From assembly GCA_027036775.1 (NCBI GenBank), contig JALWDS010000031.1, positions 1 to 64,000 on the forward strand: a stretch of 64,000 bases of DNA, written 5' to 3'. Positions 1 through 64,000 of the stretch are shown one piece after another (positions within the stretch are counted from its first letter, which is position 1; each line of letters begins with the position of its first letter). Source of the stretch: Archaeoglobaceae archaeon. Lineage in GTDB: Archaea > Halobacteriota > Archaeoglobi > Archaeoglobales > Archaeoglobaceae. Made by a program: the position numbers and the translations under genes. The notes beneath the pieces are model-generated. The model searched no databases. It was not told the origin of the DNA and worked only from the letters and a program-made list of their open reading frames with translations.

Positions 1-1126
1 AAAAAGCCATCGCTATTCTGTGATCTCCGTAAGAGTCAACTACACCCCCCTTAACCTCACCGCCTTCAATTTCCAGTCCATCTCTCCTCTTTTCAACTTT
101 GACTCCCAGAGCCTTGAGGTTTCTGTAGGTGGTCTCTATTCTGTCGGTTTCCTTGTATCTCAGGTGTTCAGCGTTGTATATGACCATCCTTCCCTTGGCA
201 ACCGCTCCCAACACTGCAAGAGTTGGAACCAGATCGGGTATGTCCTTCGCATCTACATCTATCCCCTCAAGCTCCGACTTTTCTGCAATCAGAACTCCCT
301 TCTCTTTATTCCATTTAACATTTCCGCCCATCTCCCTAACTATGTCAACTATCGCCCTGTCACCCTGCTTGGACTCGTAAAGACCCTCTACAACTACTTT
401 GCCAGCCAGAACTCCTGCGGATATTAGATAACTCGCTGAAGAGAAGTCCGCAGGAACTTTAAACTCTCTCAGGTTGTATTCCTGATTTCCCTCTATGTAA
501 AAGACGTTTTCCTCTCTCTCAATCCTTATCCCGCTCTCTTCGAGAACGTGAAGGGTTACGTCTATGTATGGCTTAGATTTGACGTCCAAAACCTTTACGG
601 TTGAGTTGAACCTCGCGAGGGGGAGGGAAAAGAGAAGGGAAGATACGAACTGTGAGCTCATAGCCCTTATTTCGACTTCTCCACCCTTAAGCAAACCTCC
701 TATTACTAAAGGAGCGGAGTAGTCCATGAAACCTCTGATCCTCGCTCCCAACTCGTTTAAAGCTTTTACGAGTTCCAGATTCGGTCTCCTCCTTATCGAC
801 TCGTCCCCGTCTATAACCGAAATTCCCTTAGACAGCGTTAGTATTCCCGTAAACAGCCTCAAGGTCGTTCCGGAGTTTGCGACGTAGTAGTAGCCCGAGT
901 TTATCTCTCTGCAACCGAAGAACTCGAAGCTGTCCCTCCTGTGGTATCTCGCACCCATCTTTTTGCAACACCTCAAAGTTGCCAAGGTATCTTCAGCTAT
1001 CAACGCGTTGTAAACCTTGGATTTCCTTGAGAGAGATGATGATAGGAACGCTCTGTGAGTGTAACTTTTCGAGGGTGGTGGAGTTGCCCTTCCGTTCACC
1101 TCACTCCTCTTAATCACAACGTCCAC
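1..1126 (-). CDS. aroA: 3-phosphoshikimate 1-carboxyvinyltransferase (EPSP synthase), 3' end beyond window
   Basis: Shikimate pathway enzyme joining shikimate 3-phosphate and PEP. The ORF track misses it because it runs off the left edge. Reading the minus strand gives the N-terminal PPPSKSYTHRA motif that binds S3P and PEP, an NSGTTLRL stretch, a LAVLGAVAKG segment, HLRYKETDRIE, and finally SYGDHRIAMAF at the edge. About 375 codons are present, so some 50 residues are missing from a usual length near 425. The GTG at 1126 gives VDVVIKRSEVNG, the usual family N-terminus, and lies about 23 bases from a TATA-like element, which fits a leaderless start. A TTG at 1132 is the alternative. It diverges from the ADP-ribosylglycohydrolase gene. 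Confidence 0.93.
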   Translation of the reverse strand, partial: MDVVIKRSEVNGRATPPPSKSYTHRAFLSSSLSRKSKVYNALIAEDTLATLRCCKKMGARYHRRDSFEFFGCREINSGYYYVANSGTTLRLFTGILTLSKGISVIDGDESIRRRPNLELVKALNELGARIRGFMDYSAPLVIGGLLKGGEVEIRAMSSQFVSSLLFSLPLARFNSTVKVLDVKSKPYIDVTLHVLEESGIRIEREENVFYIEGNQEYNLREFKVPADFSSASYLISAGVLAGKVVVEGLYESKQGDRAIVDIVREMGGNVKWNKEKGVLIAEKSELEGIDVDAKDIPDLVPTLAVLGAVAKGRMVIYNAEHLRYKETDRIETTYRNLKALGVKVEKRRDGLEIEGGEVKGGVVDSYGDHRIAMAF

Positions 1127-1142
1127 AGACAATCGAGAGTAA

Positions 1143-1156
1143 CGTTATATATTAAT
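1143..1156. promoter_or_regulatory. shared divergent TATA element
   Basis: The run GTTATATATTAATC lies between aroA and the ADP-ribosylglycohydrolase gene. It is close to symmetric and sits about 23-25 bases from the start codon on each side. One element could therefore serve two leaderless transcripts. This is a positional inference. Confidence 0.5.
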
Positions 1157-1173
1157 CTGTCGTAACGAATTCG

Positions 1174-2088
1174 ATGTTCAAGAAGTTTAGGGGGGCACTG
1201 GTGGGGTTTGCGGTAGGAGACGCTTTGGGAATGCCCGTTGAAGGTTTAAGTAGGGAGGAGATTTTAAGGCTCTTCGGAAGGGTTGAGGATTTTTTGGATT
1301 CTCCTTTGGGCGACCTCAAGGCTGGGGAGTGGACGGACGACACTGAACAGATGTTAACTCTGGCGGAATCGATTTTGAGTAAGAGATACCTCGATCCCTC
1401 CGATTTGGCTAAGAGGTTACTCAACTTGAAGAGCGGTAGGTTGGGATGGACTACGAGAAACGCCCTGATTAGGATAAAGAGCGGTGCACACTGGTTCGAT
1501 TCTGGAGTTTATTCCGACACGTGCGGTTCCGCTTTGAGAGTTTTACCGATAGGACTGGTTTACTCATTCAGCTTGGATTTGGTTGAGAAGTATGCCATGA
1601 TATCCTCAAGTGTCACTCACAAGGGGCCTTCAGCGGTAGGTGCGATAGCCTACGCCCTATCGGTATCGTGCGTTTTGAACGAATACTGTTACGACGAGAT
1701 GGTCAAAGAGGTGGTGGAGAGGGTTGGGAGATACGATAACCTTTTGGCGGACAAGATAGAACTCGCATACGATTTAGCTGGAGAGGATGTTGACATCGTG
1801 ATCGATAAGATTGGCAACTCCGTTTCGATTTACGACGCGATTCCTCTATCCCTAAACTCCTTCTTCTCCTGCAAGACCTTTAGGGATTGTGCCATAAGGT
1901 CCGTGAATGCGGGTGGAGATGCGGATTCCATCACCGCTTTGGCCTGCGGTTTAAAGGGTTGCGAGTTGGGGATAGATGAGATACCTCAGGACTGGATTGA
2001 AAGGCTTAAGGATTGTGATTACATAATGAGCGTCGCGGACAGGCTTTACGATCTGAGGTTGATACTCGAATTCGGTGACGGGTTATGA
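1174..2088 (+). CDS. ADP-ribosylglycohydrolase family protein
   Basis: This 304-residue protein belongs to the DraG/ARH fold family, which removes ADP-ribose from proteins or related substrates using two Mg ions. The N-terminus has GFAVGDALGMPVEG. The metal-binding motifs are DDTEQM near residue 68 and GGDADSI near residue 249. The length is normal for the family. The ATG lies about 25 bases after a TATA-like box, so a leaderless start is likely. The stop overlaps the next gene by 4 bases (ATGA), so the two are probably co-transcribed; pairing with an AP endonuclease-like protein hints at a repair role. The substrate cannot be read from the sequence. Confidence 0.88.
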   Translation: MFKKFRGALVGFAVGDALGMPVEGLSREEILRLFGRVEDFLDSPLGDLKAGEWTDDTEQMLTLAESILSKRYLDPSDLAKRLLNLKSGRLGWTTRNALIRIKSGAHWFDSGVYSDTCGSALRVLPIGLVYSFSLDLVEKYAMISSSVTHKGPSAVGAIAYALSVSCVLNEYCYDEMVKEVVERVGRYDNLLADKIELAYDLAGEDVDIVIDKIGNSVSIYDAIPLSLNSFFSCKTFRDCAIRSVNAGGDADSITALACGLKGCELGIDEIPQDWIERLKDCDYIMSVADRLYDLRLILEFGDGL

Positions 2089-2894
2089 GGTTTGGAACCG
2101 CCGGAGTTCCAAATTCGTCCAAGGACAGATCGACGATAGGAGGTATAAAGACGATAAGGGAGTTGGGATTGGATGCAATGGAGGTCCAGTTCGTTAGAGG
2201 GGTTAAGATGGGTTTAGAGGTGGCGGAACAGGTTAGGGAGGTTGCGGAGAACTTGGGGGTTTACCTTTCCGTTCACGCACCGTATTACATAAACTTCAAC
2301 GCTGATGGGAATAAGTTGAAGGCTAGCGTTGAAAGGCTCAGAAAGACTATAGAGATCGGTGGAGTGTTCGCCAAAGATGTGGTCTTTCATCCCGGTTACT
2401 ATCTAAAACGTTCGAAGGAAGGCACCTACTCAAGGATAAGGAACAACCTAAAACCCCTGGTTAATTTCGCCTTTGAGAGGGGAGTTATGCTAAGGCCCGA
2501 AACTACTGGAAAACCCACACAGTTCGGAGATTTAGATGAAACTCTGAAACTCTGTCAAGAACTGGAGATACTTCCTTGCATAGACTTCGCACACGTCCAC
2601 GCGAGGTATAGGGCCTACAACAGCTACGATGAGTTCTGCGAGATTCTTGAGAAGGTCGAAAGTTACCTCGGCTCGGAAGCTTTGAAAAGATTCCACGCAC
2701 ACGTCAGTGGAATAGAATACGGTTTGAAGGGAGAGAAGAGACATCTCAACTTGAACCAGTCCGACTTTAACTACAGGGAGCTTTTGAAGGCTTTGAAGGA
2801 TTTCAACGTCGATGGTGTGATAATAGTTGAAAGTCCAAACTTGGAGGAAGACGCCTTGATGTTGAAGAGGTTGTATGCGGGGGGAGGGATTTGA
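2085..2894 (+). CDS. endonuclease IV-like TIM-barrel protein (AP endonuclease family)
   Basis: Family members cut DNA at abasic sites using a three-zinc centre. Metal ligands are placed as in endonuclease IV: HAPYY, FHPGYY, the E of RPETTG, DFAHVH, HAHVSG and a C-terminal VESPN. At 269 residues it is close to Nfo length. It overlaps the ADP-ribosylglycohydrolase stop by 4 bases. The last 18 bases lie inside the tRNA-Leu gene on the opposite strand, so the C-terminus AGGGI is encoded by the tRNA acceptor stem. Nuclease activity is inferred from the family; the sugar isomerase relatives are less likely given the retained ligands. Confidence 0.82.
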   Translation: MRFGTAGVPNSSKDRSTIGGIKTIRELGLDAMEVQFVRGVKMGLEVAEQVREVAENLGVYLSVHAPYYINFNADGNKLKASVERLRKTIEIGGVFAKDVVFHPGYYLKRSKEGTYSRIRNNLKPLVNFAFERGVMLRPETTGKPTQFGDLDETLKLCQELEILPCIDFAHVHARYRAYNSYDEFCEILEKVESYLGSEALKRFHAHVSGIEYGLKGEKRHLNLNQSDFNYRELLKALKDFNVDGVIIVESPNLEEDALMLKRLYAGGGI

Positions 2895-2960
2895 ACCCTC
2901 GAACCCCTACGGGACGGGACCCTAAATCCCGCGCCTTTGACCTGACTCGGCAACCCCCGC
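2876..2960 (-). tRNA. tRNA-Leu (anticodon UAG)
   Basis: The minus strand folds as a class II tRNA. The acceptor is GCGGGGG/CCCCCGC, the anticodon arm is CGGGA-TTTAGGG-TCCCG with anticodon TAG, the variable arm is long, and the T arm is GAGGG-TTCAAAT-CCCTC. The discriminator is A and CCA is not encoded. The sequence TTATTAAAAAAAG just upstream could be its promoter. The 3' end overlaps the end of the convergent endonuclease IV-like gene. Confidence 0.95.
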
Positions 2961-2986
2961 TCAAGCTTTTTTTAATAACGCTTATT

Positions 2987-4240
2987 TTAACACTTTCGCA
3001 TCAACCTCTTGGCTTTACCCTCGAACCTCTCAAGCGTTCCGTAAGGTAACGCCTTTAGAATTGGTTTGAATCCCAAGAACTCCTTGATATCCCTTGCGAT
3101 CTTTTGGATCAAACTTTCATCGCCCTCGAACTCTATCGAAACCTTGTCGTCCAAAACTATCCTATACTGAGTTATTCCGTAACCCGCCAAAATCTCTTCA
3201 ACATCCGCGGGATAGAACTTAACACCCCTGTATATTATCATGTCGTCAGTTCTCCCCCTTATTCTCTTCAACGTCATGTGCTCAATTCCACAATCGCAAG
3301 GCTCCCTACTGACCACAGCCGAAACCTCCCCGCTTCTATACCTTATCAACGGCATGGCCTCCCTGTTCAAAGCGGTGTAAACTACCTCCCCCTCCTCCCC
3401 ATCATCCAAAACCTCTCCAGTTTCTGGATCGATCACCTCAACCACGTAGTTGTCCTCCCACATGTGAAGTCCGTTTCTCTCCGGACACTCAAATCCCACA
3501 GTCCCCACACCGCCCATTTCCGTTAAACCGGGGATGTCATACGTTTTAACGTCGAACTCGTTTTCGATTATCCTCCTCATCTCGTCGCTCCAAGGTTCCG
3601 CACCTAAGAGCATCTTCTCCAGCTCCAGCTCCTTCAAATCGATACCCATTTCGTTCGCAACTTCGATCAACCTCAACGGGTAGCTTGCGGTTGAACATAG
3701 AACGGTCGTTCCGAAGTCTCTCATAAATCTAAGCTGATTTCTCGTGTTGCCCGGTCCTATGGGTATTATAAAAGCGTTTATAGCGTCAGCTGCGAAGTGA
3801 AAACCGAATCCTCCGTTCCACAACCCAAAGGCGGGAGTTATTTGAATTACGTCCTTCGACGTTATCCCAGCTATGTAAAACGCCCTCAAAACCATCTCCT
3901 TCCACTGTTCAACGTCCCTCCTCGTGTAGGGAACTATGACTGGTTGTCCGGTAGTTCCTCCGCTCATCTGAATTCTAACGACCTTTTCCTTTGGAACGCA
4001 GATTATCTTGAGGGGGTAAGCTTCTCTAAGTTCCTGCTTGGTCGTAAAGGGAATTTTGGATATGTCCTCAACGTTTCTGATTTTGTCAACATCGACTCCA
4101 GCGGATTTGAACTTCCTCCTGTAAAAGGGGCAGTTTTCGTAAACGTATCTGATTATCCTTCTGAACCTCCTGTTCTTTACTTCGTCTATTCTCTTTCTAC
4201 TCATCTCGACACCCTTCTTGGCCTTGAGGATCGGTCGCAT
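2987..4240 (-). CDS. PaaK-like AMP-forming acyl/aryl-CoA ligase
   Basis: The family activates carboxylic acids such as phenylacetate with ATP and CoA. Seen here are the phosphate-binding loop MSGGTTGQPVIVPYT, the adenylate motif GLTEMGG, YRSGEVSAV, and the hinge and C-terminal domain from GRTDDMIIYRGVKFYP onward. The ORF track starts at 4318, but I prefer ATG 4240 (MRPILKAKKG). A TATA-like sequence (ACTTAAATATC) lies about 25 bases before it, and 417 residues suits the family. Cysteines in SREPCDCG match a metal-site position seen in this family. The substrate is not readable; Archaeoglobales use several such ligases for aromatic or fatty acids. Confidence 0.82.
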   Translation of the reverse strand: MRPILKAKKGVEMSRKRIDEVKNRRFRRIIRYVYENCPFYRRKFKSAGVDVDKIRNVEDISKIPFTTKQELREAYPLKIICVPKEKVVRIQMSGGTTGQPVIVPYTRRDVEQWKEMVLRAFYIAGITSKDVIQITPAFGLWNGGFGFHFAADAINAFIIPIGPGNTRNQLRFMRDFGTTVLCSTASYPLRLIEVANEMGIDLKELELEKMLLGAEPWSDEMRRIIENEFDVKTYDIPGLTEMGGVGTVGFECPERNGLHMWEDNYVVEVIDPETGEVLDDGEEGEVVYTALNREAMPLIRYRSGEVSAVVSREPCDCGIEHMTLKRIRGRTDDMIIYRGVKFYPADVEEILAGYGITQYRIVLDDKVSIEFEGDESLIQKIARDIKEFLGFKPILKALPYGTLERFEGKAKRLMRKC

Positions 4241-4350
4241 GTTAGACGTTCGATTCCAGATATTTAAGTGTTTCCTATTATACGGGAATAATCGCATGTA
4301 ACGAGAATGGCATTGCAAAGCGTTTTATGTAGTTCTCTTGAAGTTCTCTC

Positions 4351-5490
4351 GTGGCGGAGATACACGTAGTTGGGACTGCACACGTTTTGAAGGAGAGCGT
4401 GGAGGTAGTTGAGAGGGTTATCGAAGATGTCAAGCCGGATGCGGTTGCTGTTGAGCTGTGTCCGAAGAGGCTTCAGGCTTTGATGGGTGAGAGTCCAAAC
4501 GTTTCGCTCTCCGAAATCTTAAAGAGCGGAAACGTTTTCTTGGCTCTTCTTCAGGTAATACTATCTTTCATTCAGAAGAAGATTGGTGAAGAGACGGGAG
4601 TCAAGCCGGGGGAAGAGATGCTTACCGCAATTAGAAAGGCCAGAGAGATAGGGGCGGATGTCATACTCATCGACAGGGATATAGGGATAACTTTCAACAG
4701 GTTGTGGCAAAGGATGAGTCTGTTGGAGAAGTTGAAACTGTTCTGGCACATCTTTAAGGGATTTTTCACCAAGGATGACGTTGAGAACGTCCTAAGTAAC
4801 GTTGACGAACTCGTCGAAGAGTTTAGAAAGGTGAGTCCCAAGGCGAGCGAGGTTTTAATAGACGAGAGAGACGCATACATGGCCTACAACGTTTTGAAGG
4901 CGAGTGAGAGATACGATAGAATCGTTGTTGTTGTCGGAGCGGGACACAAGAGCGGTCTCGAAAGTTACTTGAGAAATCCGAACAAGATTCCGCCAATCGA
5001 AAGTTTGTTGGAGGTTAGAAGGGGGAGGATAAGTGCATCGAAGGTCTTCGGCTTCTTTTTATCCGCACTCGTAGTGTGCTCCTTCGCTTACATCTTAACG
5101 AAGCTTGGGACGGGATTGGCTCTCAAAGCCTTCCTCTACTGGTTTCTGATAAACGGCGTTTTTTCGGCCTTGGGTGCAACCTTGGCCTTGGCTCATCCCC
5201 TGTCCATACTTTCCGCATTTCTCTGTGCTTGGCTAACGTCGATAAACCCGTTGATCGCTGCGGGATGGATTGCGGGATACGTGGAACTGAAGGTTAGAAA
5301 GCCCAAGATCGATGATCTAGTTGAACTAATCAAAGCGGAGAGTTTCAGAGAGCTTTTTAAGAATAAGGCCTTCAGGGTTTTGCTCGTAACAGCATTGACC
5401 AACTTGGGTAGCATGATTGGAACTATTTACGGAGCTTACGTAATACTTAAGATGACTGGAATAGACGTAAGGCATATTTTAATTCCGTAA
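4351..5490 (+). CDS. TraB family membrane protein
   Basis: A 379-residue protein with an N-terminal TraB/PrgY domain: HVVGTAHVLKESV, VAVELCPKRL and VVVVGAGHKSG near residue 200. From about residue 230 there are several hydrophobic segments, so the C-terminal third is in the membrane. Bacterial relatives reduce peptide pheromone activity and are proposed metalloproteases; the archaeal role is unknown. The start is GTG, about 25 bases after a TATA-like box, which fits a leaderless transcript. The HTH-ACT gene follows after 11 bases, so the two may share a transcript. Confidence 0.85.
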   Translation: MAEIHVVGTAHVLKESVEVVERVIEDVKPDAVAVELCPKRLQALMGESPNVSLSEILKSGNVFLALLQVILSFIQKKIGEETGVKPGEEMLTAIRKAREIGADVILIDRDIGITFNRLWQRMSLLEKLKLFWHIFKGFFTKDDVENVLSNVDELVEEFRKVSPKASEVLIDERDAYMAYNVLKASERYDRIVVVVGAGHKSGLESYLRNPNKIPPIESLLEVRRGRISASKVFGFFLSALVVCSFAYILTKLGTGLALKAFLYWFLINGVFSALGATLALAHPLSILSAFLCAWLTSINPLIAAGWIAGYVELKVRKPKIDDLVELIKAESFRELFKNKAFRVLLVTALTNLGSMIGTIYGAYVILKMTGIDVRHILIP

Positions 5491-5501
5491 ACACTCCAAC
5501 C

Positions 5502-5999
5502 ATGTGGCGTAAGATTGCAGAAAAGTTTGAGAAGTATCCCTCTCAGATTGTGGTTGCAAGGGAATTTTTGAGGTTGGGAATATCGGTGAGAGATGGAAAG
5601 GCCTACTGCGACAAAATTGAACTCGTTCCGACGAAAATTGCTGAAGCCTTAGGGGTTGACAGGAAGGTCGTGATTTCCGCAATTCAAAACATAGAGAGCG
5701 ACGAGGAACTGAAAAGGGTTTTCTCTTCACTGAAGCCGGTTGCAAACATAACCGAGGTTGCAAGGATTTTGGGCTTCGGCGTTTTGGAGGTTTACGCGGA
5801 AAGCCACAAGGTGGGTATAGTAGCCGGTATCACATCGATACTCGCAAGGGAGGGTATATCCATAAGGTTCATTTTAGCTGAAGACCCGGAGTTGAGTGTT
5901 GAATCGAAGTTAACGATAGTAACGGACGGTAAAATCCCGGGAAGGTTGGTGGACGAGTTTTTGAAGGTCGACGGCGTGAAGAAGATAGTGATCAGTTAA
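5502..5999 (+). CDS. predicted regulator with N-terminal HTH and C-terminal ACT domain
   Basis: A 165-residue protein. The first half carries a helix-turn-helix-like stretch (PTKIAEALGVDRKVVISAI). The second half (from about residue 90, GFGVLEVYAESHKVGIVAGITSILAREGIS) looks like an ACT ligand-binding domain. This arrangement matches an archaeal family annotated as regulators of amino acid metabolism (COG2150). Ligand and targets are unknown. It starts 11 bases after TraB. Confidence 0.72.
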   Translation: MWRKIAEKFEKYPSQIVVAREFLRLGISVRDGKAYCDKIELVPTKIAEALGVDRKVVISAIQNIESDEELKRVFSSLKPVANITEVARILGFGVLEVYAESHKVGIVAGITSILAREGISIRFILAEDPELSVESKLTIVTDGKIPGRLVDEFLKVDGVKKIVIS

Positions 6000-6120
6000 T
6001 CTCATTCGTTGCTTGATTGCTCCGTTGAAAGAAGGTCTAATCATGGTGGTTGACCGTTTTCGTTAATACATCTCCATTGACAAGGCAAGATTTATTAACA
6101 TAGTTCTGAACCACATAGAG

Positions 6121-6708
6121 ATGGCATCGTCAATGTACGCTTACATAAGGGAGATGTGGAAGAGACCTTGGGAGGGCATAGTGGGGCAGTTGATGTGGGA
6201 GAGACTACAAAGATGGAGGAGAGAACCGGCTGTCGTAAGAATAGAGAGACCTACGAGGTTGGATAGGGCAAGAGCTCTGGGTTACAAGGCCAAACAGGGG
6301 GTTATAGTCGTAAGGGTTAGAGTTAGGAGGGGTGGAAGGAGAGCTTCAAGACCGAACAAGGGGAGAAAGGTTGGCAACTTGATGGTAAACAGGAAAACAC
6401 CCAAGAAAAATCTGCAGTGGATAGCTGAGGAGAGAGCAAACAGGAAGTATCCTAACTGCGAAGTCCTAAATTCATACTGGGTCGGAGAAGACGGTAGATA
6501 CAAGTGGTTTGAGGTAATTCTGATAGATAGAAGCCATCCTGCGATCTTGAGCGATCCGCAGTTGAGTCAGATTGCCAAACAGAGGGGAAGGGTTTTCAGA
6601 GGACTAACTTCAGCTGGTAGAAGGGCGAGAGGTTTGAGAAGGAAGGGGAAGGGTGCGGAAAAGATCAGACCCTCTTTGAGGGCAAACTTTAGAAAGAAGA
6701 AGGATTGA
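6121..6708 (+). CDS. rpl15e: large ribosomal subunit protein L15e
   Basis: The 195-residue basic protein begins [12 protein letters not shown] after a short MASS leader and has the L15e core ([58 protein letters not shown]). It is a full-length archaeal/eukaryotic-type protein of the 50S subunit. A TATA-like GATTTATTAAC lies about 30 bases before the ATG. The 120 bases upstream hold no other feature I can identify. Confidence 0.97.
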
Positions 6709-6764
6709 ACTCCTTTTCTTTTGTTTTGCGTAGCTTTTAAAACTCAAAGGGGACTTCTGATTTC

Positions 6765-7733
6765 ATGGACTTGGAGAGTAGGCTTAAGTTAATCAAAAGA
6801 AACGCCGTAGAGATAGTAACCGAAAAAGAGTTGATCGAACTTTTACAAACAAAGGACAAACCAAGGGCTTACGTCGGTTACGAGCCGAGCGGGGAGATTC
6901 ACTTGGGACACATGATGACAGTCCAAAAACTCATAGATTTGCAAACTGCAGGATTTGAGGTTGTTGTTCTTTTGGCGGATGTTCACGCTTATTTGAACGA
7001 GAAGGGCGACTTCGATGAGATTAGAGAGATTGCGGATTACAACAAGAGGGCTTTCATAGCTTTGGGTTTGGATGAGAGCAAGGCCAAGTTCGTTTTGGGG
7101 AGCGAATACCAACTCGAAAAGGATTACGTTTTGGACGTTTTGAGAATGGCGAGGATAACTACCGTAAACAGGGCAAGGAGGAGTATGGACGAAGTTAGCA
7201 GGAGGAAAGAAGACCCTATGGTCTCTCAGATGATCTATCCCTTGATGCAGGCTTTGGACATAGCCCATCTGGGTGTCGATTTAGCCGTAGGAGGGACGGA
7301 TCAGAGGAAGATACACATGCTTGCAAGGGAAAACCTTCCAAAGCTTGGATACAAAGCTCCAATATGCTTACACACACCCATTATCTTGGGTTTGGATGGG
7401 GAAAAGATGAGTTCCTCAAAGGGTAACTACATATCGGTTAGGGATTCGGAAGAGGATGTTGAGAAGAAGATTTTGAAGGCCTACTGCCCAGCGAGAGAGG
7501 TTGAAAACAATCCTATAATACAGATTGCACTCTATCACATATTTCCAAGGTTTAACGAGCTTAAAGTTGAGAGGGAGGAGAGGTTTGGAGGTGATGTTGT
7601 TTACAAAACACCAGAAGAACTAATTTCAGACTTTAAATCTGGTAATCTTCATCCTTTGGACTTAAAGAGGGCTGTGGCAAGGTATTTAAACAGTATTTTA
7701 AAAGATGTTAGAGTAAAACTCGAAAGGGGGTGA
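6765..7733 (+). CDS. tyrS: tyrosyl-tRNA synthetase
   Basis: Class I synthetase of archaeal size (322 residues) that charges tRNA-Tyr. The HIGH-like motif is PSGEIHLGH near residue 42, the KMSKS-like motif is KMSSSKGN near residue 210, and the tyrosine pocket region reads [30 protein letters not shown]-like CTTTTAAAAC about 28 bases upstream suggests a leaderless start at this ATG. Its stop lies 4 bases before the proposed CTG start of aIF1A, and a Shine-Dalgarno for aIF1A overlaps its last codons, so the two are probably co-transcribed. Confidence 0.97.
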
Positions 7734-7737
7734 TAGT

Positions 7738-8025
7738 CTGGAGGAGGAGGTAGTAAGGGTAAGGTTGCCAGATAGGGATAAGGGTGAAATGTTTGGGATA
7801 GTCGTTGCCATGCTTGGTGGAGGACATGTGAAGGTTAAGTGCGAAGACGGAAAGGAGAGGTTGGGTAGGATACCCGGTAAGCTCAGAAAGAGGATATGGA
7901 TTAGAGAAGGTGATGTCGTAATAGTCGTTCCTTGGCAGTTTCAGGATGAGAAGTGCGACATAATTTGGAGATACACGAATCCTCAGGTCGAATGGTTGGA
8001 GAGAAAGGGTTACCTGACGTTCTAA
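7738..8025 (+). CDS. eif1A: translation initiation factor aIF1A, likely non-canonical CTG start
   Basis: OB-fold initiation factor that binds the 30S A site. The core reads [26 protein letters not shown] and [21 protein letters not shown]. The ORF track starts at TTG 7765, which deletes the conserved VRVR lead-in seen in archaeal homologues. In frame upstream, after the TGA at 7731-7733, the only initiator-like codon is CTG at 7738, giving [17 protein letters not shown]. The sequence GGGGGTGAT just before it closely resembles a full archaeal Shine-Dalgarno (GGAGGTGAT) at short spacing. TTG 7765 has only GGAGGAGGAGG about 14 bases away. Product certain, start inferred. Confidence 0.9.
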
Positions 8026-8849
8026 GCGTAAACGTAAACGGAGATTTGGACGATGAGAGTTTGATAAGGAGGGCTGAAAAGTGCGAAGTCGTTTGGGTAG
8101 GTTACAATCCAAACTTCAAAGACCCTTTTAGAGTTGCGGATTTGATTGCAGATCACGTCCGCTTTTTGGGTTTTGGAGTTGTTCCAGTTGATTACGACTG
8201 TTTCAGAATTTTGGAAAATTTTAGAGAGGTTGTAAGAAGGCATAGAGATACCGTTTTCGCTTTGGGAATAGGTGCTGGAAGTTTGAGAGGTAATGAGGGA
8301 TTGAGGAGGGTAACAGATTGCCTAAAATTCTTGAGGAATCGTATTGATCTTTTGTTCTGCGGATGCTCCGGCCCTTTGATTACAAAGATGGCATCCAAGA
8401 TAGCTGATGGTATTCTGTTCAATTACGCACACCCAGACCATCTGAGATGGATCTTGCAGTTCGTTGAGAGGGACATTATCAAAGTTGCCTACGCACCGTC
8501 TCTGATACTTCCGAGCGATTTCGAGAGGGATTTGCTCTTGGCGTGTGCGATCGTGGCTTGCAGTAGTAAATCCTTTGCAAAAGCCTTCGGATACGATAAA
8601 ATTTGTGAAGAACTCTCAAAGATAAATTTCGTTGAAGCTATAAGGGATTACAAGAGGTTTGGAGTCATACCGAGTGCCGTTGAAAAGTATAGGGACGTTT
8701 TAATTGAGAAATTCTCTATTTCAGGTAAATTCGACGAGTTTGTTGAAAGGTTGAGAGAAATCTTGAAGATTTGCGATCACGTGGTTTTGGGTGATCCGTT
8801 TTTTAGGGATTTAAAGCAGATAGAGATGCTAAAATCTCTCGAGATTTGA
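7992..8849 (+). CDS. luciferase-like / methylene-H4MPT reductase-like TIM-barrel protein
   Basis: About 285 residues from the ATG at 7992, which overlaps the aIF1A stop by 34 bases; the ORF-track start at 7953 reads further into aIF1A and is less likely. The start of a barrel (LSVNVNGDL), a GVVPVDYD strand, and [36 protein letters not shown] resemble F420-dependent luciferase-like enzymes such as Mer. True Mer is about 330 residues, so this is a shorter relative. The cofactor and reaction are not established. It converges on nurA, and the last codons of the two genes overlap. Confidence 0.55.
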
Positions 8850-9926
8850 TCTCGGATGTTTAAGCAGTATTCTGAATTCTGTTCTATCGGCCAACGCGTT
8901 CATCAGGGCAATCATAATTGCTCTCATCTCTCTCTTCTTTATCTCCGAATACCTGTGTGCGTGGATTAGTGGGAAGGGGTATCCGTTCACCTCCAGACCG
9001 ACGACCTTGGGCAAAACCCTCTCAACCTCAACGTTCGATTCGAGCAGATACACGTTTCCGTAATCCCTAAACCTTACGTAGCAAGGATGAACCTTCAATT
9101 TAATCAGGTTCTTCAATTCGAGAATCTTTGCAAGCTCTTTAACCCATCCCTCCCTTTTAACGTCGTAGGAGAACTTGAAGTATCCCGATTTCTCAAAGCC
9201 GAAGCGTTCGTTCACCAAGTAATCCACGACGGCCTGATCCGTTATTCTGTAATCGTTCTCCCTAAGAAGTCTGCTTTCGTAAACGTTCTTCGCTATAGAA
9301 ACGACCACCTTTTCGAGCAGTCTGTCGTAGGCGTGGAGATATTCAACAAATTCTAAAGCTATTCTCCTGTCTTCCCTCTCCCTACTCAAAAGGGTCTTCC
9401 TCTGAGTTAGTCCGCTTTTCATGTCCTCCTTTATACCCTCCAACCAATCGTCGAGATCGTTCTTAAAGTCTTGCATAATCCTTACGGTTTTCTCGTCGCT
9501 CAAGTCTATCTCCTCCCTCCACAGCTCCGTTAACTTAGGTTTCTCTATGAGAAAGAGAAGGTTGCTCAAAGAGCCGTCCAAAAGGGGTAATCCGTTGGAG
9601 AATACGCCTATTCTCGCTTCGTTCGTTTGCATGTGCAGTTCGACCCTCTTTTCGACGTGCTTGAAAGGCTCTATCACGGATATGTCGTGCAACTCCAAAA
9701 TTTTATCTCCAACTCCAACGCTCGAAACAGCGTAAACTATTGCACCGCATCTCTTCTCCATACTCCTACTCCCATCTATGCCGTAAACTCTGTAGTCCTC
9801 TGGATTTGGTAACTCCTTCCAGTTAAAGGAAACTTCAACATCCTCTATAGCCCTTCTAACGTTTTCGAGTATGTTTTCAAGCCTCTTAGGAAACTCCCGA
9901 AATAGAGAATCGCTCAGCCTTCTCAT
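8829..9926 (-). CDS. nurA: NurA 5'-3' nuclease
   Basis: NurA works with HerA, Mre11 and Rad50 in end resection of DNA double-strand breaks. The 365-residue protein has the metal-binding aspartates in YGIDGSRS (near residue 50) and LLDGSLSN (near 115), and a C-terminal [16 protein letters not shown] helix typical of the NurA fold. The start overlaps the 3' end of rad50 by 41 bases, so translation is probably coupled. Its 3' end overlaps the convergent Mer-like gene by 21 bases. HerA is not in this window although the four are often together. Confidence 0.9.
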
Positions 9927-12510
9927 CGACGACCACTTTAGAAACGTTTCCGTGCATATCGACTCTGATCACCCTGTCGGCAACATCCTTAAGCTCCTCG
10001 TCGTGCGTTACAACTATGACCTGCGGAATCCTCTTCAGGTATCTGTTCATTATCTCAACGAGCTTTCTCCTTCTCTCTTCGTCCAGAAAAGGTGTCGGCT
10101 CGTCCAAGATCAGAATGGGTATCTCCCCCTGAACCATGAACATCGAAAGTGCCAACCTGAACGACAAACCCAAAGCTATCATCTCCCCACCGCTCAAGAA
10201 GTTCAAGTCCTTCTCGACACCCTGATAAACGACCTTAACGTTTACCCTTTCCCTTCTCCCCTCCTCCCTCTTCAAAACTATCCCGGAATACTTCCCCTCC
10301 GTCATCTCCTCAAATATTTCGCTTGCAATCTTTTCAACCTCCTTAAAGGCGTATTCTGTAAGAGAGACCTTGTATCTTCTTATCTTCTCCCTGAACTCCG
10401 TCAACTTCGGTATAACTTCTTTCTTCAACTTTTCCAACCTCCTGCACTTCTCTTTGAACTTCTCAAACCTAACCTCCAAATCGGAAACGCTCGACTCCAA
10501 GGTTTTCACGATCTCCTCCAACCTAACGACGCTCTCCTTTAAAGCTGAATATTCGCTAAGCTTTTTCGTGTATCTCTCGTAGATACCTCTGTAAGCGTCT
10601 TCGTCGTATTCGATTTCTTCGATCTCTCTGACTAGATCCCTTAGAGTGTTTTCAAGCTTCGAGAGTTTTGAAGTGCAATCCTCAATCTCACCTTCGAGAA
10701 CTCTCAAATCTTTCTCTTTTCTTTCCAAATCGTTTTTGACGTTTAAAAGCGCTTTGTATTCGTGGTAATACCTTTCGAGGGACTTTAAACGTTCGTCGTC
10801 AACTTTAACGAGCCTTTCCATTTCGGACTTTACCTCTTCAATTTCCCCCTCTATTCGATTCAACAAATCTTCAAGCTTGTTCCTCTCGGCCACGTCTCTC
10901 TCCAAAACGGAAATCTGACCACGAATTTTTGATATATCCTCCTTAAGCTTGTTGAACTCGTTCCAAGCATCTTCAACCTCTTTAAATCCTTCCAACTCTT
11001 TTCTCAATCCTTCCAACTCTTTGCACTTCTCCAACTCCCTCAGTATCTCGCTTTCCCTTTGAATCATTCCCTCCATCTTGACCCTTTCGGCCTCGTAAGC
11101 CTTGATTTTAGAGTTGATATCTTCGAGAACCCCTTTCAACTCTTCAACCCTTCTGGAATAACCCCTTATCAGATTCTCCCTGTCCTCCTCGCTAAGTGGT
11201 CTTCTGCACGTGGGGCAAACACCTCTAACCGATCTGAGGGAAGATATGGACTCCTTAAGGTTTTCAATCTCATTCTCCACCTTAGCTCTGCTCTGTATCA
11301 GTTCCCTCAGATTCCTGTCTATCTCCTCAAGAACGGATTTAGCCTTTCTTAACTCTTCGTAATCCCTTTTAACCTCCTCAATCGGTCTGCATACCTTTTC
11401 AAGCTCTTTTAGTCTTTCAAGCTTTGCCTTGAGTTCGTTGCGCTTCGAAGCCAAACTTTCAAGCTCTTCTATTCTCTCCTCCATTTTAAACGCGAGACCC
11501 CTCAACTTTCGGAGTTGATCTACCTTCCGCTCCACCTCTTCAAGTCTCTTCAAAACGTCTTCCCTCTTTGATTTCAGGCTTACAAGCTTTTCCCTTAACT
11601 CTCTTTCCTTCTTAACCGTTCTATCGTATTCCTCCCTCAAAGCCAAGTATTCCCTTGCCCTCTCCTCCACCTCCTCGAACCTCTCCAACTTTCCCTTAAG
11701 CTCTTCAACCTCCCTTTTAACTCTCTCCCTCTGATCCCTTAGGGCACTCAGCCTCTCCTCCAACCTTCCAATCTCTCTCTCGACATTCTCCTTTCTCTCC
11801 TTCAAACTGTTGAACCTCTCCCTAAGCTCATCCAACTTTGCCTTTTCACCCTCAATTTCCCTTAGCTCTTTCTCTACTTCCTTCAATCTCTTTAAATTCT
11901 CTTCAAGTTCCCTCCTCTTCAAGTCGAGCTCCCTCTTGGCACTTTCAAGCTTACCTTCAACTTCCCTTTCCGCCTCGACATCCCTCTCAATCCTATCTAC
12001 CTCCCTCTCGAAGTTCCTTATCAGCTTACCCAGATTATCCCAAGCCCTCTCAAAGTCCTCTATTTGGGTTACCCTCTTGATTATCTTCTCCCTACTCTCG
12101 TCATCTCTAACGATGTCCTCTATCTCCCCCTGTCTGACGTAAACAGCGTTCAACCAAACTTGAGATGGAGCGACGTTTATTTCCACCCACTTCCTAACGC
12201 TTTCGTCCCCCTCTATCAACCTGTCGTATCTCATATAAGTTCCGCCGTCGCTCGTCCTGACGATCTCACCCTCCCTCCCCTTAAACGAGAACCTCAACTT
12301 AATCTCGTATCTGTTTGCGGAATCCCTTATCAGTTCCTCCTTTCTAACACCCAGCGGTCTCACACCGTAAAGGGCAACGGTTATCGCATCTAAAATGGAG
12401 GTTTTTCCCGCACCGTTCCTACCTATAATGAGGTTTATACCCCTGCCGAAATCCACCTTCGATCTCTTGTGAGACCTGAAGTTTTCTATCTCTACGCACC
12501 TTATGAACAT
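9886..12510 (-). CDS. rad50: DNA double-strand break repair ATPase Rad50
   Basis: An 874-residue SMC-like protein that binds Mre11 and bridges DNA ends. Walker A is GRNGAGKTS near residue 30. A long heptad-rich Glu/Lys/Arg coiled coil follows, with the zinc hook CPTCRRPL in the middle, and then the returning coil. The signature [12 protein letters not shown] and Walker [15 protein letters not shown] are near the C-terminus. The start is 3 bases after the mre11 stop. Full length for an archaeal Rad50. Confidence 0.97.
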
Positions 12511-12513
12511 AAG

Positions 12514-13755
12514 TCATCCCCCCAAGAAGTCTAAGAGGGTTCTTTTACCTTTGGGTTTAGTGGGTTTTTCCTCAACTTTGACTTCTTCGGATTTACCCCC
12601 CTCAAACTCGGTTAAAGTTTTGAACTCTCCTATCCCAAACTCCCTCTCGACGTAACCAACGACGACATCCATCAGGCTTTCGAAATCGCACCTCTTCAAA
12701 TACTCCAAGAGGCCGAGTTCGAATTCGTCGAAAACCTCGTTTAACTTTTTGATTTCGATCTTCCTCTCCCTTTGAACCTTCTCGAAGCTTATCCTCAAGC
12801 TCTTAACTCTCCTCTCAACTATGGACCTCAAATCCTCTATGTTCACATTCTCTCCGAAAACTTTCAAAACGAGTATCGATTCTGGACTCAGGAGGTCTTG
12901 TATCTCTCTAACCTTTTCTACCGCTTCCCTCTGATCCTTGGCGAAGACGTTTGCCAATACGAGCTCTCTACTCTCCACTTCAACGAACCTCGGCTTGAAA
13001 CCGTTAACGACGAAAAATCCCTTCCTGCAACCCTCGAAGACCTTCAAGCTCTCGAAGTATTCTATCCTCTTGGAATACTCCCTCGCATCGTATCTCTCGG
13101 GACAACCTGGATAGACGAACCAGGAATCCCCTATCTTCTTCGATATCGGTATGTGTATGTGCCCTAAAGCGTAGTATCTTGCCTTGGGCAAGTCAGCTAC
13201 GGTTACGTAGTCGTCTTTTACTTCGAAATCGACAACCTCCTTAACCGACAGATGCAGGGCCAACACGTCGCAGTCCGGTAGATACCTGTCCTCCATGAGA
13301 AGCCTGAAGTGATGGGAAGACCTGTGGGTATCTCCGAATATCTTCAATCCGTCGAAATCAGCGTAAACCAAGTTGAGCTCCCCTAAGGGTTTGGACTTTA
13401 AGAACTCGTTTTTCCGAAACCTCCTTCTCAAACCGAGCTTGAACAAAAGCCCCAACGATTCGAGCAGGTCGTATATCGATAGATCCTTTATAGTTTTGTC
13501 GTGATTTCCCTCCACTGCAAAGACGGGGACGTTTTCCCTCTTCAGAATCGTTAAGATGTCTATGGCCTGCTTTATCGTTTTTGGGTTTGGATTGCTTTTG
13601 TGGAAGACGTCACCGCACATGAGAACGAAATCCACGTTTTCTTTGACTGCCGTCTCCACCGCACTCCTGAAAGACCTCGCGAAGTCCTCCGCTCTAAAAG
13701 GTTGGTGATACTGCTCGTATCCCAGATGCGCATCCGCCATGTGTGCGAATTTCAC
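12514..13755 (-). CDS. mre11: DNA double-strand break repair nuclease Mre11
   Basis: Calcineurin-like phosphoesterase with Mn-dependent nuclease activity, partner of Rad50. Motifs in order are DAHLGYEQ, CGDVFHKSNP, GNHD, LALHLSVKE and ALGHIHIP. The C-terminal tail, after an acidic linker, ends KGKRTLLDFLGG, a typical end-capping peptide. The start is GTG 13755, about 25 bases after a TATA-like TTTATACAAA, so leaderless. First gene of the mre11-rad50-nurA operon, divergent from TBP. Confidence 0.96.
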   Translation of the reverse strand: MKFAHMADAHLGYEQYHQPFRAEDFARSFRSAVETAVKENVDFVLMCGDVFHKSNPNPKTIKQAIDILTILKRENVPVFAVEGNHDKTIKDLSIYDLLESLGLLFKLGLRRRFRKNEFLKSKPLGELNLVYADFDGLKIFGDTHRSSHHFRLLMEDRYLPDCDVLALHLSVKEVVDFEVKDDYVTVADLPKARYYALGHIHIPISKKIGDSWFVYPGCPERYDAREYSKRIEYFESLKVFEGCRKGFFVVNGFKPRFVEVESRELVLANVFAKDQREAVEKVREIQDLLSPESILVLKVFGENVNIEDLRSIVERRVKSLRISFEKVQRERKIEIKKLNEVFDEFELGLLEYLKRCDFESLMDVVVGYVEREFGIGEFKTLTEFEGGKSEEVKVEEKPTKPKGKRTLLDFLGG

Positions 13756-13827
13756 GATGGAAGTTGTTTGATTTGTATAAACGTTTTGCGAGCAAAGTAT
13801 ATATAGGTTTATAAAGCAGTCTAAAAA

Positions 13828-14381
13828 ATGATGAAGAGGGATTTTAAAATTAAAATTGAAAACGTCGTAGCTTCGACGCAGATAGGGGAGAACATAGATT
13901 TGAACAAGATAGCAAGGGAGATACCCGATGCTGATTACAAGCCAAAACAGTTTCCCGGATTGGTTTTGAGGACAAAAGAACCTAAAGCTGCAGCTTTGAT
14001 ATTCAGAAGCGGTAAGGTGGTTTGCACTGGCTCTAAGAGCGTTGAAGATGCGAGAAGGGCGGTAAAGCAGATCGTAAAGATTGTGGGGAGCTTGGGGATT
14101 CCGGTCATAGATGAACCTGAGGTTAGAGTTCAGAACATCGTAGCCTCAGCTGATCTGGGAACCGATCTGAATTTGAATGCCATAGCGATAGGATTGGGTT
14201 TGGAAAACGTCGAATACGAGCCCGAACAGTTTCCCGGTCTGGTTTACAGGCTCAGGGACCCAAGGGTTGTCGTTTTGATATTCGGCTCTGGAAAGATGGT
14301 GGTCACGGGCGGTAAAACACCGGACGATGCGAGGAGGGCTGTCGAAAAAATTGCGGAGGAACTTGAGAGCTTAGGATTGCT

Positions 14382-14385
<4 letters not shown>
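13828..14385 (+). CDS. tbp: TATA-box-binding protein
   Basis: General transcription factor that recruits TFB and RNA polymerase to promoters. The 185-residue protein has two imperfect repeats of about 90 residues, each starting (V/E)NVVAST or NIVASADL and containing [11 protein letters not shown]-like and GK(V/M)V(C/V)TG segments. A strong TATA region (AAAGTATATATAGG and TTTATAAAG) lies upstream. The stop overlaps the next small membrane protein gene by 4 bases. Confidence 0.98.
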
Positions 14386-15926
<1,541 letters not shown>

Positions 15927-15936
15927 CTAAGTTGCG

Positions 15937-16458
15937 ATGAGGATGTTGATTTTGATACTGATAACGGCACTTCTCCTTACGGGTTGCTCCCAGAAGGTCG
16001 AAAGGAATCTGGTTGTTAAAAGCGTGTTCGAAAATGGTGGTTACATTCCGAAGAAATACACATGCATGGGCGAGAACGTCAATCCACCCCTCTTCTTTCA
16101 AAACTTAAGTCCCAAAGCTAAGAGCATTGTAGTGATCGTTGAGGACGTTGACGCAAACGGATTTACCCACTGGATAATATACAACGTTCCGCCGATCGAC
16201 AAAATTCCAGAGGGAGTTCCAAAAGGGAAGTTCATAGAAAAACCTTTTAAGGCTATTCAAGGCAAGAACGACTTCGGATTCTACGGCTACGGCGGTCCTT
16301 GTCCACCTTCTGGAGTTCACAGATACTACTTCAGAGTTTACGTCCTCGACAAAACTCTCGAATGGAAGGAGTTCAGCAAGGAGAAACTCATGAAGGCAAT
16401 TGAGGGACACGTGATACAATACGGAGAGCTGATGGGTAAGTTTTCCTTTAAATCATAA
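15937..16458 (+). CDS. YbhB/YbcL (PEBP) family lipoprotein
   Basis: A 173-residue phosphatidylethanolamine-binding-like protein. Family motifs are YTCMGENVNPPL, IVVIVEDVDAN, THWIIYNVPP and GPCPPSGVHRYYFRVYVLD. The N-terminus is a signal peptide ending in a lipobox (LLTGCSQ), so it is probably anchored outside the membrane. PEBP-family function in archaea is not settled. The CRISPR array begins about 50 bases after the stop. Confidence 0.88.
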   Translation: MRMLILILITALLLTGCSQKVERNLVVKSVFENGGYIPKKYTCMGENVNPPLFFQNLSPKAKSIVVIVEDVDANGFTHWIIYNVPPIDKIPEGVPKGKFIEKPFKAIQGKNDFGFYGYGGPCPPSGVHRYYFRVYVLDKTLEWKEFSKEKLMKAIEGHVIQYGELMGKFSFKS

Positions 16459-16510
16459 TTTCAATTTTTATCTATACTGAATTGAGCGAATATACACTAA
16501 AGAAATATCC

Positions 16511-17214
16511 TTATCAATCCTAGTATAGTCTGATTTTATCATTTCAAGGCGACTTAAAATATCTTCCGAAAGACTTTCCTTTCAATCCTAGTATAGTCTG
16601 ATTTTATCTTTCGAAGCGGAACGTGATAACTAACGACGGTTACAAGCTTTCAATCCTAGTATAGTCTGATTTTATCTCCTCCTTCTTCCAAGGAGCTGGG
16701 AACTCTATCTCGCTTTCAATCCTAGTATAGTCTGATTTTATCAGCCGTTCAGAACCTTCAAAATTAGTGGCTAATTTTTCTTTCAATCCTAGTATAGTCT
16801 GATTTTATCGCGATAGGAATAATTAAGAAGTATTTGAGGATTTATACTTTCAATCCTAGTATAGTCTGATTTTATCAGCTGTATAACAGTCCTCTCGTGA
16901 TCGCATGTAGGTTCTTTCAATCCTAGTATAGTCTGATTTTATCAACCTACTGAACTCAAGTCGATGCTCAAATATGTCATCTTTCAATCCTAGTATAGTC
17001 TGATTTTATCCATTGTATATGTTTTCGTCCCAAAAGCTCTTTGGTAAATCTTTCAATCCTAGTATAGTCTGATTTTATCACAAGCTTGCATGGTCTGCTT
17101 ACGAGTTGGCATTGCTCTTTCAATCCTAGTATAGTCTGATTTTATCTATAATTAACAGCACTCTTATTGTTTCTTATTAAATCCCTTTCAATCCTAGTAT
17201 AGTCTGATTTTATC
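16511..17214 (-). CRISPR. CRISPR array 1: 11 repeats, 10 spacers, leader on the right
   Basis: Repeats are 30 bp. In the transcribed minus direction they begin GATAAAATCAGACTATAC and end TAGGATTGAAAG. Starts on the plus strand are 16511, 16579, 16647, 16713, 16780, 16847, 16914, 16981, 17050, 17117 and 17185. Spacers are 36-39 bp. Ten repeats look identical. The leftmost (16511) has two changes in its ATTGAAAG end, as expected for the old, leader-distal end. The ATTGAAAG tail is the usual 5' handle region in archaeal type I systems. The leader begins right after 17214. Confidence 0.98.
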
Positions 17215-17500
17215 TGTGTAGTTATTGAGGAGATTTTTGAATAAAAAGGTTTCGGAGTGTTTTGATTATTTAAATACGATCTGGCAAGTCTGATAATGCA
17301 CTTCATTTATAAAGATGCCAGACTTTTATCCCTCCCTTCTTTTCAAAATTGACGACCCGTCAACCGATTAAATCAAATTTAAAACCCTGTCCCCTTGGCA
17401 ATCCCGAAAAATAATTTCCTCCTACCCCCTTTCCCCCATCCGAGAAAATGTAAATTATATCCCTATACTATCCAAAACCCTTATTTTTTAATGCCAGACC
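17215..17500 (-). promoter_or_regulatory. leader of CRISPR array 1 (inverted copy of the array 2 leader)
   Basis: About 285 bp that matches 25957-26241 in inverted orientation with only scattered differences. Reading toward the array, a TATA-like CTTTATAAATG lies about 92 bases before the first repeat and should start the pre-crRNA. TGCCAGAC-type motifs occur at 17279 (inverted), 17315 and 17492, the last close to the cas4 start. The element therefore probably serves both the array and the outward cas4-cas1-cas2 operon. The 39 bases from 17501 to cas4 hold nothing else that I can see. Confidence 0.85.
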
Positions 17501-17539
17501 AAACGAAAAGCTTTTCTTTGTCCTTATCAGACATCACAA

Positions 17540-18037
17540 ATGCTTAAAGAGATGTATATCAGGGGAGTTCAGGTAAACTACTACTTCGTTTGCAAGACTA
17601 AACTCTGGCTTTTCAGTCACAACATAGGATTTGAGAACGAAAGCGATCTCGTCAAGCTTGGGAAGATTCTTCACCTTGAGGTTTACGACAGGCTTAGTAA
17701 GGACGTTCGTATAGGCCCCATAGCAATCGATGCCGTTAAGGTTGGAGATACTGTTGAAATAAGGGAGATTAAAAAGTCGGATAAGCTTGAGAAGGCTCAC
17801 GTCTTTCAAACCCTGTATTATCTGTATTACCTCAAAAAGCACGGGATAAGGGCAAAGGCCATTTTGACCTATCCTAAACTCAAGAAAAGTGTTGAGCTCG
17901 AATTGAGTGAGGATGCTGAAAACGAAATCAACGATTTGCTTGAGAGTATTGAGAGTGTAGTTAAAGGTGAGATGCCCAAACCGAGCTACAAGAGTCAATG
18001 CAGGAGATGTGCATACTACGAGTTCTGCTTCTCTTAG
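17540..18037 (+). CDS. cas4: Cas4 RecB-like nuclease
   Basis: Adaptation nuclease that trims prespacers and helps choose PAM and orientation. The 165-residue protein has an N-terminal Cys ([10 protein letters not shown]), the nuclease motifs AIDAVKV and [12 protein letters not shown], a QTLYYLYYL helix with the Q-x3-Y pattern, and the C-terminal cysteines [10 protein letters not shown] for an Fe-S cluster. First gene of cas4-cas1-cas2. The start lies 40 bases beyond the leader repeat. Confidence 0.95.
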
Positions 18038-18045
18038 GTGGTCCT

Positions 18046-18996
18046 ATGAAGAGGAAAAACTTCTACATTTTATCGGACGGTAAGTTGATCAGAAGGGAAA
18101 ACACGCTTTACTTCGAAAACGAGGACGGTAAAAGGCCTATTCCAATAAATTCGATCTACTCAATATACGCTCTGGGTTCCCTAAGCGTAACGTCCAAAGC
18201 TTTATCTCTCTTGGCTAAGGAGGGTGTGTGCATTCACTTCTTCAACAGATACGGATTTTACGAGGGCAGTTTTTACCCGAGAGAAACTCTTATCTCTGGA
18301 GATTTGTTGATCAAACAGGTGGAACACTACTTGGACGAAGAAAAGAGGTTGTATCTCGCAAGATGTTTCGTTGAGGGGGCTTTGAGGAACATGAACAGGG
18401 TTCTCACCCCATACGGTTTGAGCTTGGATTTCGAGTTGGATGATGTTGATAACGTTAGGGAACTGATGGGATTCGAAGCCCTTGCAAGGCAGAGATACTA
18501 CGGCTATCTCGATGAAATTTTGAAGAACTTCGATTTCGGAGTGAGGAGTAAGAGACCGCCGAAGAACGAGATAAACGCAATGATAAGCTTTGGAAACTCC
18601 CTTCTCTACTCAACCGTTCTATCTGAACTGTATCACACACAGCTGAATCCAACCGTGAGCTACTTGCACGAACCCTTTGAAAGGCGTTTCAGTTTGGCCT
18701 TAGATATAGCGGAGATTTTCAAACCGTTCGTAGTAGATAGGCTCGTAATATACCTCGTCAACAAGAGGATAATTAAAGAAGACGACTTCAACAGGGACTT
18801 TAACTGCGTTCTTCTGAACGAAAACGGTTACAAAAAGTTTATCAAAGCTTACAACGAGAAGCTCGAATCCACGATCAAGCACAGGCAGTTGAAGAGGAAT
18901 GTTTCCTATCAACGGCTCATTAGGTTGGAGTGCTACAAGCTGATAAAGCATCTTTTGGGAGTTGAAAAATACAGACCTTTGGTAATCTGGTGGTAG
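18046..18996 (+). CDS. cas1: Cas1 CRISPR integrase
   Basis: Integrase of the Cas1-Cas2 complex that inserts spacers at the leader end. I start it at ATG 18046 ([12 protein letters not shown]), with GGTGGT just upstream; the ORF-track start at 17998 lies inside cas4. Metal-binding residues are visible in [11 protein letters not shown] (Glu), SYLHEPF (His) and [10 protein letters not shown] (Asp/Glu). 316 residues is usual for type I-B Cas1. cas2 follows after 1 base. Confidence 0.97.
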
Positions 18997-18997
18997 T

Positions 18998-19261
18998 ATG
19001 TTCGTTATTTTGGCTTACGATGTAAACGTAGAGAGGGTCAATAAAGTTAAAAAATTTTTAAGAAGATACTTAAACTGGATTCAAAATTCGCTCTTCGAAG
19101 GAGAGATTAGCGAGGCAGACTTGGAGGAGATAAAGGTAGGTCTGAAGAAGATAATAAACGAAAGCGAAGACATGATCGTGATCTACAAGCTCAGAACAGA
19201 TAGGGTTGTAAAGAGGGAGATAATGGGTTTGGATAAGAGCAAGACCGATGAGATAATTTAA
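18998..19261 (+). CDS. cas2: Cas2
   Basis: Small ferredoxin-fold protein (87 residues) that forms the core of the Cas1-Cas2 integrase. It begins MFVILAYDVNVERVNKVKKFLRRYLNWIQNS, with the conserved Asp in YDVN and the NSLFEG segment. The start is one base after the cas1 stop, so translation is coupled. Last gene of the adaptation operon. Confidence 0.96.
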   Translation: MFVILAYDVNVERVNKVKKFLRRYLNWIQNSLFEGEISEADLEEIKVGLKKIINESEDMIVIYKLRTDRVVKREIMGLDKSKTDEII

Positions 19262-19311
19262 TTGTATGCGTTTATCGGAAGTTTTATCGTTTGCAATACG
19301 GTAATTTTTGT

Positions 19312-19431
19312 ATGCTTGAAAGTAGAAATCTTGCGGAAGCTTTACTTCTAAATGAGAAGCTGAGGAAAAAGTCTAAGATAGATACGACTGAAATCATCAG
19401 AAATTGGATGGACGGTAGAATTCAGTTTTGA
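19312..19431 (+). CDS. possible 39-residue protein between cas2 and the HEPN gene
   Basis: ATG 19312 to TGA 19429-19431 encodes a mostly helical, charged peptide (MLESRNLAEALLLNEKLRKK at the start, ending MDGRIQF). A TATA-like GTTTTATCG about 28 bases upstream could support a leaderless transcript. Its 3' end overlaps the old reading frame of the HEPN toxin on the other strand. I do not recognise it; a degraded antitoxin is one possibility. Confidence 0.35.
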   Translation: MLESRNLAEALLLNEKLRKKSKIDTTEIIRNWMDGRIQF

Positions 19432-19767
19432 TGTTCTAACTCTCTAAGAACGTTTTCAATTTTAGGTCTTAGCTCTTTAAGGTGTTTTCTTATAACCGTC
19501 CAGACTATACTCAAATCGACCCTCGTGAATAACGATATTTCTAAATCCGCCAATCTTTTTCCATGGTATATCTGGATACTTTGAGCGAAAATCTTCAGGT
19601 ATGTTTTTCAAAGCTTCACCTATTATCTCAAGGTTTCTGATTACCGCATCAACAACTAAATCGTTTTTAACAAAATCGTCAAAATCCATGTCCTTTGTGT
19701 ATTTCTCTATCTTCTCAATGCACTCTAAGATGTCGTAAAGAAACAACCTAACGTCTCTTTTAGACAT
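19422..19767 (-). pseudogene. hepT: HEPN (HepT-like) toxin with frameshift after the RNase motif
   Basis: HEPN RNase of a HEPN/MNT toxin-antitoxin pair. The open frame (19477-19767, 96 aa) is normal up to GGFRNIVIHE, the RX4H RNase motif, and then ends in an unrelated tail, GRFEYSLDGYKKTP. In the next frame the expected C-terminus continues as VDLSIVWTVIRKHLKELRPK and runs to a stop at 19422-19424. Compared with the usual HEYFGVDL, about eight bases are missing right after HE. The loss covers the tyrosine that MntA-type antitoxins modify with AMP. It may be an inactive gene, or the shifted product may act differently. It overlaps the MNT gene by 8 bases. Confidence 0.8.
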
Positions 19768-20056
19768 AAACGACTTCCTCTTTTATGTATTTCCAGAGCA
19801 AAGGCTTTCTAACGACTCCACCTTTCGGAACTAGATCTACCTTTATACCTAATATCTTTTCAAGGTATTCTTTGAGATCGACGATCTCCCAGCCGATAGG
19901 CTTTTCGAATTCGACTAAAGTATCTACATCGCTAACTTCTGTCTGCTCGTTTCTCACATAAGAACCGAATATCCCAATTTCTTTGACTCCAAATTTCCTT
20001 TTCAGTTCTTCTTTATGCTCTCCTAGGATTTTCTTAATCCCTTCCAACGTTTTCAT
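19760..20056 (-). CDS. mntA: MNT-domain nucleotidyltransferase antitoxin
   Basis: Minimal nucleotidyltransferase of 98 residues. The catalytic signature is IGIFGSYVRNEQTEVSDVDT (GSx10DxD), with a third acidic residue expected in IKVDLVPKGG. In characterised HepT/MntA pairs this enzyme adds AMP to a tyrosine of the toxin. Here the partner gene is frameshifted at exactly that site. It lies upstream of hepT and overlaps it by 8 bases. Pairs of this kind are often carried inside CRISPR loci. Confidence 0.88.
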   Translation of the reverse strand: MKTLEGIKKILGEHKEELKRKFGVKEIGIFGSYVRNEQTEVSDVDTLVEFEKPIGWEIVDLKEYLEKILGIKVDLVPKGGVVRKPLLWKYIKEEVVYV

Positions 20057-20089
20057 AGTTTTAGTATTCGTTTAACAGTTGATAAAATT

Positions 20090-22309
20090 TCAGTATATCA
20101 ATGCATTCTCTTGGCAGATATCTATTTGATCCAAAAACCCTGATAACTTCTCTGTATCAAAATAACCAATCTCATGAGAATATTGAAATCGTGGATTTAG
20201 CAAAACTGGTATATTACCTATTTCACCAATTGAATCTTGATTTAGACTGTCAATTATCCACCATATTGGAACTGGAGTGAAATATTCTTTAATCCTTCGT
20301 AACCTATACTTTTCATCACTATTAAGAATGTCCATTATCGTTGTTCTAAAGCATTTTGGAATTATCAAAGCTGTATTAGTGTCTCTAAACTTTAGGAGTT
20401 TGTTTAATTCATTATCTGTTAAATCGATTGAAAAGAAGTATTTAGTATCGTTTTCCCACTTTTCAATATACCTTTTAATTTCTCCTAATTCATTTTGATC
20501 TAAATCCAGAGGATTTTCTCTAAAACGTTTTATCAAAATTAACTCATTTTTAATCCTATCTTCCAACCGTATTAGTTCGTTAAAAGTTGCTTTGATTTCT
20601 TCCTTTTTGTAGGGATACCTCTTACCTTCGTCAATATCCTTGGGATAAAATATACTAACGTTTACACTCTTTGTGTAGTTTGAGTATCTGTTTACTCTGC
20701 CAAATCTCTGGATTAATGACGGTATTGGAGCTACTTCCGTAAATAAGTAATCAAAAGACACATCGAGACTAACCTCTGCAACTTGTGTAGAAACTAACAC
20801 AAAGCCTTTTGGTAGTCTTGATAGTTCTTCTAAACGAATTTCTTTATCTCTCCTGTCACGATAGGTAAATCGAGAATGTATTAGAATCATTCTCTTGAGA
20901 TTGTATTCGTTTTTCAGTAGTAGATACGTTTTAATAGCCTTTTCAACCGTATTACACAAAACTAAAACGTTACAGTCTTCAGCCTTTTTAACTATTGCTC
21001 TCAACGATTCATCTTCGGTTATGTCTGAGGGTTCAACATTATACAGATACCTTCTTTTCTTCTCATATTCATTGATGAATTCAAATTTTACTAAACTGGT
21101 GTATTCATTAATCAATTTTTCCAAATCGGGATGAGAAGTTGCAGACATGAAAATCGATTTAATATTGTATCCGAAATTTTCATTAAATTTCTTTATAAAG
21201 TTTAGTAAGATATACAATCCATTAATTGGATAGGCATGGAACTCGTCAAATACAAATACAGAATTTCTAAAGTGGAATCTCTTTAAAAAGTATTTACCAA
21301 CATGCAAAAAGCTTAAAATAATCTGATCCAGAGTTGTTATAGTTATTGGACTCATAAATGATTTCGAAATGAACATATCGAAATCAACAACTGATTCGTT
21401 ACCTTCACGAAGTTTTTCAACATCCGCAAAATAATAGTTCTCTTCAACTCTACAGTTGAAAACCTTGCTAAGCGTGTCCTTCATCTTTCTTATTGACGTT
21501 ATAGTTGGCAAAACGTAAATTATATGTCTTGGATTCCTATTTAGGGCAATCGTTAAGGATGCAAAAGTTTTACCCCACCCTGTTGGTGCTGTTAATAACA
21601 CGTCACCTTTTGTATTAGCCATCTTGCAAAAGATTCTCCACCGATTTTGATCGAATTTTAATCCTTTCGACCTTATGTATTCTTTGATATTTGATTCTAT
21701 TTGGCTTTTGCTGAAACTTGCGATCTCTTCGAAGATCACGTTATCTTTTTCAAACATGGCTGAGATAATGTCCGCAGTTTTGAATATACCAAACAAATCT
21801 GCGTAAACGACGTTGAGATTTAAATCATTTAATTTTTCCTGTAATTGCACCAATGCCGAGTAAATCTGTTTTATTATATAATTTGCTTTTTTATTTATTT
21901 CAAACTTTGTTTCTTTTGTAGCTCGTCTTATATATCTCAATATTTCTCGACATTTTGGAGGAGAAGGACAAGTATCTTCTAATTTCAAATGAGAGTGATG
22001 TTTCAAAATTAGATAGAAAAGTATCGGATCAAAGTTCTCAGAGTGATTAAGATACATATACGCTGACAATGCAGAATGTGGTGGATTTTTGTCGTTATCT
22101 ATGCTCCACTTAGGATTTAACTTACCTATGTCATGCCAATCCGCAAGAGCATCGATTATATCCCTAAATTTTAGTAGATCATGTTTTTTAGCCAGTAAAT
22201 ACGATATTTGCTTAATTTCTTCAATATGTTCATAAAGTGGCTTCATTATTCCATTTTTCTTATGGGATGCCTTTGATAGGTTATCTAGTCCTAAAGATGC
22301 AAAATCCAT
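20090..22309 (-). CDS. cas3: Cas3 with N-terminal HD nuclease and helicase
   Basis: Degrades DNA flagged by Cascade. The HD domain has EHIEE, DWHDIGK, PHSAL and KHHSH in the first 120 residues. The SF2 helicase has Walker A LLTAPTGWGKT, DEFH in VFDEFHAYP, MSATSHP (motif III) and LIQRFGRVNR (motif VI). I start at ATG 22309 (MDFASLGL), which has GAGGTTATGAT just upstream; the ORF-track start at 22330 overlaps cas5. Last gene of the effector operon and visibly AT-rich compared with cas1 or cas6. Confidence 0.95.
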   Translation of the reverse strand: MDFASLGLDNLSKASHKKNGIMKPLYEHIEEIKQISYLLAKKHDLLKFRDIIDALADWHDIGKLNPKWSIDNDKNPPHSALSAYMYLNHSENFDPILFYLILKHHSHLKLEDTCPSPPKCREILRYIRRATKETKFEINKKANYIIKQIYSALVQLQEKLNDLNLNVVYADLFGIFKTADIISAMFEKDNVIFEEIASFSKSQIESNIKEYIRSKGLKFDQNRWRIFCKMANTKGDVLLTAPTGWGKTFASLTIALNRNPRHIIYVLPTITSIRKMKDTLSKVFNCRVEENYYFADVEKLREGNESVVDFDMFISKSFMSPITITTLDQIILSFLHVGKYFLKRFHFRNSVFVFDEFHAYPINGLYILLNFIKKFNENFGYNIKSIFMSATSHPDLEKLINEYTSLVKFEFINEYEKKRRYLYNVEPSDITEDESLRAIVKKAEDCNVLVLCNTVEKAIKTYLLLKNEYNLKRMILIHSRFTYRDRRDKEIRLEELSRLPKGFVLVSTQVAEVSLDVSFDYLFTEVAPIPSLIQRFGRVNRYSNYTKSVNVSIFYPKDIDEGKRYPYKKEEIKATFNELIRLEDRIKNELILIKRFRENPLDLDQNELGEIKRYIEKWENDTKYFFSIDLTDNELNKLLKFRDTNTALIIPKCFRTTIMDILNSDEKYRLRRIKEYFTPVPIWWIIDSLNQDSIGEIGNIPVLLNPRFQYSHEIGYFDTEKLSGFLDQIDICQENALIY

Positions 22310-22311
22310 AA

Positions 22312-22968
22312 TCATAACCTCAAAAAACAATCGTAAAGTGGGACACCACCGATCACATTAACCTTCTCCTTTAGTTTAAACTTAACGTTTAGTCCCATTA
22401 CGACCGTTTTTGGCAATCCTGTATACACATAAGGCAAATTGTAAACGATACTGTTTTCTGTCATTTCTAAAGAGCCAAAAAGATTTTGCGGTAAGTATGT
22501 ATTTTCGATTTCATCCGTTTCTTCGTATTCGTCATAGAGCTTTGGATTTTCGATATCAAAAAAGATAAAATCGTTAATTCCCGCATAAGGGACGAATTCG
22601 AAATCAAATTCGTTAATTCTTTTATACAATTTGTCAATTGTCTCCTTGTTGCCCCATATAGCGTATCTGTATTTTGGTCTAAACAATATTATTAACTCTT
22701 CTGTTGTTCGTTCTTCCCTACTTCTTTTTAGCTTCAATAATTGTGCGTTTTCTCTACATACTCCTTTAATTTCGAGCAACCTTGCACCAGCTTTAAACTT
22801 AGTTCTTTCTTTAATGTATTCTTCTCGACTTTTTCCAAGAATTGAAAAGAAAAAGCCTATTACTGTAGTTGGTAGAGGTATAAGATAAGATACTCTACTT
22901 TTCATCGTCGTATGAACTCTAAAATGTGCTAAGTCGAAGAGAACATCAACCGTCAATCCCCTTTCCAT
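22312..22968 (-). CDS. cas5: Cas5 Cascade subunit
   Basis: A RAMP-type protein that caps the 5' handle of the crRNA in Cascade. The N-terminus reads GLTVDVLFDLAHFRVHTTMKSRVSYLIPLPTTVIGFF, a recognisable Cas5 start with a beta strand followed by PxPTxxxG. 218 residues is usual. It overlaps cas7 by 16 bases and ends 2 bases before cas3. AT-rich like its neighbours. Confidence 0.9.
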   Translation of the reverse strand: MERGLTVDVLFDLAHFRVHTTMKSRVSYLIPLPTTVIGFFFSILGKSREEYIKERTKFKAGARLLEIKGVCRENAQLLKLKRSREERTTEELIILFRPKYRYAIWGNKETIDKLYKRINEFDFEFVPYAGINDFIFFDIENPKLYDEYEETDEIENTYLPQNLFGSLEMTENSIVYNLPYVYTGLPKTVVMGLNVKFKLKEKVNVIGGVPLYDCFLRL

Positions 22969-23837
22969 TCACCTCTCACCAACCATTTTGCCATCTTTTC
23001 TATATCTTCACTTGGAACAATACCCGACTTTAAGTCATAAACTTCCAATAATTTTTTGCTGTCATCTTTACTTAAATCCGGTTTTGTGAATGTGTTATTA
23101 TCAACATCTATTTTTTTCCAAATTGGATACAGCTTTTCACCACAGTAAACTATTGCAGAAACATGCTCAGCCATTGTAAAGAAATTAGCCCTTCTCGGAT
23201 ACGCCCAACCTTCGTTGAGTAGAATCTCCAATAATGCCTTTACTCTGTTCATTCTTTCATCATCGTCCAACTTATAGCCACCATTGATTCTTTCAAGCTT
23301 TCCATCTTTTATGTATTCATCCCATTTTTTCAGCTGATCGGTTTTTTCACTTTCAGCAAATATACCACATCTTTCAGTAATCACAATTTTCATCAAACCT
23401 ATAAAGTCCGCAACCTCGATTTCAAACGGTGTTGGATTTGCTTCACCCAATTCTCTTGGAAATCTACCTCCAAAATCGATTTGTATTGGTGTGTGTTCAA
23501 TTGCCACGATTGGAGACATCGAAATCGGTGAGACTCTCGCTTTTTGCTGATTTCCTTTAATGTAAAGATACCCAAACAAATCATTATCAACATATTCTAT
23601 AGGATCTCCGCTGTCCGCTAACTTGTTTCCTTCACCAATCCTAAAAGGATCAACTTTAAACCCAAATTCCTTGAGCTTTTCTCTAATTCCCCTTTTCACA
23701 GCTCTGGCAGAAACGAAAGGGTATGTCTCTCCACTTGCTGAAACCAACTTTTTAATTCTAATTCTGTCGCCTTCAACTTCGTTTGCGTTCACATTTCCCG
23801 AAATATGTGTTAAAAGTCCAATAACTATTTTTCTCAT
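22953..23837 (-). CDS. cas7: Cas7 Cascade backbone (DevR/Cst2-like)
   Basis: RAMP protein that lines the crRNA in Cascade. It begins MRKIVIGLLTHISGNVNANEVEG, followed by SASGETYPFVSARAVKRGIREKL, a characteristic Cas7 segment. 294 residues. It overlaps cas8 by 4 bases and cas5 by 16, which fits the tight effector operon. Confidence 0.92.
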   Translation of the reverse strand: MRKIVIGLLTHISGNVNANEVEGDRIRIKKLVSASGETYPFVSARAVKRGIREKLKEFGFKVDPFRIGEGNKLADSGDPIEYVDNDLFGYLYIKGNQQKARVSPISMSPIVAIEHTPIQIDFGGRFPRELGEANPTPFEIEVADFIGLMKIVITERCGIFAESEKTDQLKKWDEYIKDGKLERINGGYKLDDDERMNRVKALLEILLNEGWAYPRRANFFTMAEHVSAIVYCGEKLYPIWKKIDVDNNTFTKPDLSKDDSKKLLEVYDLKSGIVPSEDIEKMAKWLVRGEWKGD

Positions 23838-25165
23838 TGCTTTCCACCTCCCACATAACTATTCCAAAGAATTACAATGAATTCGTTTTTCACTATAAAG
23901 AAATCTCTAATTGGCAGTGTTACAAGGTCTTGAGGAATCGACACTTTAATATCCTCCCTTTCCAACCTTGGCAGATAGGAAACCAGCTTTTCTACAAATG
24001 TTATAGGCGTTTCTTCACTTTTTAAGTCGAGGATTATCCTTTTCAACAAGCTCTTTTGTGTATCTCCTTTGTTAGCTAGCTTTCCAATTTCAAAAGCTAT
24101 AGCTTTCATCTGTTTTCGCAAATTTTCAAGACCACTCATAGCATCACCTCCAAAAAACTTTGATTGGACGTAATCTACGTAGTAGATTTTACTAAAATTA
24201 TAATCTGGTCTTTCCCTTTTAGCTCTAAACTCTAGCGAGATTTTTTCACTTATAGCCTGTGATAACTTTTGAACGTTTAAGTAGCCTTCAATTAGGATTG
24301 AAAAGGCTAAAGATGAGAGTAGCGAGTAATAAGACTCAACTATGTTTTGGTTTTGTAGTCTTGGCGGTTTTAACGACTCCAAAAATATAACGAATTTGAA
24401 TTTTAGATTATCTGTTAAATCATCATCGCTAAAAAATAAATCGTACAATCTTTTAAGGTTTACAATTGGGTGATAGATGGATGTCCATTTATTTCCGCCA
24501 CTGTTATTTAAGATAAGAGTTTCAAAGTTTAAATTTTGGATATTATCACCTCTAAATTTTAAATCCTCCATGATAATACAAAGTAAAAATAAAAGGGTAA
24601 AGTAAGCTGAAGTAGGATATACTGGCAATTCGTAGGAAATATCCCCATCAATATACGTTCTTGTGATTTTGCCAACCTTTAATTTAAAATCGTAAATTCC
24701 TCCAACTTCTCTTAAGCTCCTTATAAGCTTTTCAAGGTCTTTATTCTCACTCCTAATTCCGACGATTGTCCTTTGTTTTAACTTTTTACCCTCAAGTCTA
24801 ATTAAATCAAGATAATAAAAAGACAGTAACCAATTTAGTATTTTTTCCTTAGATTTTTCGCTTACATCCATTTTATAATCAGAGAAATGATAGTTAGGGG
24901 CTTCACTTTTTTGCAAAATTGTTGGAAAATGAGATGAACTTATATCCTTAGTTTCCATTAAATAGTCTAACACAATTTTTGCACAATCCTCTATACAACT
25001 TGCTTCCTTAAAACGTTTAGATATATTTGGTATTGCTCCGGATAAAACAGCATTTAATAATCCATCAAAATCTATTGGTATTTTTCTGTCTTTGCCACTA
25101 TCCTTTTTCCAACCGGCCCAACGAATCCTCTTTAGTATTAACTGCTCTAAACTCTTTCCACTCAT
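23834..25165 (-). CDS. cas8: Cas8 large subunit, type I-B-like
   Basis: A 443-residue protein in the position of the PAM-recognising large subunit, between cas6 and cas7. I see no catalytic motif, as usual for Cas8. The call rests on size, operon position and overlap with cas7. Subtype I-B is inferred from the cas6-cas8-cas7-cas5-cas3 and cas4-cas1-cas2 content. The sequence is very AT-rich (for example 14 G+C in the 60 bases from 24541), unlike cas6. Confidence 0.78.
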   Translation of the reverse strand: MSGKSLEQLILKRIRWAGWKKDSGKDRKIPIDFDGLLNAVLSGAIPNISKRFKEASCIEDCAKIVLDYLMETKDISSSHFPTILQKSEAPNYHFSDYKMDVSEKSKEKILNWLLSFYYLDLIRLEGKKLKQRTIVGIRSENKDLEKLIRSLREVGGIYDFKLKVGKITRTYIDGDISYELPVYPTSAYFTLLFLLCIIMEDLKFRGDNIQNLNFETLILNNSGGNKWTSIYHPIVNLKRLYDLFFSDDDLTDNLKFKFVIFLESLKPPRLQNQNIVESYYSLLSSLAFSILIEGYLNVQKLSQAISEKISLEFRAKRERPDYNFSKIYYVDYVQSKFFGGDAMSGLENLRKQMKAIAFEIGKLANKGDTQKSLLKRIILDLKSEETPITFVEKLVSYLPRLEREDIKVSIPQDLVTLPIRDFFIVKNEFIVILWNSYVGGGKQ

Positions 25166-25189
25166 ATTATTACACCCAACTCGGAAATA

Positions 25190-25897
25190 TCATACCACTT
25201 TCACCATTCCAAATCCCATGCTATTCCTCTCACCAAACCCAGCCTTGTAACCCAACTCAAGCAACTCCTTGCTACCTTCGGCTTTGAAGACCATCTCCAC
25301 GCATCTGTGGTAGGTATTTTTAACTTTAATTCTTTTCGGTTTAACCTTCAGAGGTTTGATGATGAGATCGGTGTTCTCTGGCACTTCTCCACGTAAAGCT
25401 ATATACTTCCTTATCAAGTTCCTTTTTAAGTTTTCGTAAAACTTCGGATCGTTCGGGTAGAGATCGTAGGGCCTGCCATCTTTTACGGTCGTAACGTTTA
25501 TAGGGGAAAGAGTAGCGAACGTTGCTTTATTTTTAATTTCGTGCTCCTTTAAGACTTTAACGCTCGATACAACCAACTCTAAACTCCCTATTTTCACGTT
25601 GGGGTCTTTGAGCAAGCCCTCAACAAAACTCTCCGCTATCTCTGGTTTTGGTGTTGAAAAGTAGAGGTTGACCACATCGCTCTCTATTATCATCTTATCT
25701 CCAACGATCTTAAACTTCCTCCTTGGAACGTCTATCCTGCTGAATGTGAAAAATTTGAATCCGTTGTTAAAGTGCAGACCCAACGAAAGCCAAGGGTCCG
25801 ACAGCTTTATACACCTATACACAAAGCTCGCCACGTAGTAATTGTAGTTAACGTCAATTGTGTTTTCGATCACGTTAAACTCCACCTTGAGTCTCAT
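25190..25897 (-). CDS. cas6: Cas6 pre-crRNA endoribonuclease
   Basis: Cuts the repeat to release crRNAs. The 235-residue protein ends in the glycine-rich loop LGYKAGFGERNSMGFGMV. The segment LHFNNGFKFFTFSRI near residue 41 contains the likely catalytic His. First gene of the leftward operon. Its start is about 60 bases from the leader repeat, and its base composition is more like the chromosome than cas8-cas3. Confidence 0.95.
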   Translation of the reverse strand: MRLKVEFNVIENTIDVNYNYYVASFVYRCIKLSDPWLSLGLHFNNGFKFFTFSRIDVPRRKFKIVGDKMIIESDVVNLYFSTPKPEIAESFVEGLLKDPNVKIGSLELVVSSVKVLKEHEIKNKATFATLSPINVTTVKDGRPYDLYPNDPKFYENLKRNLIRKYIALRGEVPENTDLIIKPLKVKPKRIKVKNTYHRCVEMVFKAEGSKELLELGYKAGFGERNSMGFGMVKVV

Positions 25898-25956
25898 ATC
25901 TAAACGCTATCCTTTGTAGTAGATAACCCTTGTTGAATTTAGATACCTTTCCGACG

Positions 25957-26241
25957 ATCTGGCGTTTTAAAATAAGGGTTTTGGATAGTATAGGAATATA
26001 ATTTACATTTTCTCGGACGGGGGAATGGAGGTAGGAGGAAATTATCTTTTGGGATAGTCAAGGGGACAGGGTTTTAAATTTGATTTAATCGGTTGACGGG
26101 TCGTCAATTTTGAAAAGAAGGGAGGGATAAAAGTCTGGCATCTTTATAAATGAAGTGCATTATCAGACTTGCCAGATCGTATTTAAACTTCCAAAACACT
26201 CCGAAACCTTTTTATTCAAAAATCTCCTCAACAACTACACA
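25957..26241 (+). promoter_or_regulatory. leader of CRISPR array 2 (inverted copy of the array 1 leader)
   Basis: Inverted near-copy of 17215-17500; differences are scattered substitutions, denser at the end away from the array. A TATA-like CTTTATAAAT at 26142 lies about 92 bases before the first repeat, so transcription should enter the array rightward. TGCCAGA-type motifs occur at 25957 (inverted), 26132 (inverted) and 26169. The 59 bases between 25898 and 25956 carry the cas6 upstream region and nothing else that I can see. Confidence 0.85.
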
Positions 26242-26931
26242 GATAAAATCAGACTATGTTAGGATTGAAAGTCGGTTGGGTGCGGGGGGTAAAAAAACAA
26301 AAAAATGAGATAAAATCAGACTATGTTAGGATTGAAAGCTGATTTGAAAGGTATTTTAAAAGGAGAATTGTATAAGATAAAATCAGACTATGTTAGGATT
26401 GAAAGATAATTGTCAATATACGACACGTGAAGCTCTCCGTTGATAAAATCAGACTATGTTAGGATTGAAAGTATGTTAAACCCAAAGCTTATTAAAAAGA
26501 GTAACAGAGATAAAATCAGACTATGTTAGGATTGAAAGATCAGACGGTAGAGTAAGCTGTTCTATCAGACCACTTGCCAGATAAAATCAGACTATGTTAG
26601 GATTGAAAGTTGAGTATATCCCCTACAACATCGTTAGCCATATCCAGATAAAATCAGACTATGTTAGGATTGAAAGACTGTATGCAAATGTGGGTAATTT
26701 TTGAACGGGCATTGATAAAATCAGACTATGTTAGGATTGAAAGGTGCTCTTGCCAAAGAGCTAAAACTTCCTTTCTTGAGAGATAAAATCAGACTATACT
26801 AGGATTGAAAGAAAATTGACGGCGTTAATAAGATCGCAATACCAGTGATAAAATCAGACTATACTAGGATTGAAAGATACAATCGCCGACTACGATTGTT
26901 AGGTTGTCATGTGATGATAAAATCAGACTAT
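26242..26931 (+). CRISPR. CRISPR array 2: 10 full repeats plus a truncated one, 10 spacers
   Basis: Repeats are 30 bp, starting at 26242, 26309, 26376, 26442, 26509, 26580, 26647, 26714, 26782, 26847 and, truncated, 26916. The first eight contain CTATGTTAGG. The two before the truncated end contain CTATACTAGG, as in array 1. The last copy stops after GATAAAATCAGACTAT and runs into the end of cobY. Spacers are 35-41 bp, with the fifth (41 bp) the longest. The leader is on the left. Confidence 0.98.
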
Positions 26932-27474
26932 ATTCAAACTTGGGGCTATTCTGTTGGCCAATTCCAAGTCTTCGGGTGTATTCACGTTTAAAGAAAGGAG
27001 GGGATTTTTCAGTTCTAAAAACATCTCACCCTCAAAGCCGACGGCATTCAAACCGACCAATATCCAGCCTTTGTATTTTGGCAAGCTCTCGACTTTCACG
27101 AACTTGGGCACGATCTTCGGGTTTAAGACACCAGTTAAGCTTATCCCCCTAAAGTTTCTTGCTATCTCGTTGATGTCTTCAACCCTAACGAACGGAATAT
27201 CGCACGATAGACTTACAAATTCACCGAACTCCCTTAAGATGAACGTCACGTCTCGAACGTAACCTTCACCAGACGTTTCTATCGTTTCTATGCCTTGTTT
27301 TCTGCAGAATTCCGCCGTTTTGGGTGTGTTTTTGCTGACCGCAACGAAAACGTCCCCCACCTTGACAGCCTTTTCGTAAACCCAGAGTATCATTGGTTTG
27401 TTCCCAACCAAAGCCAACGGCTTTTCAAATCCCATCCTGCTACTCTTCCCACCGGCCATTATCACGATAAACAT
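26923..27474 (-). CDS. cobY: adenosylcobinamide-phosphate guanylyltransferase CobY
   Basis: Transfers GMP from GTP to adenosylcobinamide phosphate in archaeal cobalamin assembly. The nucleotide-binding N-terminus is MFIVIMAGGKSSRMGFEKPL; later LSCDIPFV carries the metal-binding Asp. I start at ATG 27474, because a TATA-like TTTATAAAT lies about 27 bases upstream. The ORF-track start at 27528 would be upstream of that promoter. The last three codons and the TGA stop lie within the truncated CRISPR repeat, so the array remnant supplies the C-terminus. Confidence 0.93.
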   Translation of the reverse strand: MFIVIMAGGKSSRMGFEKPLALVGNKPMILWVYEKAVKVGDVFVAVSKNTPKTAEFCRKQGIETIETSGEGYVRDVTFILREFGEFVSLSCDIPFVRVEDINEIARNFRGISLTGVLNPKIVPKFVKVESLPKYKGWILVGLNAVGFEGEMFLELKNPLLSLNVNTPEDLELANRIAPSLNIV

Positions 27475-27569
27475 GTTCGCTAAGATTGTAAGATTATTTA
27501 TAAAACTGTTGCTTGCAAAATCTCGCACTTCAGAGGGGGGTTGGTGGTAGTTTTAAATATCTAAAATCT

Positions 27570-27752
27570 CTGGACTGGAATGTTTCCGATGACGCCCGTT
27601 AGGGGAAGAGTTAAGCAAACGTTAGCCCATCGGAATAACGAGTTCGATGGGATGGGGCTGTCGTGAGCCAGCCCCTAACTCCCGTATGAAGTCTGCCGTG
27701 AAGGCGGGTGGGACGGGTGAAGCTCCGCACTTCAGTGCGGGGAGTGTCATAA
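27570..27752 (+). mobile_element. remnant of an IS200/IS605-type right end (TnpB tail and omega-RNA-like structure)
   Basis: About 180 bases, richer in G+C than the surroundings, with no complete gene. One frame reads like a transposase tail (MTPVRGRVKQTLAHRNNEF then DGMGLS and stop); a second frame reads MKSAVKAGGTGEAPHF. Helices visible are CCCATCG/CGATGGG, GGGGCTG/CAGCCCC and a terminal hairpin with CTCCGCACT...AGTGCGGGGAG, which resembles the right-end hairpins of IS605 elements and the omega RNA of TnpB. The body of tnpB and the left end are absent. A TATA-like TTTTAAATAT at 27551 could drive it as an RNA. The stretch 27753-27826 is AT-rich with no gene. Confidence 0.5.
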
Positions 27753-27826
27753 AGGTGAGGTTCTATCGGTATGATCGCTTCGGAATAATTTTTAAATTTT
27801 TATATAAAATTGCTGTCCATCAACAT

Positions 27827-28363
27827 TTAAAAAGCATCGTAGAGCTTCTCCTTCCTCAAATACTCCCCCCTATCGATCAGATTCTCAACTACAACCCTAT
27901 CTTCATCCACATCCTTGAACCTACTCGCTGGGAACCTGCTTTTACCCAATCCGAGAACGTCTCCCTTCGAGTTGCAGACGAAAACGACATCGTTCTCCTC
28001 AACGTCTTTCGTAACCCTAACGACGGACCTCGCAAATATGTCCCTTCCGTAGAGGAAGAGCATCTCCCCCTTTTCATCGACGTAAACCCTCTTTTTATCC
28101 TTCTTGGCGAGATAGTAGGCTCCTTCAAGTGTGAATCTGAACCTTCTGCTCCCAACTTCCCCGACTTTGATACCCACGCACACGTAGTTCATCTTGAACC
28201 TACCAACGAAGTTCGAGAGTTCCCGAGATAGGGCGTAAGCCTCCCTTCTCCCTTCGGATTCCTTTATGAGAATCTCGTGATCTTCGAGAAAATTTTCAGA
28301 TCCGAAAGCTCTCAAAGCTGAGTTTAAAACCTTCTCCTCCCTCCTCTTTGGCTTTCTAAGCAT
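27827..28363 (-). CDS. Nip7-like PUA-domain ribosome biogenesis protein
   Basis: A 178-residue protein with an N-terminal domain and a C-terminal PUA RNA-binding domain (FTLEGAYYLAKKDKKRVYVD, EKGEMLFLYGRDIFARSV). This is the pattern of the archaeal Nip7 homologue (COG1374), which binds U-rich RNA and acts in large-subunit assembly. It overlaps the preceding hypothetical gene by 40 bases. Function in this organism is inferred. Confidence 0.75.
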   Translation of the reverse strand: MLRKPKRREEKVLNSALRAFGSENFLEDHEILIKESEGRREAYALSRELSNFVGRFKMNYVCVGIKVGEVGSRRFRFTLEGAYYLAKKDKKRVYVDEKGEMLFLYGRDIFARSVVRVTKDVEENDVVFVCNSKGDVLGLGKSRFPASRFKDVDEDRVVVENLIDRGEYLRKEKLYDAF

Positions 28364-28728
28364 CTCCTCACCACACTGTAAAGGTCAAATCTCATAAAAG
28401 TCTCAACCGTGTTTATCACAACCTCCCTACCTATCAAATTGAAATCTCCCATACTTTCTGGAAGGACAACCTCTCCGTTTCTCGAGAACTCGTAGCCCTC
28501 CATGTTCGGTTCCAATCCAACTATTAGATAGCTCTTCCTGAAGAAGAACGGTCTCGCCTTCTCACCTAAGAACCTTATCTTGGCGTAGGTTTCGTTTGCA
28601 ATTATAGATGTGTTCGAGTATATAGCATCTATATTTATCCCAACCTCGTTCCTGTCCAATTCGGAGCTGAACCCACCGACCTTGCTAACGTATAGATCGG
28701 TAGCTATTTCCATCGGGTAGTCGAACAT
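28324..28728 (-). CDS. conserved-looking hypothetical protein
   Basis: About 134 residues. I use ATG 28728; the ORF track starts one codon earlier at TTG. No motif is recognised. The protein is acidic with alternating strands and helices, contains FGEKARPFF-like and VETFMRFDLYSVVRRC segments, and ends in a basic RGGRRRF. The 40-base overlap with the Nip7-like gene suggests coupled expression and perhaps a role in RNA or ribosome work. A TATA-like ATGTATATAAC lies about 20 bases upstream. Confidence 0.7.
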   Translation of the reverse strand: MFDYPMEIATDLYVSKVGGFSSELDRNEVGINIDAIYSNTSIIANETYAKIRFLGEKARPFFFRKSYLIVGLEPNMEGYEFSRNGEVVLPESMGDFNLIGREVVINTVETFMRFDLYSVVRRCLESQRGGRRRF

Positions 28729-28773
28729 CAAAATCTATCATGATTTATCATGTATATAACTCTTTTGCTCGGA

Positions 28774-29133
28774 TCAATCGACTATTTCGAGCTCCACTTC
28801 GTTCCCGTTCTTATCGTAGAATGCCCAGCAACCCCATTCGAAGGGATAGCAGACTATTATGTGAACTACACCGTGCTTTGAGAACATCTCCAAGTCCGCT
28901 TTGGAAGGAATGCAGTTTGGTGAGGGATGGCTGTGAACACTTCCGTAAACTTTGTAACCCAACGGAAGCATCTCCATGTGTATTATTGCCAGACTTTCTC
29001 CAGCTTTAAAGGGTAAGAAAACGAGCTCTTCAATTATCCCTTTCCTTCCAGTCAGTAAAGCTACGAACTCGTTTGGGTAACTTTCTTTCGCAACCTCCAA
29101 GGCGAGTTTGAGAACTTCTCTCCTTATCTTCAT
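28774..29133 (-). CDS. JAMM/MPN+ metalloprotease
   Basis: A 119-residue single-domain protein with the JAMM motif: an upstream Glu (YPNEFVALLTG) and HSHPSPNCIPSKAD, which fits HxH-x7-S-x2-D exactly. Archaeal relatives remove ubiquitin-like SAMP modifiers from proteins or act in sulfur transfer. Cysteines near the C-terminus (CYPFEWGCW) may form a disulfide. It overlaps the upstream EMAP-domain gene by 4 bases. Confidence 0.88.
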   Translation of the reverse strand: MKIRREVLKLALEVAKESYPNEFVALLTGRKGIIEELVFLPFKAGESLAIIHMEMLPLGYKVYGSVHSHPSPNCIPSKADLEMFSKHGVVHIIVCYPFEWGCWAFYDKNGNEVELEIVD

Positions 29134-29768
29134 TTTACCAACTCTACCAACACAGCTTCAACCTCGCCAAGCTTGTTCGCAATTGCCCTAACTTCTTCCA
29201 AGCTGAGCTCACCTTTCTTTCCCAATTTCGCTTCTACGAACATCCCCTCGCTCACGTAATCCCCAAACCTCCTCGGAGGGAGATAGGCCACAACTGCGAA
29301 TTCGTTAGGTTTGAACTTCTCCGAATTCGTGACGACGTTCATCTTAAAACCGCAATCGACACCGCAAAGCCAGAGACCGTCTATCTCTTTTCTCCCCGAT
29401 ATCACACCGCTGAAAAACCTTACAGCTTCGTAAATCCTGCTAATCTCACCTCTCTTCATCAAATCTGGAAGGTTCGATATGTATTCAAGCCAGTAATCCG
29501 CAACCCTCCAGTTGAAGTCTTTCTCAGCTTGCTTTATCTGTTCCCTCAACTCCCTTGCACTCTCGACCAACCTCTCAAAGCTTTCGAAGGTCAGAAGGTC
29601 CCTCAGATCCATGTAGGACCACTTCACAACCTGAAGGTCGTTCTCCATTTCTCTGACCTTCCTCAGGATTTCCTTTCTCCTCTGAACCTTTAGGGAGTTG
29701 GATAACCTTTCAAGTTCCTTCAATCCCCTCTCGGCCAACAAAATCCTGAAGTCGTTGGATGTGTCCAT
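29130..29768 (-). CDS. predicted RNA-binding protein with C-terminal EMAP-like domain
   Basis: 213 residues from ATG 29768 (MDTSNDFRILLAERG); the ORF-track start at 29873 reads into the opposite mfnA gene. The N-terminal 110 residues are helical and charged. From about residue 140 the sequence (NVVTNSEKFKPNEFAVVAYL, PPRRFGDYVSEGMF) resembles the EMAP/tRNA-binding OB fold. This matches an archaeal family (COG2517). The RNA target is unknown. It overlaps the JAMM gene by 4 bases and diverges from mfnA with 36 bases between. Confidence 0.68.
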   Translation of the reverse strand: MDTSNDFRILLAERGLKELERLSNSLKVQRRKEILRKVREMENDLQVVKWSYMDLRDLLTFESFERLVESARELREQIKQAEKDFNWRVADYWLEYISNLPDLMKRGEISRIYEAVRFFSGVISGRKEIDGLWLCGVDCGFKMNVVTNSEKFKPNEFAVVAYLPPRRFGDYVSEGMFVEAKLGKKGELSLEEVRAIANKLGEVEAVLVELVK

Positions 29769-29804
29769 GATCAAAGTTATCAACAAACATTTCACGTTTT
29801 CGAT

Positions 29805-30893
29805 ATGGACGAGTTCAAGAGGAAGGACTTCCCGTATTCGAGAATTCTGAGTTCCATGTGCACTACTCCCCATCCCTTAGCGGTAAAGGCACACGTGAAG
29901 TTCATAACGTCCAACTTGGGCGATCCAGCTCTGTTCAGAGGGGCAAAGGAGCTTGAGGACAGGGTTATAGAGATGCTCGGTAGTTTCATGCACAATCCAA
30001 AGGCGAGGGGATACGTGACGAGCGGTGGAACTGAGGCAAACATCCAAGCTCTGAGGGCGTTCAGAAACTTGAAAAAGCTGGCGAATCCGAACGTGGTTGT
30101 TCCAGAATCCGCACACTTCTCCTTCGACAAGGCGGGGGATATTTTGGGCATAGAGATTAGAAAGGCGAGGCTTGACGAAGATTACAGAGTCGATTTGTCT
30201 GATGTGGAAAGGTTGATAGACGAGAAAACCGTCGGAATTGTGGGGATAGCTGGGACGACTTCCTTAGGTCAGATTGATCCTATAGAGGACCTGTCAAAGC
30301 TCGCTTTGGAGAAAGACGTTTTTCTCCACGTCGATTCCGCTTTCGGAGGCTTCGTCATTCCCTTTCTCTACCCCAAGCTTAAGTTCGACTTCAGGCTTGA
30401 AGGCGTTTGTTCAATAACGATAGACCCGCACAAGATGGGGATGGCCACGATTCCGGCGGGTTGCATCCTCTTTAGGGATGAGAGATTTTTGAAGGCTTTG
30501 GCTGTTAAAACGCCCTACCTTATTACGGAGGAGCAGTTCTCTCTAACTGGAACGAGACCAGCAACGGGCGTGGCGTCAACCTATGCGGTTCTCAAGTATC
30601 TCGGCTTCGAATGGTTGAAGAAGGTCGTTAAAAGGTGTATGGACGTAACCCTCTACCTGGTCGAAGAGATGGAGAGGTTGGGGTTTGAGAGGGTGATCGA
30701 TCCCGTTATGAACGTCGCATGCTTCAAAACCGAGAGGGCAACAGAAATCAGGGACGAGCTTTACAGAAGGGGATGGGCGGTTTCGGTTATAGAGAATCCG
30801 AGGGCCTTGAGGTTTGTCGTAATGCCACACGTCACGTTCAGAGTAATTGACGAGTTCATCTCGACACTCAAGGATGTCCTCAGAAACATTTAA
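29805..30893 (+). CDS. mfnA: L-tyrosine/L-aspartate decarboxylase MfnA
   Basis: PLP enzyme making tyramine for methanofuran, and in some archaea beta-alanine for CoA. Seen are MCTTPHPLAVKAH, VTSGGTEANIQALR, HVDSAFGGFV and the PLP lysine in DPHKMGM. The 362-residue length is typical. Methanofuran is used by methanogens and Archaeoglobales, which supports the lineage call. Pantoate kinase and coaBC elsewhere in the window make the CoA role also plausible. Confidence 0.92.
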   Translation: MDEFKRKDFPYSRILSSMCTTPHPLAVKAHVKFITSNLGDPALFRGAKELEDRVIEMLGSFMHNPKARGYVTSGGTEANIQALRAFRNLKKLANPNVVVPESAHFSFDKAGDILGIEIRKARLDEDYRVDLSDVERLIDEKTVGIVGIAGTTSLGQIDPIEDLSKLALEKDVFLHVDSAFGGFVIPFLYPKLKFDFRLEGVCSITIDPHKMGMATIPAGCILFRDERFLKALAVKTPYLITEEQFSLTGTRPATGVASTYAVLKYLGFEWLKKVVKRCMDVTLYLVEEMERLGFERVIDPVMNVACFKTERATEIRDELYRRGWAVSVIENPRALRFVVMPHVTFRVIDEFISTLKDVLRNI

Positions 30894-30917
30894 TACTTGC
30901 GAAAACTAAACGTAATC

Positions 30918-31205
30918 GTGGCGGGATTGAGGAGGTTGGTGTTGGACGTGTTGAAACCCCACGAACCCAGCAACGTTCTTCTGGCGGTCAAGCTGAGCGA
31001 GGTTGAAAACGTTGAAGGTGTGAATCTGATACTCAGGGAGATGGATCAAACTACTGAAACACTTAAGATAACGATCGTCGGAGACAACCTGAACTTCGAA
31101 AAGATAAAGAAGGTTTTGGAGGATTTCGGTGCGGTGATACACAGCGTCGATGAGATAGTCGCTGGTAAGAGGATAGTAGAGAGTGTGAAAACGGAACAGG
31201 ATTGA
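30918..31205 (+). CDS. DUF211 family protein
   Basis: About 95 residues from GTG 30918 (AGLRRLVLDVLKPHEPS), the usual family start. The ORF track uses TTG 30897, which adds seven residues. A TATA-like ATTTAATA about 25 bases before 30918 supports a leaderless GTG. The ferredoxin-like pattern and GAVIHSVDEIVAG ending are family features. DUF211 proteins form small metal-binding oligomers of unknown role. Confidence 0.83.
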   Translation: MAGLRRLVLDVLKPHEPSNVLLAVKLSEVENVEGVNLILREMDQTTETLKITIVGDNLNFEKIKKVLEDFGAVIHSVDEIVAGKRIVESVKTEQD

Positions 31206-31257
31206 TCTTGATAAATGTTAAATAGAGTCACGGTAGGGATTTGAGGGGGTTTAAATC

Positions 31258-31941
31258 ATGTTTGAAAGAGTCTCTACTGGTATTGAAGGTTTGGATAAAA
31301 TGTTGAGGGGTGGTTTGATAAAGAACAGGGCTTATCTCGTTAAAGGAGGTCCTGGAACGGGTAAGACCATTCTTTCCATGCACTTCCTCGTTGAAGGGGC
31401 GAATAGAGGTGAGAGAGTAGTTTACATAACACTCGAAGAAGCGGAATACGAGGTTAGAGAAAACATGGAGGCCCTCGGATTCGACCTGTCTAAGGTTGAA
31501 ATCGTTGACCTCTCTCCGTCAAGCGAAAATCCCATTTTTAAAGGTTTGATAGGGGGTAGGTTGGATGTCGAAACGCTCGAAGCTATGCTCAACGATTTGG
31601 TTGGTAAGGACGTTGATAGGGTTGTTATAGACTCCGTTACGATGCTTAGAGTTGCAAGCGATTCGGAAGTTAATTACAGGTTCAACCTTCTAAGCTTGAT
31701 GAAGGCTTTGAGGGGTTTGAATGCGACGAGTCTGTTGACCTCAGAAATGGAGAGCAAAGTTGAGGACTACCTCGTCAGCGGTGTGATAGAGTTGAGAGTT
31801 ATAGACGTGAAGGGCAAGCCCGTTAGAGGTTTGAGAGTAGTTAAGATGAGGGGTAGCGATTTCGATGAAAACGTAAGGCCATACAAGATAACCAGTGGGG
31901 GTTTGGTCGTCTATCCGGACGTCAGCGTTTTTGAAGTATGA
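31258..31941 (+). CDS. KaiC-like RecA-superfamily ATPase
   Basis: A single-domain 227-residue ATPase. It starts STGIEGLDKMLRGGL. Walker A is KGGPGTGKT near residue 29, the catalytic glutamate pair region is ITLEEAEYEV, and Walker B is DRVVIDSVTML. GAGGGGGT precedes the ATG as a ribosome binding site. First of five tightly packed genes (overlaps 4, 4, 8 and 1 bases). The next two encode related-looking proteins without a P-loop. Such KaiC-like proteins act in archaeal signalling; ArlH of the archaellum is one relative, but no archaellum genes are nearby. Confidence 0.85.
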   Translation: MFERVSTGIEGLDKMLRGGLIKNRAYLVKGGPGTGKTILSMHFLVEGANRGERVVYITLEEAEYEVRENMEALGFDLSKVEIVDLSPSSENPIFKGLIGGRLDVETLEAMLNDLVGKDVDRVVIDSVTMLRVASDSEVNYRFNLLSLMKALRGLNATSLLTSEMESKVEDYLVSGVIELRVIDVKGKPVRGLRVVKMRGSDFDENVRPYKITSGGLVVYPDVSVFEV

Positions 31942-32543
31942 AGCTCGTTTATCCATTAAATGAACTCCTTGAAGACGTTTTAAAGGGAGAACTCGTCATA
32001 GTGGAATACGATTCCGTAGCCCAATTTCCACTACTTCCTTTGGAGTTGGCGAGAGAAAATGACGGAACGATAGTTATCTTCGGAGACAAGCTGAGCGTTA
32101 AGGTTTCCGCCTTAAACGTAAAGAGCTTGAAAAACTTGAAGATCGTCAACGTTTCAAACTATGCTGTGAATTTGGAAGGTATCGAAGTTTTTAACGTTCC
32201 GATAGAAGAGCTTTTGAGTGTGATCTCAAACGTTTACGACCTGTTAAAGAAATTTGCAAGGGATGGAGTTGTAGTTATGGAGGGGCTGGAAGTTCTTACC
32301 CTCTACTTCGATACAAAAAACATATTGAAGAACGTTTCTGGGATTAAGGTAATGCTACCGAATTCGACTATGTTCATATTCTCTAACTACGAGGTTATAG
32401 AGAAGAAGCTTCTGTCCTTTTTGGAGAGTATGGCAACGACAGTCGTCAGATTCAAAGGATTTATGAAGAGGGACTGTATAGATAGATACGGCTACGTCGT
32501 CAAGTCTCTCAAGAGACCGAAAGCAACCGTTAAAAAGCTATGA
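31938..32543 (+). CDS. unknown protein, possible degenerate KaiC-like domain
   Basis: A 201-residue protein starting inside the stop of the KaiC-like gene (ATGA). The strand-helix order resembles a RecA fold (GELVIVEYDS, DGTIVIFGDK, DGVVVMEGLEVL as strands), but the position of the Walker A loop reads SVAQFPLLPL with no GKT. I do not recognise a named family with confidence. Its place between an intact ATPase and another degenerate one suggests a regulatory partner. Confidence 0.65.
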   Translation: MKLVYPLNELLEDVLKGELVIVEYDSVAQFPLLPLELARENDGTIVIFGDKLSVKVSALNVKSLKNLKIVNVSNYAVNLEGIEVFNVPIEELLSVISNVYDLLKKFARDGVVVMEGLEVLTLYFDTKNILKNVSGIKVMLPNSTMFIFSNYEVIEKKLLSFLESMATTVVRFKGFMKRDCIDRYGYVVKSLKRPKATVKKL

Positions 32544-33139
32544 GATTCGGCGTTAATAAGCTCGACGAACTCGTTGGAGAAATAGTCGTTCCATCGGTAA
32601 TAGTTATAGAGGGATTACAAGACATTCAACTGATCTTGGCAAGGGAATTTTTGAAAAACGTCGTGAAAAAGGGTTACAAGATTTACGCGATAACTTCGGA
32701 GAGGGTGAAGAGATTTTTCGAAGACTTAAAAGCGGAGGTGGTAACTCCAAACGACAGACTGTCCCTTCGCGAACTATTCACACTTTCTTTGGTTGTAAAG
32801 GATATGGAAAACAACGTTGGAGTTATAGACGTTTTGAACCAGATATTCCTAATGCACGAACCTCAAACTGTTTACAACCTCTTTAGAGAGGTATGCAAGA
32901 TAGTTAGAGAGAAGAAGGGTGTAGCTCTAATTACATTGGATAAGAGGGTCTTCGACGAGAAGTCACTGGCAATGCTCGAAATGGAGGCAGACTATGTTGT
33001 AGAGATAGATGAGATCGTTGAAAGATTTAAGGTTGTAAGGGGTATAAGGGTTAAAAAGTCCGCAACAAGACCGCCGAGCGAATTTTACGCCTTAAAGTTG
33101 AGTGAGAGCGGTGTGGAGGTGGGTGATAAACTTGGTTAA
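32540..33139 (+). CDS. unknown protein, apparent KaiC-like domain lacking Walker A
   Basis: A 199-residue protein that opens like KaiC (MRFGVNKLDELVGE, then PSVIVIEGLQDIQLILARE). The P-loop GxxxxGKT is replaced by GLQDIQL. A Walker B-like strand is seen in NNVGVIDVLNQI. It overlaps the previous gene by 4 bases. It would be expected to keep the fold but not bind or hydrolyse ATP in the usual way. Confidence 0.65.
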   Translation: MRFGVNKLDELVGEIVVPSVIVIEGLQDIQLILAREFLKNVVKKGYKIYAITSERVKRFFEDLKAEVVTPNDRLSLRELFTLSLVVKDMENNVGVIDVLNQIFLMHEPQTVYNLFREVCKIVREKKGVALITLDKRVFDEKSLAMLEMEADYVVEIDEIVERFKVVRGIRVKKSATRPPSEFYALKLSESGVEVGDKLG

Positions 33140-33728
33140 TGCGGATATAGTAACCACGGCAATTACAGTTTACCTCGTATCGGTAGCTTCTTTCGTAATG
33201 CTCTACTTGGCATCTTTCAAGCTTTTCGATGTCGTAAAGCTTTTCAGAGCTAAAGTTTTGATGACCTTAACCTTTTATCTCTCCTCTATCGGTTATCTTA
33301 CGCTTCCCTTCTTTGTATTCTACTACCAAAATCCGATCATACCTCTAATTTTGACTATTCTCGGCTTGGCAATTCCGTTCGTTTCAGTTAGAGTTAGTTT
33401 AAAAAGAATTTTGAGATACGTCCCATTTCTTTTGGCTGTTTACGACATCGTTACTACTCTATGGGCCGTTCAGTCGTTCTTGTTAATATACCTCCTCCAG
33501 ATATACAAGGAGAAGGTTAAGATTGAGAGATTTGGAGAGATTTTAACGCTGTCCCAAATTTTAATAGCCCTAACACAGCCCGTATTCTGCGTAGCTTTCT
33601 ACTCTTTCCGCTACGGTAACCCTAACGAGGTTTTGATCGCCTCCTTTGCACTTATGTGGCTTTCCGTATGGCTTTCAATTCTCTACTCTTCTTCGATACT
33701 TTACGACATCGTCAGGAGGTGGACGTGA
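33132..33728 (+). CDS. polytopic membrane protein of unknown function
   Basis: About 198 residues from TTG 33132 (VNADIVTTAITVYL), chosen because GGTGGAGGTGGGTGAT lies just upstream; the ORF-track start at 33102 lies deeper in the previous gene. Six or so hydrophobic segments cover most of the protein, with basic loops (SLKRILR, YKEKVKIERFG). It overlaps the degenerate ATPase by 8 bases. No transport or enzyme motif is recognised. Confidence 0.72.
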   Translation: MVNADIVTTAITVYLVSVASFVMLYLASFKLFDVVKLFRAKVLMTLTFYLSSIGYLTLPFFVFYYQNPIIPLILTILGLAIPFVSVRVSLKRILRYVPFLLAVYDIVTTLWAVQSFLLIYLLQIYKEKVKIERFGEILTLSQILIALTQPVFCVAFYSFRYGNPNEVLIASFALMWLSVWLSILYSSSILYDIVRRWT

Positions 33729-34282
33729 TGATAGCTCAGATAGTTCATGCTGTATCTGGCGTAGTTTTATTCTTCGCAATTTTCCCCTACGTTAGGTTAA
33801 GGGGTTACACTAAATTCTTGACCTTAATATCTTCAGCTTCCTTTCTGATGTGTAGTCTAACGTCTTTTTACGATATAAATCACGAATTGTTGGAACTCTT
33901 CGGTGCAACCCTCTTCTACTTCGTAGTCTGGAATTCAGCAAGGGTGAAGTTTCTAACTTCTGAAGACTACAAACCTCCAATGTTCTCGCCGGTCTTGACC
34001 CTGATCAGTTTCATCTTCGCGTTGAAATTCGTTTCCGTATCCTACGGAATAATAATGGCTAACGCGATTTATTTAATCGCTCATTCAAGAAAGCAAGTTT
34101 ACAGGCTTGCTGGGGATAGCATAGCTCTATACGTAGCATGCACTTTCGTTCTAATTGAGAGTGCACTCGAGTTTCTAAACTATCCGATTGCCTCATACTA
34201 TCTAAAGTTCTCCTACTCCTACATTCTACTTCTAACTCAAATAAGGATTTACAGAGAATTCATGAAACGCCCCATCCCCTGA
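33728..34282 (+). CDS. polytopic membrane protein of unknown function
   Basis: About 184 residues from ATG 33728, whose first base is the last base of the previous stop. Around six membrane segments, similar in size and layout to its neighbour, so the two may be distant paralogues. Tyrosine- and phenylalanine-rich. The 3' end overlaps convergent thiL by 23 bases. Last gene of the KaiC-like cluster. Confidence 0.7.
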   Translation: MIAQIVHAVSGVVLFFAIFPYVRLRGYTKFLTLISSASFLMCSLTSFYDINHELLELFGATLFYFVVWNSARVKFLTSEDYKPPMFSPVLTLISFIFALKFVSVSYGIIMANAIYLIAHSRKQVYRLAGDSIALYVACTFVLIESALEFLNYPIASYYLKFSYSYILLLTQIRIYREFMKRPIP

Positions 34283-35153
34283 ACTCCACGTCCTCGATAG
34301 AGCCGTCTTTCCTGACCAAGTAAACGCCATCACCTTCGATCACCTCACCGATCTCAATGTATTTTGGATTTTTAGATGTAAAAACAAGCTCGTAATCTCC
34401 TCCAGAGTATAAAAATAGTTCTAAGGCTTTTTCGTATTTGACGTAGGGCGTTAAATGGTTGAGGGGAATTTTACTTTCGTAAATCACTATTCCAACCCCG
34501 CTTTTTTTAGCGATCTGATGCAAAGAGATTGCCAAGCTGTCGCTGACGTCCGTCATGGAGTTTGCGAACTTGGCTATTTCCAACCCCTCCTTAACCCTCG
34601 GCTCAGGTTTAAATAGGCTGTTCGGATAGGCTATCTCATCCCTGCTCATTCCACTCATCAACTGCTCCAAGCTCAGCTGGGCTTTGCCCAACAATCCGGT
34701 CAGGCAAACCCTATCCCCAACTTCGGCGTTGGCCCTTGAAACGAACCTTTCAGCCTTGCCGATCGCAAATCCAGAGATGTGAAGCTCTTCTCCAAAGTCC
34801 GTATCCCCTCCAACTATCGCAACTCCGTATCTATCTGCCAAATTCTTCATCCCCCTCAAGATACCTTCGAAATCTTTAATCCACTTCTCGCTCAGAGTTA
34901 TCGTATAGAGGAAGAACATGGGCTTAGCTCCGCAACTCGCAAGATCGCTTAGGTTAACCGCTAAGGACAGATGACCCACCTCCTCAGATTTTATTCCCTT
35001 CGGGAAGTCCGTTTTCTCGTGTAGGCAGTCGGTTGTCAATGCAAGCTTAACTCCCACATCTACCAACGCACAGTCGTCGTCTATCCCAACGAGAACGTCC
35101 TCCCTTTTTACATCCAAAATCTCCTTTGCCAACCTTATCAGGTCGAACTCCAC
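34260..35153 (-). CDS. thiL: thiamine-monophosphate kinase
   Basis: Makes thiamine diphosphate from the monophosphate with ATP. Seen are VGIDDDCALVDVG, LALTTDCLHEKTDFP, AVNLSDLASCGAKP, VGGDTDFGEELHISGFAIG, MTDVSDSLA and a C-terminal GGDYELVFT. I start at GTG 35153 (EFDLIRLAKEIL), giving 297 residues; the ORF-track start at 35330 lies inside trpS. It is divergent from trpS with 36 bases between them, which contain TTAAAAA on one strand and TTTTTAA on the other. Confidence 0.92.
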   Translation of the reverse strand: MEFDLIRLAKEILDVKREDVLVGIDDDCALVDVGVKLALTTDCLHEKTDFPKGIKSEEVGHLSLAVNLSDLASCGAKPMFFLYTITLSEKWIKDFEGILRGMKNLADRYGVAIVGGDTDFGEELHISGFAIGKAERFVSRANAEVGDRVCLTGLLGKAQLSLEQLMSGMSRDEIAYPNSLFKPEPRVKEGLEIAKFANSMTDVSDSLAISLHQIAKKSGVGIVIYESKIPLNHLTPYVKYEKALELFLYSGGDYELVFTSKNPKYIEIGEVIEGDGVYLVRKDGSIEDVEFRGWGVS

Positions 35154-35189
35154 GTCAACGCTTAAAAACTCACGTTGAAATCGATTTCC

Positions 35190-36449
35190 ATGATCACACC
35201 TTGGGACGTTGAAGGAGCCGTTGACTACGAGAGGTTGATGAGGGAGTTCGGTATAAGACCTTTTTCGGAGATAATAGACGAGATTCCGAATCCTCACCCT
35301 TTGATGCGTAGAGGGGTTGTATTCGGCCATAGGGACTACGATAGAATCGTTAGAGCTATGAAGAGACGTGAGGAATGGGCAGTCATGTCCGGTTTCATGC
35401 CCTCTGGCTTACCTCATTTGGGTCACAAGATGACGATGGACGAGATAGTCTGGCATCAGAAAATGGGGGGAAAGGCGTTTGTCTGCGTTGCGGACATAGA
35501 GGCGAGGTTCGTTAGAGGATTGAATAGAGACAAGTTGAGAAGTTTCGGGGAGCTCTACATCAGGAGCATAGTAGCTTTGGGTCTGAGGCCAAAGAACTGT
35601 CTGATATACTATCAGTCCGCTAACAGACACGTCAAGGATTTGGCCATAGAGCTTTCGTCCGAAACGAACTTCAGCGAACTCAGGGCTGTCTACGGCTTTA
35701 AACCCGAAACTTCTCTAATTAAAATGTTCGTTCCGATGATTCAAGCCGGTGACATACTCCATCCTCAGTTGAAAGACTTCGGAGGATTTAAGCCGGTGGT
35801 CGTTCCAGTTGGGATAGATCAGGACCCCCATTTAAGGCTTACGAGGGATTTGGCTAACAGAATCAGCATCTACTCCTTCGAGGGTATAGAGGGCGGTGTC
35901 AGGGTTAGGAGCAGGAGGGGGAGGGAGTATCTCGAACATTTGAAGACCCTCGAATTCGACTTTAAGGCTTACGAGGAGCACATAGACTTTTTCGGAGATA
36001 GGGAAACAATCGAAAGGGAGATCAGAAAGATAGAGGTCGAGATAGGTGGTTACGCGTTTATACCGCCGTCATCGACGTATCACAAGTTCACCACTGGACT
36101 GAGGGGAGGTAAGATGAGCTCCTCAAAGCCTGAGAGCTACATATCTCTGTTCGACAAGCCAGATGAAGGTGCTAAGAAGGTCATGAAGGCTTTAACCGGT
36201 GGGAGGGTTACGGTCGAGGAGCAGAGGAGGTTTGGAGGAGATCCGGACAAATGCGTGGTTTTCGAGCTATACACCTACCACTTCGCAGATGATAAGACGC
36301 TTGAGGAGGTAAGGAGAGACTGCACGGAAGGAAAACTCCTATGCGGGCGGTGTAAGAGGAACTTGGCAGAGATCGTTAAGGATTTCCTGAGGGACTTTCA
36401 GGAGAGGGCTGATAGCGTTGACCTGAGCGATTACGAAATTTTAGAGTAG
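35190..36449 (+). CDS. trpS: tryptophanyl-tRNA synthetase
   Basis: Archaeal/eukaryotic-type class I synthetase of about 419 residues. The HIGH-like motif is PSGLPHLGHK, and KMSKS is GKMSSSKPE. VGIDQDPHLRLTRDLA is typical of this branch. I use ATG 35190 (MITPWDVEG) with a TATA-like CTTAAAAAC about 25 bases upstream. The 3' end overlaps the convergent mqnA-like gene by 9 bases. Confidence 0.95.
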   Translation: MITPWDVEGAVDYERLMREFGIRPFSEIIDEIPNPHPLMRRGVVFGHRDYDRIVRAMKRREEWAVMSGFMPSGLPHLGHKMTMDEIVWHQKMGGKAFVCVADIEARFVRGLNRDKLRSFGELYIRSIVALGLRPKNCLIYYQSANRHVKDLAIELSSETNFSELRAVYGFKPETSLIKMFVPMIQAGDILHPQLKDFGGFKPVVVPVGIDQDPHLRLTRDLANRISIYSFEGIEGGVRVRSRRGREYLEHLKTLEFDFKAYEEHIDFFGDRETIEREIRKIEVEIGGYAFIPPSSTYHKFTTGLRGGKMSSSKPESYISLFDKPDEGAKKVMKALTGGRVTVEEQRRFGGDPDKCVVFELYTYHFADDKTLEEVRRDCTEGKLLCGRCKRNLAEIVKDFLRDFQERADSVDLSDYEILE

Positions 36450-37175
36450 TCTGTATTCCCTACAAAGCTCTTCAAAAGCCTTCAAACCTCTTTCACACTT
36501 CGAGTCCATCTCGTGCCTTAAAGCTCTAAAATACGTCCTCAAAAATTCCTCATCCATACCGAACTCCTTCGAAGCGGACCTAACGACATCATCGAAGTTT
36601 TCGTATCCCCATTTGAGGGAACTCATTAAAAGATCGTCGCACTCCCTTGCATCCTTGACTGACGAGGAAATTCCGAAGACCATGGGATAACCGGTCAAAT
36701 CCTTCCACTCCTCTCCCAAGTCGAAGACAACTTTAAACTTTTTCAAAGCTTTCAAGGCTGAATCTCCAATAACCAAGGCACTATCGCAGGTCTTTAAGAT
36801 TTCTTCAGCTTTGGAAAAACCCGTTTGAATAACCTTGCAGTTCAAGTTCCTTTCCCTCAAAATTAACTTCAGTAGGTTTACCGACGTCGTGGTTTCGCAC
36901 GTAACTCCAACCCTCTCCCCAAGTTTACCGTTTCTCGAAACGACCAGAACGCTGTAAACCTTCCCCTTTGAGGCTACGCAAAACCTGTATCTCTTCAACC
37001 TCCGCATGTTCCTTAGGTAGTAAAAGCTTGGAATAGGTGCGTAATCTATAACTCCGGATTCGAGAAGAGTTATCATCTCCTTGGGATTAGCCCTCACAAC
37101 TTCAGCCAACCCCTCCCTCTCGATACGATAGTAGGGGAGGTAGTTGTTTACGTAGTCGAATTTACCTATCTTCAT
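36441..37175 (-). CDS. mqnA: MqnA/MqnD family protein, likely chorismate dehydratase of menaquinone synthesis
   Basis: The family folds like a periplasmic binding protein and catalyses early steps of the futalosine pathway. The start IGKFDYVNNYLPYYRIER resembles MqnA, and GVTCETTTSVNLLKLIL is the ligand-binding Thr/Ser loop. ATG 37175 is chosen over 37214: a TATA-like GGTATAAAATC lies about 27 bases before it, so leaderless. About 244 residues. MqnA is more likely than MqnD by the N-terminus. Confidence 0.72.
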   Translation of the reverse strand: MKIGKFDYVNNYLPYYRIEREGLAEVVRANPKEMITLLESGVIDYAPIPSFYYLRNMRRLKRYRFCVASKGKVYSVLVVSRNGKLGERVGVTCETTTSVNLLKLILRERNLNCKVIQTGFSKAEEILKTCDSALVIGDSALKALKKFKVVFDLGEEWKDLTGYPMVFGISSSVKDARECDDLLMSSLKWGYENFDDVVRSASKEFGMDEEFLRTYFRALRHEMDSKCERGLKAFEELCREYRLL

Positions 37176-37227
37176 CCCATCCCGAACTTTGAAAGTGATT
37201 TTATACCTTTTCAAAACCCCGACTTGA

Positions 37228-38160
37228 ATGAGGGGGATATACTCAAACCTCTACTACCCGACGAGGTGGGTCCCCTTAAGGAGGAGGGGGTTGGGATGGC
37301 AGGAGTGCAACAGGCTTTACGAGGAGCACAGATGCGTTGCGAGCTGTGGACTGGCTTACGATAAGGTTCTGGAGTTGGTTGTCGATTTAAAGGGTTGCAA
37401 CCTCCACTGCAAATACTGCTGGTGCTGGAAGATGAGGTTCATGAGCGAGGACGTGATCAAGGATTCAAAAGAAGTTTTGAGGGACTTGGAGTGCAGGTTT
37501 AGAGTTGTTGAAGAGGACAGGTTAGTTTCTAAAAGGGGTTACAGTGTTGGGGTTATAAGGATTACAGGTAACGAGCCGTCCCTTCAGTGGGATCACGTTA
37601 AGGAGGTTTTAAGGTTGATAGACAGATCGGAGAGGTTGAAGGACTGTAAGGTGATAGTCGAAACGAACGGAGTTCTCTTCGGCAAGGGTTTGGATTTCAG
37701 GGGTTTGGAGGAGCTTGAAGTGGAGATAGACATCGACGTATCGTTTAAAGGTGTGAACTACGATCAGTTCGAGTGGTTAGCAAGCGTTAAGAGGGAGAAC
37801 TTCAGGTATCAGATAGAGGGTTTCGTGAAACTCTTCGATCACTACGAGGGTAGCAACGTCAACGTTAATCCAGTTCTGGGGATAAACCACGCGAAAAACT
37901 ACTGCGTTTGGAAGGGCGGTAAGAGATACGTCATGGACGTCGAGATAGTGGATAGAGAGGGAAGGAAGATGGACTTCTACGACTACTCGGAGGATTTCGA
38001 GAGGGAGGTTCTATCGAGGAAAGAGCTCAGATACGACGAAGCACCCTTTAGGGAATACTTCGGGATAAACAGAGAGAGTGCGAGGCTCGTGGTTGCGGTC
38101 GTTTACAAGGGGAAGAGGTTTTTAAGGGTTTTACCTTCAGAAGTTCCCGATCTCGCATGA
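37228..38160 (+). CDS. radical SAM protein
   Basis: A 310-residue enzyme with the 4Fe-4S motif CNLHCKYC near residue 55, followed directly by WCWK, and a Gly-rich SAM region VIRITGNEPSLQW. Extra cysteines lie before the motif (CNRLYEEHRC, ASCGLAY). This resembles PflA-like activating enzymes, but no glycyl radical enzyme is nearby. It overlaps the MFS gene by 4 bases, so an exporter or importer is co-made. The substrate is unknown. Confidence 0.82.
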   Translation: MRGIYSNLYYPTRWVPLRRRGLGWQECNRLYEEHRCVASCGLAYDKVLELVVDLKGCNLHCKYCWCWKMRFMSEDVIKDSKEVLRDLECRFRVVEEDRLVSKRGYSVGVIRITGNEPSLQWDHVKEVLRLIDRSERLKDCKVIVETNGVLFGKGLDFRGLEELEVEIDIDVSFKGVNYDQFEWLASVKRENFRYQIEGFVKLFDHYEGSNVNVNPVLGINHAKNYCVWKGGKRYVMDVEIVDREGRKMDFYDYSEDFEREVLSRKELRYDEAPFREYFGINRESARLVVAVVYKGKRFLRVLPSEVPDLA

Positions 38161-39272
38161 TTCCCCTCCTCTTTGCAATATTCTCCGCAATGCTCGGATT
38201 GGGTGTAGTAGTTCCTCTACTGCCAATATACGCGAGATACCTCGGAGCAACTACTCTGACCATCGGCCTCATCTATTCGAGCTTTTCAATTGCGAGGACA
38301 ACGTTTACACCCGTAGTAGGGATTCTCTCGGATAGATTCGGCAAGAAGAGATTCATACTCCTCGGACTCTCCATGTATTCCGTCGTATCCGTTCTATACG
38401 TTACCGCCAAGAGTGCAACCGACTTGGTTTACGTAAGGTTCCTTCACGGGATTTGCTCCGCAATGGTGATTCCCTGTGCCATGGCCTACGCGGGTCACGT
38501 TGCCAGAAGGGGTGAGGAGGGGAAAACGATTTCAACCTTCAACTTGGCCTTCCTCAGTGGTATAGGTTCCGGCCCTCTTTTGGGCGGTATGATAAAGGAT
38601 TTGATTGGTATAAAGTTCGCGTTCGTTTTCATGGCTATCTTAACCTCCCTTTCTTTCTTCGTAGTCCTCACATTCGTTCCGAACGTTAAAGACGGTGTTA
38701 AGGTTAGACTTCTCGGTATTCTGAACAGAAAGACCCTATCTCTGATGTTCTTCAGGTTTTCGACAGCTTTGAGGATGTCCGTTTTGATTGCATTTTTGCC
38801 GATACTCTTCCTGAACTTCAGCGGGGTTGAAGTCGGAGCGGTCATTTCCACGATGGTCCTTTCGAACGCGATATCCCAGAAGGTCTTTGCCAAGAAGGTC
38901 GATATGTCCGATAGGGTGAAACTCGCAACTTTTGGAGGTGTCGTGGCGGTAACCCTTTTCCTCCTTCTACCCTTCGTGAGGAGCTTCTACTTGGCCCTGG
39001 TGATCTCTCTGATAATGGGAACGTTCAACGGAATTGCCACCTGCTCAGTCGGTGCCATTGCGGTAAGCTTGGGAAGAATTTACGGGCACGGATCGGTTAT
39101 GGGCCTATACAATACCGCAATGGGAATTGCCATGTTCTTCTCCCCCCTTTTAGCGGGATACGTAGCGGATAAGACGAACTTGACAAACGCTTTCGAATTA
39201 GTCGGCTTTGCGAGTTTGGCGTGCCTATTTATATTCAAGCTCCTAATTCGTTCGGATGAAGTCGGAGTTTGA
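38157..39272 (+). CDS. MFS transporter
   Basis: A 371-residue protein with about 12 hydrophobic segments. The motif A loop between helices 2 and 3 reads GILSDRFGKKR. It starts within the radical SAM stop (ATGA) and overlaps the methyltransferase gene by 17 bases, so the three are one operon. The substrate is unknown; the radical SAM product is a reasonable guess. Confidence 0.86.
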   Translation: MIPLLFAIFSAMLGLGVVVPLLPIYARYLGATTLTIGLIYSSFSIARTTFTPVVGILSDRFGKKRFILLGLSMYSVVSVLYVTAKSATDLVYVRFLHGICSAMVIPCAMAYAGHVARRGEEGKTISTFNLAFLSGIGSGPLLGGMIKDLIGIKFAFVFMAILTSLSFFVVLTFVPNVKDGVKVRLLGILNRKTLSLMFFRFSTALRMSVLIAFLPILFLNFSGVEVGAVISTMVLSNAISQKVFAKKVDMSDRVKLATFGGVVAVTLFLLLPFVRSFYLALVISLIMGTFNGIATCSVGAIAVSLGRIYGHGSVMGLYNTAMGIAMFFSPLLAGYVADKTNLTNAFELVGFASLACLFIFKLLIRSDEVGV

Positions 39273-40173
39273 AAGGATCAATCCCAAGTTCGTTGAGAGG
39301 TATGAGAAGATAGACGACTCGAAGGAGTTCTGGGAGTTCATGGCGAGACCTTTAAGGTTCAGCTTCAGAGTCAACACTCTAAAGGCGAGCGTTAAGGATG
39401 TAGTCGAGAGTTTGAGCGATAGGTTTGAAATAGAGCCCGTTCCTTGGTGTAAAGAGGGGTTTTTCTGCGATAGGGAGGTGGGAGGAACGATAGAACATCA
39501 GATAGGTGTTATATTTTCTCAAGAAGCTTCCTCGATGATTCCGGCTGTTGCACTAAATCCGAAGCCCAACATGCTCGTTCTGGACATGTGTGCATCTCCC
39601 GGGGGGAAAACAACTCAGATAGCCCAATACATGCTTAACGAGGGGTGCATAGTTGCGAACGACGTGAAGTTCGACAGGATAAACATACTCGTTTCGAACG
39701 TTCAGAGGTGCGGTGTCACGATTGCAAGGATCACAATGAAGGACGGCAGATTCTTCAAGAGGTTTAGAGACACGTTCGACAGGGTTTTGATAGACGCTCC
39801 GTGCAGTAACGTCGGAATGATAAGAAAGAATTATCGCTACCTAAAGATGTGGTCTCTCAAAGAGGTTTACTCCCTTTCGAGACTCCAGAAGGATCTAATT
39901 TTGGCTGGATATAGGGCCTTAAAGCCCGGTGGTGTTATGGTCTATTCAACCTGCACCCTCGATCCCTTGGAGAACGAGGAAGTCATAGATTACCTGCTGA
40001 GAAACACGGATGCGAGACTCGAAAGGATCGACTTGCCTGTGAAAAGAACGGAACCAATCACGGAGTTCGAAGGTAGGAGGTTCGACGAGGAGGTCAAGAA
40101 GTGTCTGAGAATTCACCCCCAAGACAACGATACCGAGGGCTTCTTCATCGCAAAGATCGTGAAACCGTATTAG
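39256..40173 (+). CDS. NOL1/NOP2/Sun family RNA m5C methyltransferase
   Basis: SAM-dependent enzyme of 305 residues. The SAM site is LDMCASPGGKTTQ. The releasing cysteine is in DAPCSNVGM and the nucleophile in YSTCTLDPLENEE. The N-terminal part (RPLRFSFRVNTLK) is the usual RNA-binding lead. The target could be tRNA or rRNA; the sequence does not decide. 17-base overlap with the MFS gene. Confidence 0.9.
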   Translation: MKSEFERINPKFVERYEKIDDSKEFWEFMARPLRFSFRVNTLKASVKDVVESLSDRFEIEPVPWCKEGFFCDREVGGTIEHQIGVIFSQEASSMIPAVALNPKPNMLVLDMCASPGGKTTQIAQYMLNEGCIVANDVKFDRINILVSNVQRCGVTIARITMKDGRFFKRFRDTFDRVLIDAPCSNVGMIRKNYRYLKMWSLKEVYSLSRLQKDLILAGYRALKPGGVMVYSTCTLDPLENEEVIDYLLRNTDARLERIDLPVKRTEPITEFEGRRFDEEVKKCLRIHPQDNDTEGFFIAKIVKPY

Positions 40174-40207
40174 GAAAAAGTTATATACCACAATTTAAAC
40201 GTTCCTT

Positions 40208-40303
40208 ATGCCCTGCACACTGCTCGACGGAGTGTTCGGATTTGCCCTCGCCCTCTACGTAATATGCTGGATAGCCCTCGTAACTGATAAAAAGGAACAC
40301 TAA
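40208..40303 (+). CDS. 31-residue single-span membrane microprotein
   Basis: ATG 40208 to TAA 40301-40303, too short for the ORF track. The peptide starts MPCTLLDGVFGFALALYVI and ends TDKKEH, giving one membrane helix with a charged tail and two cysteines. A clear TATA-like GTTATATACC lies about 25 bases upstream, so a leaderless transcript fits well. It ends 2 bases before the 3' end of argS on the other strand. I know no family for it. Confidence 0.6.
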   Translation: MPCTLLDGVFGFALALYVICWIALVTDKKEH

Positions 40304-40305
40304 CC

Positions 40306-41937
40306 TCACATTTTTTCGAGAGCTTCAATACCTAAGAGCTCGAGCCCGTTCCTCAAAACTATCCTTACCGCGTCCACTATAGCCAACCTGTGCATCCTGA
40401 TCTCCCCGCTCTCGTCCAAGACTCTGTGCTCTCTGTAAAACTCGTTGAACCTGTTCGCAAGGTTCAGAAGGTATTCCGCCATGTAGTTCGGTTTCAAATC
40501 CTTAACGACCCTCTCAATTGTGTAGGGGAACTTCGAAAGGTGCATTACCAAGTCCCTCTCAACCTTCGTGCAGAGCTCGGGTTTGAAATCCAAATCGGGC
40601 ATTCCCATTTTAACGGCCTTCCTAAGTATCGAGCAACACCTCGCATGTGCGTATTGAATGTAGCTCGCGGTTTGCCTTTCGAAATCCAAAGCCTTGGTCC
40701 AATCGAAAACCATGGGCTTCTCGGGTGCGACCTTAACGAAGTCGAACCTTATAGCTCCAATGGCAACAGCTTTAGCTATCTCTTCCTTGTTCTCCATCTC
40801 TCTACCCTCAACAATCTTCTTCGCCTCCTCGTAAACCCTCTCTATGAGCTCGTCAGCGGAAACGAACTTCCCCCTCCTCGTGCTCATCGAACCCTCTGGA
40901 AGGGATACGAACTCGAAGAAAACTATCTCTGGTGTTTTCAGATTCAGCATCTCCAAAATCTTACTCAACTGTCTGCCGTAGAGCTTGTGATCCGAACCCA
41001 AGACGTTTACGAACCTCTCGAAGTTCTCGTTCTTCCAAAGGTGGTAGGCCAAATCCCTCGTCACGTATAGGGTCGTTCCGTTTTCCCTCCTCAAAACTAC
41101 GGGCTTCTCGTCCATTTCTATAAACCAAGCCCTCTCCTTCTTTATCAAACCCCTCTCCTCAAGCATCTTCAAAACCCTTTCTACGTAACCGTTCCTCAAA
41201 AATTCGGACTCCCAAACGTATTCGTCGTGACGAACGTTCAACTCCTCCAAAGTTCTCCTAATACCCTCCAAAGCCTTCTCAACGACGAACCTGAAATCCC
41301 TCACAACTTCATCCTTAAAGTTCTCGTATTCGATCATGAGTTTCTCAACCTCCCTCTCAAGTTCCTCGTTTCTCTCAATCTCCTCGTTCGCCCTTACGTA
41401 AGCTTCGACAACGGCGTGATCTGGCTTTTTAGATTCGTCCAAACCGAACATCCTGTATCCCAAAACCGCAATCGCAATCTGCCTACCCATGTCGTTCACG
41501 TAGTAGTGAGTTTTAACGTTAAATCCAGCCTTCCTGAATATCCTTGCAAGCGTGTCCCCTATTATGGCGTTTCTCATGTGTCCCACGTGTAACGGCCCGT
41601 CGGGATTTGCGGAGGTGTGCTCTATTAAAACCTCCCCTCTAAGCCCGAGGTATCCGTAGTTCTCGTCGGTATCTATTATCGTGTTTATCGTGTCCTCCAA
41701 AAACTCCTCGCTCGCAAAAAAGTTTATGTATCCGTTGACCACTTCGATCTTACCCACGTATCCCATCGGCTCAAGCCTCTCAACCAACTCGTTGGCTACG
41801 TCTATTGGGTTTTTTCCCTCCTCCTTTGCAATTTTAAAGGCTATCGTGCATGCCAAATCAGCGTGATCGCTCTCCTTGACAAACCTCTCATCCACGTTCA
41901 AACATCTCATCACGTCCCTCTTGAACAGCTGAAACAT
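40306..41937 (-). CDS. argS: arginyl-tRNA synthetase
   Basis: Class I synthetase of about 543 residues. Seen are the HIGH-like DGPLHVGHMRNAIIGD, YVNDMGRQIA, VLGSDHKLYGRQL, and the C-terminal anticodon-binding domain from ASYIQYAHARCCSILRKA. A classic KMSKS is replaced by GSMSTRRGK. The start is not certain: ATG 41937 (MFQLFKRDV) or ATG 41946; a TATA-like TTAATAAAC lies about 25 bases before 41937. The track start at 41952 is TTG. Confidence 0.94.
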   Translation of the reverse strand: MFQLFKRDVMRCLNVDERFVKESDHADLACTIAFKIAKEEGKNPIDVANELVERLEPMGYVGKIEVVNGYINFFASEEFLEDTINTIIDTDENYGYLGLRGEVLIEHTSANPDGPLHVGHMRNAIIGDTLARIFRKAGFNVKTHYYVNDMGRQIAIAVLGYRMFGLDESKKPDHAVVEAYVRANEEIERNEELEREVEKLMIEYENFKDEVVRDFRFVVEKALEGIRRTLEELNVRHDEYVWESEFLRNGYVERVLKMLEERGLIKKERAWFIEMDEKPVVLRRENGTTLYVTRDLAYHLWKNENFERFVNVLGSDHKLYGRQLSKILEMLNLKTPEIVFFEFVSLPEGSMSTRRGKFVSADELIERVYEEAKKIVEGREMENKEEIAKAVAIGAIRFDFVKVAPEKPMVFDWTKALDFERQTASYIQYAHARCCSILRKAVKMGMPDLDFKPELCTKVERDLVMHLSKFPYTIERVVKDLKPNYMAEYLLNLANRFNEFYREHRVLDESGEIRMHRLAIVDAVRIVLRNGLELLGIEALEKM

Positions 41938-41967
41938 GACGACCATCCGCAATCTTTGTTTATTAAT

Positions 41968-42900
41968 TTAAGTGCACATGTTTATCACGGACTCCGCAAT
42001 GTCCGAGCAGTATCCTGCTATCCTGCTGAGACTGTCGAGGAGTATTCTGAGATTTGCGGACTTGTCTCCAGAAAATTCGAAAACGAGGCTTGAGAATTTC
42101 TCCTCAACCGAGTAGAACCTCTCGACCTCATCTATAACCTTCTCCGCAACTTCCGTGCTCTTCTTTAAGAAGGCCTTGAGGGTCAACTTCAAAACGTCCT
42201 CGAGAGTGTCAACGAGCTCGATCATCTTGGGGATTGGCATCTTCAGCTTTACGAGGCTTTCGGACATCTTGGCACAGTGATCGCCTATCCTCTCCAAAGC
42301 CCTTACTACCGTTCTGAACTCAAGCAAATCCTTCGGATTTTTGTTTATCTCCGATTTCAACAGCCTTAAAGCGAGGAAGTGAAGTCTGTCTATCTCGTTC
42401 TCCCTCATGACTATCGAACTGTATATGTATCCGTCCAAACTCTTCAAAAGTTGCTTGAAATCCGAAATCATCGTTACGCACATCCTACCTATCTTCTCTA
42501 TTATGTGCTCCAAGCTGAACCTGTGATCGACGAAAATCTCTACGACTATCTCCCTACCCAAGTCCTCTATAACCTCTGCACCGACGAGCATGTCAGATGC
42601 GAGTGATATAGCCCTTCTCTGCTCCTCGTTGTAAATCCTAACCCTTATCGTGTCGTATCCGGCTAAGTAGTGGGCCACTATCCTTCTGATCAGAGAATCG
42701 TGTGTAAGACTTTTGGCGTCGATGTTCACAACCCTCTTTGCCCTCTTGATCTCCTTGGCCCTTACCACCAAGTATTCTCCGTAATCCTCGACTGTAACGT
42801 AATCTCCGCTCTTCAAACCGTTGTTTTCAACCCACCTCTTCGGTAACGTTATGACATAGCTGTTTCCTCCGCTCAGGTATATCTTCCTGCTCTCCTTCAT
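41968..42900 (-). CDS. PhoU-domain protein with N-terminal AbrB-like DNA-binding domain
   Basis: A 310-residue protein. Residues 1-50 (RKIYLSGGNSYVITLPKRWV, then LKSGDYVTV) form a SpoVT/AbrB swapped-hairpin DNA-binding domain. The rest has PhoU-type helical repeats (ALERIGDHCAKMSESLV, LSRIAGYCSDIAESV). Such proteins are likely phosphate-responsive regulators. It starts 1 base after the plain PhoU gene, so the two are co-expressed. pstSCAB lies 18 kb away and could be a target. Confidence 0.85.
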   Translation of the reverse strand: MKESRKIYLSGGNSYVITLPKRWVENNGLKSGDYVTVEDYGEYLVVRAKEIKRAKRVVNIDAKSLTHDSLIRRIVAHYLAGYDTIRVRIYNEEQRRAISLASDMLVGAEVIEDLGREIVVEIFVDHRFSLEHIIEKIGRMCVTMISDFKQLLKSLDGYIYSSIVMRENEIDRLHFLALRLLKSEINKNPKDLLEFRTVVRALERIGDHCAKMSESLVKLKMPIPKMIELVDTLEDVLKLTLKAFLKKSTEVAEKVIDEVERFYSVEEKFSSLVFEFSGDKSANLRILLDSLSRIAGYCSDIAESVINMCT

Positions 42901-42901
42901 G

Positions 42902-43495
42902 CTACTTGATACGTATCCTCCTACCCGTATTCACAAAGATCAGAGCTGAACCTATCTTACCGAGTATGTCTCCTATCCTCTCGAGGTGTCTCGCAATGAG
43001 AACGTTTTCGACGTCGCACTTCTCCTTAAGTCTGTCTATGGCCTTAACGTAGCAATCGTCAACCACGTTGTCTAAGGCTTTGAGCTTCATGAGATCCGCG
43101 TTTTCGTTGTAGGCCTTTCCTATCAATTCGAACATCTTCAGTATTGAGTCTATAGCCTCCTCGTATATTTCGAGAAGCTTCTCGTCGTCGCAGTAGTAGT
43201 ATCCTATTTCCAAAGCCAAATCGGTTATCCTCTCGTATCCCGAGGATATCTTCATCATTCCGACGACGAACCTCAAATCGCTTGCGACGGGTTGAAAGAG
43301 GGCCAAAACTGTAACGCAATCGTAATCGACGTCCGCGTGAATCAAATCCGCCCTCTCCTCCAAATCCTCCAACCTCTTTCTAACCTCGTTGTCACCCTTC
43401 AAACCCCCCACAACTATCTTCATGCACTCCTCGGCTATTTCGTGCAACTCAATAACTCCTTCCTTAATCTTCTCAAGCCTTCTCTCCATCAGCAT
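42902..43495 (-). CDS. phoU: PhoU-like phosphate signalling protein
   Basis: About 197 residues from ATG 43495 (MLMERRLEKIKEG), with GGGGGGAT just upstream; the track start at 43522 lies inside cbiO. Two PhoU three-helix repeats are seen, with metal-site residues in ERADLIHADVD, SSGYERITDLALE and ARHLERIGDILGKIG. PhoU proteins restrain phosphate uptake by Pst and signal phosphate status. It lies between cbiO and the AbrB-PhoU gene. Confidence 0.85.
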   Translation of the reverse strand: MLMERRLEKIKEGVIELHEIAEECMKIVVGGLKGDNEVRKRLEDLEERADLIHADVDYDCVTVLALFQPVASDLRFVVGMMKISSGYERITDLALEIGYYYCDDEKLLEIYEEAIDSILKMFELIGKAYNENADLMKLKALDNVVDDCYVKAIDRLKEKCDVENVLIARHLERIGDILGKIGSALIFVNTGRRIRIK

Positions 43496-43506
43496 TCCAA
43501 TCCCCC

Positions 43507-44214
43507 CTAAATTATACCGCAACTTTCGAGCAGTTTCTCGTCTTCGAGCAACTCCAACCCTCCAACCTTCTCTACACTCTTCTCCATGTTCATGACTACA
43601 ACCTTCTCCGCAAACTTAGGAACTATGTCCAACTCGTGTGTGGCTACTAAAACCGTTCCGTCGTAATCCCTTACAAACTCCAAAATTCTTCTCCTCGTTC
43701 TACCGTCAACGTTTGCCGTAGGTTCGTCCATCAACAGTATCTTGGGTTTCAACATCGTAACGCACGCCAAAACTACCCTCTTCTTTTCTCCCCCGCTCAG
43801 CCTGAAGGGTGGTTTTTCGAGGACATGCTCTATACCGAATAGCCTTGCAAACTCTTCGGCCATCCTTAAAGCTTCTTCGTATGGAATGTCCAATTGAGCA
43901 GGAGTGTATAGGAGCTCGTCTCTGACGGTGGGATTGAAGAGGAAGTCGTCCGGATTCTGAAAAACCACCCCAACGTTCCTCCTCACGAACTCAAAATTTT
44001 CGTCCGCTTTAACTCCGAAAATCTTAACGACACCGCTCGTAGGTTTGAGAATTCCGGAGAGGACGTTTATGAGGGTTGACTTGCCACATCCGTTCGCACC
44101 TATAATTGCAACTCTCTCCCCCACTTTCAAACTCAAACTTACGTTCCTAACTCCTACGGTTTTGTCCGGGTAAACGTAGGAGACGTTTTCAGCCTTCAAA
44201 GCGAACACCACCAT
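43507..44214 (-). CDS. cbiO: ECF cobalt/nickel transporter ATPase
   Basis: ABC ATPase of 235 residues. Walker A is IGANGCGKST, Q-loop VFQNPDD, signature LSGGEKKR, Walker [14 protein letters not shown]-loop VATHELD. It starts inside the cbiQ end (overlap 19 bases). With cbiM and cbiQ it makes a complete Ni/Co energy-coupling-factor importer. Nickel or cobalt cannot be told apart here. Confidence 0.93.
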   Translation of the reverse strand: MVVFALKAENVSYVYPDKTVGVRNVSLSLKVGERVAIIGANGCGKSTLINVLSGILKPTSGVVKIFGVKADENFEFVRRNVGVVFQNPDDFLFNPTVRDELLYTPAQLDIPYEEALRMAEEFARLFGIEHVLEKPPFRLSGGEKKRVVLACVTMLKPKILLMDEPTANVDGRTRRRILEFVRDYDGTVLVATHELDIVPKFAEKVVVMNMEKSVEKVGGLELLEDEKLLESCGII

Positions 44215-44927
44215 ACAAGAACGAACACGACGAGAAGGGTAAATAAAGCTTCTTCGATACCGAACTTGAAGGGTTTCGAGTAGAACTTGATCCTATCTCC
44301 CCTCAAACTCATGGCCCTCTGAACGTTTTCCCCCTTCTCGTAAACCCTTAAGAAGAAGGAACCCAAGATTTTACCACCCTCCTTCCAAATCTCTCTGTAT
44401 CTCATCTTCTTTATCCTCCTGCTCTCCATGGCGATCAAAATCCTCAGGAGTTCGGAGAACATGAGGTGGATGTATCTGTAGGTCAATCCCAAGCTGAAGA
44501 CGAGAATCTCGGGAATTTTAAAAGACCTCATCGCGTATAGGAGTTCGTTGAAGGGTGTCGTTAAAACTATCAACTGCAGGAGAACTATTGCGGTCAAAAC
44601 CCTCAACGTGAACGCAAGGACGTATTCGAATCCTTCGACGAAAGCCAAAGGGAGAACTATTAAGAATGTGAAGAGCGTGAAGAGCCAAACCCTGCTTACC
44701 AAATCCCTAAAGCTCACGTTTGACAACTTAGAAATTATCAGAGAAGAAAACAAAATCGCAAGGATTTTACCTAAATTGAATGTCGTTACGCTCGCGACAA
44801 TCAAAACTATCATTCCTACGAGCTTCACCCTCGTATCGACGCTCTGAAGAAAACCCTTTGGATGGTAATCGTAAGAAAAAAAGTTTTGGAAGTATTCCGT
44901 GGCTGTCTTTATCGTTTTCTCTATCAT
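44196..44927 (-). CDS. cbiQ: ECF transporter transmembrane T component
   Basis: About 243 residues from ATG 44927 (MIEKTIKTATEYFQNFF), which overlaps the cbiM stop by 4 bases; the longer track ORF to 45179 reads across cbiM. Five hydrophobic segments, then the coupling helices with AMESRRIKKMRY and AMSLRGDR, the Ala-Arg-Gly type motifs that contact the ATPase. Family: CbiQ/NikQ. Confidence 0.92.
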   Translation of the reverse strand: MIEKTIKTATEYFQNFFSYDYHPKGFLQSVDTRVKLVGMIVLIVASVTTFNLGKILAILFSSLIISKLSNVSFRDLVSRVWLFTLFTFLIVLPLAFVEGFEYVLAFTLRVLTAIVLLQLIVLTTPFNELLYAMRSFKIPEILVFSLGLTYRYIHLMFSELLRILIAMESRRIKKMRYREIWKEGGKILGSFFLRVYEKGENVQRAMSLRGDRIKFYSKPFKFGIEEALFTLLVVFVLVWWCSL

Positions 44928-45814
44928 CTCGCCACTGCCCTCGTTATTACAGTCGCTATGGCCAAGACGACGATAACTCCTATTGCACCCGATATCAGCG
45001 TTCCGACGTATGGATTTACCCCGGGAATGGTGTAGTCTGGAAGTATCCCCTCCCAGAGCGGATGCTCGGAAACGCCTAAATGTTTTGCAACGTTTTCCAG
45101 AGGCTCGGAGTAGTTTACGAGTTCCGCCAAGTATGCGAAAACTGGTGAGAGAGCTATCAACACTGCCAAGGCTATCCACACCGCCTTTCCAACTCTGACC
45201 TCTTTGGCCTCAAGCAGGTCTGGGCGGGTTGTGGATATGTAGTTGACTATGCTACCGGTTATTACTCCCTCGACTATTCCGAGTAGGGCGTGCCAGATAC
45301 CCATCGTTGGAACGGTAATCGCTACGCTGTAGTGGAAGTACGACGACAACCCTATCTCCAGTCCCGCGAATATGGCACCCAAGGTTATTCCTATCCAGCC
45401 AGCGAGAAATCCCGCAAGGAACATGTTCCTCCTTTCCAAAGCCTTGTAAATGTAGTAGCCGACGAAGACGTCAACTATACCCATGTTCCATATGTTCGCC
45501 CCCAAAGCGGTAATTCCTCCGTCAGCGAAGACCAAGCACTGAACTATCAAAACGCAAGCCATCGCAATGCATCCGGCGTAGGGGCCAAGAAGGATTCCAG
45601 CCAAAGCTCCACCAACGAAGTGGGCTGAAGTTCCTCCGGGTATTGGCCAGTTCAGCATCTGCGCGGCGAATATTGCGGATGCGGTGATTCCTGCCAATGT
45701 CCAGTTTACCTTCTCCCTCCTAACCCTGTATATCGAGTAACCGAGAACGATTGCGGTAAGCAGGTAGAACAGTCCCGCTATGTTCATGTCGAGGTATCCA
45801 TCTGGTATGTGCAT
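44924..45814 (-). CDS. cbiM: CbiM/NikM metal-binding component with fused C-terminal CbiN-like part
   Basis: A 296-residue S component. The N-terminus MHIPDGYLD supplies the metal-binding His2 typical of CbiM/NikM. Further motifs are PIPGGTSAHFVGGALAGILLGP and FADGGITALGANIWNMG. After residue 215 there is an extra pair of helices with an extracytoplasmic loop (YSEPLENVAKHLGVSEHPLW), as in M-N fusions of nickel systems. This slightly favours nickel. Confidence 0.92.
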   Translation of the reverse strand: MHIPDGYLDMNIAGLFYLLTAIVLGYSIYRVRREKVNWTLAGITASAIFAAQMLNWPIPGGTSAHFVGGALAGILLGPYAGCIAMACVLIVQCLVFADGGITALGANIWNMGIVDVFVGYYIYKALERRNMFLAGFLAGWIGITLGAIFAGLEIGLSSYFHYSVAITVPTMGIWHALLGIVEGVITGSIVNYISTTRPDLLEAKEVRVGKAVWIALAVLIALSPVFAYLAELVNYSEPLENVAKHLGVSEHPLWEGILPDYTIPGVNPYVGTLISGAIGVIVVLAIATVITRAVAR

Positions 45815-45860
45815 ACAACTTCGATCATAGAAACATTTATTAATTTTTCGTTTTTAAATA

Positions 45861-46394
45861 TTAAGAAATGTTTTTCGAAAACAATTTCGGAACAACTTTT
45901 GCCAACTTATCCGAAATGTATCCGACCACAAAGGCTATCGCCAAAAGTGACGTTGCCATTAGAGGATTGGTGTAGAGACCTTTGAAGTATGCGAAGGCGA
46001 ACCAGTTTATGAGAACGCATGATACCATGCCCAATCCTCCATTCCAGAATTCCGTCAGAATACCCATAGAAAGGAAGGAGAGGAATCCGAATATTCCGAA
46101 GTAGTAAGGAGAAGTTACTCCATACCAAGGCTCGCTCATGAGTATGAAGGAAACGGTTAGAACGGAAACTACTACTCCGCTCCACCTGCCGAAGACCTCC
46201 CTCGCAAGTGATATCCAGAAGACGTATATCAGACCTCCGAATATCGCCAATCCCAAGCAAGGAGCGTGAATTCCCAAAACCTTCCCGACGCTACCGCTCG
46301 GAACGAAGTAGGAGAGCATGTAACTTAGGAAGGCGATCGAAAATATCCCTACGAGTTTGTAAACTTCACCATGGACATCTCTTGCAGACCTCAT
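45861..46394 (-). CDS. small polytopic membrane protein linked to the Ni/Co transporter
   Basis: A 177-residue protein with about five or six hydrophobic segments. Its start overlaps the end of the radical SAM gene by 29 bases, and cbiM follows after 46 bases. The size and Gly/Trp-rich helices are like ECF S components or CbiM relatives, but no metal-binding N-terminus is present. It ends DKLAKVVPKLFSKNIS. Function unknown. Confidence 0.7.
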   Translation of the reverse strand: MRSARDVHGEVYKLVGIFSIAFLSYMLSYFVPSGSVGKVLGIHAPCLGLAIFGGLIYVFWISLAREVFGRWSGVVVSVLTVSFILMSEPWYGVTSPYYFGIFGFLSFLSMGILTEFWNGGLGMVSCVLINWFAFAYFKGLYTNPLMATSLLAIAFVVGYISDKLAKVVPKLFSKNIS

Positions 46395-47154
46395 TCCCCT
46401 TCATCTCCCTCATGAACATCAGATGCTCCTCAAAACTCAAACTCCTGTAAAACCTTCCCATCTCGTATTGGAAACAGCACGGACTTGCCCTCAAGTCGTA
46501 TCCCAGAAATATGCAGGATAGAACTACCGCACAGGGTCTCGTCTGCTTCGGCGGGGTGTAAACCTTGATTCCGAACTCCTTACCCACCTCTTTGGCAACC
46601 TTGCAGGCCCTCTTGACGTCTTCCTTCGATAGGGGTTTTAACCTTTCGTTGTGCACGTAAAAAAGCTTGTGGAGAACTACATCTATCCCGTTCTCACCGG
46701 CAAACCTCACGATTTCCCTTATATCGTTCAGGTTCCAGGGTAGAATCGTTACGTCTATGAACGTTTCGATTCCCTCGTTTAGACGGACGAACCTCCTTAT
46801 ACTTTCAAAAACCTTCTCCTTACCCTTAACCGTGTATATTCCGAAGGCTATCGAGTCGAGATCGCTCTTCAAAAGTTCGTCCATCCTCTCCTCCAAAAGG
46901 GTTCCGTTTGTAATTAAACTCGTTTTAACCCCCTCTTTACTTGCAACGTTCACCATTTCGAAGAGTTGAGGATGTAGGAAGGGCTCACCCCAACCGTGGA
47001 ACGATACCTCTTTAAACTTGTCGAGGGGGATTTTCGAGAAGTTTTCGAGGGATAGGTATCCCACCTCCCTCGAACTCGTAGCTCTCATGCAGATCGGACA
47101 GCTCTGATTGCAGTCGTTCGTGACCTCCAACTGAAGGATTTTGGGCCTTATCAT
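46366..47154 (-). CDS. radical SAM protein with C-terminal cysteine motif
   Basis: A 262-residue enzyme. CNQSCPICM near residue 15 is the 4Fe-4S site, GWGEPFLHP the SAM-binding Gly region. Later cysteines (RPCAVVLSC, SPCCFQYEMG, CKRC at the end) look like a SPASM-type auxiliary cluster region. SPASM enzymes often modify peptides. Two micro-peptide genes lie 6 bases upstream on the same strand, so peptide modification is a testable idea. Confidence 0.83.
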   Translation of the reverse strand: MIRPKILQLEVTNDCNQSCPICMRATSSREVGYLSLENFSKIPLDKFKEVSFHGWGEPFLHPQLFEMVNVASKEGVKTSLITNGTLLEERMDELLKSDLDSIAFGIYTVKGKEKVFESIRRFVRLNEGIETFIDVTILPWNLNDIREIVRFAGENGIDVVLHKLFYVHNERLKPLSKEDVKRACKVAKEVGKEFGIKVYTPPKQTRPCAVVLSCIFLGYDLRASPCCFQYEMGRFYRSLSFEEHLMFMREMKGNEVCKRCPW

Positions 47155-47160
47155 AAAAAA

Positions 47161-47307
47161 TTAAAGGGATTTGGCAATTCTTGCAACTCTGTATCCGACG
47201 AAAGCCAAGATCGTAGCTATAGCCAAAATCTGGTTCAACAGCATGCTCGTAGCGAAGCTGAGAGAGCTAACCCCTCCCCCAATCGTTGCGGAAACTGGGG
47301 CACACAT
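47161..47307 (-). CDS. 48-residue hydrophobic peptide beginning MCAPVS (second of a pair)
   Basis: ATG 47307 to TAA, too short for the ORF track on this strand. It begins MCAPVSATIGGGVSSLSFAT, has one membrane helix around LLNQILAIATILAFVGY, and ends basic (RVARIAKSL). It shares the first six residues with the gene just upstream, one base away. The radical SAM gene starts 6 bases after its stop. Not a known family to me. Confidence 0.6.
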   Translation of the reverse strand: MCAPVSATIGGGVSSLSFATSMLLNQILAIATILAFVGYRVARIAKSL

Positions 47308-47308
47308 A

Positions 47309-47446
47309 TTACTCACCCCTCGCAAGTGCTCCCTTCAAAACCAAGGCGATTCCAGAGATTCCGGTTACCAGAGCCAAGACGAGGGCTGGTAGAATCCCTG
47401 CAAGGGACAACGTTGGTGCCATCGACACGGACACTGGGGCACACAT
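47309..47446 (-). CDS. 45-residue hydrophobic peptide beginning MCAPVS (first of a pair)
   Basis: ATG 47446 to TAA. It begins MCAPVSVSMAPTLSLAG, continues as one hydrophobic helix (ALVLALVTGISGIALVL) and ends KGALARGE. A strong TATA-like TTTTATATAC lies about 25-30 bases upstream, making it the first gene of the operon that continues with the second peptide, the radical SAM enzyme, the small membrane protein and cbiMQO. Confidence 0.6.
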   Translation of the reverse strand: MCAPVSVSMAPTLSLAGILPALVLALVTGISGIALVLKGALARGE

Positions 47447-47507
47447 AACTTTGAGTTTGCTACATTGTATATAAAATTTGCGGAAGTTTTGGTAATATTT
47501 AGTTACT

Positions 47508-47600
47508 TTTTAGTATTATTGTAAGAAATGAAATTACTAATAGATTTTTTAGTATTAAAAATCGATGAAATTTTAGGTAAAGTAACTTTAAGTATTAAAA
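47508..47600. promoter_or_regulatory. three direct repeats at about 40-bp spacing upstream of the MCAPVS operon
   Basis: AGTATTA occurs at 47512, 47551 and 47591, each preceded by a T-rich run (TTTTT, TTTTTT, CTTTA). The 39- and 40-base spacing puts the copies on the same face of DNA. The middle copy sits in a near-palindrome GATTTTTTAGTATTAAAAATC-like element. They lie upstream of the TATA of the peptide operon and downstream of the FmdE-domain gene, so they are candidate operator sites. The rest of 47447-47618 is AT-rich with no gene. Confidence 0.5.
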
Positions 47601-47618
47601 AAATAAGATAATCTCGCT

Positions 47619-48746
47619 TTATTTGTTACGATATAACTTTCTCTTCAGAACGACTGCCATTGCGATACCAACCACCGCAACTTCTATGGATGTTGGTAGC
47701 TTCTTATTCTCTTTAGTTTCTGCATTTTCCGTTTCTATCAGTCTTAGTTCTACTAAGGGATTAACGCCAGCGGTGTTGAGCTTGTTCAAGGTTTTTGAGT
47801 CAATTTCAAACTCCTTAACCTTACTTACAAACGTCTCTGGTTTGTCCAAGTAGTTCATCATGAACAGATCAAGCTTAAGCCTTGCAAGCCACCAGTGGTA
47901 GGTGTTAAACTTCTTAAAATCACTCCTGTTAACTCCAGCCATCTCACATGCCTTGTTCCAATCGAACGTTAGTATGACAGCCCTTCCTTTTCCTGCACTT
48001 CTGTTCCAAGCTACGTATATTCCGGCGATGTTTTTGTATTCCTTAGGTAGTAGATCGATTTGATCCTCGCTGAGAGCCTTTGCATACATCCGCCTCTTTC
48101 CAACCGTCGAATCAAAGAGAACTTGGAAGCAATCGTCCTTGCACCACGGTGGAACTGCAAGAATTTGATAGTATTCTCCTCTTTTAAGTGGTAGCTCCTT
48201 TTCAAGGAACTTTACGATTAAGTAACCAGAAACCAATCCAGGACATATGTGGTTGTGAAATTCCGCACATCTCAGGAGATCGTAGGGACAACCTTTAGCC
48301 CAGACATTTGCAATCGTTATTATCGAAAACTCGTTACCGTCGAAAACTTTCCTTCTCATCTTTTTATCCCAATCCTCTGGGTTTGACATGAGCCTATTTG
48401 CCTCTATATTCTCCTTAGAAGTCCTGACAATCCTACCGTCTTTAACTTCAACGTACATGCAATCACCAGTTGTCCTGTTGAAGAACGCAAACCAGAGGGG
48501 CTTGTAATACGGGCTGTGCACGAAAACTATGTTTTTGTCAAATTTAACGCCCGATTTTTCGAAAAACTCGTTCATGTAAACTTCGGAACCCTTAGAGTAA
48601 CCCAAGTTCGTCATCACCAGAACATCCGTGTTACCCTTGTAGTAACCGACTTCCTTAGCCTTTTCAAGCACATCATCTATAACACTTGCAGATGCCTGTC
48701 CCATCATTAGTAAGAAAATAAATAATACAAAAACGAACTTCTTCAT
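47619..48746 (-). CDS. secreted, membrane-anchored FmdE-domain protein
   Basis: A 375-residue protein. Residues 1-20 are a signal peptide (VFVLFIFLLMMGQASA). The FmdE core is RCAEFHNHICPGLVSGYLIVKF, with CKDDCF later; these His/Cys residues would bind metal. The C-terminus has a helix and basic anchor (VAVVGIAMAVVLKRKLYRNK). FmdE domains were named from formylmethanofuran dehydrogenase, but secreted versions are not part of that enzyme. Close to the Ni/Co importer, so metal or metallocofactor capture outside the cell is a reasonable guess. Confidence 0.8.
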   Translation of the reverse strand: MKKFVFVLFIFLLMMGQASASVIDDVLEKAKEVGYYKGNTDVLVMTNLGYSKGSEVYMNEFFEKSGVKFDKNIVFVHSPYYKPLWFAFFNRTTGDCMYVEVKDGRIVRTSKENIEANRLMSNPEDWDKKMRRKVFDGNEFSIITIANVWAKGCPYDLLRCAEFHNHICPGLVSGYLIVKFLEKELPLKRGEYYQILAVPPWCKDDCFQVLFDSTVGKRRMYAKALSEDQIDLLPKEYKNIAGIYVAWNRSAGKGRAVILTFDWNKACEMAGVNRSDFKKFNTYHWWLARLKLDLFMMNYLDKPETFVSKVKEFEIDSKTLNKLNTAGVNPLVELRLIETENAETKENKKLPTSIEVAVVGIAMAVVLKRKLYRNK

Positions 48747-48827
48747 AATCTTAATTGCAAATATAGTATAATTATAATTTAAGAATTACTCTATTTTAGG
48801 TAACACCAAAAATAGAATAAAAATAAA

Positions 48828-50177
48828 TCAGTGAGACAGTATCCAAACGACCTTCGGCATCTCTATTTCCTGTTTGTTCTTCAACTTCTCGATCATGTCA
48901 TCGACCAATCCGCCGATGAACTCCTTCCATCCCTTGAGGTTGGGATCGCCGTTCAAATCTTTCCTGAGATTTTCGGCATACTTCAACGCCGAATCGAAGT
49001 CACCCATCTGCGAGTATATGCTCGCAAGAGATAGGTGTGCCAGTATGTAGTAGTTCCTGTGTGCGACCTCCCTCTTCGTCTGTTTCGGATGTTCGACTAT
49101 CCACTTGAGGTCCGATAAAGACTTGTTCAAGTAATCCGTGTTGCTGGTGTATTTGTAGAGCATGTAATACGCTAAGGCCCTCTCATACATAGATGTCGGA
49201 ACTGTTACCGCATCCTCTGGATTCTTCATCGCCTCGTTGCAACTCTTGATATCGTCCATGAGATACTTCACCGCTTTATCCTTGTCTCCCTTTTCGTAGC
49301 TAACCATGGCGAGGATTCTGTATGCCTCACCCAAGTATGCGGACTCTGGGAATCTCTCTATTATCGCCTTGGCATACTGGATCGCTTCATCCTTCTTACC
49401 CAGCAGATATGCGGATATCATTGCGGGAGCCAATCCCAAGTCGGAATCCCATCCATACTTCTTTGCGTGCTCCAGATACTGCTGTGAAACCTTGTAAGCT
49501 GAGTCAACCTTACCAAGCTCAAGCTCAACCCAAGCGAGGTGTTCGTATGCCGTATCTATTCCCGGATCGGGATAGACGTCTATAGCCTTCTTGTAATACT
49601 CCTCAGCCTTCTCGACTTCGGCCATCGCCAAATAAGTCCTCGCCAAGTTCGTGTAGAGAGCGGAAACACCCTCCTTACCCAGGAACTTCTCAACCTCGTT
49701 AACGTGCTTCAGAGCGTAGAGGTAGTGTGGCAGAACGAACTTCTCTCTGTTCACGTAACCGCAGTAGTAGAGAAAGTTTACGTCACCCAAAGCTTGTTCA
49801 GCTATGGCTTTGTATTCTGGGAACTTCTCCTCAAGCTCCTTCAAGTATTTTACCGCCTTTTCATACTTCTCCTGCATCTCGGGATGTCCGGCTTGAGTGA
49901 AGGTTTGTCCCGGCAGTTTGTAGTATCTGTGGAACTGGTCCTCGTTTCCGTAAGCCAAGGCCAAGTCGTAGTAAACTATCGGGTTGTTCGGGTCTATCTC
50001 CATCGCCTTTTTGAAATACTCTACGGCCTTGTCGTAGTCTCCGTTATCCATCGCCTTGACACCCTTCTGAATGTAGTCATACACCAACCTCTCTTTGTTC
50101 CACGTATCGTATGCGTATGCTCCAGATATAGCACAAACTATTAAGAGTATAACTCCAACGGCAATATACTTCTTCAT
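48828..50177 (-). CDS. membrane-anchored TPR-repeat protein
   Basis: About 449 residues from ATG 50177 (MKKYIAVGVILLIVC); the track start at 50285 lies in the divergent pyrD. One N-terminal membrane segment or signal is followed by many TPR units (AMDNGDYDKAVEYFKKAMEI, NLARTYLAMAEVEKAEEYYK and others). Probably outside the membrane, acting as a scaffold. The 81 bases before the FmdE gene are AT-rich and may hold the promoter of that gene. Confidence 0.8.
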   Translation of the reverse strand: MKKYIAVGVILLIVCAISGAYAYDTWNKERLVYDYIQKGVKAMDNGDYDKAVEYFKKAMEIDPNNPIVYYDLALAYGNEDQFHRYYKLPGQTFTQAGHPEMQEKYEKAVKYLKELEEKFPEYKAIAEQALGDVNFLYYCGYVNREKFVLPHYLYALKHVNEVEKFLGKEGVSALYTNLARTYLAMAEVEKAEEYYKKAIDVYPDPGIDTAYEHLAWVELELGKVDSAYKVSQQYLEHAKKYGWDSDLGLAPAMISAYLLGKKDEAIQYAKAIIERFPESAYLGEAYRILAMVSYEKGDKDKAVKYLMDDIKSCNEAMKNPEDAVTVPTSMYERALAYYMLYKYTSNTDYLNKSLSDLKWIVEHPKQTKREVAHRNYYILAHLSLASIYSQMGDFDSALKYAENLRKDLNGDPNLKGWKEFIGGLVDDMIEKLKNKQEIEMPKVVWILSH

Positions 50178-50250
50178 AAGATTTTGGCCATCGATATGAT
50201 ACTTAAACGTTGCGGTAACCGTTAATACTCGAGGTGCGAAGAAGTTGAAG

Positions 50251-51126
50251 ATGGAGGTTGGTCGTTTGAATTTGAAAAATCCCATAATGTTGGCGAGCGG
50301 AATCTTGGGCTCTCACGTCGGATCTCTGAACAGGATAGCGAAACAGGCTGGAGCGGTCGTGACAAAGTCCGTCGGATTGGAGGGGAGGGAGGGATACAAG
50401 AACCCTTGCATAGTCACTTGGGAGTGCGGAATCTTAAATGCGGTTGGTTTGTCTTCGCCTCCAGCTAAGGATTTCGCAAGAGAGCTCAGAAGTTTTAACA
50501 AGACTTGTCCGCTTATAGTGAGTCTGTTCGGATCGAATCCAGAGGAGTTCGTCGAATTGGTTAAGATCTTCGATTTTGCCGACGGATTCGAGTTGAATCT
50601 GAGCTGTCCCCATGCGAAGGGATTGGGTTTGGAAGTAGGTAGGGACTTCGATTTGGTTTACGAGATAATCAGGAAGGTCAAGGGTAAGACAAACAAACCA
50701 GTCTTTGCAAAGGTTTCCGCAAATTTGGATTACGTGGAGTTGGCGAAGGTTTGCGAATCCGCCAAAGCGGATGGAATAGTGGCCATAAACACCGTTAGAG
50801 GAATGGCCATAGACATAGTTAGCAAAAGACCCGTTTTGAGCAACGTGAGCGGTGGTGTCAGTGGGAAGGCTATAAAGCCCATAGCTCTGAAGTGCGTTTG
50901 GGACATCTACGAGGAGGTTAACATTCCAGTGATAGGTTGCGGTGGTATTTCGAACTGGAAAGACGTCGTAGAATTCGCTTTGGCTGGAGCGAAAGCGGTT
51001 CAGGTAGGCTCAGCTTTCTACCACAGCTACGACGTTATAGGTAACATTCTCGAGGGTTTGAACTCCTACTTGAGGATAAACGGTTTGAGATTTGAGGATC
51101 TGGTTGGTCTGGCACATCGACGATAA
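50251..51126 (+). CDS. pyrD: dihydroorotate dehydrogenase, catalytic subunit (class 1B-like)
   Basis: FMN enzyme oxidising dihydroorotate to orotate. About 291 residues. Seen are NPIMLASGILG, FELNLSCPHAKGLG with the active-site Cys of class 1B, FAKVSANLDY, AINTVRGMAID, and PVIGCGGISNWKDVVEFALAGAKAVQVGS. I use ATG 50251, about 26 bases after a TATA-like GTTAATACTC; the track starts at TTG 50245. A PyrK partner is not in the window. Confidence 0.92.
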   Translation: MEVGRLNLKNPIMLASGILGSHVGSLNRIAKQAGAVVTKSVGLEGREGYKNPCIVTWECGILNAVGLSSPPAKDFARELRSFNKTCPLIVSLFGSNPEEFVELVKIFDFADGFELNLSCPHAKGLGLEVGRDFDLVYEIIRKVKGKTNKPVFAKVSANLDYVELAKVCESAKADGIVAINTVRGMAIDIVSKRPVLSNVSGGVSGKAIKPIALKCVWDIYEEVNIPVIGCGGISNWKDVVEFALAGAKAVQVGSAFYHSYDVIGNILEGLNSYLRINGLRFEDLVGLAHRR

Positions 51127-51166
51127 TCGAACAAACCTTTTTAAACAGACGTATCAACTTAAGCCC

Positions 51167-51556
51167 ATGTGCATATTCTGCAAGATCGCGAGAAGGGAGG
51201 AGAGAGCTTACGTAATCTACGAAAACGAAAAAGCTATGGCTTTTCTCGACATAAACCCTCTAAGCAAGGGTCACACTCTCGTGATTCCGAAGGAGCACTA
51301 CGAGAACGTTTTGGAAGTTCCGAGCGATGTTATTAAAGACGTTTTCGAGGCCATCAAGGTTGTCTGCGAAAAGCTCAGGGTTTTCAATCCCGACGGATTC
51401 AACGTGGTTAGCAACGTGGGCAAACAGGCGGGTCAGGTGATAATGCACGCACACATCCACGTTATTCCGAGGTATAGGGATGAGGGTGAAAACCCGATAA
51501 AGTTTGGAAAGCCGATCGAAATAGACTTGGAAGAGGTTTACAAGGCTCTCGTATGA
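51167..51556 (+). CDS. HIT family hydrolase
   Basis: About 129 residues from ATG 51167 (MCIFCKIARREE), with a TATA-like CTTTTTAAAC about 25 bases upstream. The histidine triad is HAHIHVIPR near the C-terminus, and CIFCKI may bind zinc. HIT proteins hydrolyse nucleotide phosphoramidates or similar bonds. It overlaps coaBC by 4 bases. Confidence 0.92.
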   Translation: MCIFCKIARREERAYVIYENEKAMAFLDINPLSKGHTLVIPKEHYENVLEVPSDVIKDVFEAIKVVCEKLRVFNPDGFNVVSNVGKQAGQVIMHAHIHVIPRYRDEGENPIKFGKPIEIDLEEVYKALV

Positions 51557-52695
51557 GGGAGATAGTCTTAGGCGTAACTGGAAGCGTATCCGCAATCGAG
51601 TCCTTCAGAATAGCGAGGGAGTTGAAGAGGAGAGGTTTCAGGGTTACCGCCGTTCTAACGGAGAACGCAAAGAGGTTCGTCACCTTGGACTCGATGAGGT
51701 TCGCATGCGACGAGGTGATAACGGATTTCGATAAAGCTTACCACGTCGAAAAGCTTGGATTCAACGGAAGTGCGGATATACTTTTAATAGCACCCTGCAC
51801 CGCAAACACCCTATCTAAGATCGCCAACGGGATAGCGGACACCAACGTGACTCTGATGGCTCTAACTGCTTTGGGTAGCGGTAAGAAAATTCTGATCTCT
51901 CCGGCGATGAATCTGGCGTTGTATAATGCGGTTGAGGACAAGATCGAAGTTCTCAGAGAGATGGGAATCGAGGTAATAGAACCGAGGTTTGAAGGACTGA
52001 AGGCGAAGATGGATGTCGAAAAAATTCTCCTACACGTTGAAAGGGCTTTAGGTGGTAACGAGTTCGAGGGTAAGAGGGTTGTCGTTACCTCCGGCCCCAC
52101 GTTCGAGTTCATCGATCCGATAAGGTTCATAAGCAACAGAAGCTCTGGTAGGATGGGTAACGAGTTGGCTTTGGAGTTCTGGAGGAGAAAGGCCAACGTG
52201 GTTCTAATTTCATCAAAACCAATCGATATGAACTTGCCAAACTTCAAGATAGTTAGGGTTTTATCTGTGAAGGACATGCTCGATGCGGTTTTGAGGGAGA
52301 TGGAAAACTGCGACCTCTTCGTCTGTGCGTCCGCCCCTTCCGATTTCGTGGTTGATAAAATGGATTCGAAAATAAAAACTACCGAAGAGCTTACTTTAAA
52401 GCTCAAACAGGCTCCCAAGATAATAAAGGAGGTAAGGAAGGTTTACGATGGGCACGTAATTGGTTTCAAAGCGGAAACTGGTTTGAGCGACGACGAGCTC
52501 GTTAGGGTTGCAAAGGATAAGATGGAGGAGGACAAACTCGAGATGGTCGTAGCAAACGACGTTAAGGAGAGAGGTATGGGAACTTTAGATACGAGAGTTG
52601 TGGTGGTTACACCAAGAAGGGTTGAGTGGATTTGCGGTTTGAAGAGGGACGTTGCGAGGAGGATCGTGGATATATACGTTGAGGAGTATGGGTGA
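51553..52695 (+). CDS. coaBC: phosphopantothenoylcysteine decarboxylase / synthase CoaBC
   Basis: Bifunctional CoA enzyme, 380 residues. The N-terminal flavin decarboxylase has GVTGSVSAIES, APCTANTLSKIANGIADT and the SPAMN loop. The C-terminal synthase begins at GKRVVVTSGPTFE and has FISNRSSGRMG. It starts within the HIT stop. Pantoate kinase, also of CoA synthesis, is 0.6 kb downstream. The stop abuts the D box of a C/D sRNA on the other strand. Confidence 0.95.
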   Translation: MREIVLGVTGSVSAIESFRIARELKRRGFRVTAVLTENAKRFVTLDSMRFACDEVITDFDKAYHVEKLGFNGSADILLIAPCTANTLSKIANGIADTNVTLMALTALGSGKKILISPAMNLALYNAVEDKIEVLREMGIEVIEPRFEGLKAKMDVEKILLHVERALGGNEFEGKRVVVTSGPTFEFIDPIRFISNRSSGRMGNELALEFWRRKANVVLISSKPIDMNLPNFKIVRVLSVKDMLDAVLREMENCDLFVCASAPSDFVVDKMDSKIKTTEELTLKLKQAPKIIKEVRKVYDGHVIGFKAETGLSDDELVRVAKDKMEEDKLEMVVANDVKERGMGTLDTRVVVVTPRRVEWICGLKRDVARRIVDIYVEEYG

Positions 52696-52747
52696 TCAGA
52701 ATTGGATTCTCTCATCACCGATCAGGCGCGGGCTACGTCATCACGCT
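52694..52747 (-). ncRNA. C/D box sRNA guiding rRNA 2'-O-methylation
   Basis: On the minus strand: box C GTGATGA (52738-52744), 12-nt guide CGTAGCCCGCGC, box D' CTGA (52722-52725), 3-nt spacer, box C' GTGATGA (52712-52718), 12-nt guide GAGAATCCAATT, box D CTGA (52696-52699). Both guides are exactly 12 nt, the archaeal norm. A TATA-like GGTATAAATAC (52764-52774) is about 25 bases upstream of the 5' end. From memory of archaeal 16S rRNA, the first guide fits CGCGGGCUAC (before AAUGG) and the second AAUUGGAUUC (before AACGCC). Ends are estimated. Confidence 0.85.
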
Positions 52748-52814
52748 TTAAGGTGGACTCGAAGTATTTATACCTTTTCGGTGGGTTTTTAAGTTGGTTT
52801 AAGCTACGGAGAAC

Positions 52815-53351
52815 ATGCTGAGCGAGAGGGCCCTTAAAGTTGTGAGCGACTTCGTCCTAAGGAAGGTTCCGGAAGGAAAGTTTAAGGTGAGGTTCTCATG
52901 TGCATGCTCAAAAAGGCTCGACGTTAGGAGTTTGGAGGAGCTCGTTGAAATTCTAAACGACGTCTTCGAAAACTTCGGTAACGTCATAGAGGATTGGGAG
53001 GTGGAGATGATAGAACAATGGCTCAAACCCTACGGCGTTGTGATCGAAAAGAAAGAAGGTTACAGGGCGAAGATTTTGAGGAGCGGATACGAGGACAAGG
53101 TAGAAGAGGTTTTTGACTACTACTCGTGCGGGATGAAAGAGGGAGCTTTGATTTTAGCCAAATCCGTTCTCGATTCCATTGCGAGGGATAGGGGTTTCAA
53201 GAACTTCAAGGATTTGCCGAAGGGAAAGCTCAACGACATCTTAAACAAGTTTTACGATCTGCTCGGCGAAGATTTGAGCGAAGAGGAGAAGGTTTTCGTT
53301 CTCAAAACCTTTAAAAACGTAGTTGATCTATGTTCGTCTCCTCAAGCGTAA
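52815..53351 (+). CDS. unknown protein between coaBC and pantoate kinase
   Basis: A 178-residue charged, mostly helical protein beginning MLSERALKVVSDFVLRK. RFSCACSKR near residue 30 has two cysteines that could bind metal. The second half (YSCGMKEGALILAKSVLDS and on) is helical. A TATA-like GTTTTTAAG lies about 27 bases before the ATG. It overlaps the pantoate kinase start by 22 bases. I do not recognise the family. Confidence 0.7.
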   Translation: MLSERALKVVSDFVLRKVPEGKFKVRFSCACSKRLDVRSLEELVEILNDVFENFGNVIEDWEVEMIEQWLKPYGVVIEKKEGYRAKILRSGYEDKVEEVFDYYSCGMKEGALILAKSVLDSIARDRGFKNFKDLPKGKLNDILNKFYDLLGEDLSEEEKVFVLKTFKNVVDLCSSPQA

Positions 53352-54130
53352 CGTGTTTTTTCGCACCGAAGACGGGTAAGCCGGAGAGATCTGGATCGTT
53401 AGGTATTAGCTTTACGATAGAGAAGGGAGTTTTAGTCAGATTGAAGGACGAAGGGATAACGTTCAACGGTAGAGATGTAGAGCTTCCAACGTTGGAATAC
53501 GTGTTGGAGAGGTTCAACTACGAGGGGGGAGTTGAAATACGAAGCGACCTACCTCTGGGTTGCGGTTTCGGTTTGAGCGGTGCGATTGCCCTTGCTACGT
53601 CCCTTGAGCTGAACGACCTTCTCGGACTGAACATGCCCCTCTTCAAGGTTGCGGACATAGCCCACGAGGCTGAAGTTTTAAACGGGACTGGCTTGGGCGA
53701 CGTGACAACCCAGTGTTACGGTGGGTTCGTCGTCAGGTTTTCAACGTCAAAACCTTCCGCATGCAAGGTTGACAGATTCCTCTGGGAGGTAGAAGTAGAC
53801 TTCCTCGTCATGGGTGGTATCAAAACCGAAGATATCGTAAGGGGGAACGTCAAAGAGATCTACGAGATCGGAAGGAAATGTTTAAAGGAATTCCTGAGAA
53901 AACCGTCCCTCGAAAACCTCTTCAGAGTTTCGAAAGATTTTTCCTTAAAAACTGGATTGGCGGACGATGAGGTAATCGACGCCATAGAGGCGGTTGAGAG
54001 TTGTGGGGGTTTGGCGAGCATGATAATGCTTGGAAGGGGGGTTTTCGCATACGGGGGTGAAGTCCTCAAGGAGCTTAGGGGGAGATACTTCAAGTCTAAG
54101 GTTTCGCTGTGCGGTATAAGAAAAACTTAA
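53330..54130 (+). CDS. pantoate kinase (archaeal GHMP kinase)
   Basis: GHMP kinase phosphorylating pantoate in archaeal CoA synthesis (COG1829). Seen are the start VSSSVTCFFAPKTG, the ATP loop LPLGCGFGLSGAIALATSL near residue 70, and NGTGLGDVTTQCYGG. 266 residues is usual. Together with coaBC and possibly mfnA this gives several CoA steps in the window. Confidence 0.9.
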   Translation: MFVSSSVTCFFAPKTGKPERSGSLGISFTIEKGVLVRLKDEGITFNGRDVELPTLEYVLERFNYEGGVEIRSDLPLGCGFGLSGAIALATSLELNDLLGLNMPLFKVADIAHEAEVLNGTGLGDVTTQCYGGFVVRFSTSKPSACKVDRFLWEVEVDFLVMGGIKTEDIVRGNVKEIYEIGRKCLKEFLRKPSLENLFRVSKDFSLKTGLADDEVIDAIEAVESCGGLASMIMLGRGVFAYGGEVLKELRGRYFKSKVSLCGIRKT

Positions 54131-54157
54131 TAACGTGTCGAAGAGTATTCGATTCAA

Positions 54158-54724
54158 ATGAGGGTTTTGGAACTCGACGAGAAGGACAGGTTGATAATAA
54201 AGGTCCTTCAGGAGAATCCAAAGGCTTCTCAAACCGAGGTTGCGAAGTTGGTGGGTTTGTCTCAGCCTTCGGTTGGTAGTAGGATAAAGAAGTTGAAGGA
54301 GCTCGGAGTCATAGACAGCTCCTACGGTGTAAATCTCAAGAACTCAAACATGTATGTTCTAAAGGTTGACGTGAAGTGCAGGAATCCAGACGAGATATTG
54401 AAAAAGCTTGAAAGCTGTCCGTTTTTTCTAAACGGTTTCGTAGTCGCTGGGAACAGAAATCTGATAATTTTGCTGATAGGGGAAGATTTGCCAACCCTTG
54501 AGGCAATAGTTGACAGGCACATAAGGATTCTTCCAGACGTTTACGACGTCGATGTCGGTATAATAGTCAGGACTTTGAAGAACACAATAATACCTCTGAA
54601 CGTCGAATTTGAAAGGAGTGATAAGGCCCCCTGCGATTCGAACTGTGGGAAGTGCGAATACTGGGGTAAGATCTGTTTGGGTTGTCCCATAACGGGACAC
54701 TACAGGGGAAAGGTCTTGAGATAA
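54158..54724 (+). CDS. Lrp/AsnC-type regulator with C-terminal cysteine cluster
   Basis: A 188-residue protein. The N-terminal HTH reads DEKDRLIIKVLQENPKASQ then TEVAKLVGLSQPSVGSRIKKL. A ligand-binding RAM-like domain follows. The last 35 residues (CDSNCGKCEYWGKICLGCP) carry five cysteines in a C-x3-C-x2-C-x6-C-x2-C pattern that should bind zinc or an Fe-S cluster. It may sense metal or redox state. Overlaps the next gene by 1 base. Confidence 0.85.
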   Translation: MRVLELDEKDRLIIKVLQENPKASQTEVAKLVGLSQPSVGSRIKKLKELGVIDSSYGVNLKNSNMYVLKVDVKCRNPDEILKKLESCPFFLNGFVVAGNRNLIILLIGEDLPTLEAIVDRHIRILPDVYDVDVGIIVRTLKNTIIPLNVEFERSDKAPCDSNCGKCEYWGKICLGCPITGHYRGKVLR

Positions 54725-55290
54725 TGTTGAGCTCGATAAAGGTTAGGACTTCAAAGGTTCTCAACCCCTTAACGGACCTCCTCGCAAGGTTGGGGGTCAA
54801 ACCCAATCATTTAACGCTTCTGGGATTGGTCTTCGGTTTTTCGTGTGCCTACGCCATTTATTTGGGTAAACTTCTCCTTTCTGCGGTTCTATTGATTCTA
54901 AGCGGTTTGATGGACGTTTTAGACGGTGCCTTGGCGAGGAACAGGGGGTTGGTTTCGGACTTTGGAGGGGTTCTCGATTCCGTTTTGGACAGATACGTTG
55001 ACATAGCCATATTCCTCGCACTGGGATTTTACTTGGACTGGTTTTTGGCTGTATTTGCGATGAGCGGAGCTTTGATGGTCAGCTACACGAGGGCGAGAGC
55101 TGAGAAGGTCGTTGAGAGATGCGACGTGGGTATAGCGGAGAGGGGGGAGAGGTTGATCCTGATACTTATCGGACTGTTGTTTCCGTTTTTCTTGAGGTGG
55201 ATTTTGCTCCTCGTGGGAGTTCTATCCCACATAACCGCAATTCATAGAGTTCTATACACATACAAAAAGCTCAAACGTCCAAGTTCTTAA
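54724..55290 (+). CDS. CDP-alcohol phosphatidyltransferase family protein
   Basis: A 188-residue membrane enzyme. The signature DVLDGALARNRGLVSDFGGV then LDSVLDR fits DG-x2-AR-x8-G-x3-D-x3-D. Five or six helices follow. Family members move a substituted phosphate from a CDP-alcohol to a polar head group, such as inositol phosphate or glycerol phosphate in archaeal lipids. The acceptor is not readable. ATG 54724 shares a base with the previous stop; the track start at 54682 lies in that gene. Converges on gyrB. Confidence 0.88.
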   Translation: MLSSIKVRTSKVLNPLTDLLARLGVKPNHLTLLGLVFGFSCAYAIYLGKLLLSAVLLILSGLMDVLDGALARNRGLVSDFGGVLDSVLDRYVDIAIFLALGFYLDWFLAVFAMSGALMVSYTRARAEKVVERCDVGIAERGERLILILIGLLFPFFLRWILLLVGVLSHITAIHRVLYTYKKLKRPSS

Positions 55291-57142
55291 CCTCCCTCGC
55301 ATGGTTTAGTATGAACTCCTTCCTCTCCTCGACGTTCTCCCCCATGAGTATCTTGAACATCCTCTCCGCCATGAAAGCGTCTTCGATAGTAACCCTAACG
55401 AGCTTCCTCGTCTCGGGATTCATGGTGGTTTCCCACAACTGCTCCGGATTCATCTCCCCCAAGCCCTTAAACCTCTGAACCTCCGCCTTCCCCAACTTCC
55501 TCAAAATCTCTTTCAACTCCCCTTCCGAGTAAACGTAGTAAACCCTCTCACCTTTCTTAACTCTGTAAAGGGGAGGAAGTGCCACGTAAACCATTCCGGC
55601 CTCTATCAAAGGTCTCATGTATCTGTAGAAGAATGTCAGGAGTAGAGTTCTTATGTGTGCCCCATCTATATCTGCATCCGTCATTATTATAATTTTTCCG
55701 TATCTAACTTTCGAAACGTCGAAGTCCCTGCCAATGCCACCGCCAATGGCAGAGGCTATTGCCCTTATCTCCTCGTTCTTTAAGGCTCTCAGCATTCCAG
55801 CCTTTTCAACGTTTATGATCTTTCCCCTTATAGGCAAAACAGCCTGAAATCTTCTATCCCTCGCCTGTTTAGCGGAACCTCCAGCACTCTCACCTTCAAC
55901 TATGAAGAGTTCTCTCTCCTTCACGTCCTTTGACGAGCAGTCCGCAAGTTTACCCGGTAGAGATAGTGAAGCTTCAGCCTTCTTCTTAACGAGCTCTCTT
56001 GCCCTTTTCGCCATTTCCCTTGCCTTCATAGCCAAGAGGCACTTCTCTATAATTCTGTTCGCATCCGATGGATGTTCCTCCAACCACTTGAGGAACTCTC
56101 TGTAAACGAGAGACTCGACAACGGTTTTAACCTCGGTGTTAGTAAGCTTTGTTTTGGTTTGCCCTTCGAACTGCGGTTCTGGAACCTTAACGCTTACGAC
56201 AGCTGTCAAACCCTCCCTAATGTCTGAACCGCTTATGGGTTTGAACTTCTTCACGTTCTTCTTACCGTATTCGTTTATAGCCCTCGTCAATCCAGCTCTA
56301 AAACCAGATACGTGCGTTCCTCCCTCTACGGTGTGGATGTTGTTCGCAAAGGCCAGTAGAGTTTCGTAATCTTCGTCGGTGAACTGGAAGGCTATTTCAA
56401 CGCTTATCCCGTTCCTCTCACCGCTTACGTAAACGACATCGGAGATCGTTCTCTTACCCTCATTCAGATACCTTACGAAACCTACGACACCCTCTTCAGA
56501 ATAGAAAACTCTAACTTTACCCGTCCTTTCATCGATGAGAGTTATCTTCAACCCCTTATTTAAAAATGCGAGTTCCTCAAGCCTTTCCGCAACCAAACCG
56601 TAGTCGAACTCCTTAACTTCGAATATCTCGGGATCGGGTTTAAACCTTATCTTAGTTCCAGTTTCTTTGGCTTCACCAACGACCCTTAGAGGTGTAACCG
56701 GCTTGCCTCTCTCGTATCTCTGATAGAAGACCTTACCGTTTCTCTTAACCCAAACCTCAAGCCATTCCGACAGAGCGTTAACGACGGACAGACCCACACC
56801 GTGCAAACCACCGGAAACCTTGTAGGCCTTCTTGCTGAACTTACCTCCAGCGTGCAGTTTGGTCATGACTATCTCCAAAGCAGGTCTTTTAAAAATAGGA
56901 TGTTCTTCAACTGGAATACCCCTCCCGTTGTCTTCGACGCTTGCGGATCCGTCTTTGTGTAGAGTGACTTTTATTTCCGTGCAGTAACCAGCTAAAGCCT
57001 CATCTATGCTGTTGTCAACTATCTCCCAGAGGAGGTGATGGAAACCCCTAACGCCAGTATCTCCCACATACATTCCCGGCCTCTTCCTTACAGCCTGAAT
57101 GTCGTCGAGGACTTCGATAGTCTCTGCCGTGTAGTCCGTCAT
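55271..57142 (-). CDS. gyrB: DNA gyrase subunit B
   Basis: Type IIA topoisomerase ATPase/TOPRIM subunit, 623 residues. Seen are LLWEIVDNSIDEALAGYC, EDNGRGIPVE and GGLHGVGLSVVNALSEW in the GHKL ATPase, then EGESAGGSAKQARDRRFQAV and DADIDGAHIRTLLL in TOPRIM, and QRFKGLGEMNPEQLW. Gyrase is of bacterial origin and is present in Archaeoglobales and some other euryarchaea. gyrA, often adjacent, is not in this window. Confidence 0.97.
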   Translation of the reverse strand: MTDYTAETIEVLDDIQAVRKRPGMYVGDTGVRGFHHLLWEIVDNSIDEALAGYCTEIKVTLHKDGSASVEDNGRGIPVEEHPIFKRPALEIVMTKLHAGGKFSKKAYKVSGGLHGVGLSVVNALSEWLEVWVKRNGKVFYQRYERGKPVTPLRVVGEAKETGTKIRFKPDPEIFEVKEFDYGLVAERLEELAFLNKGLKITLIDERTGKVRVFYSEEGVVGFVRYLNEGKRTISDVVYVSGERNGISVEIAFQFTDEDYETLLAFANNIHTVEGGTHVSGFRAGLTRAINEYGKKNVKKFKPISGSDIREGLTAVVSVKVPEPQFEGQTKTKLTNTEVKTVVESLVYREFLKWLEEHPSDANRIIEKCLLAMKAREMAKRARELVKKKAEASLSLPGKLADCSSKDVKERELFIVEGESAGGSAKQARDRRFQAVLPIRGKIINVEKAGMLRALKNEEIRAIASAIGGGIGRDFDVSKVRYGKIIIMTDADIDGAHIRTLLLTFFYRYMRPLIEAGMVYVALPPLYRVKKGERVYYVYSEGELKEILRKLGKAEVQRFKGLGEMNPEQLWETTMNPETRKLVRVTIEDAFMAERMFKILMGENVEERKEFILNHAREVKNLDV

Positions 57143-57481
57143 AACGTTTTGAGTGTTACCGCTGGATTAAAAAATATTTAGTTGAAAATGAGTTATCAAC
57201 GAATTGCTGATGTAAAAAGCAGACATCGTCAGCACTTGCATATCCAGCACAGTTTTTTATCTCTTTTTGCTCAGTTGAAAAATTAAGTGTTCGATAGTAG
57301 GATTGCGATCGTTTATATACTTGGTAAAGCAGTTGGCTAATTTTCAACAGAGCAAGCTCTTTTACTTTAATTTTCAACCAATTTTAGTTTGCTGATTTAA
57401 TAACAGGATCTGATTTGTCATCAATATCAAAAGATTCAAATGACAAAAAGGTTTATATAACACATTGTCAACATCTACAAT
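57143..57481. promoter_or_regulatory. AT-rich intergenic region with an operator-like inverted repeat
   Basis: No gene seen. Near its right end TTTGTCAT (57414-57421) and ATGACAAA (57440-57447) form an inverted repeat just before the TATA-like GGTTTATATAAC of the RHH gene, and TTGTCA recurs nearby at 57465. The RHH protein may bind here. Further left are a hairpin-like GCTGATGT...ACATCGTCAGC near 57200-57230 and two AATTTTCAAC copies (near 57340 and 57368) with no assigned role. Confidence 0.45.
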
Positions 57482-57928
57482 ATGATAAAGTATAAACGGG
57501 TAGAGATTCGAATCTCAGAAGAACTTTACTGGAAATTAGAAGAAGAGCGTGTAAAGGCTAGATGTGAGGATTTAAGCGAGATAGTCGAAAGATTGCTAAG
57601 AAAGGCATTAGATATGAAAGAAACTGCTAAATTAAAAGAAACTGGCGAATTAAATGAAAAGACTATCGACGAGTGTATATCAAAAGTTTTTCCAAATGCC
57701 AGGGGGGAGAAGTACAGGGATCTAAAGAAAGTAGTGTATCTTATGGTTACAAAGGGTGTAAGCAGGAGAGAAGCCGTAAAAATTAGAGCTAAAGAAAAGG
57801 GAGTAGATACGTCAACTGTTCAAGCTAATATAACACGTGGATTTGGTATTGATACTGAAGAATTAGATAGGAGATTAGAGAGAGTTATTGATTGCTTAAA
57901 AGGTAAAGTTGAAACTTTTGAGGGGTGA
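57482..57928 (+). CDS. ribbon-helix-helix regulator of unknown target
   Basis: A 148-residue protein. Residues 1-45 (KRVEIRISEELYWKLEEER, then LSEIVERLLRKAL) look like an RHH DNA-binding domain. The second half (KYRDLKKVVYLMVTKGVSRR) is helical with a possible second HTH (GVDTSTVQANITRGFG). TATA-like TTTATATAAC is about 25-30 bases upstream. First gene of a small accessory cluster with a zinc-ribbon protein and HicAB; more AT-rich than gyrB. Confidence 0.7.
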   Translation: MIKYKRVEIRISEELYWKLEEERVKARCEDLSEIVERLLRKALDMKETAKLKETGELNEKTIDECISKVFPNARGEKYRDLKKVVYLMVTKGVSRREAVKIRAKEKGVDTSTVQANITRGFGIDTEELDRRLERVIDCLKGKVETFEG

Positions 57929-57935
57929 ATATTAA

Positions 57936-58184
57936 ATGGGACGTTACGATCATTTAAAAGTGATAGTGCCTGTAAAAGCAAGAGTTCAGCAGGTTTGCGA
58001 TTGTTGCGGGAAAATTATCCCTGCTGGAACAATTTATTATAGGGAGAAGCTAAAAAATCCATTAATAAAGTATTTTGTTAGGAGATTTTGCCCAGAATGT
58101 TTTTTTGCGAGACACCCAGATCAATATCCTAACCAAATGAAGCTGGATGAGGTAATAGATAGTATGCGTGGGAATCAGAGATGA
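57936..58184 (+). CDS. small zinc-ribbon-like protein
   Basis: An 82-residue basic protein with CDCCGKIIPAGTIYY and CPECFF, two CxxC pairs that should bind one zinc. It lies 7 bases after the RHH gene and overlaps hicA by 4 bases. Function unknown; it could bind nucleic acid or protein. Confidence 0.65.
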   Translation: MGRYDHLKVIVPVKARVQQVCDCCGKIIPAGTIYYREKLKNPLIKYFVRRFCPECFFARHPDQYPNQMKLDEVIDSMRGNQR

Positions 58185-58435
58185 AAGAGAAGAAAAAAGA
58201 GGTTTACGAGAGATTAAAGAGGAATCCGAAGAACGTTAGGTTTACGGAGTTATGTAAAGCTGCTGAACTGTTTGGGTTTAAGTTTAGGGGTGGTAGGGGT
58301 AGTCATGTTGTATACGTTCGGGAAGGAGTTAGGGAGATACTGGTCTTTCAGAATGTGAAAGGCAAAGCTAAGCCGTATCAAGTTAAGCAATTTTTAAAAA
58401 TAATTGAAAAATACAACTTACTTGAGGATGAGTGA
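58181..58435 (+). CDS. hicA: HicA-like mRNA interferase toxin
   Basis: An 84-residue dsRBD-fold protein with the catalytic region RGGRGSHVVYVREG, where His is the active residue. HicA toxins cut mRNA and are held by HicB. The order HicA then HicB with an 8-base overlap is typical. The N-terminus is about 25 residues longer than the smallest HicA proteins. Confidence 0.8.
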   Translation: MKEKKKEVYERLKRNPKNVRFTELCKAAELFGFKFRGGRGSHVVYVREGVREILVFQNVKGKAKPYQVKQFLKIIEKYNLLEDE

Positions 58436-58673
58436 GTTGAAGTATGCGATTGAGATATTCTACAGCGAAGAAGATGAAGGATACATTGCGGTAGTTCCAG
58501 AGTTACCGGGATGCTCCGCATTTGGTGAAACTCCGGAAGAAGCACTAAAAGAGATAAAGATCGCCATCGAGCTTTGGATTGAAGCCGCTAAGAAGGAAGG
58601 TAGAGAAATTCCAAAACCTATGGGTAAGGAGTTGCTCAAGGAAATCCTGAGTAAAATAGAAGTAAAAGCTTAA
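58428..58673 (+). CDS. hicB: HicB-like antitoxin
   Basis: About 81 residues from ATG 58428 (MSELKYAIEIFY), preceded by GAGG; the track start at 58404 lies in hicA. The HicB partial RNase H fold is seen in EDEGYIAVVPELPGCSAFGE and TPEEALKEIKIAIELWIE. No C-terminal DNA-binding domain is present, so repression may depend on the RHH protein upstream. The 126 bases after it hold nothing that I can identify. Confidence 0.85.
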   Translation: MSELKYAIEIFYSEEDEGYIAVVPELPGCSAFGETPEEALKEIKIAIELWIEAAKKEGREIPKPMGKELLKEILSKIEVKA

Positions 58674-58799
58674 AACAGTTCAATTGTATTTTTTACGTAA
58701 TGTGGTCACTCAATTGTCCTGCAATATTCCAAAATATGCCAGAATAACTTAGCGCTTTAACGCAGATAGGAGCTAATTCAACAAAGCATACCTGTAAAG

Positions 58800-59279
58800 T
58801 TACAAGATTAACCATTCTTGAGCTGGGTTTACGACCTTTACGTTGTATCTCTTGCCAATCTCCAGAAAGTGTTTATCGAGGGAATAGATTACCTCGACGT
58901 AATTTTTTAGTGGGATAAAGCACAGGAAGTCCCAGATGTGAATACCAGTTTCTTTACTTGCAATAATAGATTCTATTACGTGTTCTGCAAGAATCGGGAC
59001 TTTTATTATGCTATCGTCTTTCATTAAACCATCGGCTATTGCAAAAGCTTCGTTCAACGGTATTTTGTGACCCCTAAAAGCCAAGACGTGAAAGATTTCC
59101 GCTACTTGGTGTAGTGTCATGTATATTCTCAAGTTATCGGACTCCTTCTCAAAGAACTCTCTACAACCTTTATGAATTTTCAAAGCTTTCTCGTAATCCG
59201 ATTTAGACTTAAACTTTTCTCTAACAGGTTTCTTCTTCGCTAAAACCCAGATCTCCGTATCTACAAAAGCCTTAATCAA
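58800..59279 (-). CDS. vapC: VapC-like PIN-domain toxin
   Basis: A 159-residue PIN nuclease. Acidic residues are in KAFVDTEIWVLA (first Asp), HQVAEIFH, and GIHIWDFLCF near the C-terminus. VapC toxins usually cut tRNA or rRNA. It overlaps vapB by 8 bases, with the antitoxin first. Confidence 0.85.
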   Translation of the reverse strand: MIKAFVDTEIWVLAKKKPVREKFKSKSDYEKALKIHKGCREFFEKESDNLRIYMTLHQVAEIFHVLAFRGHKIPLNEAFAIADGLMKDDSIIKVPILAEHVIESIIASKETGIHIWDFLCFIPLKNYVEVIYSLDKHFLEIGKRYNVKVVNPAQEWLIL

Positions 59280-59499
59280 TATCCTCCCCTCCGTATTCCC
59301 TTAGATCTTCTGGTCCAGCCCCTTCACACGGCTTCAAAATTAATTCCTTAAGCTTCGATTTCTCCCTCTTCCCCGCAAGATAATTCAAAATCGCATCTAT
59401 AATCGCTTCTTTCACGGTCTTCCCTTCCTCTACTGCCCTCTTCTTTAACTCAGTGTAGAGTTCCTTAGGCAAAACTACGCTCGTCTTTATTTCATTCAT
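59272..59499 (-). CDS. vapB: VapB-like antitoxin
   Basis: A 75-residue protein with an N-terminal ribbon-helix-helix segment (KTSVVLPKELYTELKKRAVE) and an acidic C-terminus (GAGPEDLREYGGEDID) that should wrap the toxin. Upstream of vapC with an 8-base overlap, the standard VapBC layout. Confidence 0.85.
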   Translation of the reverse strand: MNEIKTSVVLPKELYTELKKRAVEEGKTVKEAIIDAILNYLAGKREKSKLKELILKPCEGAGPEDLREYGGEDID

Positions 59500-59529
59500 A
59501 TACGCATAACTGTAAAAATGTATTTAAGG

Positions 59530-60288
59530 TTACCCGTAAATCCTCTCCAAATCCTCTCCTCCGTAAAAAACCTCCTGAATCGCGTCGTATATGTCCTCCA
59601 TACCCCTCATGTCAACCGCGGAAACGGGAATTATGGGCCTAAATAATCCAGCGTCCTTAAGCATCAGGAAAAGCTCAAGGCTTAAAGATTTCCTATCTAA
59701 AGCCAAATCGTCGTAAAGCTCCTCGGGATCGCTACTCCATCTCACAACCCTTTCTATCTCTTCATCGCTCAAAACGTCCGCCTTCGACAAAACCAACACC
59801 TGAGGAACGTTCAATCTGAAAACTGCTGAGGAGGCCATGAAAACGAGTGAAACGAATCCAGAGGGCGTTTTCGAAATCACGGGATCGAAGAGGTAAACCG
59901 TAACTCCGTTGCCAAAGCATCTAATTATTATCTCCCCACTGCTCCTAAGGGTGAAGAGTTCCATTTGACCCGGGGTATCCACGAGAACTATGTCCGCATC
60001 GTAGAGTTCTATCTCGTCCTTCAAATCGTCCGCAATCGTTCCAACCAAGTCCGCACCTATTATCTGGGCGCCGTTGGGTCCAACCTTATACTCCTCCATG
60101 ATCTTTTCGAGCGTGAATCTCTCCCTTACGTCCACATCTGGCTCGTATGGCAGTTCTTCAGCCCCGGGATCTAAGTTTACGATTACGTGGCTGATTTTCT
60201 TCGTATCCAAGAAGTCCGAAAAGGCTTTGGTCAGATACGTCTTTCCACTACCAGCTGTTCCAACGAAGTAAACGAAAACCTGATCCAT
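59530..60288 (-). CDS. GPN-loop GTPase
   Basis: A 252-residue GTPase of the XAB1/Gpn family. The P-loop is GTAGSGKT, the family-defining GPN is in KVGPNGAQI, and later motifs are VDTPGQMELF and LSKADVL. Eukaryotic relatives help assemble RNA polymerase II; the archaeal role is not settled. A TATA-like TTTTTTAATC is about 25 bases upstream, so leaderless. It diverges from pstS. Confidence 0.92.
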   Translation of the reverse strand: MDQVFVYFVGTAGSGKTYLTKAFSDFLDTKKISHVIVNLDPGAEELPYEPDVDVRERFTLEKIMEEYKVGPNGAQIIGADLVGTIADDLKDEIELYDADIVLVDTPGQMELFTLRSSGEIIIRCFGNGVTVYLFDPVISKTPSGFVSLVFMASSAVFRLNVPQVLVLSKADVLSDEEIERVVRWSSDPEELYDDLALDRKSLSLELFLMLKDAGLFRPIIPVSAVDMRGMEDIYDAIQEVFYGGEDLERIYG

Positions 60289-60324
60289 AAGTTGGGTTCG
60301 TGCTCGATTAAAAAATTGTCCTTA

Positions 60325-60387
60325 ACGTATGTAGATTACGTAGATTAATTAGGCAATACATATATTCACCGTTCGATACCGTTCATC
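60325..60387 (+). promoter_or_regulatory. pst operon upstream region with two pairs of direct repeats
   Basis: GTAGATTA occurs twice in tandem (9-base spacing) ahead of a TATA-like ATACATATATTC, and CCGTTCGATA/CCGTTCATC forms a second pair between that box and the pstS ATG. The second pair would overlap the transcription start. Both are candidate sites for phosphate control. This is inference from position. Confidence 0.4.
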
Positions 60388-61458
60388 ATGAAAAGGTTCG
60401 CGGTGTTGGTAGCGCTGGCAATAACGATATCACTCTTGGGCTGTCAGCAGAAACCACAGAAGTCTGAGATCATCATATACGGAAGCGGAGCAACCTTCCC
60501 TTTACCTCAGATTGAGAAGTGGATAGACGATTACGAGAAATTGCACCCGAACGTGAAGATAGAATACGAGGGAAAGGGGAGCGGTGCTGGGCAGAACGAT
60601 TTCGAGAAGGGACTTGTTGACTTTGCTGGAACCGATCCGCCAGTCAGCGAGGATCTGTGGAAGAGGCTTGAGAAGAGGGGACAACCCCTTCAGTTTCCAG
60701 AGATAGTGGGTGCAGTCGTTGTGGTTTACAACGTTCCGGGAGTTGACAACCTCAAGCTCGACGGAGAAACCCTCGCAAAGATATTCATGGGCGATATAGA
60801 GTATTGGGACGATCAAGCTATAAAGGCTTTGAATCCGAATGCAAAACTGCCCCACGAAAAGATAATCGTCGTTCACAGGGCGGATTCGAGCGGAACGACT
60901 CAGATATTCACCACCTACCTCTGCCTCGTCAGTAAGGATTTCGAGAAGAGGGTCGGAAGCGGTAAGATAGTTGACTGGCCTGTCGACAAGATGGGGAGGG
61001 GTTTGGGTGGAAAGGGTAACACGGGTGTAGTCGAAATTTTGAAGAGCACGAAGTATTCCATAGCATACACCGAGTTGGCTTACGCTTTGAGGGAGAACTT
61101 GAAGATGGTCGCTTTAAAGAACAGAGCCGGAAACTTCGTGATGGCAAACGAGACCACCATAAAGTCCGCCGTAAAGGCGGTTAAGGCTAAGATTCCTCCT
61201 CCAGATCAGGGCTACAGGGAGAATTTGAGAGAACTTCTGAACGCTGAGGGGAAAGATTCCTATCCAATAGTCGCTTTCAGCCACATCCTAATATGGAAGA
61301 GCTATCCTAAGGAGAAGGCCAAAGCCATAAGGGACTTCTTCACATGGGTTCTCACCGAAGGACAGAAGAGGGAACACATAGTTGAAGGTTACGTGGGATT
61401 ACCGAAGGAGGTTGCAGAAATCGGTTTGAATGCTGTGAAGAGCATAGAAGAGAAATAA
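60388..61458 (+). CDS. pstS: phosphate ABC transporter substrate-binding lipoprotein
   Basis: A 356-residue binding protein with a signal peptide and lipobox (ISLLGCQQ). Phosphate-binding residues are in YGSGATFPLPQ, GKGSGAG, FAGTDPPVS and HRADSSGTTQIFTTYL. First gene of pstSCAB. The PhoU proteins are elsewhere at 42-43.5 kb. Confidence 0.95.
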   Translation: MKRFAVLVALAITISLLGCQQKPQKSEIIIYGSGATFPLPQIEKWIDDYEKLHPNVKIEYEGKGSGAGQNDFEKGLVDFAGTDPPVSEDLWKRLEKRGQPLQFPEIVGAVVVVYNVPGVDNLKLDGETLAKIFMGDIEYWDDQAIKALNPNAKLPHEKIIVVHRADSSGTTQIFTTYLCLVSKDFEKRVGSGKIVDWPVDKMGRGLGGKGNTGVVEILKSTKYSIAYTELAYALRENLKMVALKNRAGNFVMANETTIKSAVKAVKAKIPPPDQGYRENLRELLNAEGKDSYPIVAFSHILIWKSYPKEKAKAIRDFFTWVLTEGQKREHIVEGYVGLPKEVAEIGLNAVKSIEEK

Positions 61459-61486
61459 TTTTAAGTAGCGTTATTCCCGCTTGGTT

Positions 61487-62389
61487 ATGAAGGACAGGTT
61501 CAAGATTTTTTTACTCCCCGTTTCCTCTATCGTTTTCGGTATATTCCTACTAATGCTCACGGTCTTCCTTATAGCGTCCCTGCCGATATTCGAGAAGGAA
61601 GGTTTATCCATCTACACCACGAACGTTTGGAAGGCCGTAGAGGGTGGGGAGGAATTTTACGGCGTTCTTTCCGCAATATACGGTAGCGTTTACACGTCCG
61701 TTGTAGCCCTGATAATAGCCCTACCGCTATCGATAGGGTTTGCTGTCTTCGTGATAGACTACGTTCCAGCGAAGTTCAAGGAGATTCTGATAATTCTCAC
61801 GGACATAATGGCGGGATTGCCCACCATTCTATACGGAATTTGGGGTGCCTTCGTTTTGGTTCCAATACTCAGAGATTACGTAATGAAACCCCTATACGAT
61901 CACCTCTCCTTCGTTCCCCTCTTCTCCTATCCACCCACCACGGGTTACAGCTACCTCTCCGCTGGAGTTCTCTTAGCTATAATGGTAACACCCTTTGCGA
62001 GTGCGATAATAAGAGAGGCTTACAGGATGATACCCAGGGTTTACAGAGAGGGAGTTTACGCTTTGGGTTTGACGAGATACGAGGCAACCAAGGTTCTCGT
62101 GGGTTACATAAAACCTGCGATAGTTGCCGGAACTTTGTTGGCATTCGGAAGGGCCGTTGGAGAGACCGTTGCGGTTAGCTTGGTTGTGGGCAACACGTTC
62201 AACATTCATCCAAGCCTCTTCGCACCGGGATACACCATATCCTCTCTCATAGCCAACCAGTTCGGGAACGCTTTTATATACAGATACATGCCGTCCGCAC
62301 TCTTCGCCTCCGGATTGGCACTCTTCGTTATAGGACTGATAGTTAACGTCTTGGGCTTGATGGTCTTGAGGAGGTGGAGGTATGCTTAG
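61487..62389 (+). CDS. pstC: phosphate ABC transporter permease PstC
   Basis: About 300 residues with six membrane helices. The EAA-like loop is REAYRMIPRVYREGVYALGLTRYEA. ATG 61487 is used; the track starts at TTG 61481. It overlaps pstA by 8 bases and forms the channel with it. Confidence 0.94.
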   Translation: MKDRFKIFLLPVSSIVFGIFLLMLTVFLIASLPIFEKEGLSIYTTNVWKAVEGGEEFYGVLSAIYGSVYTSVVALIIALPLSIGFAVFVIDYVPAKFKEILIILTDIMAGLPTILYGIWGAFVLVPILRDYVMKPLYDHLSFVPLFSYPPTTGYSYLSAGVLLAIMVTPFASAIIREAYRMIPRVYREGVYALGLTRYEATKVLVGYIKPAIVAGTLLAFGRAVGETVAVSLVVGNTFNIHPSLFAPGYTISSLIANQFGNAFIYRYMPSALFASGLALFVIGLIVNVLGLMVLRRWRYA

Positions 62390-63218
62390 GAAGATTAAGG
62401 AGAAGCTGTTCCTCCTTGGAATAACTATAGCAACGGTTCTGACGATTCTACCGCTTTTTCACATAATACTCAGCGTCATACTAAACGGATTACCCGTTCT
62501 TCTTGAGAGGGGATTGGCCTTTCTAACAGATACGGTCGCACCACCGGGAGACGGTTTGGGTGGAATAGGGCCAGCGATAGTGGGGACTTTCGTTTTAACG
62601 TTCCTCGCATCTCTGATGGGGCTTCCGATCGCGATACTCACGGGAATTTTCTCTGCGGAATACCCGAACAGCCTGATAGGTAGAGCTACGAAGACCCTTT
62701 TAATGATAATGATGGAGTTCCCCACGATCCTCGTCGGACTATTCGTCATGGACATAATGGTCATACCTATGGGCAGATACTCCGCAGTAGCTGGAGCTTT
62801 GGCTCTGGCGATTGTCATGATGCCCTACGTTGCGGTTTACACCGAACAGGCTCTGAGGGAGATTCCGAGAATTTACAGAGAAGGGGCCTTTGCCTTAGGT
62901 TTGAGCAGGGCAATTGTTGTCTTCAGAATACTAATGGGAATGGCGAGGAAGGGGATTCTAACGGGCGTTCTTATAGGGATTGCCAAGGTTGCGGGTGAAA
63001 CCGCCCCCCTCCTCTTCACCGCTGGAGGTTCATACAGGGTTTACTTCGCAGGACTCGATAGACCCATCGGGGCAATACCCCTACTCATCTACGATCTCGT
63101 TCAACAGCCCTACGAGAACTACCATCAAATCGCTTGGGGTGCATCTCTCGTTTTGATGCTCATATTCTTGGCAATCTTCCTACCCATAAGGCTCAGCATC
63201 AAGGAGGTGAAAATGTGA
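62382..63218 (+). CDS. pstA: phosphate ABC transporter permease PstA
   Basis: A 278-residue permease with six helices and the EAA-like loop [31 protein letters not shown] and [13 protein letters not shown] are typical of PstA. Overlaps pstC by 8 bases and pstB by 4. Confidence 0.94.
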
Positions 63219-63967
63219 TAGCAGTAGAGACCGTAAACCTTAGGGTTTGGTATGACAACAAGGAGGTTCTGAAGGGTGTAAGTCTCAAGATTCCAGAGAA
63301 TGTTTGCTTTGCAATCATGGGTCCCTCCGGATGCGGAAAGTCAACGTTTCTTAGAACTTTGAACAGGATAATCGAATTGAACGAGAACGCGAGGGTTGAA
63401 GGTGACGTTCTCCTCTTCGGTAAGAGCGTTTTTAAAATGGACGTTGTGGAGGTTAGGAGGCAGATAGGTATGGTCTTTCAGATTCCCAATCCCTTTCCCC
63501 ACATGAGCATATACGACAACGTCGCCTTGGGTGTTAAGTTCAACAGGCTTGCAAGGTCAAAAAGGGAGCTTGACGAGATAGTCGAATGGGCTTTGAAGAA
63601 GTCCGCTTTATGGGACGAGGTTAAGGACAGGCTCAAGGAGAGAGCTTCAAGTTTGAGCGGAGGACAGATGCAGAGGTTGTGCATAGCGAGGGCTTTAGCT
63701 ATGAAACCCAAAGTCCTTCTGATGGACGAACCTACGGCAAACTTGGATCCTGTGAGTGCGAACAAGATAGAGGAGCTCATAGACGAACTCAAGAGGGAGC
63801 TGACCATAGTAATAGTCACCCACTCACCCGCACAGGCCTCAAGGGTTAGCGATTACGTCGCCTTCCTCTACATGGGCGAGCTCATAGAGGTTGGAAGGAC
63901 GGAGGAGGTCTTCGAGAATCCGAAGAACGAGTTGACCGAACGGTATCTGACTGGGAGGATGGGCTGA
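63215..63967 (+). CDS. pstB: phosphate ABC transporter ATPase PstB
   Basis: About 250 residues from GTG 63215, with GGAGGTGA at ideal spacing; the track start at 63134 is inside pstA. Walker [11 protein letters not shown]-loop VFQIPNPF, signature LSGGQMQR, Walker [14 protein letters not shown]-loop VTHSP. Drives phosphate uptake through PstCA. Confidence 0.95.
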
Positions 63968-63971
63968 TCAG

Positions 63972-64000
63972 ATGAGTCCCGTCGCAGGTTTCGGACTTGA
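63972..64000 (+). CDS. possible next gene, only its first codons in the window
   Basis: ATG 63972 opens a frame (MSPVAGFGL) 4 bases after the pstB stop and runs off the window. Position suggests a further pst operon gene such as phoU, but the sequence is too short to tell. Confidence 0.3.

What the first reader, a model, noticed from the sequence alone, without database searches (positions are those of the whole stretch)
26916..26931. Truncated CRISPR repeat supplies the cobY stop codon
The final repeat stops after 16 bases and the following sequence is cobY. The last cobY codons and TGA stop are read from the repeat on the minus strand. The array end was fused to cobY by a deletion or insertion that replaced the original C-terminus.
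Basis: seen in the sequence. Interest (0 to 1): 0.6.

Follow-up and report, generated by a model that had tools for sequence, protein, structure and literature searches.

The report
CRISPR repeat caps a vitamin gene
In this heat-loving archaeon the cut-off last repeat of a CRISPR immune array supplies the final codons and stop signal of a vitamin B12 gene, and a second B12 gene elsewhere in the genome, next to it in a CRISPR-less sister species, also ends inside a CRISPR repeat; the array was spliced between host genes and changed only a few dispensable residues.

Summary
Array B of a type I-B CRISPR-Cas island (10 full 30-nt repeats) ends in a truncated repeat. The match is 19 nt rather than 16 (26916-26934), identical to a repeat variant used in arrays on another contig. 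The last three codons of cobY (N-I-V) and its TGA (26923-26925) lie inside it. However, CobY tails are variable beyond the conserved core in all eight homologues, and A. profundus's own tail is out-of-frame ppcA sequence, so only about three dispensable residues changed and no 'original' end is preserved. Beyond the finding, a second gene, cbiZ (contig C2), also takes its last five codons and stop from a CRISPR repeat. cobY and cbiZ are convergent neighbours in A. profundus. Two further A. profundus neighbour pairs (cofC/PEBP, hemB/aspC) are split by CRISPR leader and trailer ends here, and a fourth pair flanks the fourth locus. Best reading: CRISPR loci were spliced between host genes, trimming gene tails, and later leader-to-leader recombination moved about 8.3 kb of host genes between CRISPR loci. 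Direction and reads remain unverified.

The parts
26916..26934 (+). truncated leader-distal (terminal) repeat of array B, 19 nt identical to the ATATT repeat variant; its complement encodes N-I-V-stop of cobY
26923..27474 (-). cobY (adenosylcobinamide-phosphate guanylyltransferase), 183 aa from the ATG aligned with homologues; stop TGA at 26923-26925
26877..26915 (+). last spacer of array B (39 nt), followed by the truncated repeat, which lacks the 3' part ATTGAAAG
26242..26876 (+). CRISPR array B, 10 complete 30-nt repeats and their spacers
25969..26241 (+). leader of array B (273 nt); further copies, 91-95% identical, at the other arrays of this genome, one split across contigs C2 and C34
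25190..25897 (-). cas6
23834..25165 (-). cas8b (type I-B)
22953..23837 (-). cas7 (type I-B)
22312..22968 (-). cas5b
20090..22330 (-). cas3
17998..18996 (+). cas1 (type I-B)
17540..18037 (+). cas4
17215..17487 (-). leader of array A
16511..17214 (-). CRISPR array A; its trailer end faces the PEBP gene; the two array trailers point outward and bound the CRISPR-Cas island
15937..16458 (+). YbhB/PEBP-family gene; neighbour of cofC in A. profundus, here next to the trailer of array A

Best explanation
This is the leader-distal end of a type I-B CRISPR array fused to the 3' end of cobY. A CRISPR-Cas island with two outward-pointing arrays came to lie between the convergent genes cobY and cbiZ. At both borders the outermost repeat became the end of the gene: cobY ends N-I-V-stop inside a truncated repeat, and cbiZ (now on contig C2) ends L-S-I-L-T-stop inside a complete repeat. 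Because the complement of the full repeat has a stop in all three frames, capture gives a clean stop whatever the frame. Only residues beyond the conserved CobY core changed, so CobY is most likely functional and the overlap is a tolerated scar. Shown: the junctions, the stops, the gene order in A. profundus, and the split neighbour pairs. Inferred: that later recombination between near-identical CRISPR leaders separated cobY from cbiZ, by moving the 8.3-kb block cofC...cbiZ out of the cobY locus into the array between hemB and aspC; and that cobY still works.
For: Junction and stop. Second captured gene cbiZ at G000:C2:59287-59316 (protein ...ALEKSV|LSILT*), Pfam CbiZ E 8.8e-42. cobY and cbiZ convergent neighbours in A. 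profundus (G015 262967-263524 + and 264377-263763 -). A. profundus identified by its chromosome length of 1,560,622 bp and stated to lack CRISPRs (PMC3035285); no repeat or leader found in it. Other A. profundus neighbour pairs split here: cofC/PEBP, hemB/aspC, DUF1152/gatE around the C1 array. Leader/trailer polarity fits one array each at cofC/PEBP and hemB/aspC and an outward-trailer island at cobY/cbiZ. Leaders of A, 1 and 2 share at most 79 nt exact, while the C2 and C34 contig ends overlap by 125 nt, so assembly chimeras between those leaders are unlikely. CobY tails variable after the ...LD column.
Against: No reads were available; the genome is a 48-contig draft. The C2-C34 join rests on a 125-nt overlap that also occurs in the C1 leader, though both C1 flanks are neighbours in A. 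profundus. The direction (gain here or loss in A. profundus) is unresolved at cobY and at cofC, because A. profundus carries a ppcA fragment at the cobY site and an unusual cofC tail; only hemB favours gain here. The order of rearrangements is a model: A. profundus and this genome also differ at breakpoints without CRISPR (TPR/YjbQ, cobY/NIP7).
Confidence: 0.75

Rival explanations
1. The terminal repeat merely decayed in place: the array always ended beside cobY, the last repeat lost its 3' part by mutation and drift (usual at leader-distal ends), and cobY's stop drifted into it.
For: Degenerate leader-distal repeats are common (PMC4869251); all but one of the array ends in this genome are truncated or altered in the 3' part of the last repeat.
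Against: The 19 kept bases are perfect and the break is abrupt, with cobY-homologous sequence directly behind it. The same capture happened at cbiZ with a complete, undecayed repeat. cobY and cbiZ are neighbours without an array in the sister.
Confidence: 0.15
2. The arrays were present in the common ancestor at these sites and A. profundus lost all CRISPR loci by deletion, so the joined gene pairs in A. profundus are the derived state. (This concerns direction only and is compatible with the junctions described.)
For: CRISPRs occur in relatives (A. fulgidus three, Ferroglobus twelve; PMC3035285) but not in A. profundus; cofC/PEBP and hemB/aspC adjacency was not seen within 1.5 kb in the other family genomes read; the A. 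profundus cofC tail overlaps PEBP and is unusual.
Against: The A. profundus hemB keeps a tail (RWMKEGFDW) resembling that of another genus of the family (KWFNEGSL), while the window genome has the shortened RWFG beside the leader. No leader or repeat trace is left in A. profundus.
Confidence: 0.4
3. Misassembly: the junctions join reads from different strains or loci across repeats.
For: Draft genome; one leader junction is broken between contigs C2 and C34 at a 125-nt repeat.
Against: Two separate genes on two contigs show in-frame, repeat-supplied ends; both are orthologous up to the border. The leaders that would have to be confused share at most 79 nt exactly. A chimera could affect the inferred block move, but hardly the 19-nt repeat-cobY border.
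Confidence: 0.07

Closest known systems
Leader-distal degenerate terminal repeats of CRISPR arrays (as handled by CRISPRDetect, PMC4869251)
   Same: last repeat at the old end of the array is altered in its 3' part
   Different: here the remnant is perfect for 19 nt, ends abruptly at coding sequence and serves as the last codons and stop of a host gene
CRISPR loci at inversion and rearrangement borders in Thermotogales (De Boy et al. 2006, as reviewed in PMC5052741)
   Same: CRISPR loci sit at synteny breaks between related genomes
   Different: here gene order in a CRISPR-less sister shows which ends belonged together, and leaders look like the crossover sites
Divergent family I CRISPR arrays around a cas module, and the 1.9-kb pseudo-spacer SiL-E1, in Sulfolobus islandicus LAL14/1 (PMC3718332)
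   Same: two oppositely oriented arrays flank cas genes; an oversized insert lies precisely between repeats
   Different: here the insert is 276 bp with a small ORF that also ends in a repeat, and the array borders overlap host gene ends

Membership tests
CRISPR-Cas type I-B | type I-B effector genes (cas8b, cas7, cas5b), cas3, cas6 | tested here: met
   PADLOC Cas8b 6e-144, Cas7b 8e-40, Cas5 (I-B) 1e-16, Cas3b, Cas6
CRISPR-Cas type I-B | adaptation genes cas1, cas2, cas4 | tested here: inconclusive
   cas4 and Cas1b found; cas2 was not looked for separately
CRISPR-Cas type I-B | arrays of repeats and unique spacers with a leader | tested here: met
   30-nt repeats, 35-41-nt spacers, leader copies
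Terminal (leader-distal) CRISPR repeat | in register with the array, at the end away from the leader, 3' part altered | tested here: met
   69 nt after the previous start; leader at the other end; 19 of 30 nt kept
CobY, adenosylcobinamide-phosphate guanylyltransferase | sequence similarity to proven CobY and a complete core | tested here: met
   best solved relatives are CobY 2mzb and 3rsb (8.6e-16, 7.5e-15); NCBIfam CobY 83.7 bits, below its strict cut-off of 250
CobY, adenosylcobinamide-phosphate guanylyltransferase | enzyme activity | not testable with these tools
   needs expression and assay
CRISPR-mediated chromosomal rearrangement | gene ends that are neighbours in a relative are separated by CRISPR sequences here | tested here: met
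   three pairs (cobY/cbiZ, cofC/PEBP, hemB/aspC)
CRISPR-mediated chromosomal rearrangement | crossover within the homologous leaders or repeats | tested here: inconclusive
   polarity of all six ends fits; no mosaic breakpoint was pinned down in the leaders

The most novel reading that the evidence does not exclude
CRISPR leaders act as portable homology in this lineage: a block of host genes (cofC to cbiZ, about 8.3 kb, with an array) was excised by leader-leader recombination beside cobY and reinserted at the leader of another CRISPR locus, while each array border trimmed and capped host genes (cobY and cbiZ by repeats, hemB next to the leader) with new stop codons.
Probability: 0.35. Interest if true: 0.62.

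Novelty: new variant of a known kind. Interest (0 to 1): 0.45.

Why it matters
How CRISPR arrays come to sit at new places in a chromosome is rarely visible. Here a CRISPR-less sister species with contiguous gene pairs at the corresponding sites of all four CRISPR loci gives near single-base borders, shows that host genes can take their stop codons from repeats without losing their core, and makes leader-driven gene movement testable by PCR or a closed genome. It also means that array transcripts may run antisense into cobY and the reverse, with no gap between them.

Tried and rejected
(1) Chance match: rejected, 22 matches against 0.01 expected, in register with the array. (2) Loss of a functional CobY C-terminus: rejected, the tail is unconserved. 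(3) A. profundus cobY as the preserved ancestral end: rejected, its tail is ppcA sequence. (4) Plain insertion of one array between cobY and cbiZ: rejected, both genes face trailer ends, so an island with two outward arrays or two events is needed. (5) Leader or repeat relics in A. profundus: none. (6) Outgroup gene order: close cobY orthologues occur only in some genera; hemB/aspC and cofC/PEBP adjacency was not found within 1.5 kb in the other genomes read. (7) Scan of genome contigs with CobY found only a distant WOR-3 hit. (8) Rfam: nothing in 16000-28500. (10) Literature on a repeat-supplied stop codon: nothing found in the held library.

Full report
Observation. The window (G000:C31:1-64000) lies in a 1.53-Mb draft genome of the family of Archaeoglobus. 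Its closest held relative, G015, has a chromosome of 1,560,622 bp, the published length of Archaeoglobus profundus AV18, which 'completely lacks any CRISPRs' (PMC3035285). Array B has ten complete 30-nt repeats at 26242-26876 and then GATAAAATCAGACTATATT at 26916-26934, in register. Shuffled sequence gives 0.01 such matches in the window. cobY runs on the minus strand and ends AAT-ATA-GTC-TGA (N-I-V-stop), entirely inside these 19 bases.

What was replaced. The A. profundus orthologue is 75% identical over its whole length and ends KLD-TSWA* against SLN-IV* here. In eight homologues the last shared feature is A..(L/I/V)(D), here with N for D; what follows ranges from one residue to more than twenty without similarity. 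Solved CobY structures align only to residue 194 of 201 in the long-start numbering. So the junction touched only a free tail. The D-to-N change may itself come from the repeat, since AAT belongs to the 19-nt match. The A. profundus tail is not the original either: TTGGGCTTAAGT... is the start of a ppcA fragment read in another frame, and the A. profundus cbiZ tail overlaps the other end of that fragment on the opposite strand (inference).

A second captured gene. On contig C2 a complete repeat (59287-59316, minus) follows cbiZ directly. CbiZ reads ...ALEKSV and then LSILT-stop from the repeat; Pfam confirms CbiZ at 8.8e-42. In A. profundus cobY and cbiZ are convergent neighbours. So the two genes whose 3' ends face each other in the sister are each capped by a CRISPR repeat in this genome. 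The complement of every full repeat variant has a stop in all three frames, which explains why capture ends a gene cleanly. On its other side the same C2 repeat also ends a small ORF (...LRDKIRLC*) lying in a 276-bp insert between two repeats.

The set of borders. Six leader matches exist: A and B in the window, 1 and 2 on C2, one on C1, and one on C34 that continues leader 2. Reading outward, PEBP faces trailer A, cobY trailer B, cofC leader 1, aspC trailer 1 (with about 1.2 kb of small genes between), cbiZ trailer 2, and hemB leader 2. In A. profundus the pairs are cofC/PEBP (overlapping 3' ends), cobY/cbiZ and hemB/aspC (about 50 bp apart). The fourth locus, on C1, lies between DUF1152 and gatE, also neighbours in A. 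profundus. The polarity is consistent with a single array at cofC/PEBP, a single array at hemB/aspC, and the whole cas island with outward trailers at cobY/cbiZ. One excision between the cofC leader and the cas4-side leader, followed by insertion at the hemB leader, would turn that order into the one assembled. This is inference; the two genomes also differ at breakpoints without CRISPR.

Assembly check. The ends of C2 and C34 overlap by exactly 125 nt, so stretches of that length stopped the assembler. Leaders A, 1 and 2 share at most 79 nt exactly, so confusion among them is unlikely. The C1 leader does share 127 nt with the C2 and C34 ends, but the C1 flanks are neighbours in A. profundus, which supports that contig and leaves C2-C34 by elimination. 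Reads were not available.

Direction. hemB argues for gain in this lineage: A. profundus RWMKEGFDW resembles the tail in another genus of the family, KWFNEGSL, whereas here the gene ends RWFG beside the leader. cofC argues the other way: the long A. profundus tail overlapping PEBP is unusual, and the third species of the genus (G016) ends RM. I leave the direction open for cobY.

System. The cas genes are type I-B (Cas8b 6e-144, Cas7b, Cas5b, Cas3, Cas6, Cas4, Cas1b). The truncated repeat lacks ATTGAAAG, the end that in such repeats is expected to become the crRNA 5' handle (general knowledge), so the last spacer probably has no downstream processing site; no test was possible.

Known ground. 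Decayed leader-distal repeats (PMC4869251), CRISPR loci at rearrangement borders in Thermotogales (cited in PMC5052741), and divergent arrays with an oversized spacer in Sulfolobus islandicus (PMC3718332) are all described. I found no report of a repeat serving as a host gene's stop, but the held library is partial. Verdict: real, explained in outline, mild for cobY itself, and of moderate interest as a clean record of CRISPR loci being spliced among host genes.

Noticed in passing
G000:C2:59287-59316 (L046:10788-10817): Complete CRISPR repeat fused to the 3' end of cbiZ, giving its last five codons and its stop; a second case of the same phenomenon.
   Followed up: yes
G000:C2:59317-59592 (L046): 276-bp insert between two repeats with an 84-aa charged helical ORF of unknown family whose stop also lies in the repeat; resembles the pseudo-spacer reported in Sulfolobus islandicus.
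   Followed up: partly
window 27600-27760: Stretch 77% identical over 73 nt to sequence beside the C1 array, looking like an end remnant of an IS200/IS605-type element (by eye); it lies between cobY and the NIP7-like gene, another synteny break against A. profundus.
   Followed up: partly
window 19477-20056: HepT-like and nucleotidyltransferase (MNT) pair, a likely toxin-antitoxin module, inserted between the adaptation and effector cas genes.
   Followed up: partly
G015:C1:263503-263829 (L041): C-terminal ppcA fragment between cobY and cbiZ in A. profundus; both gene tails there overlap ppcA sequence, so the same site was rearranged in both species.
   Followed up: partly
G000:C1:12999-13014: The C1 array also ends in a repeat keeping exactly the first 16 nt (GATAAAATCAGACTAT) followed by TGAAAG, a possible shared break point inside the repeat.
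   Followed up: no
G000:C2:43544-47044 (L080): gyrA reading frame of 1167 aa that matches A. profundus from residue 548 on and carries an intein-like sequence near its start (RYCVTFDTLI...).
   Followed up: no
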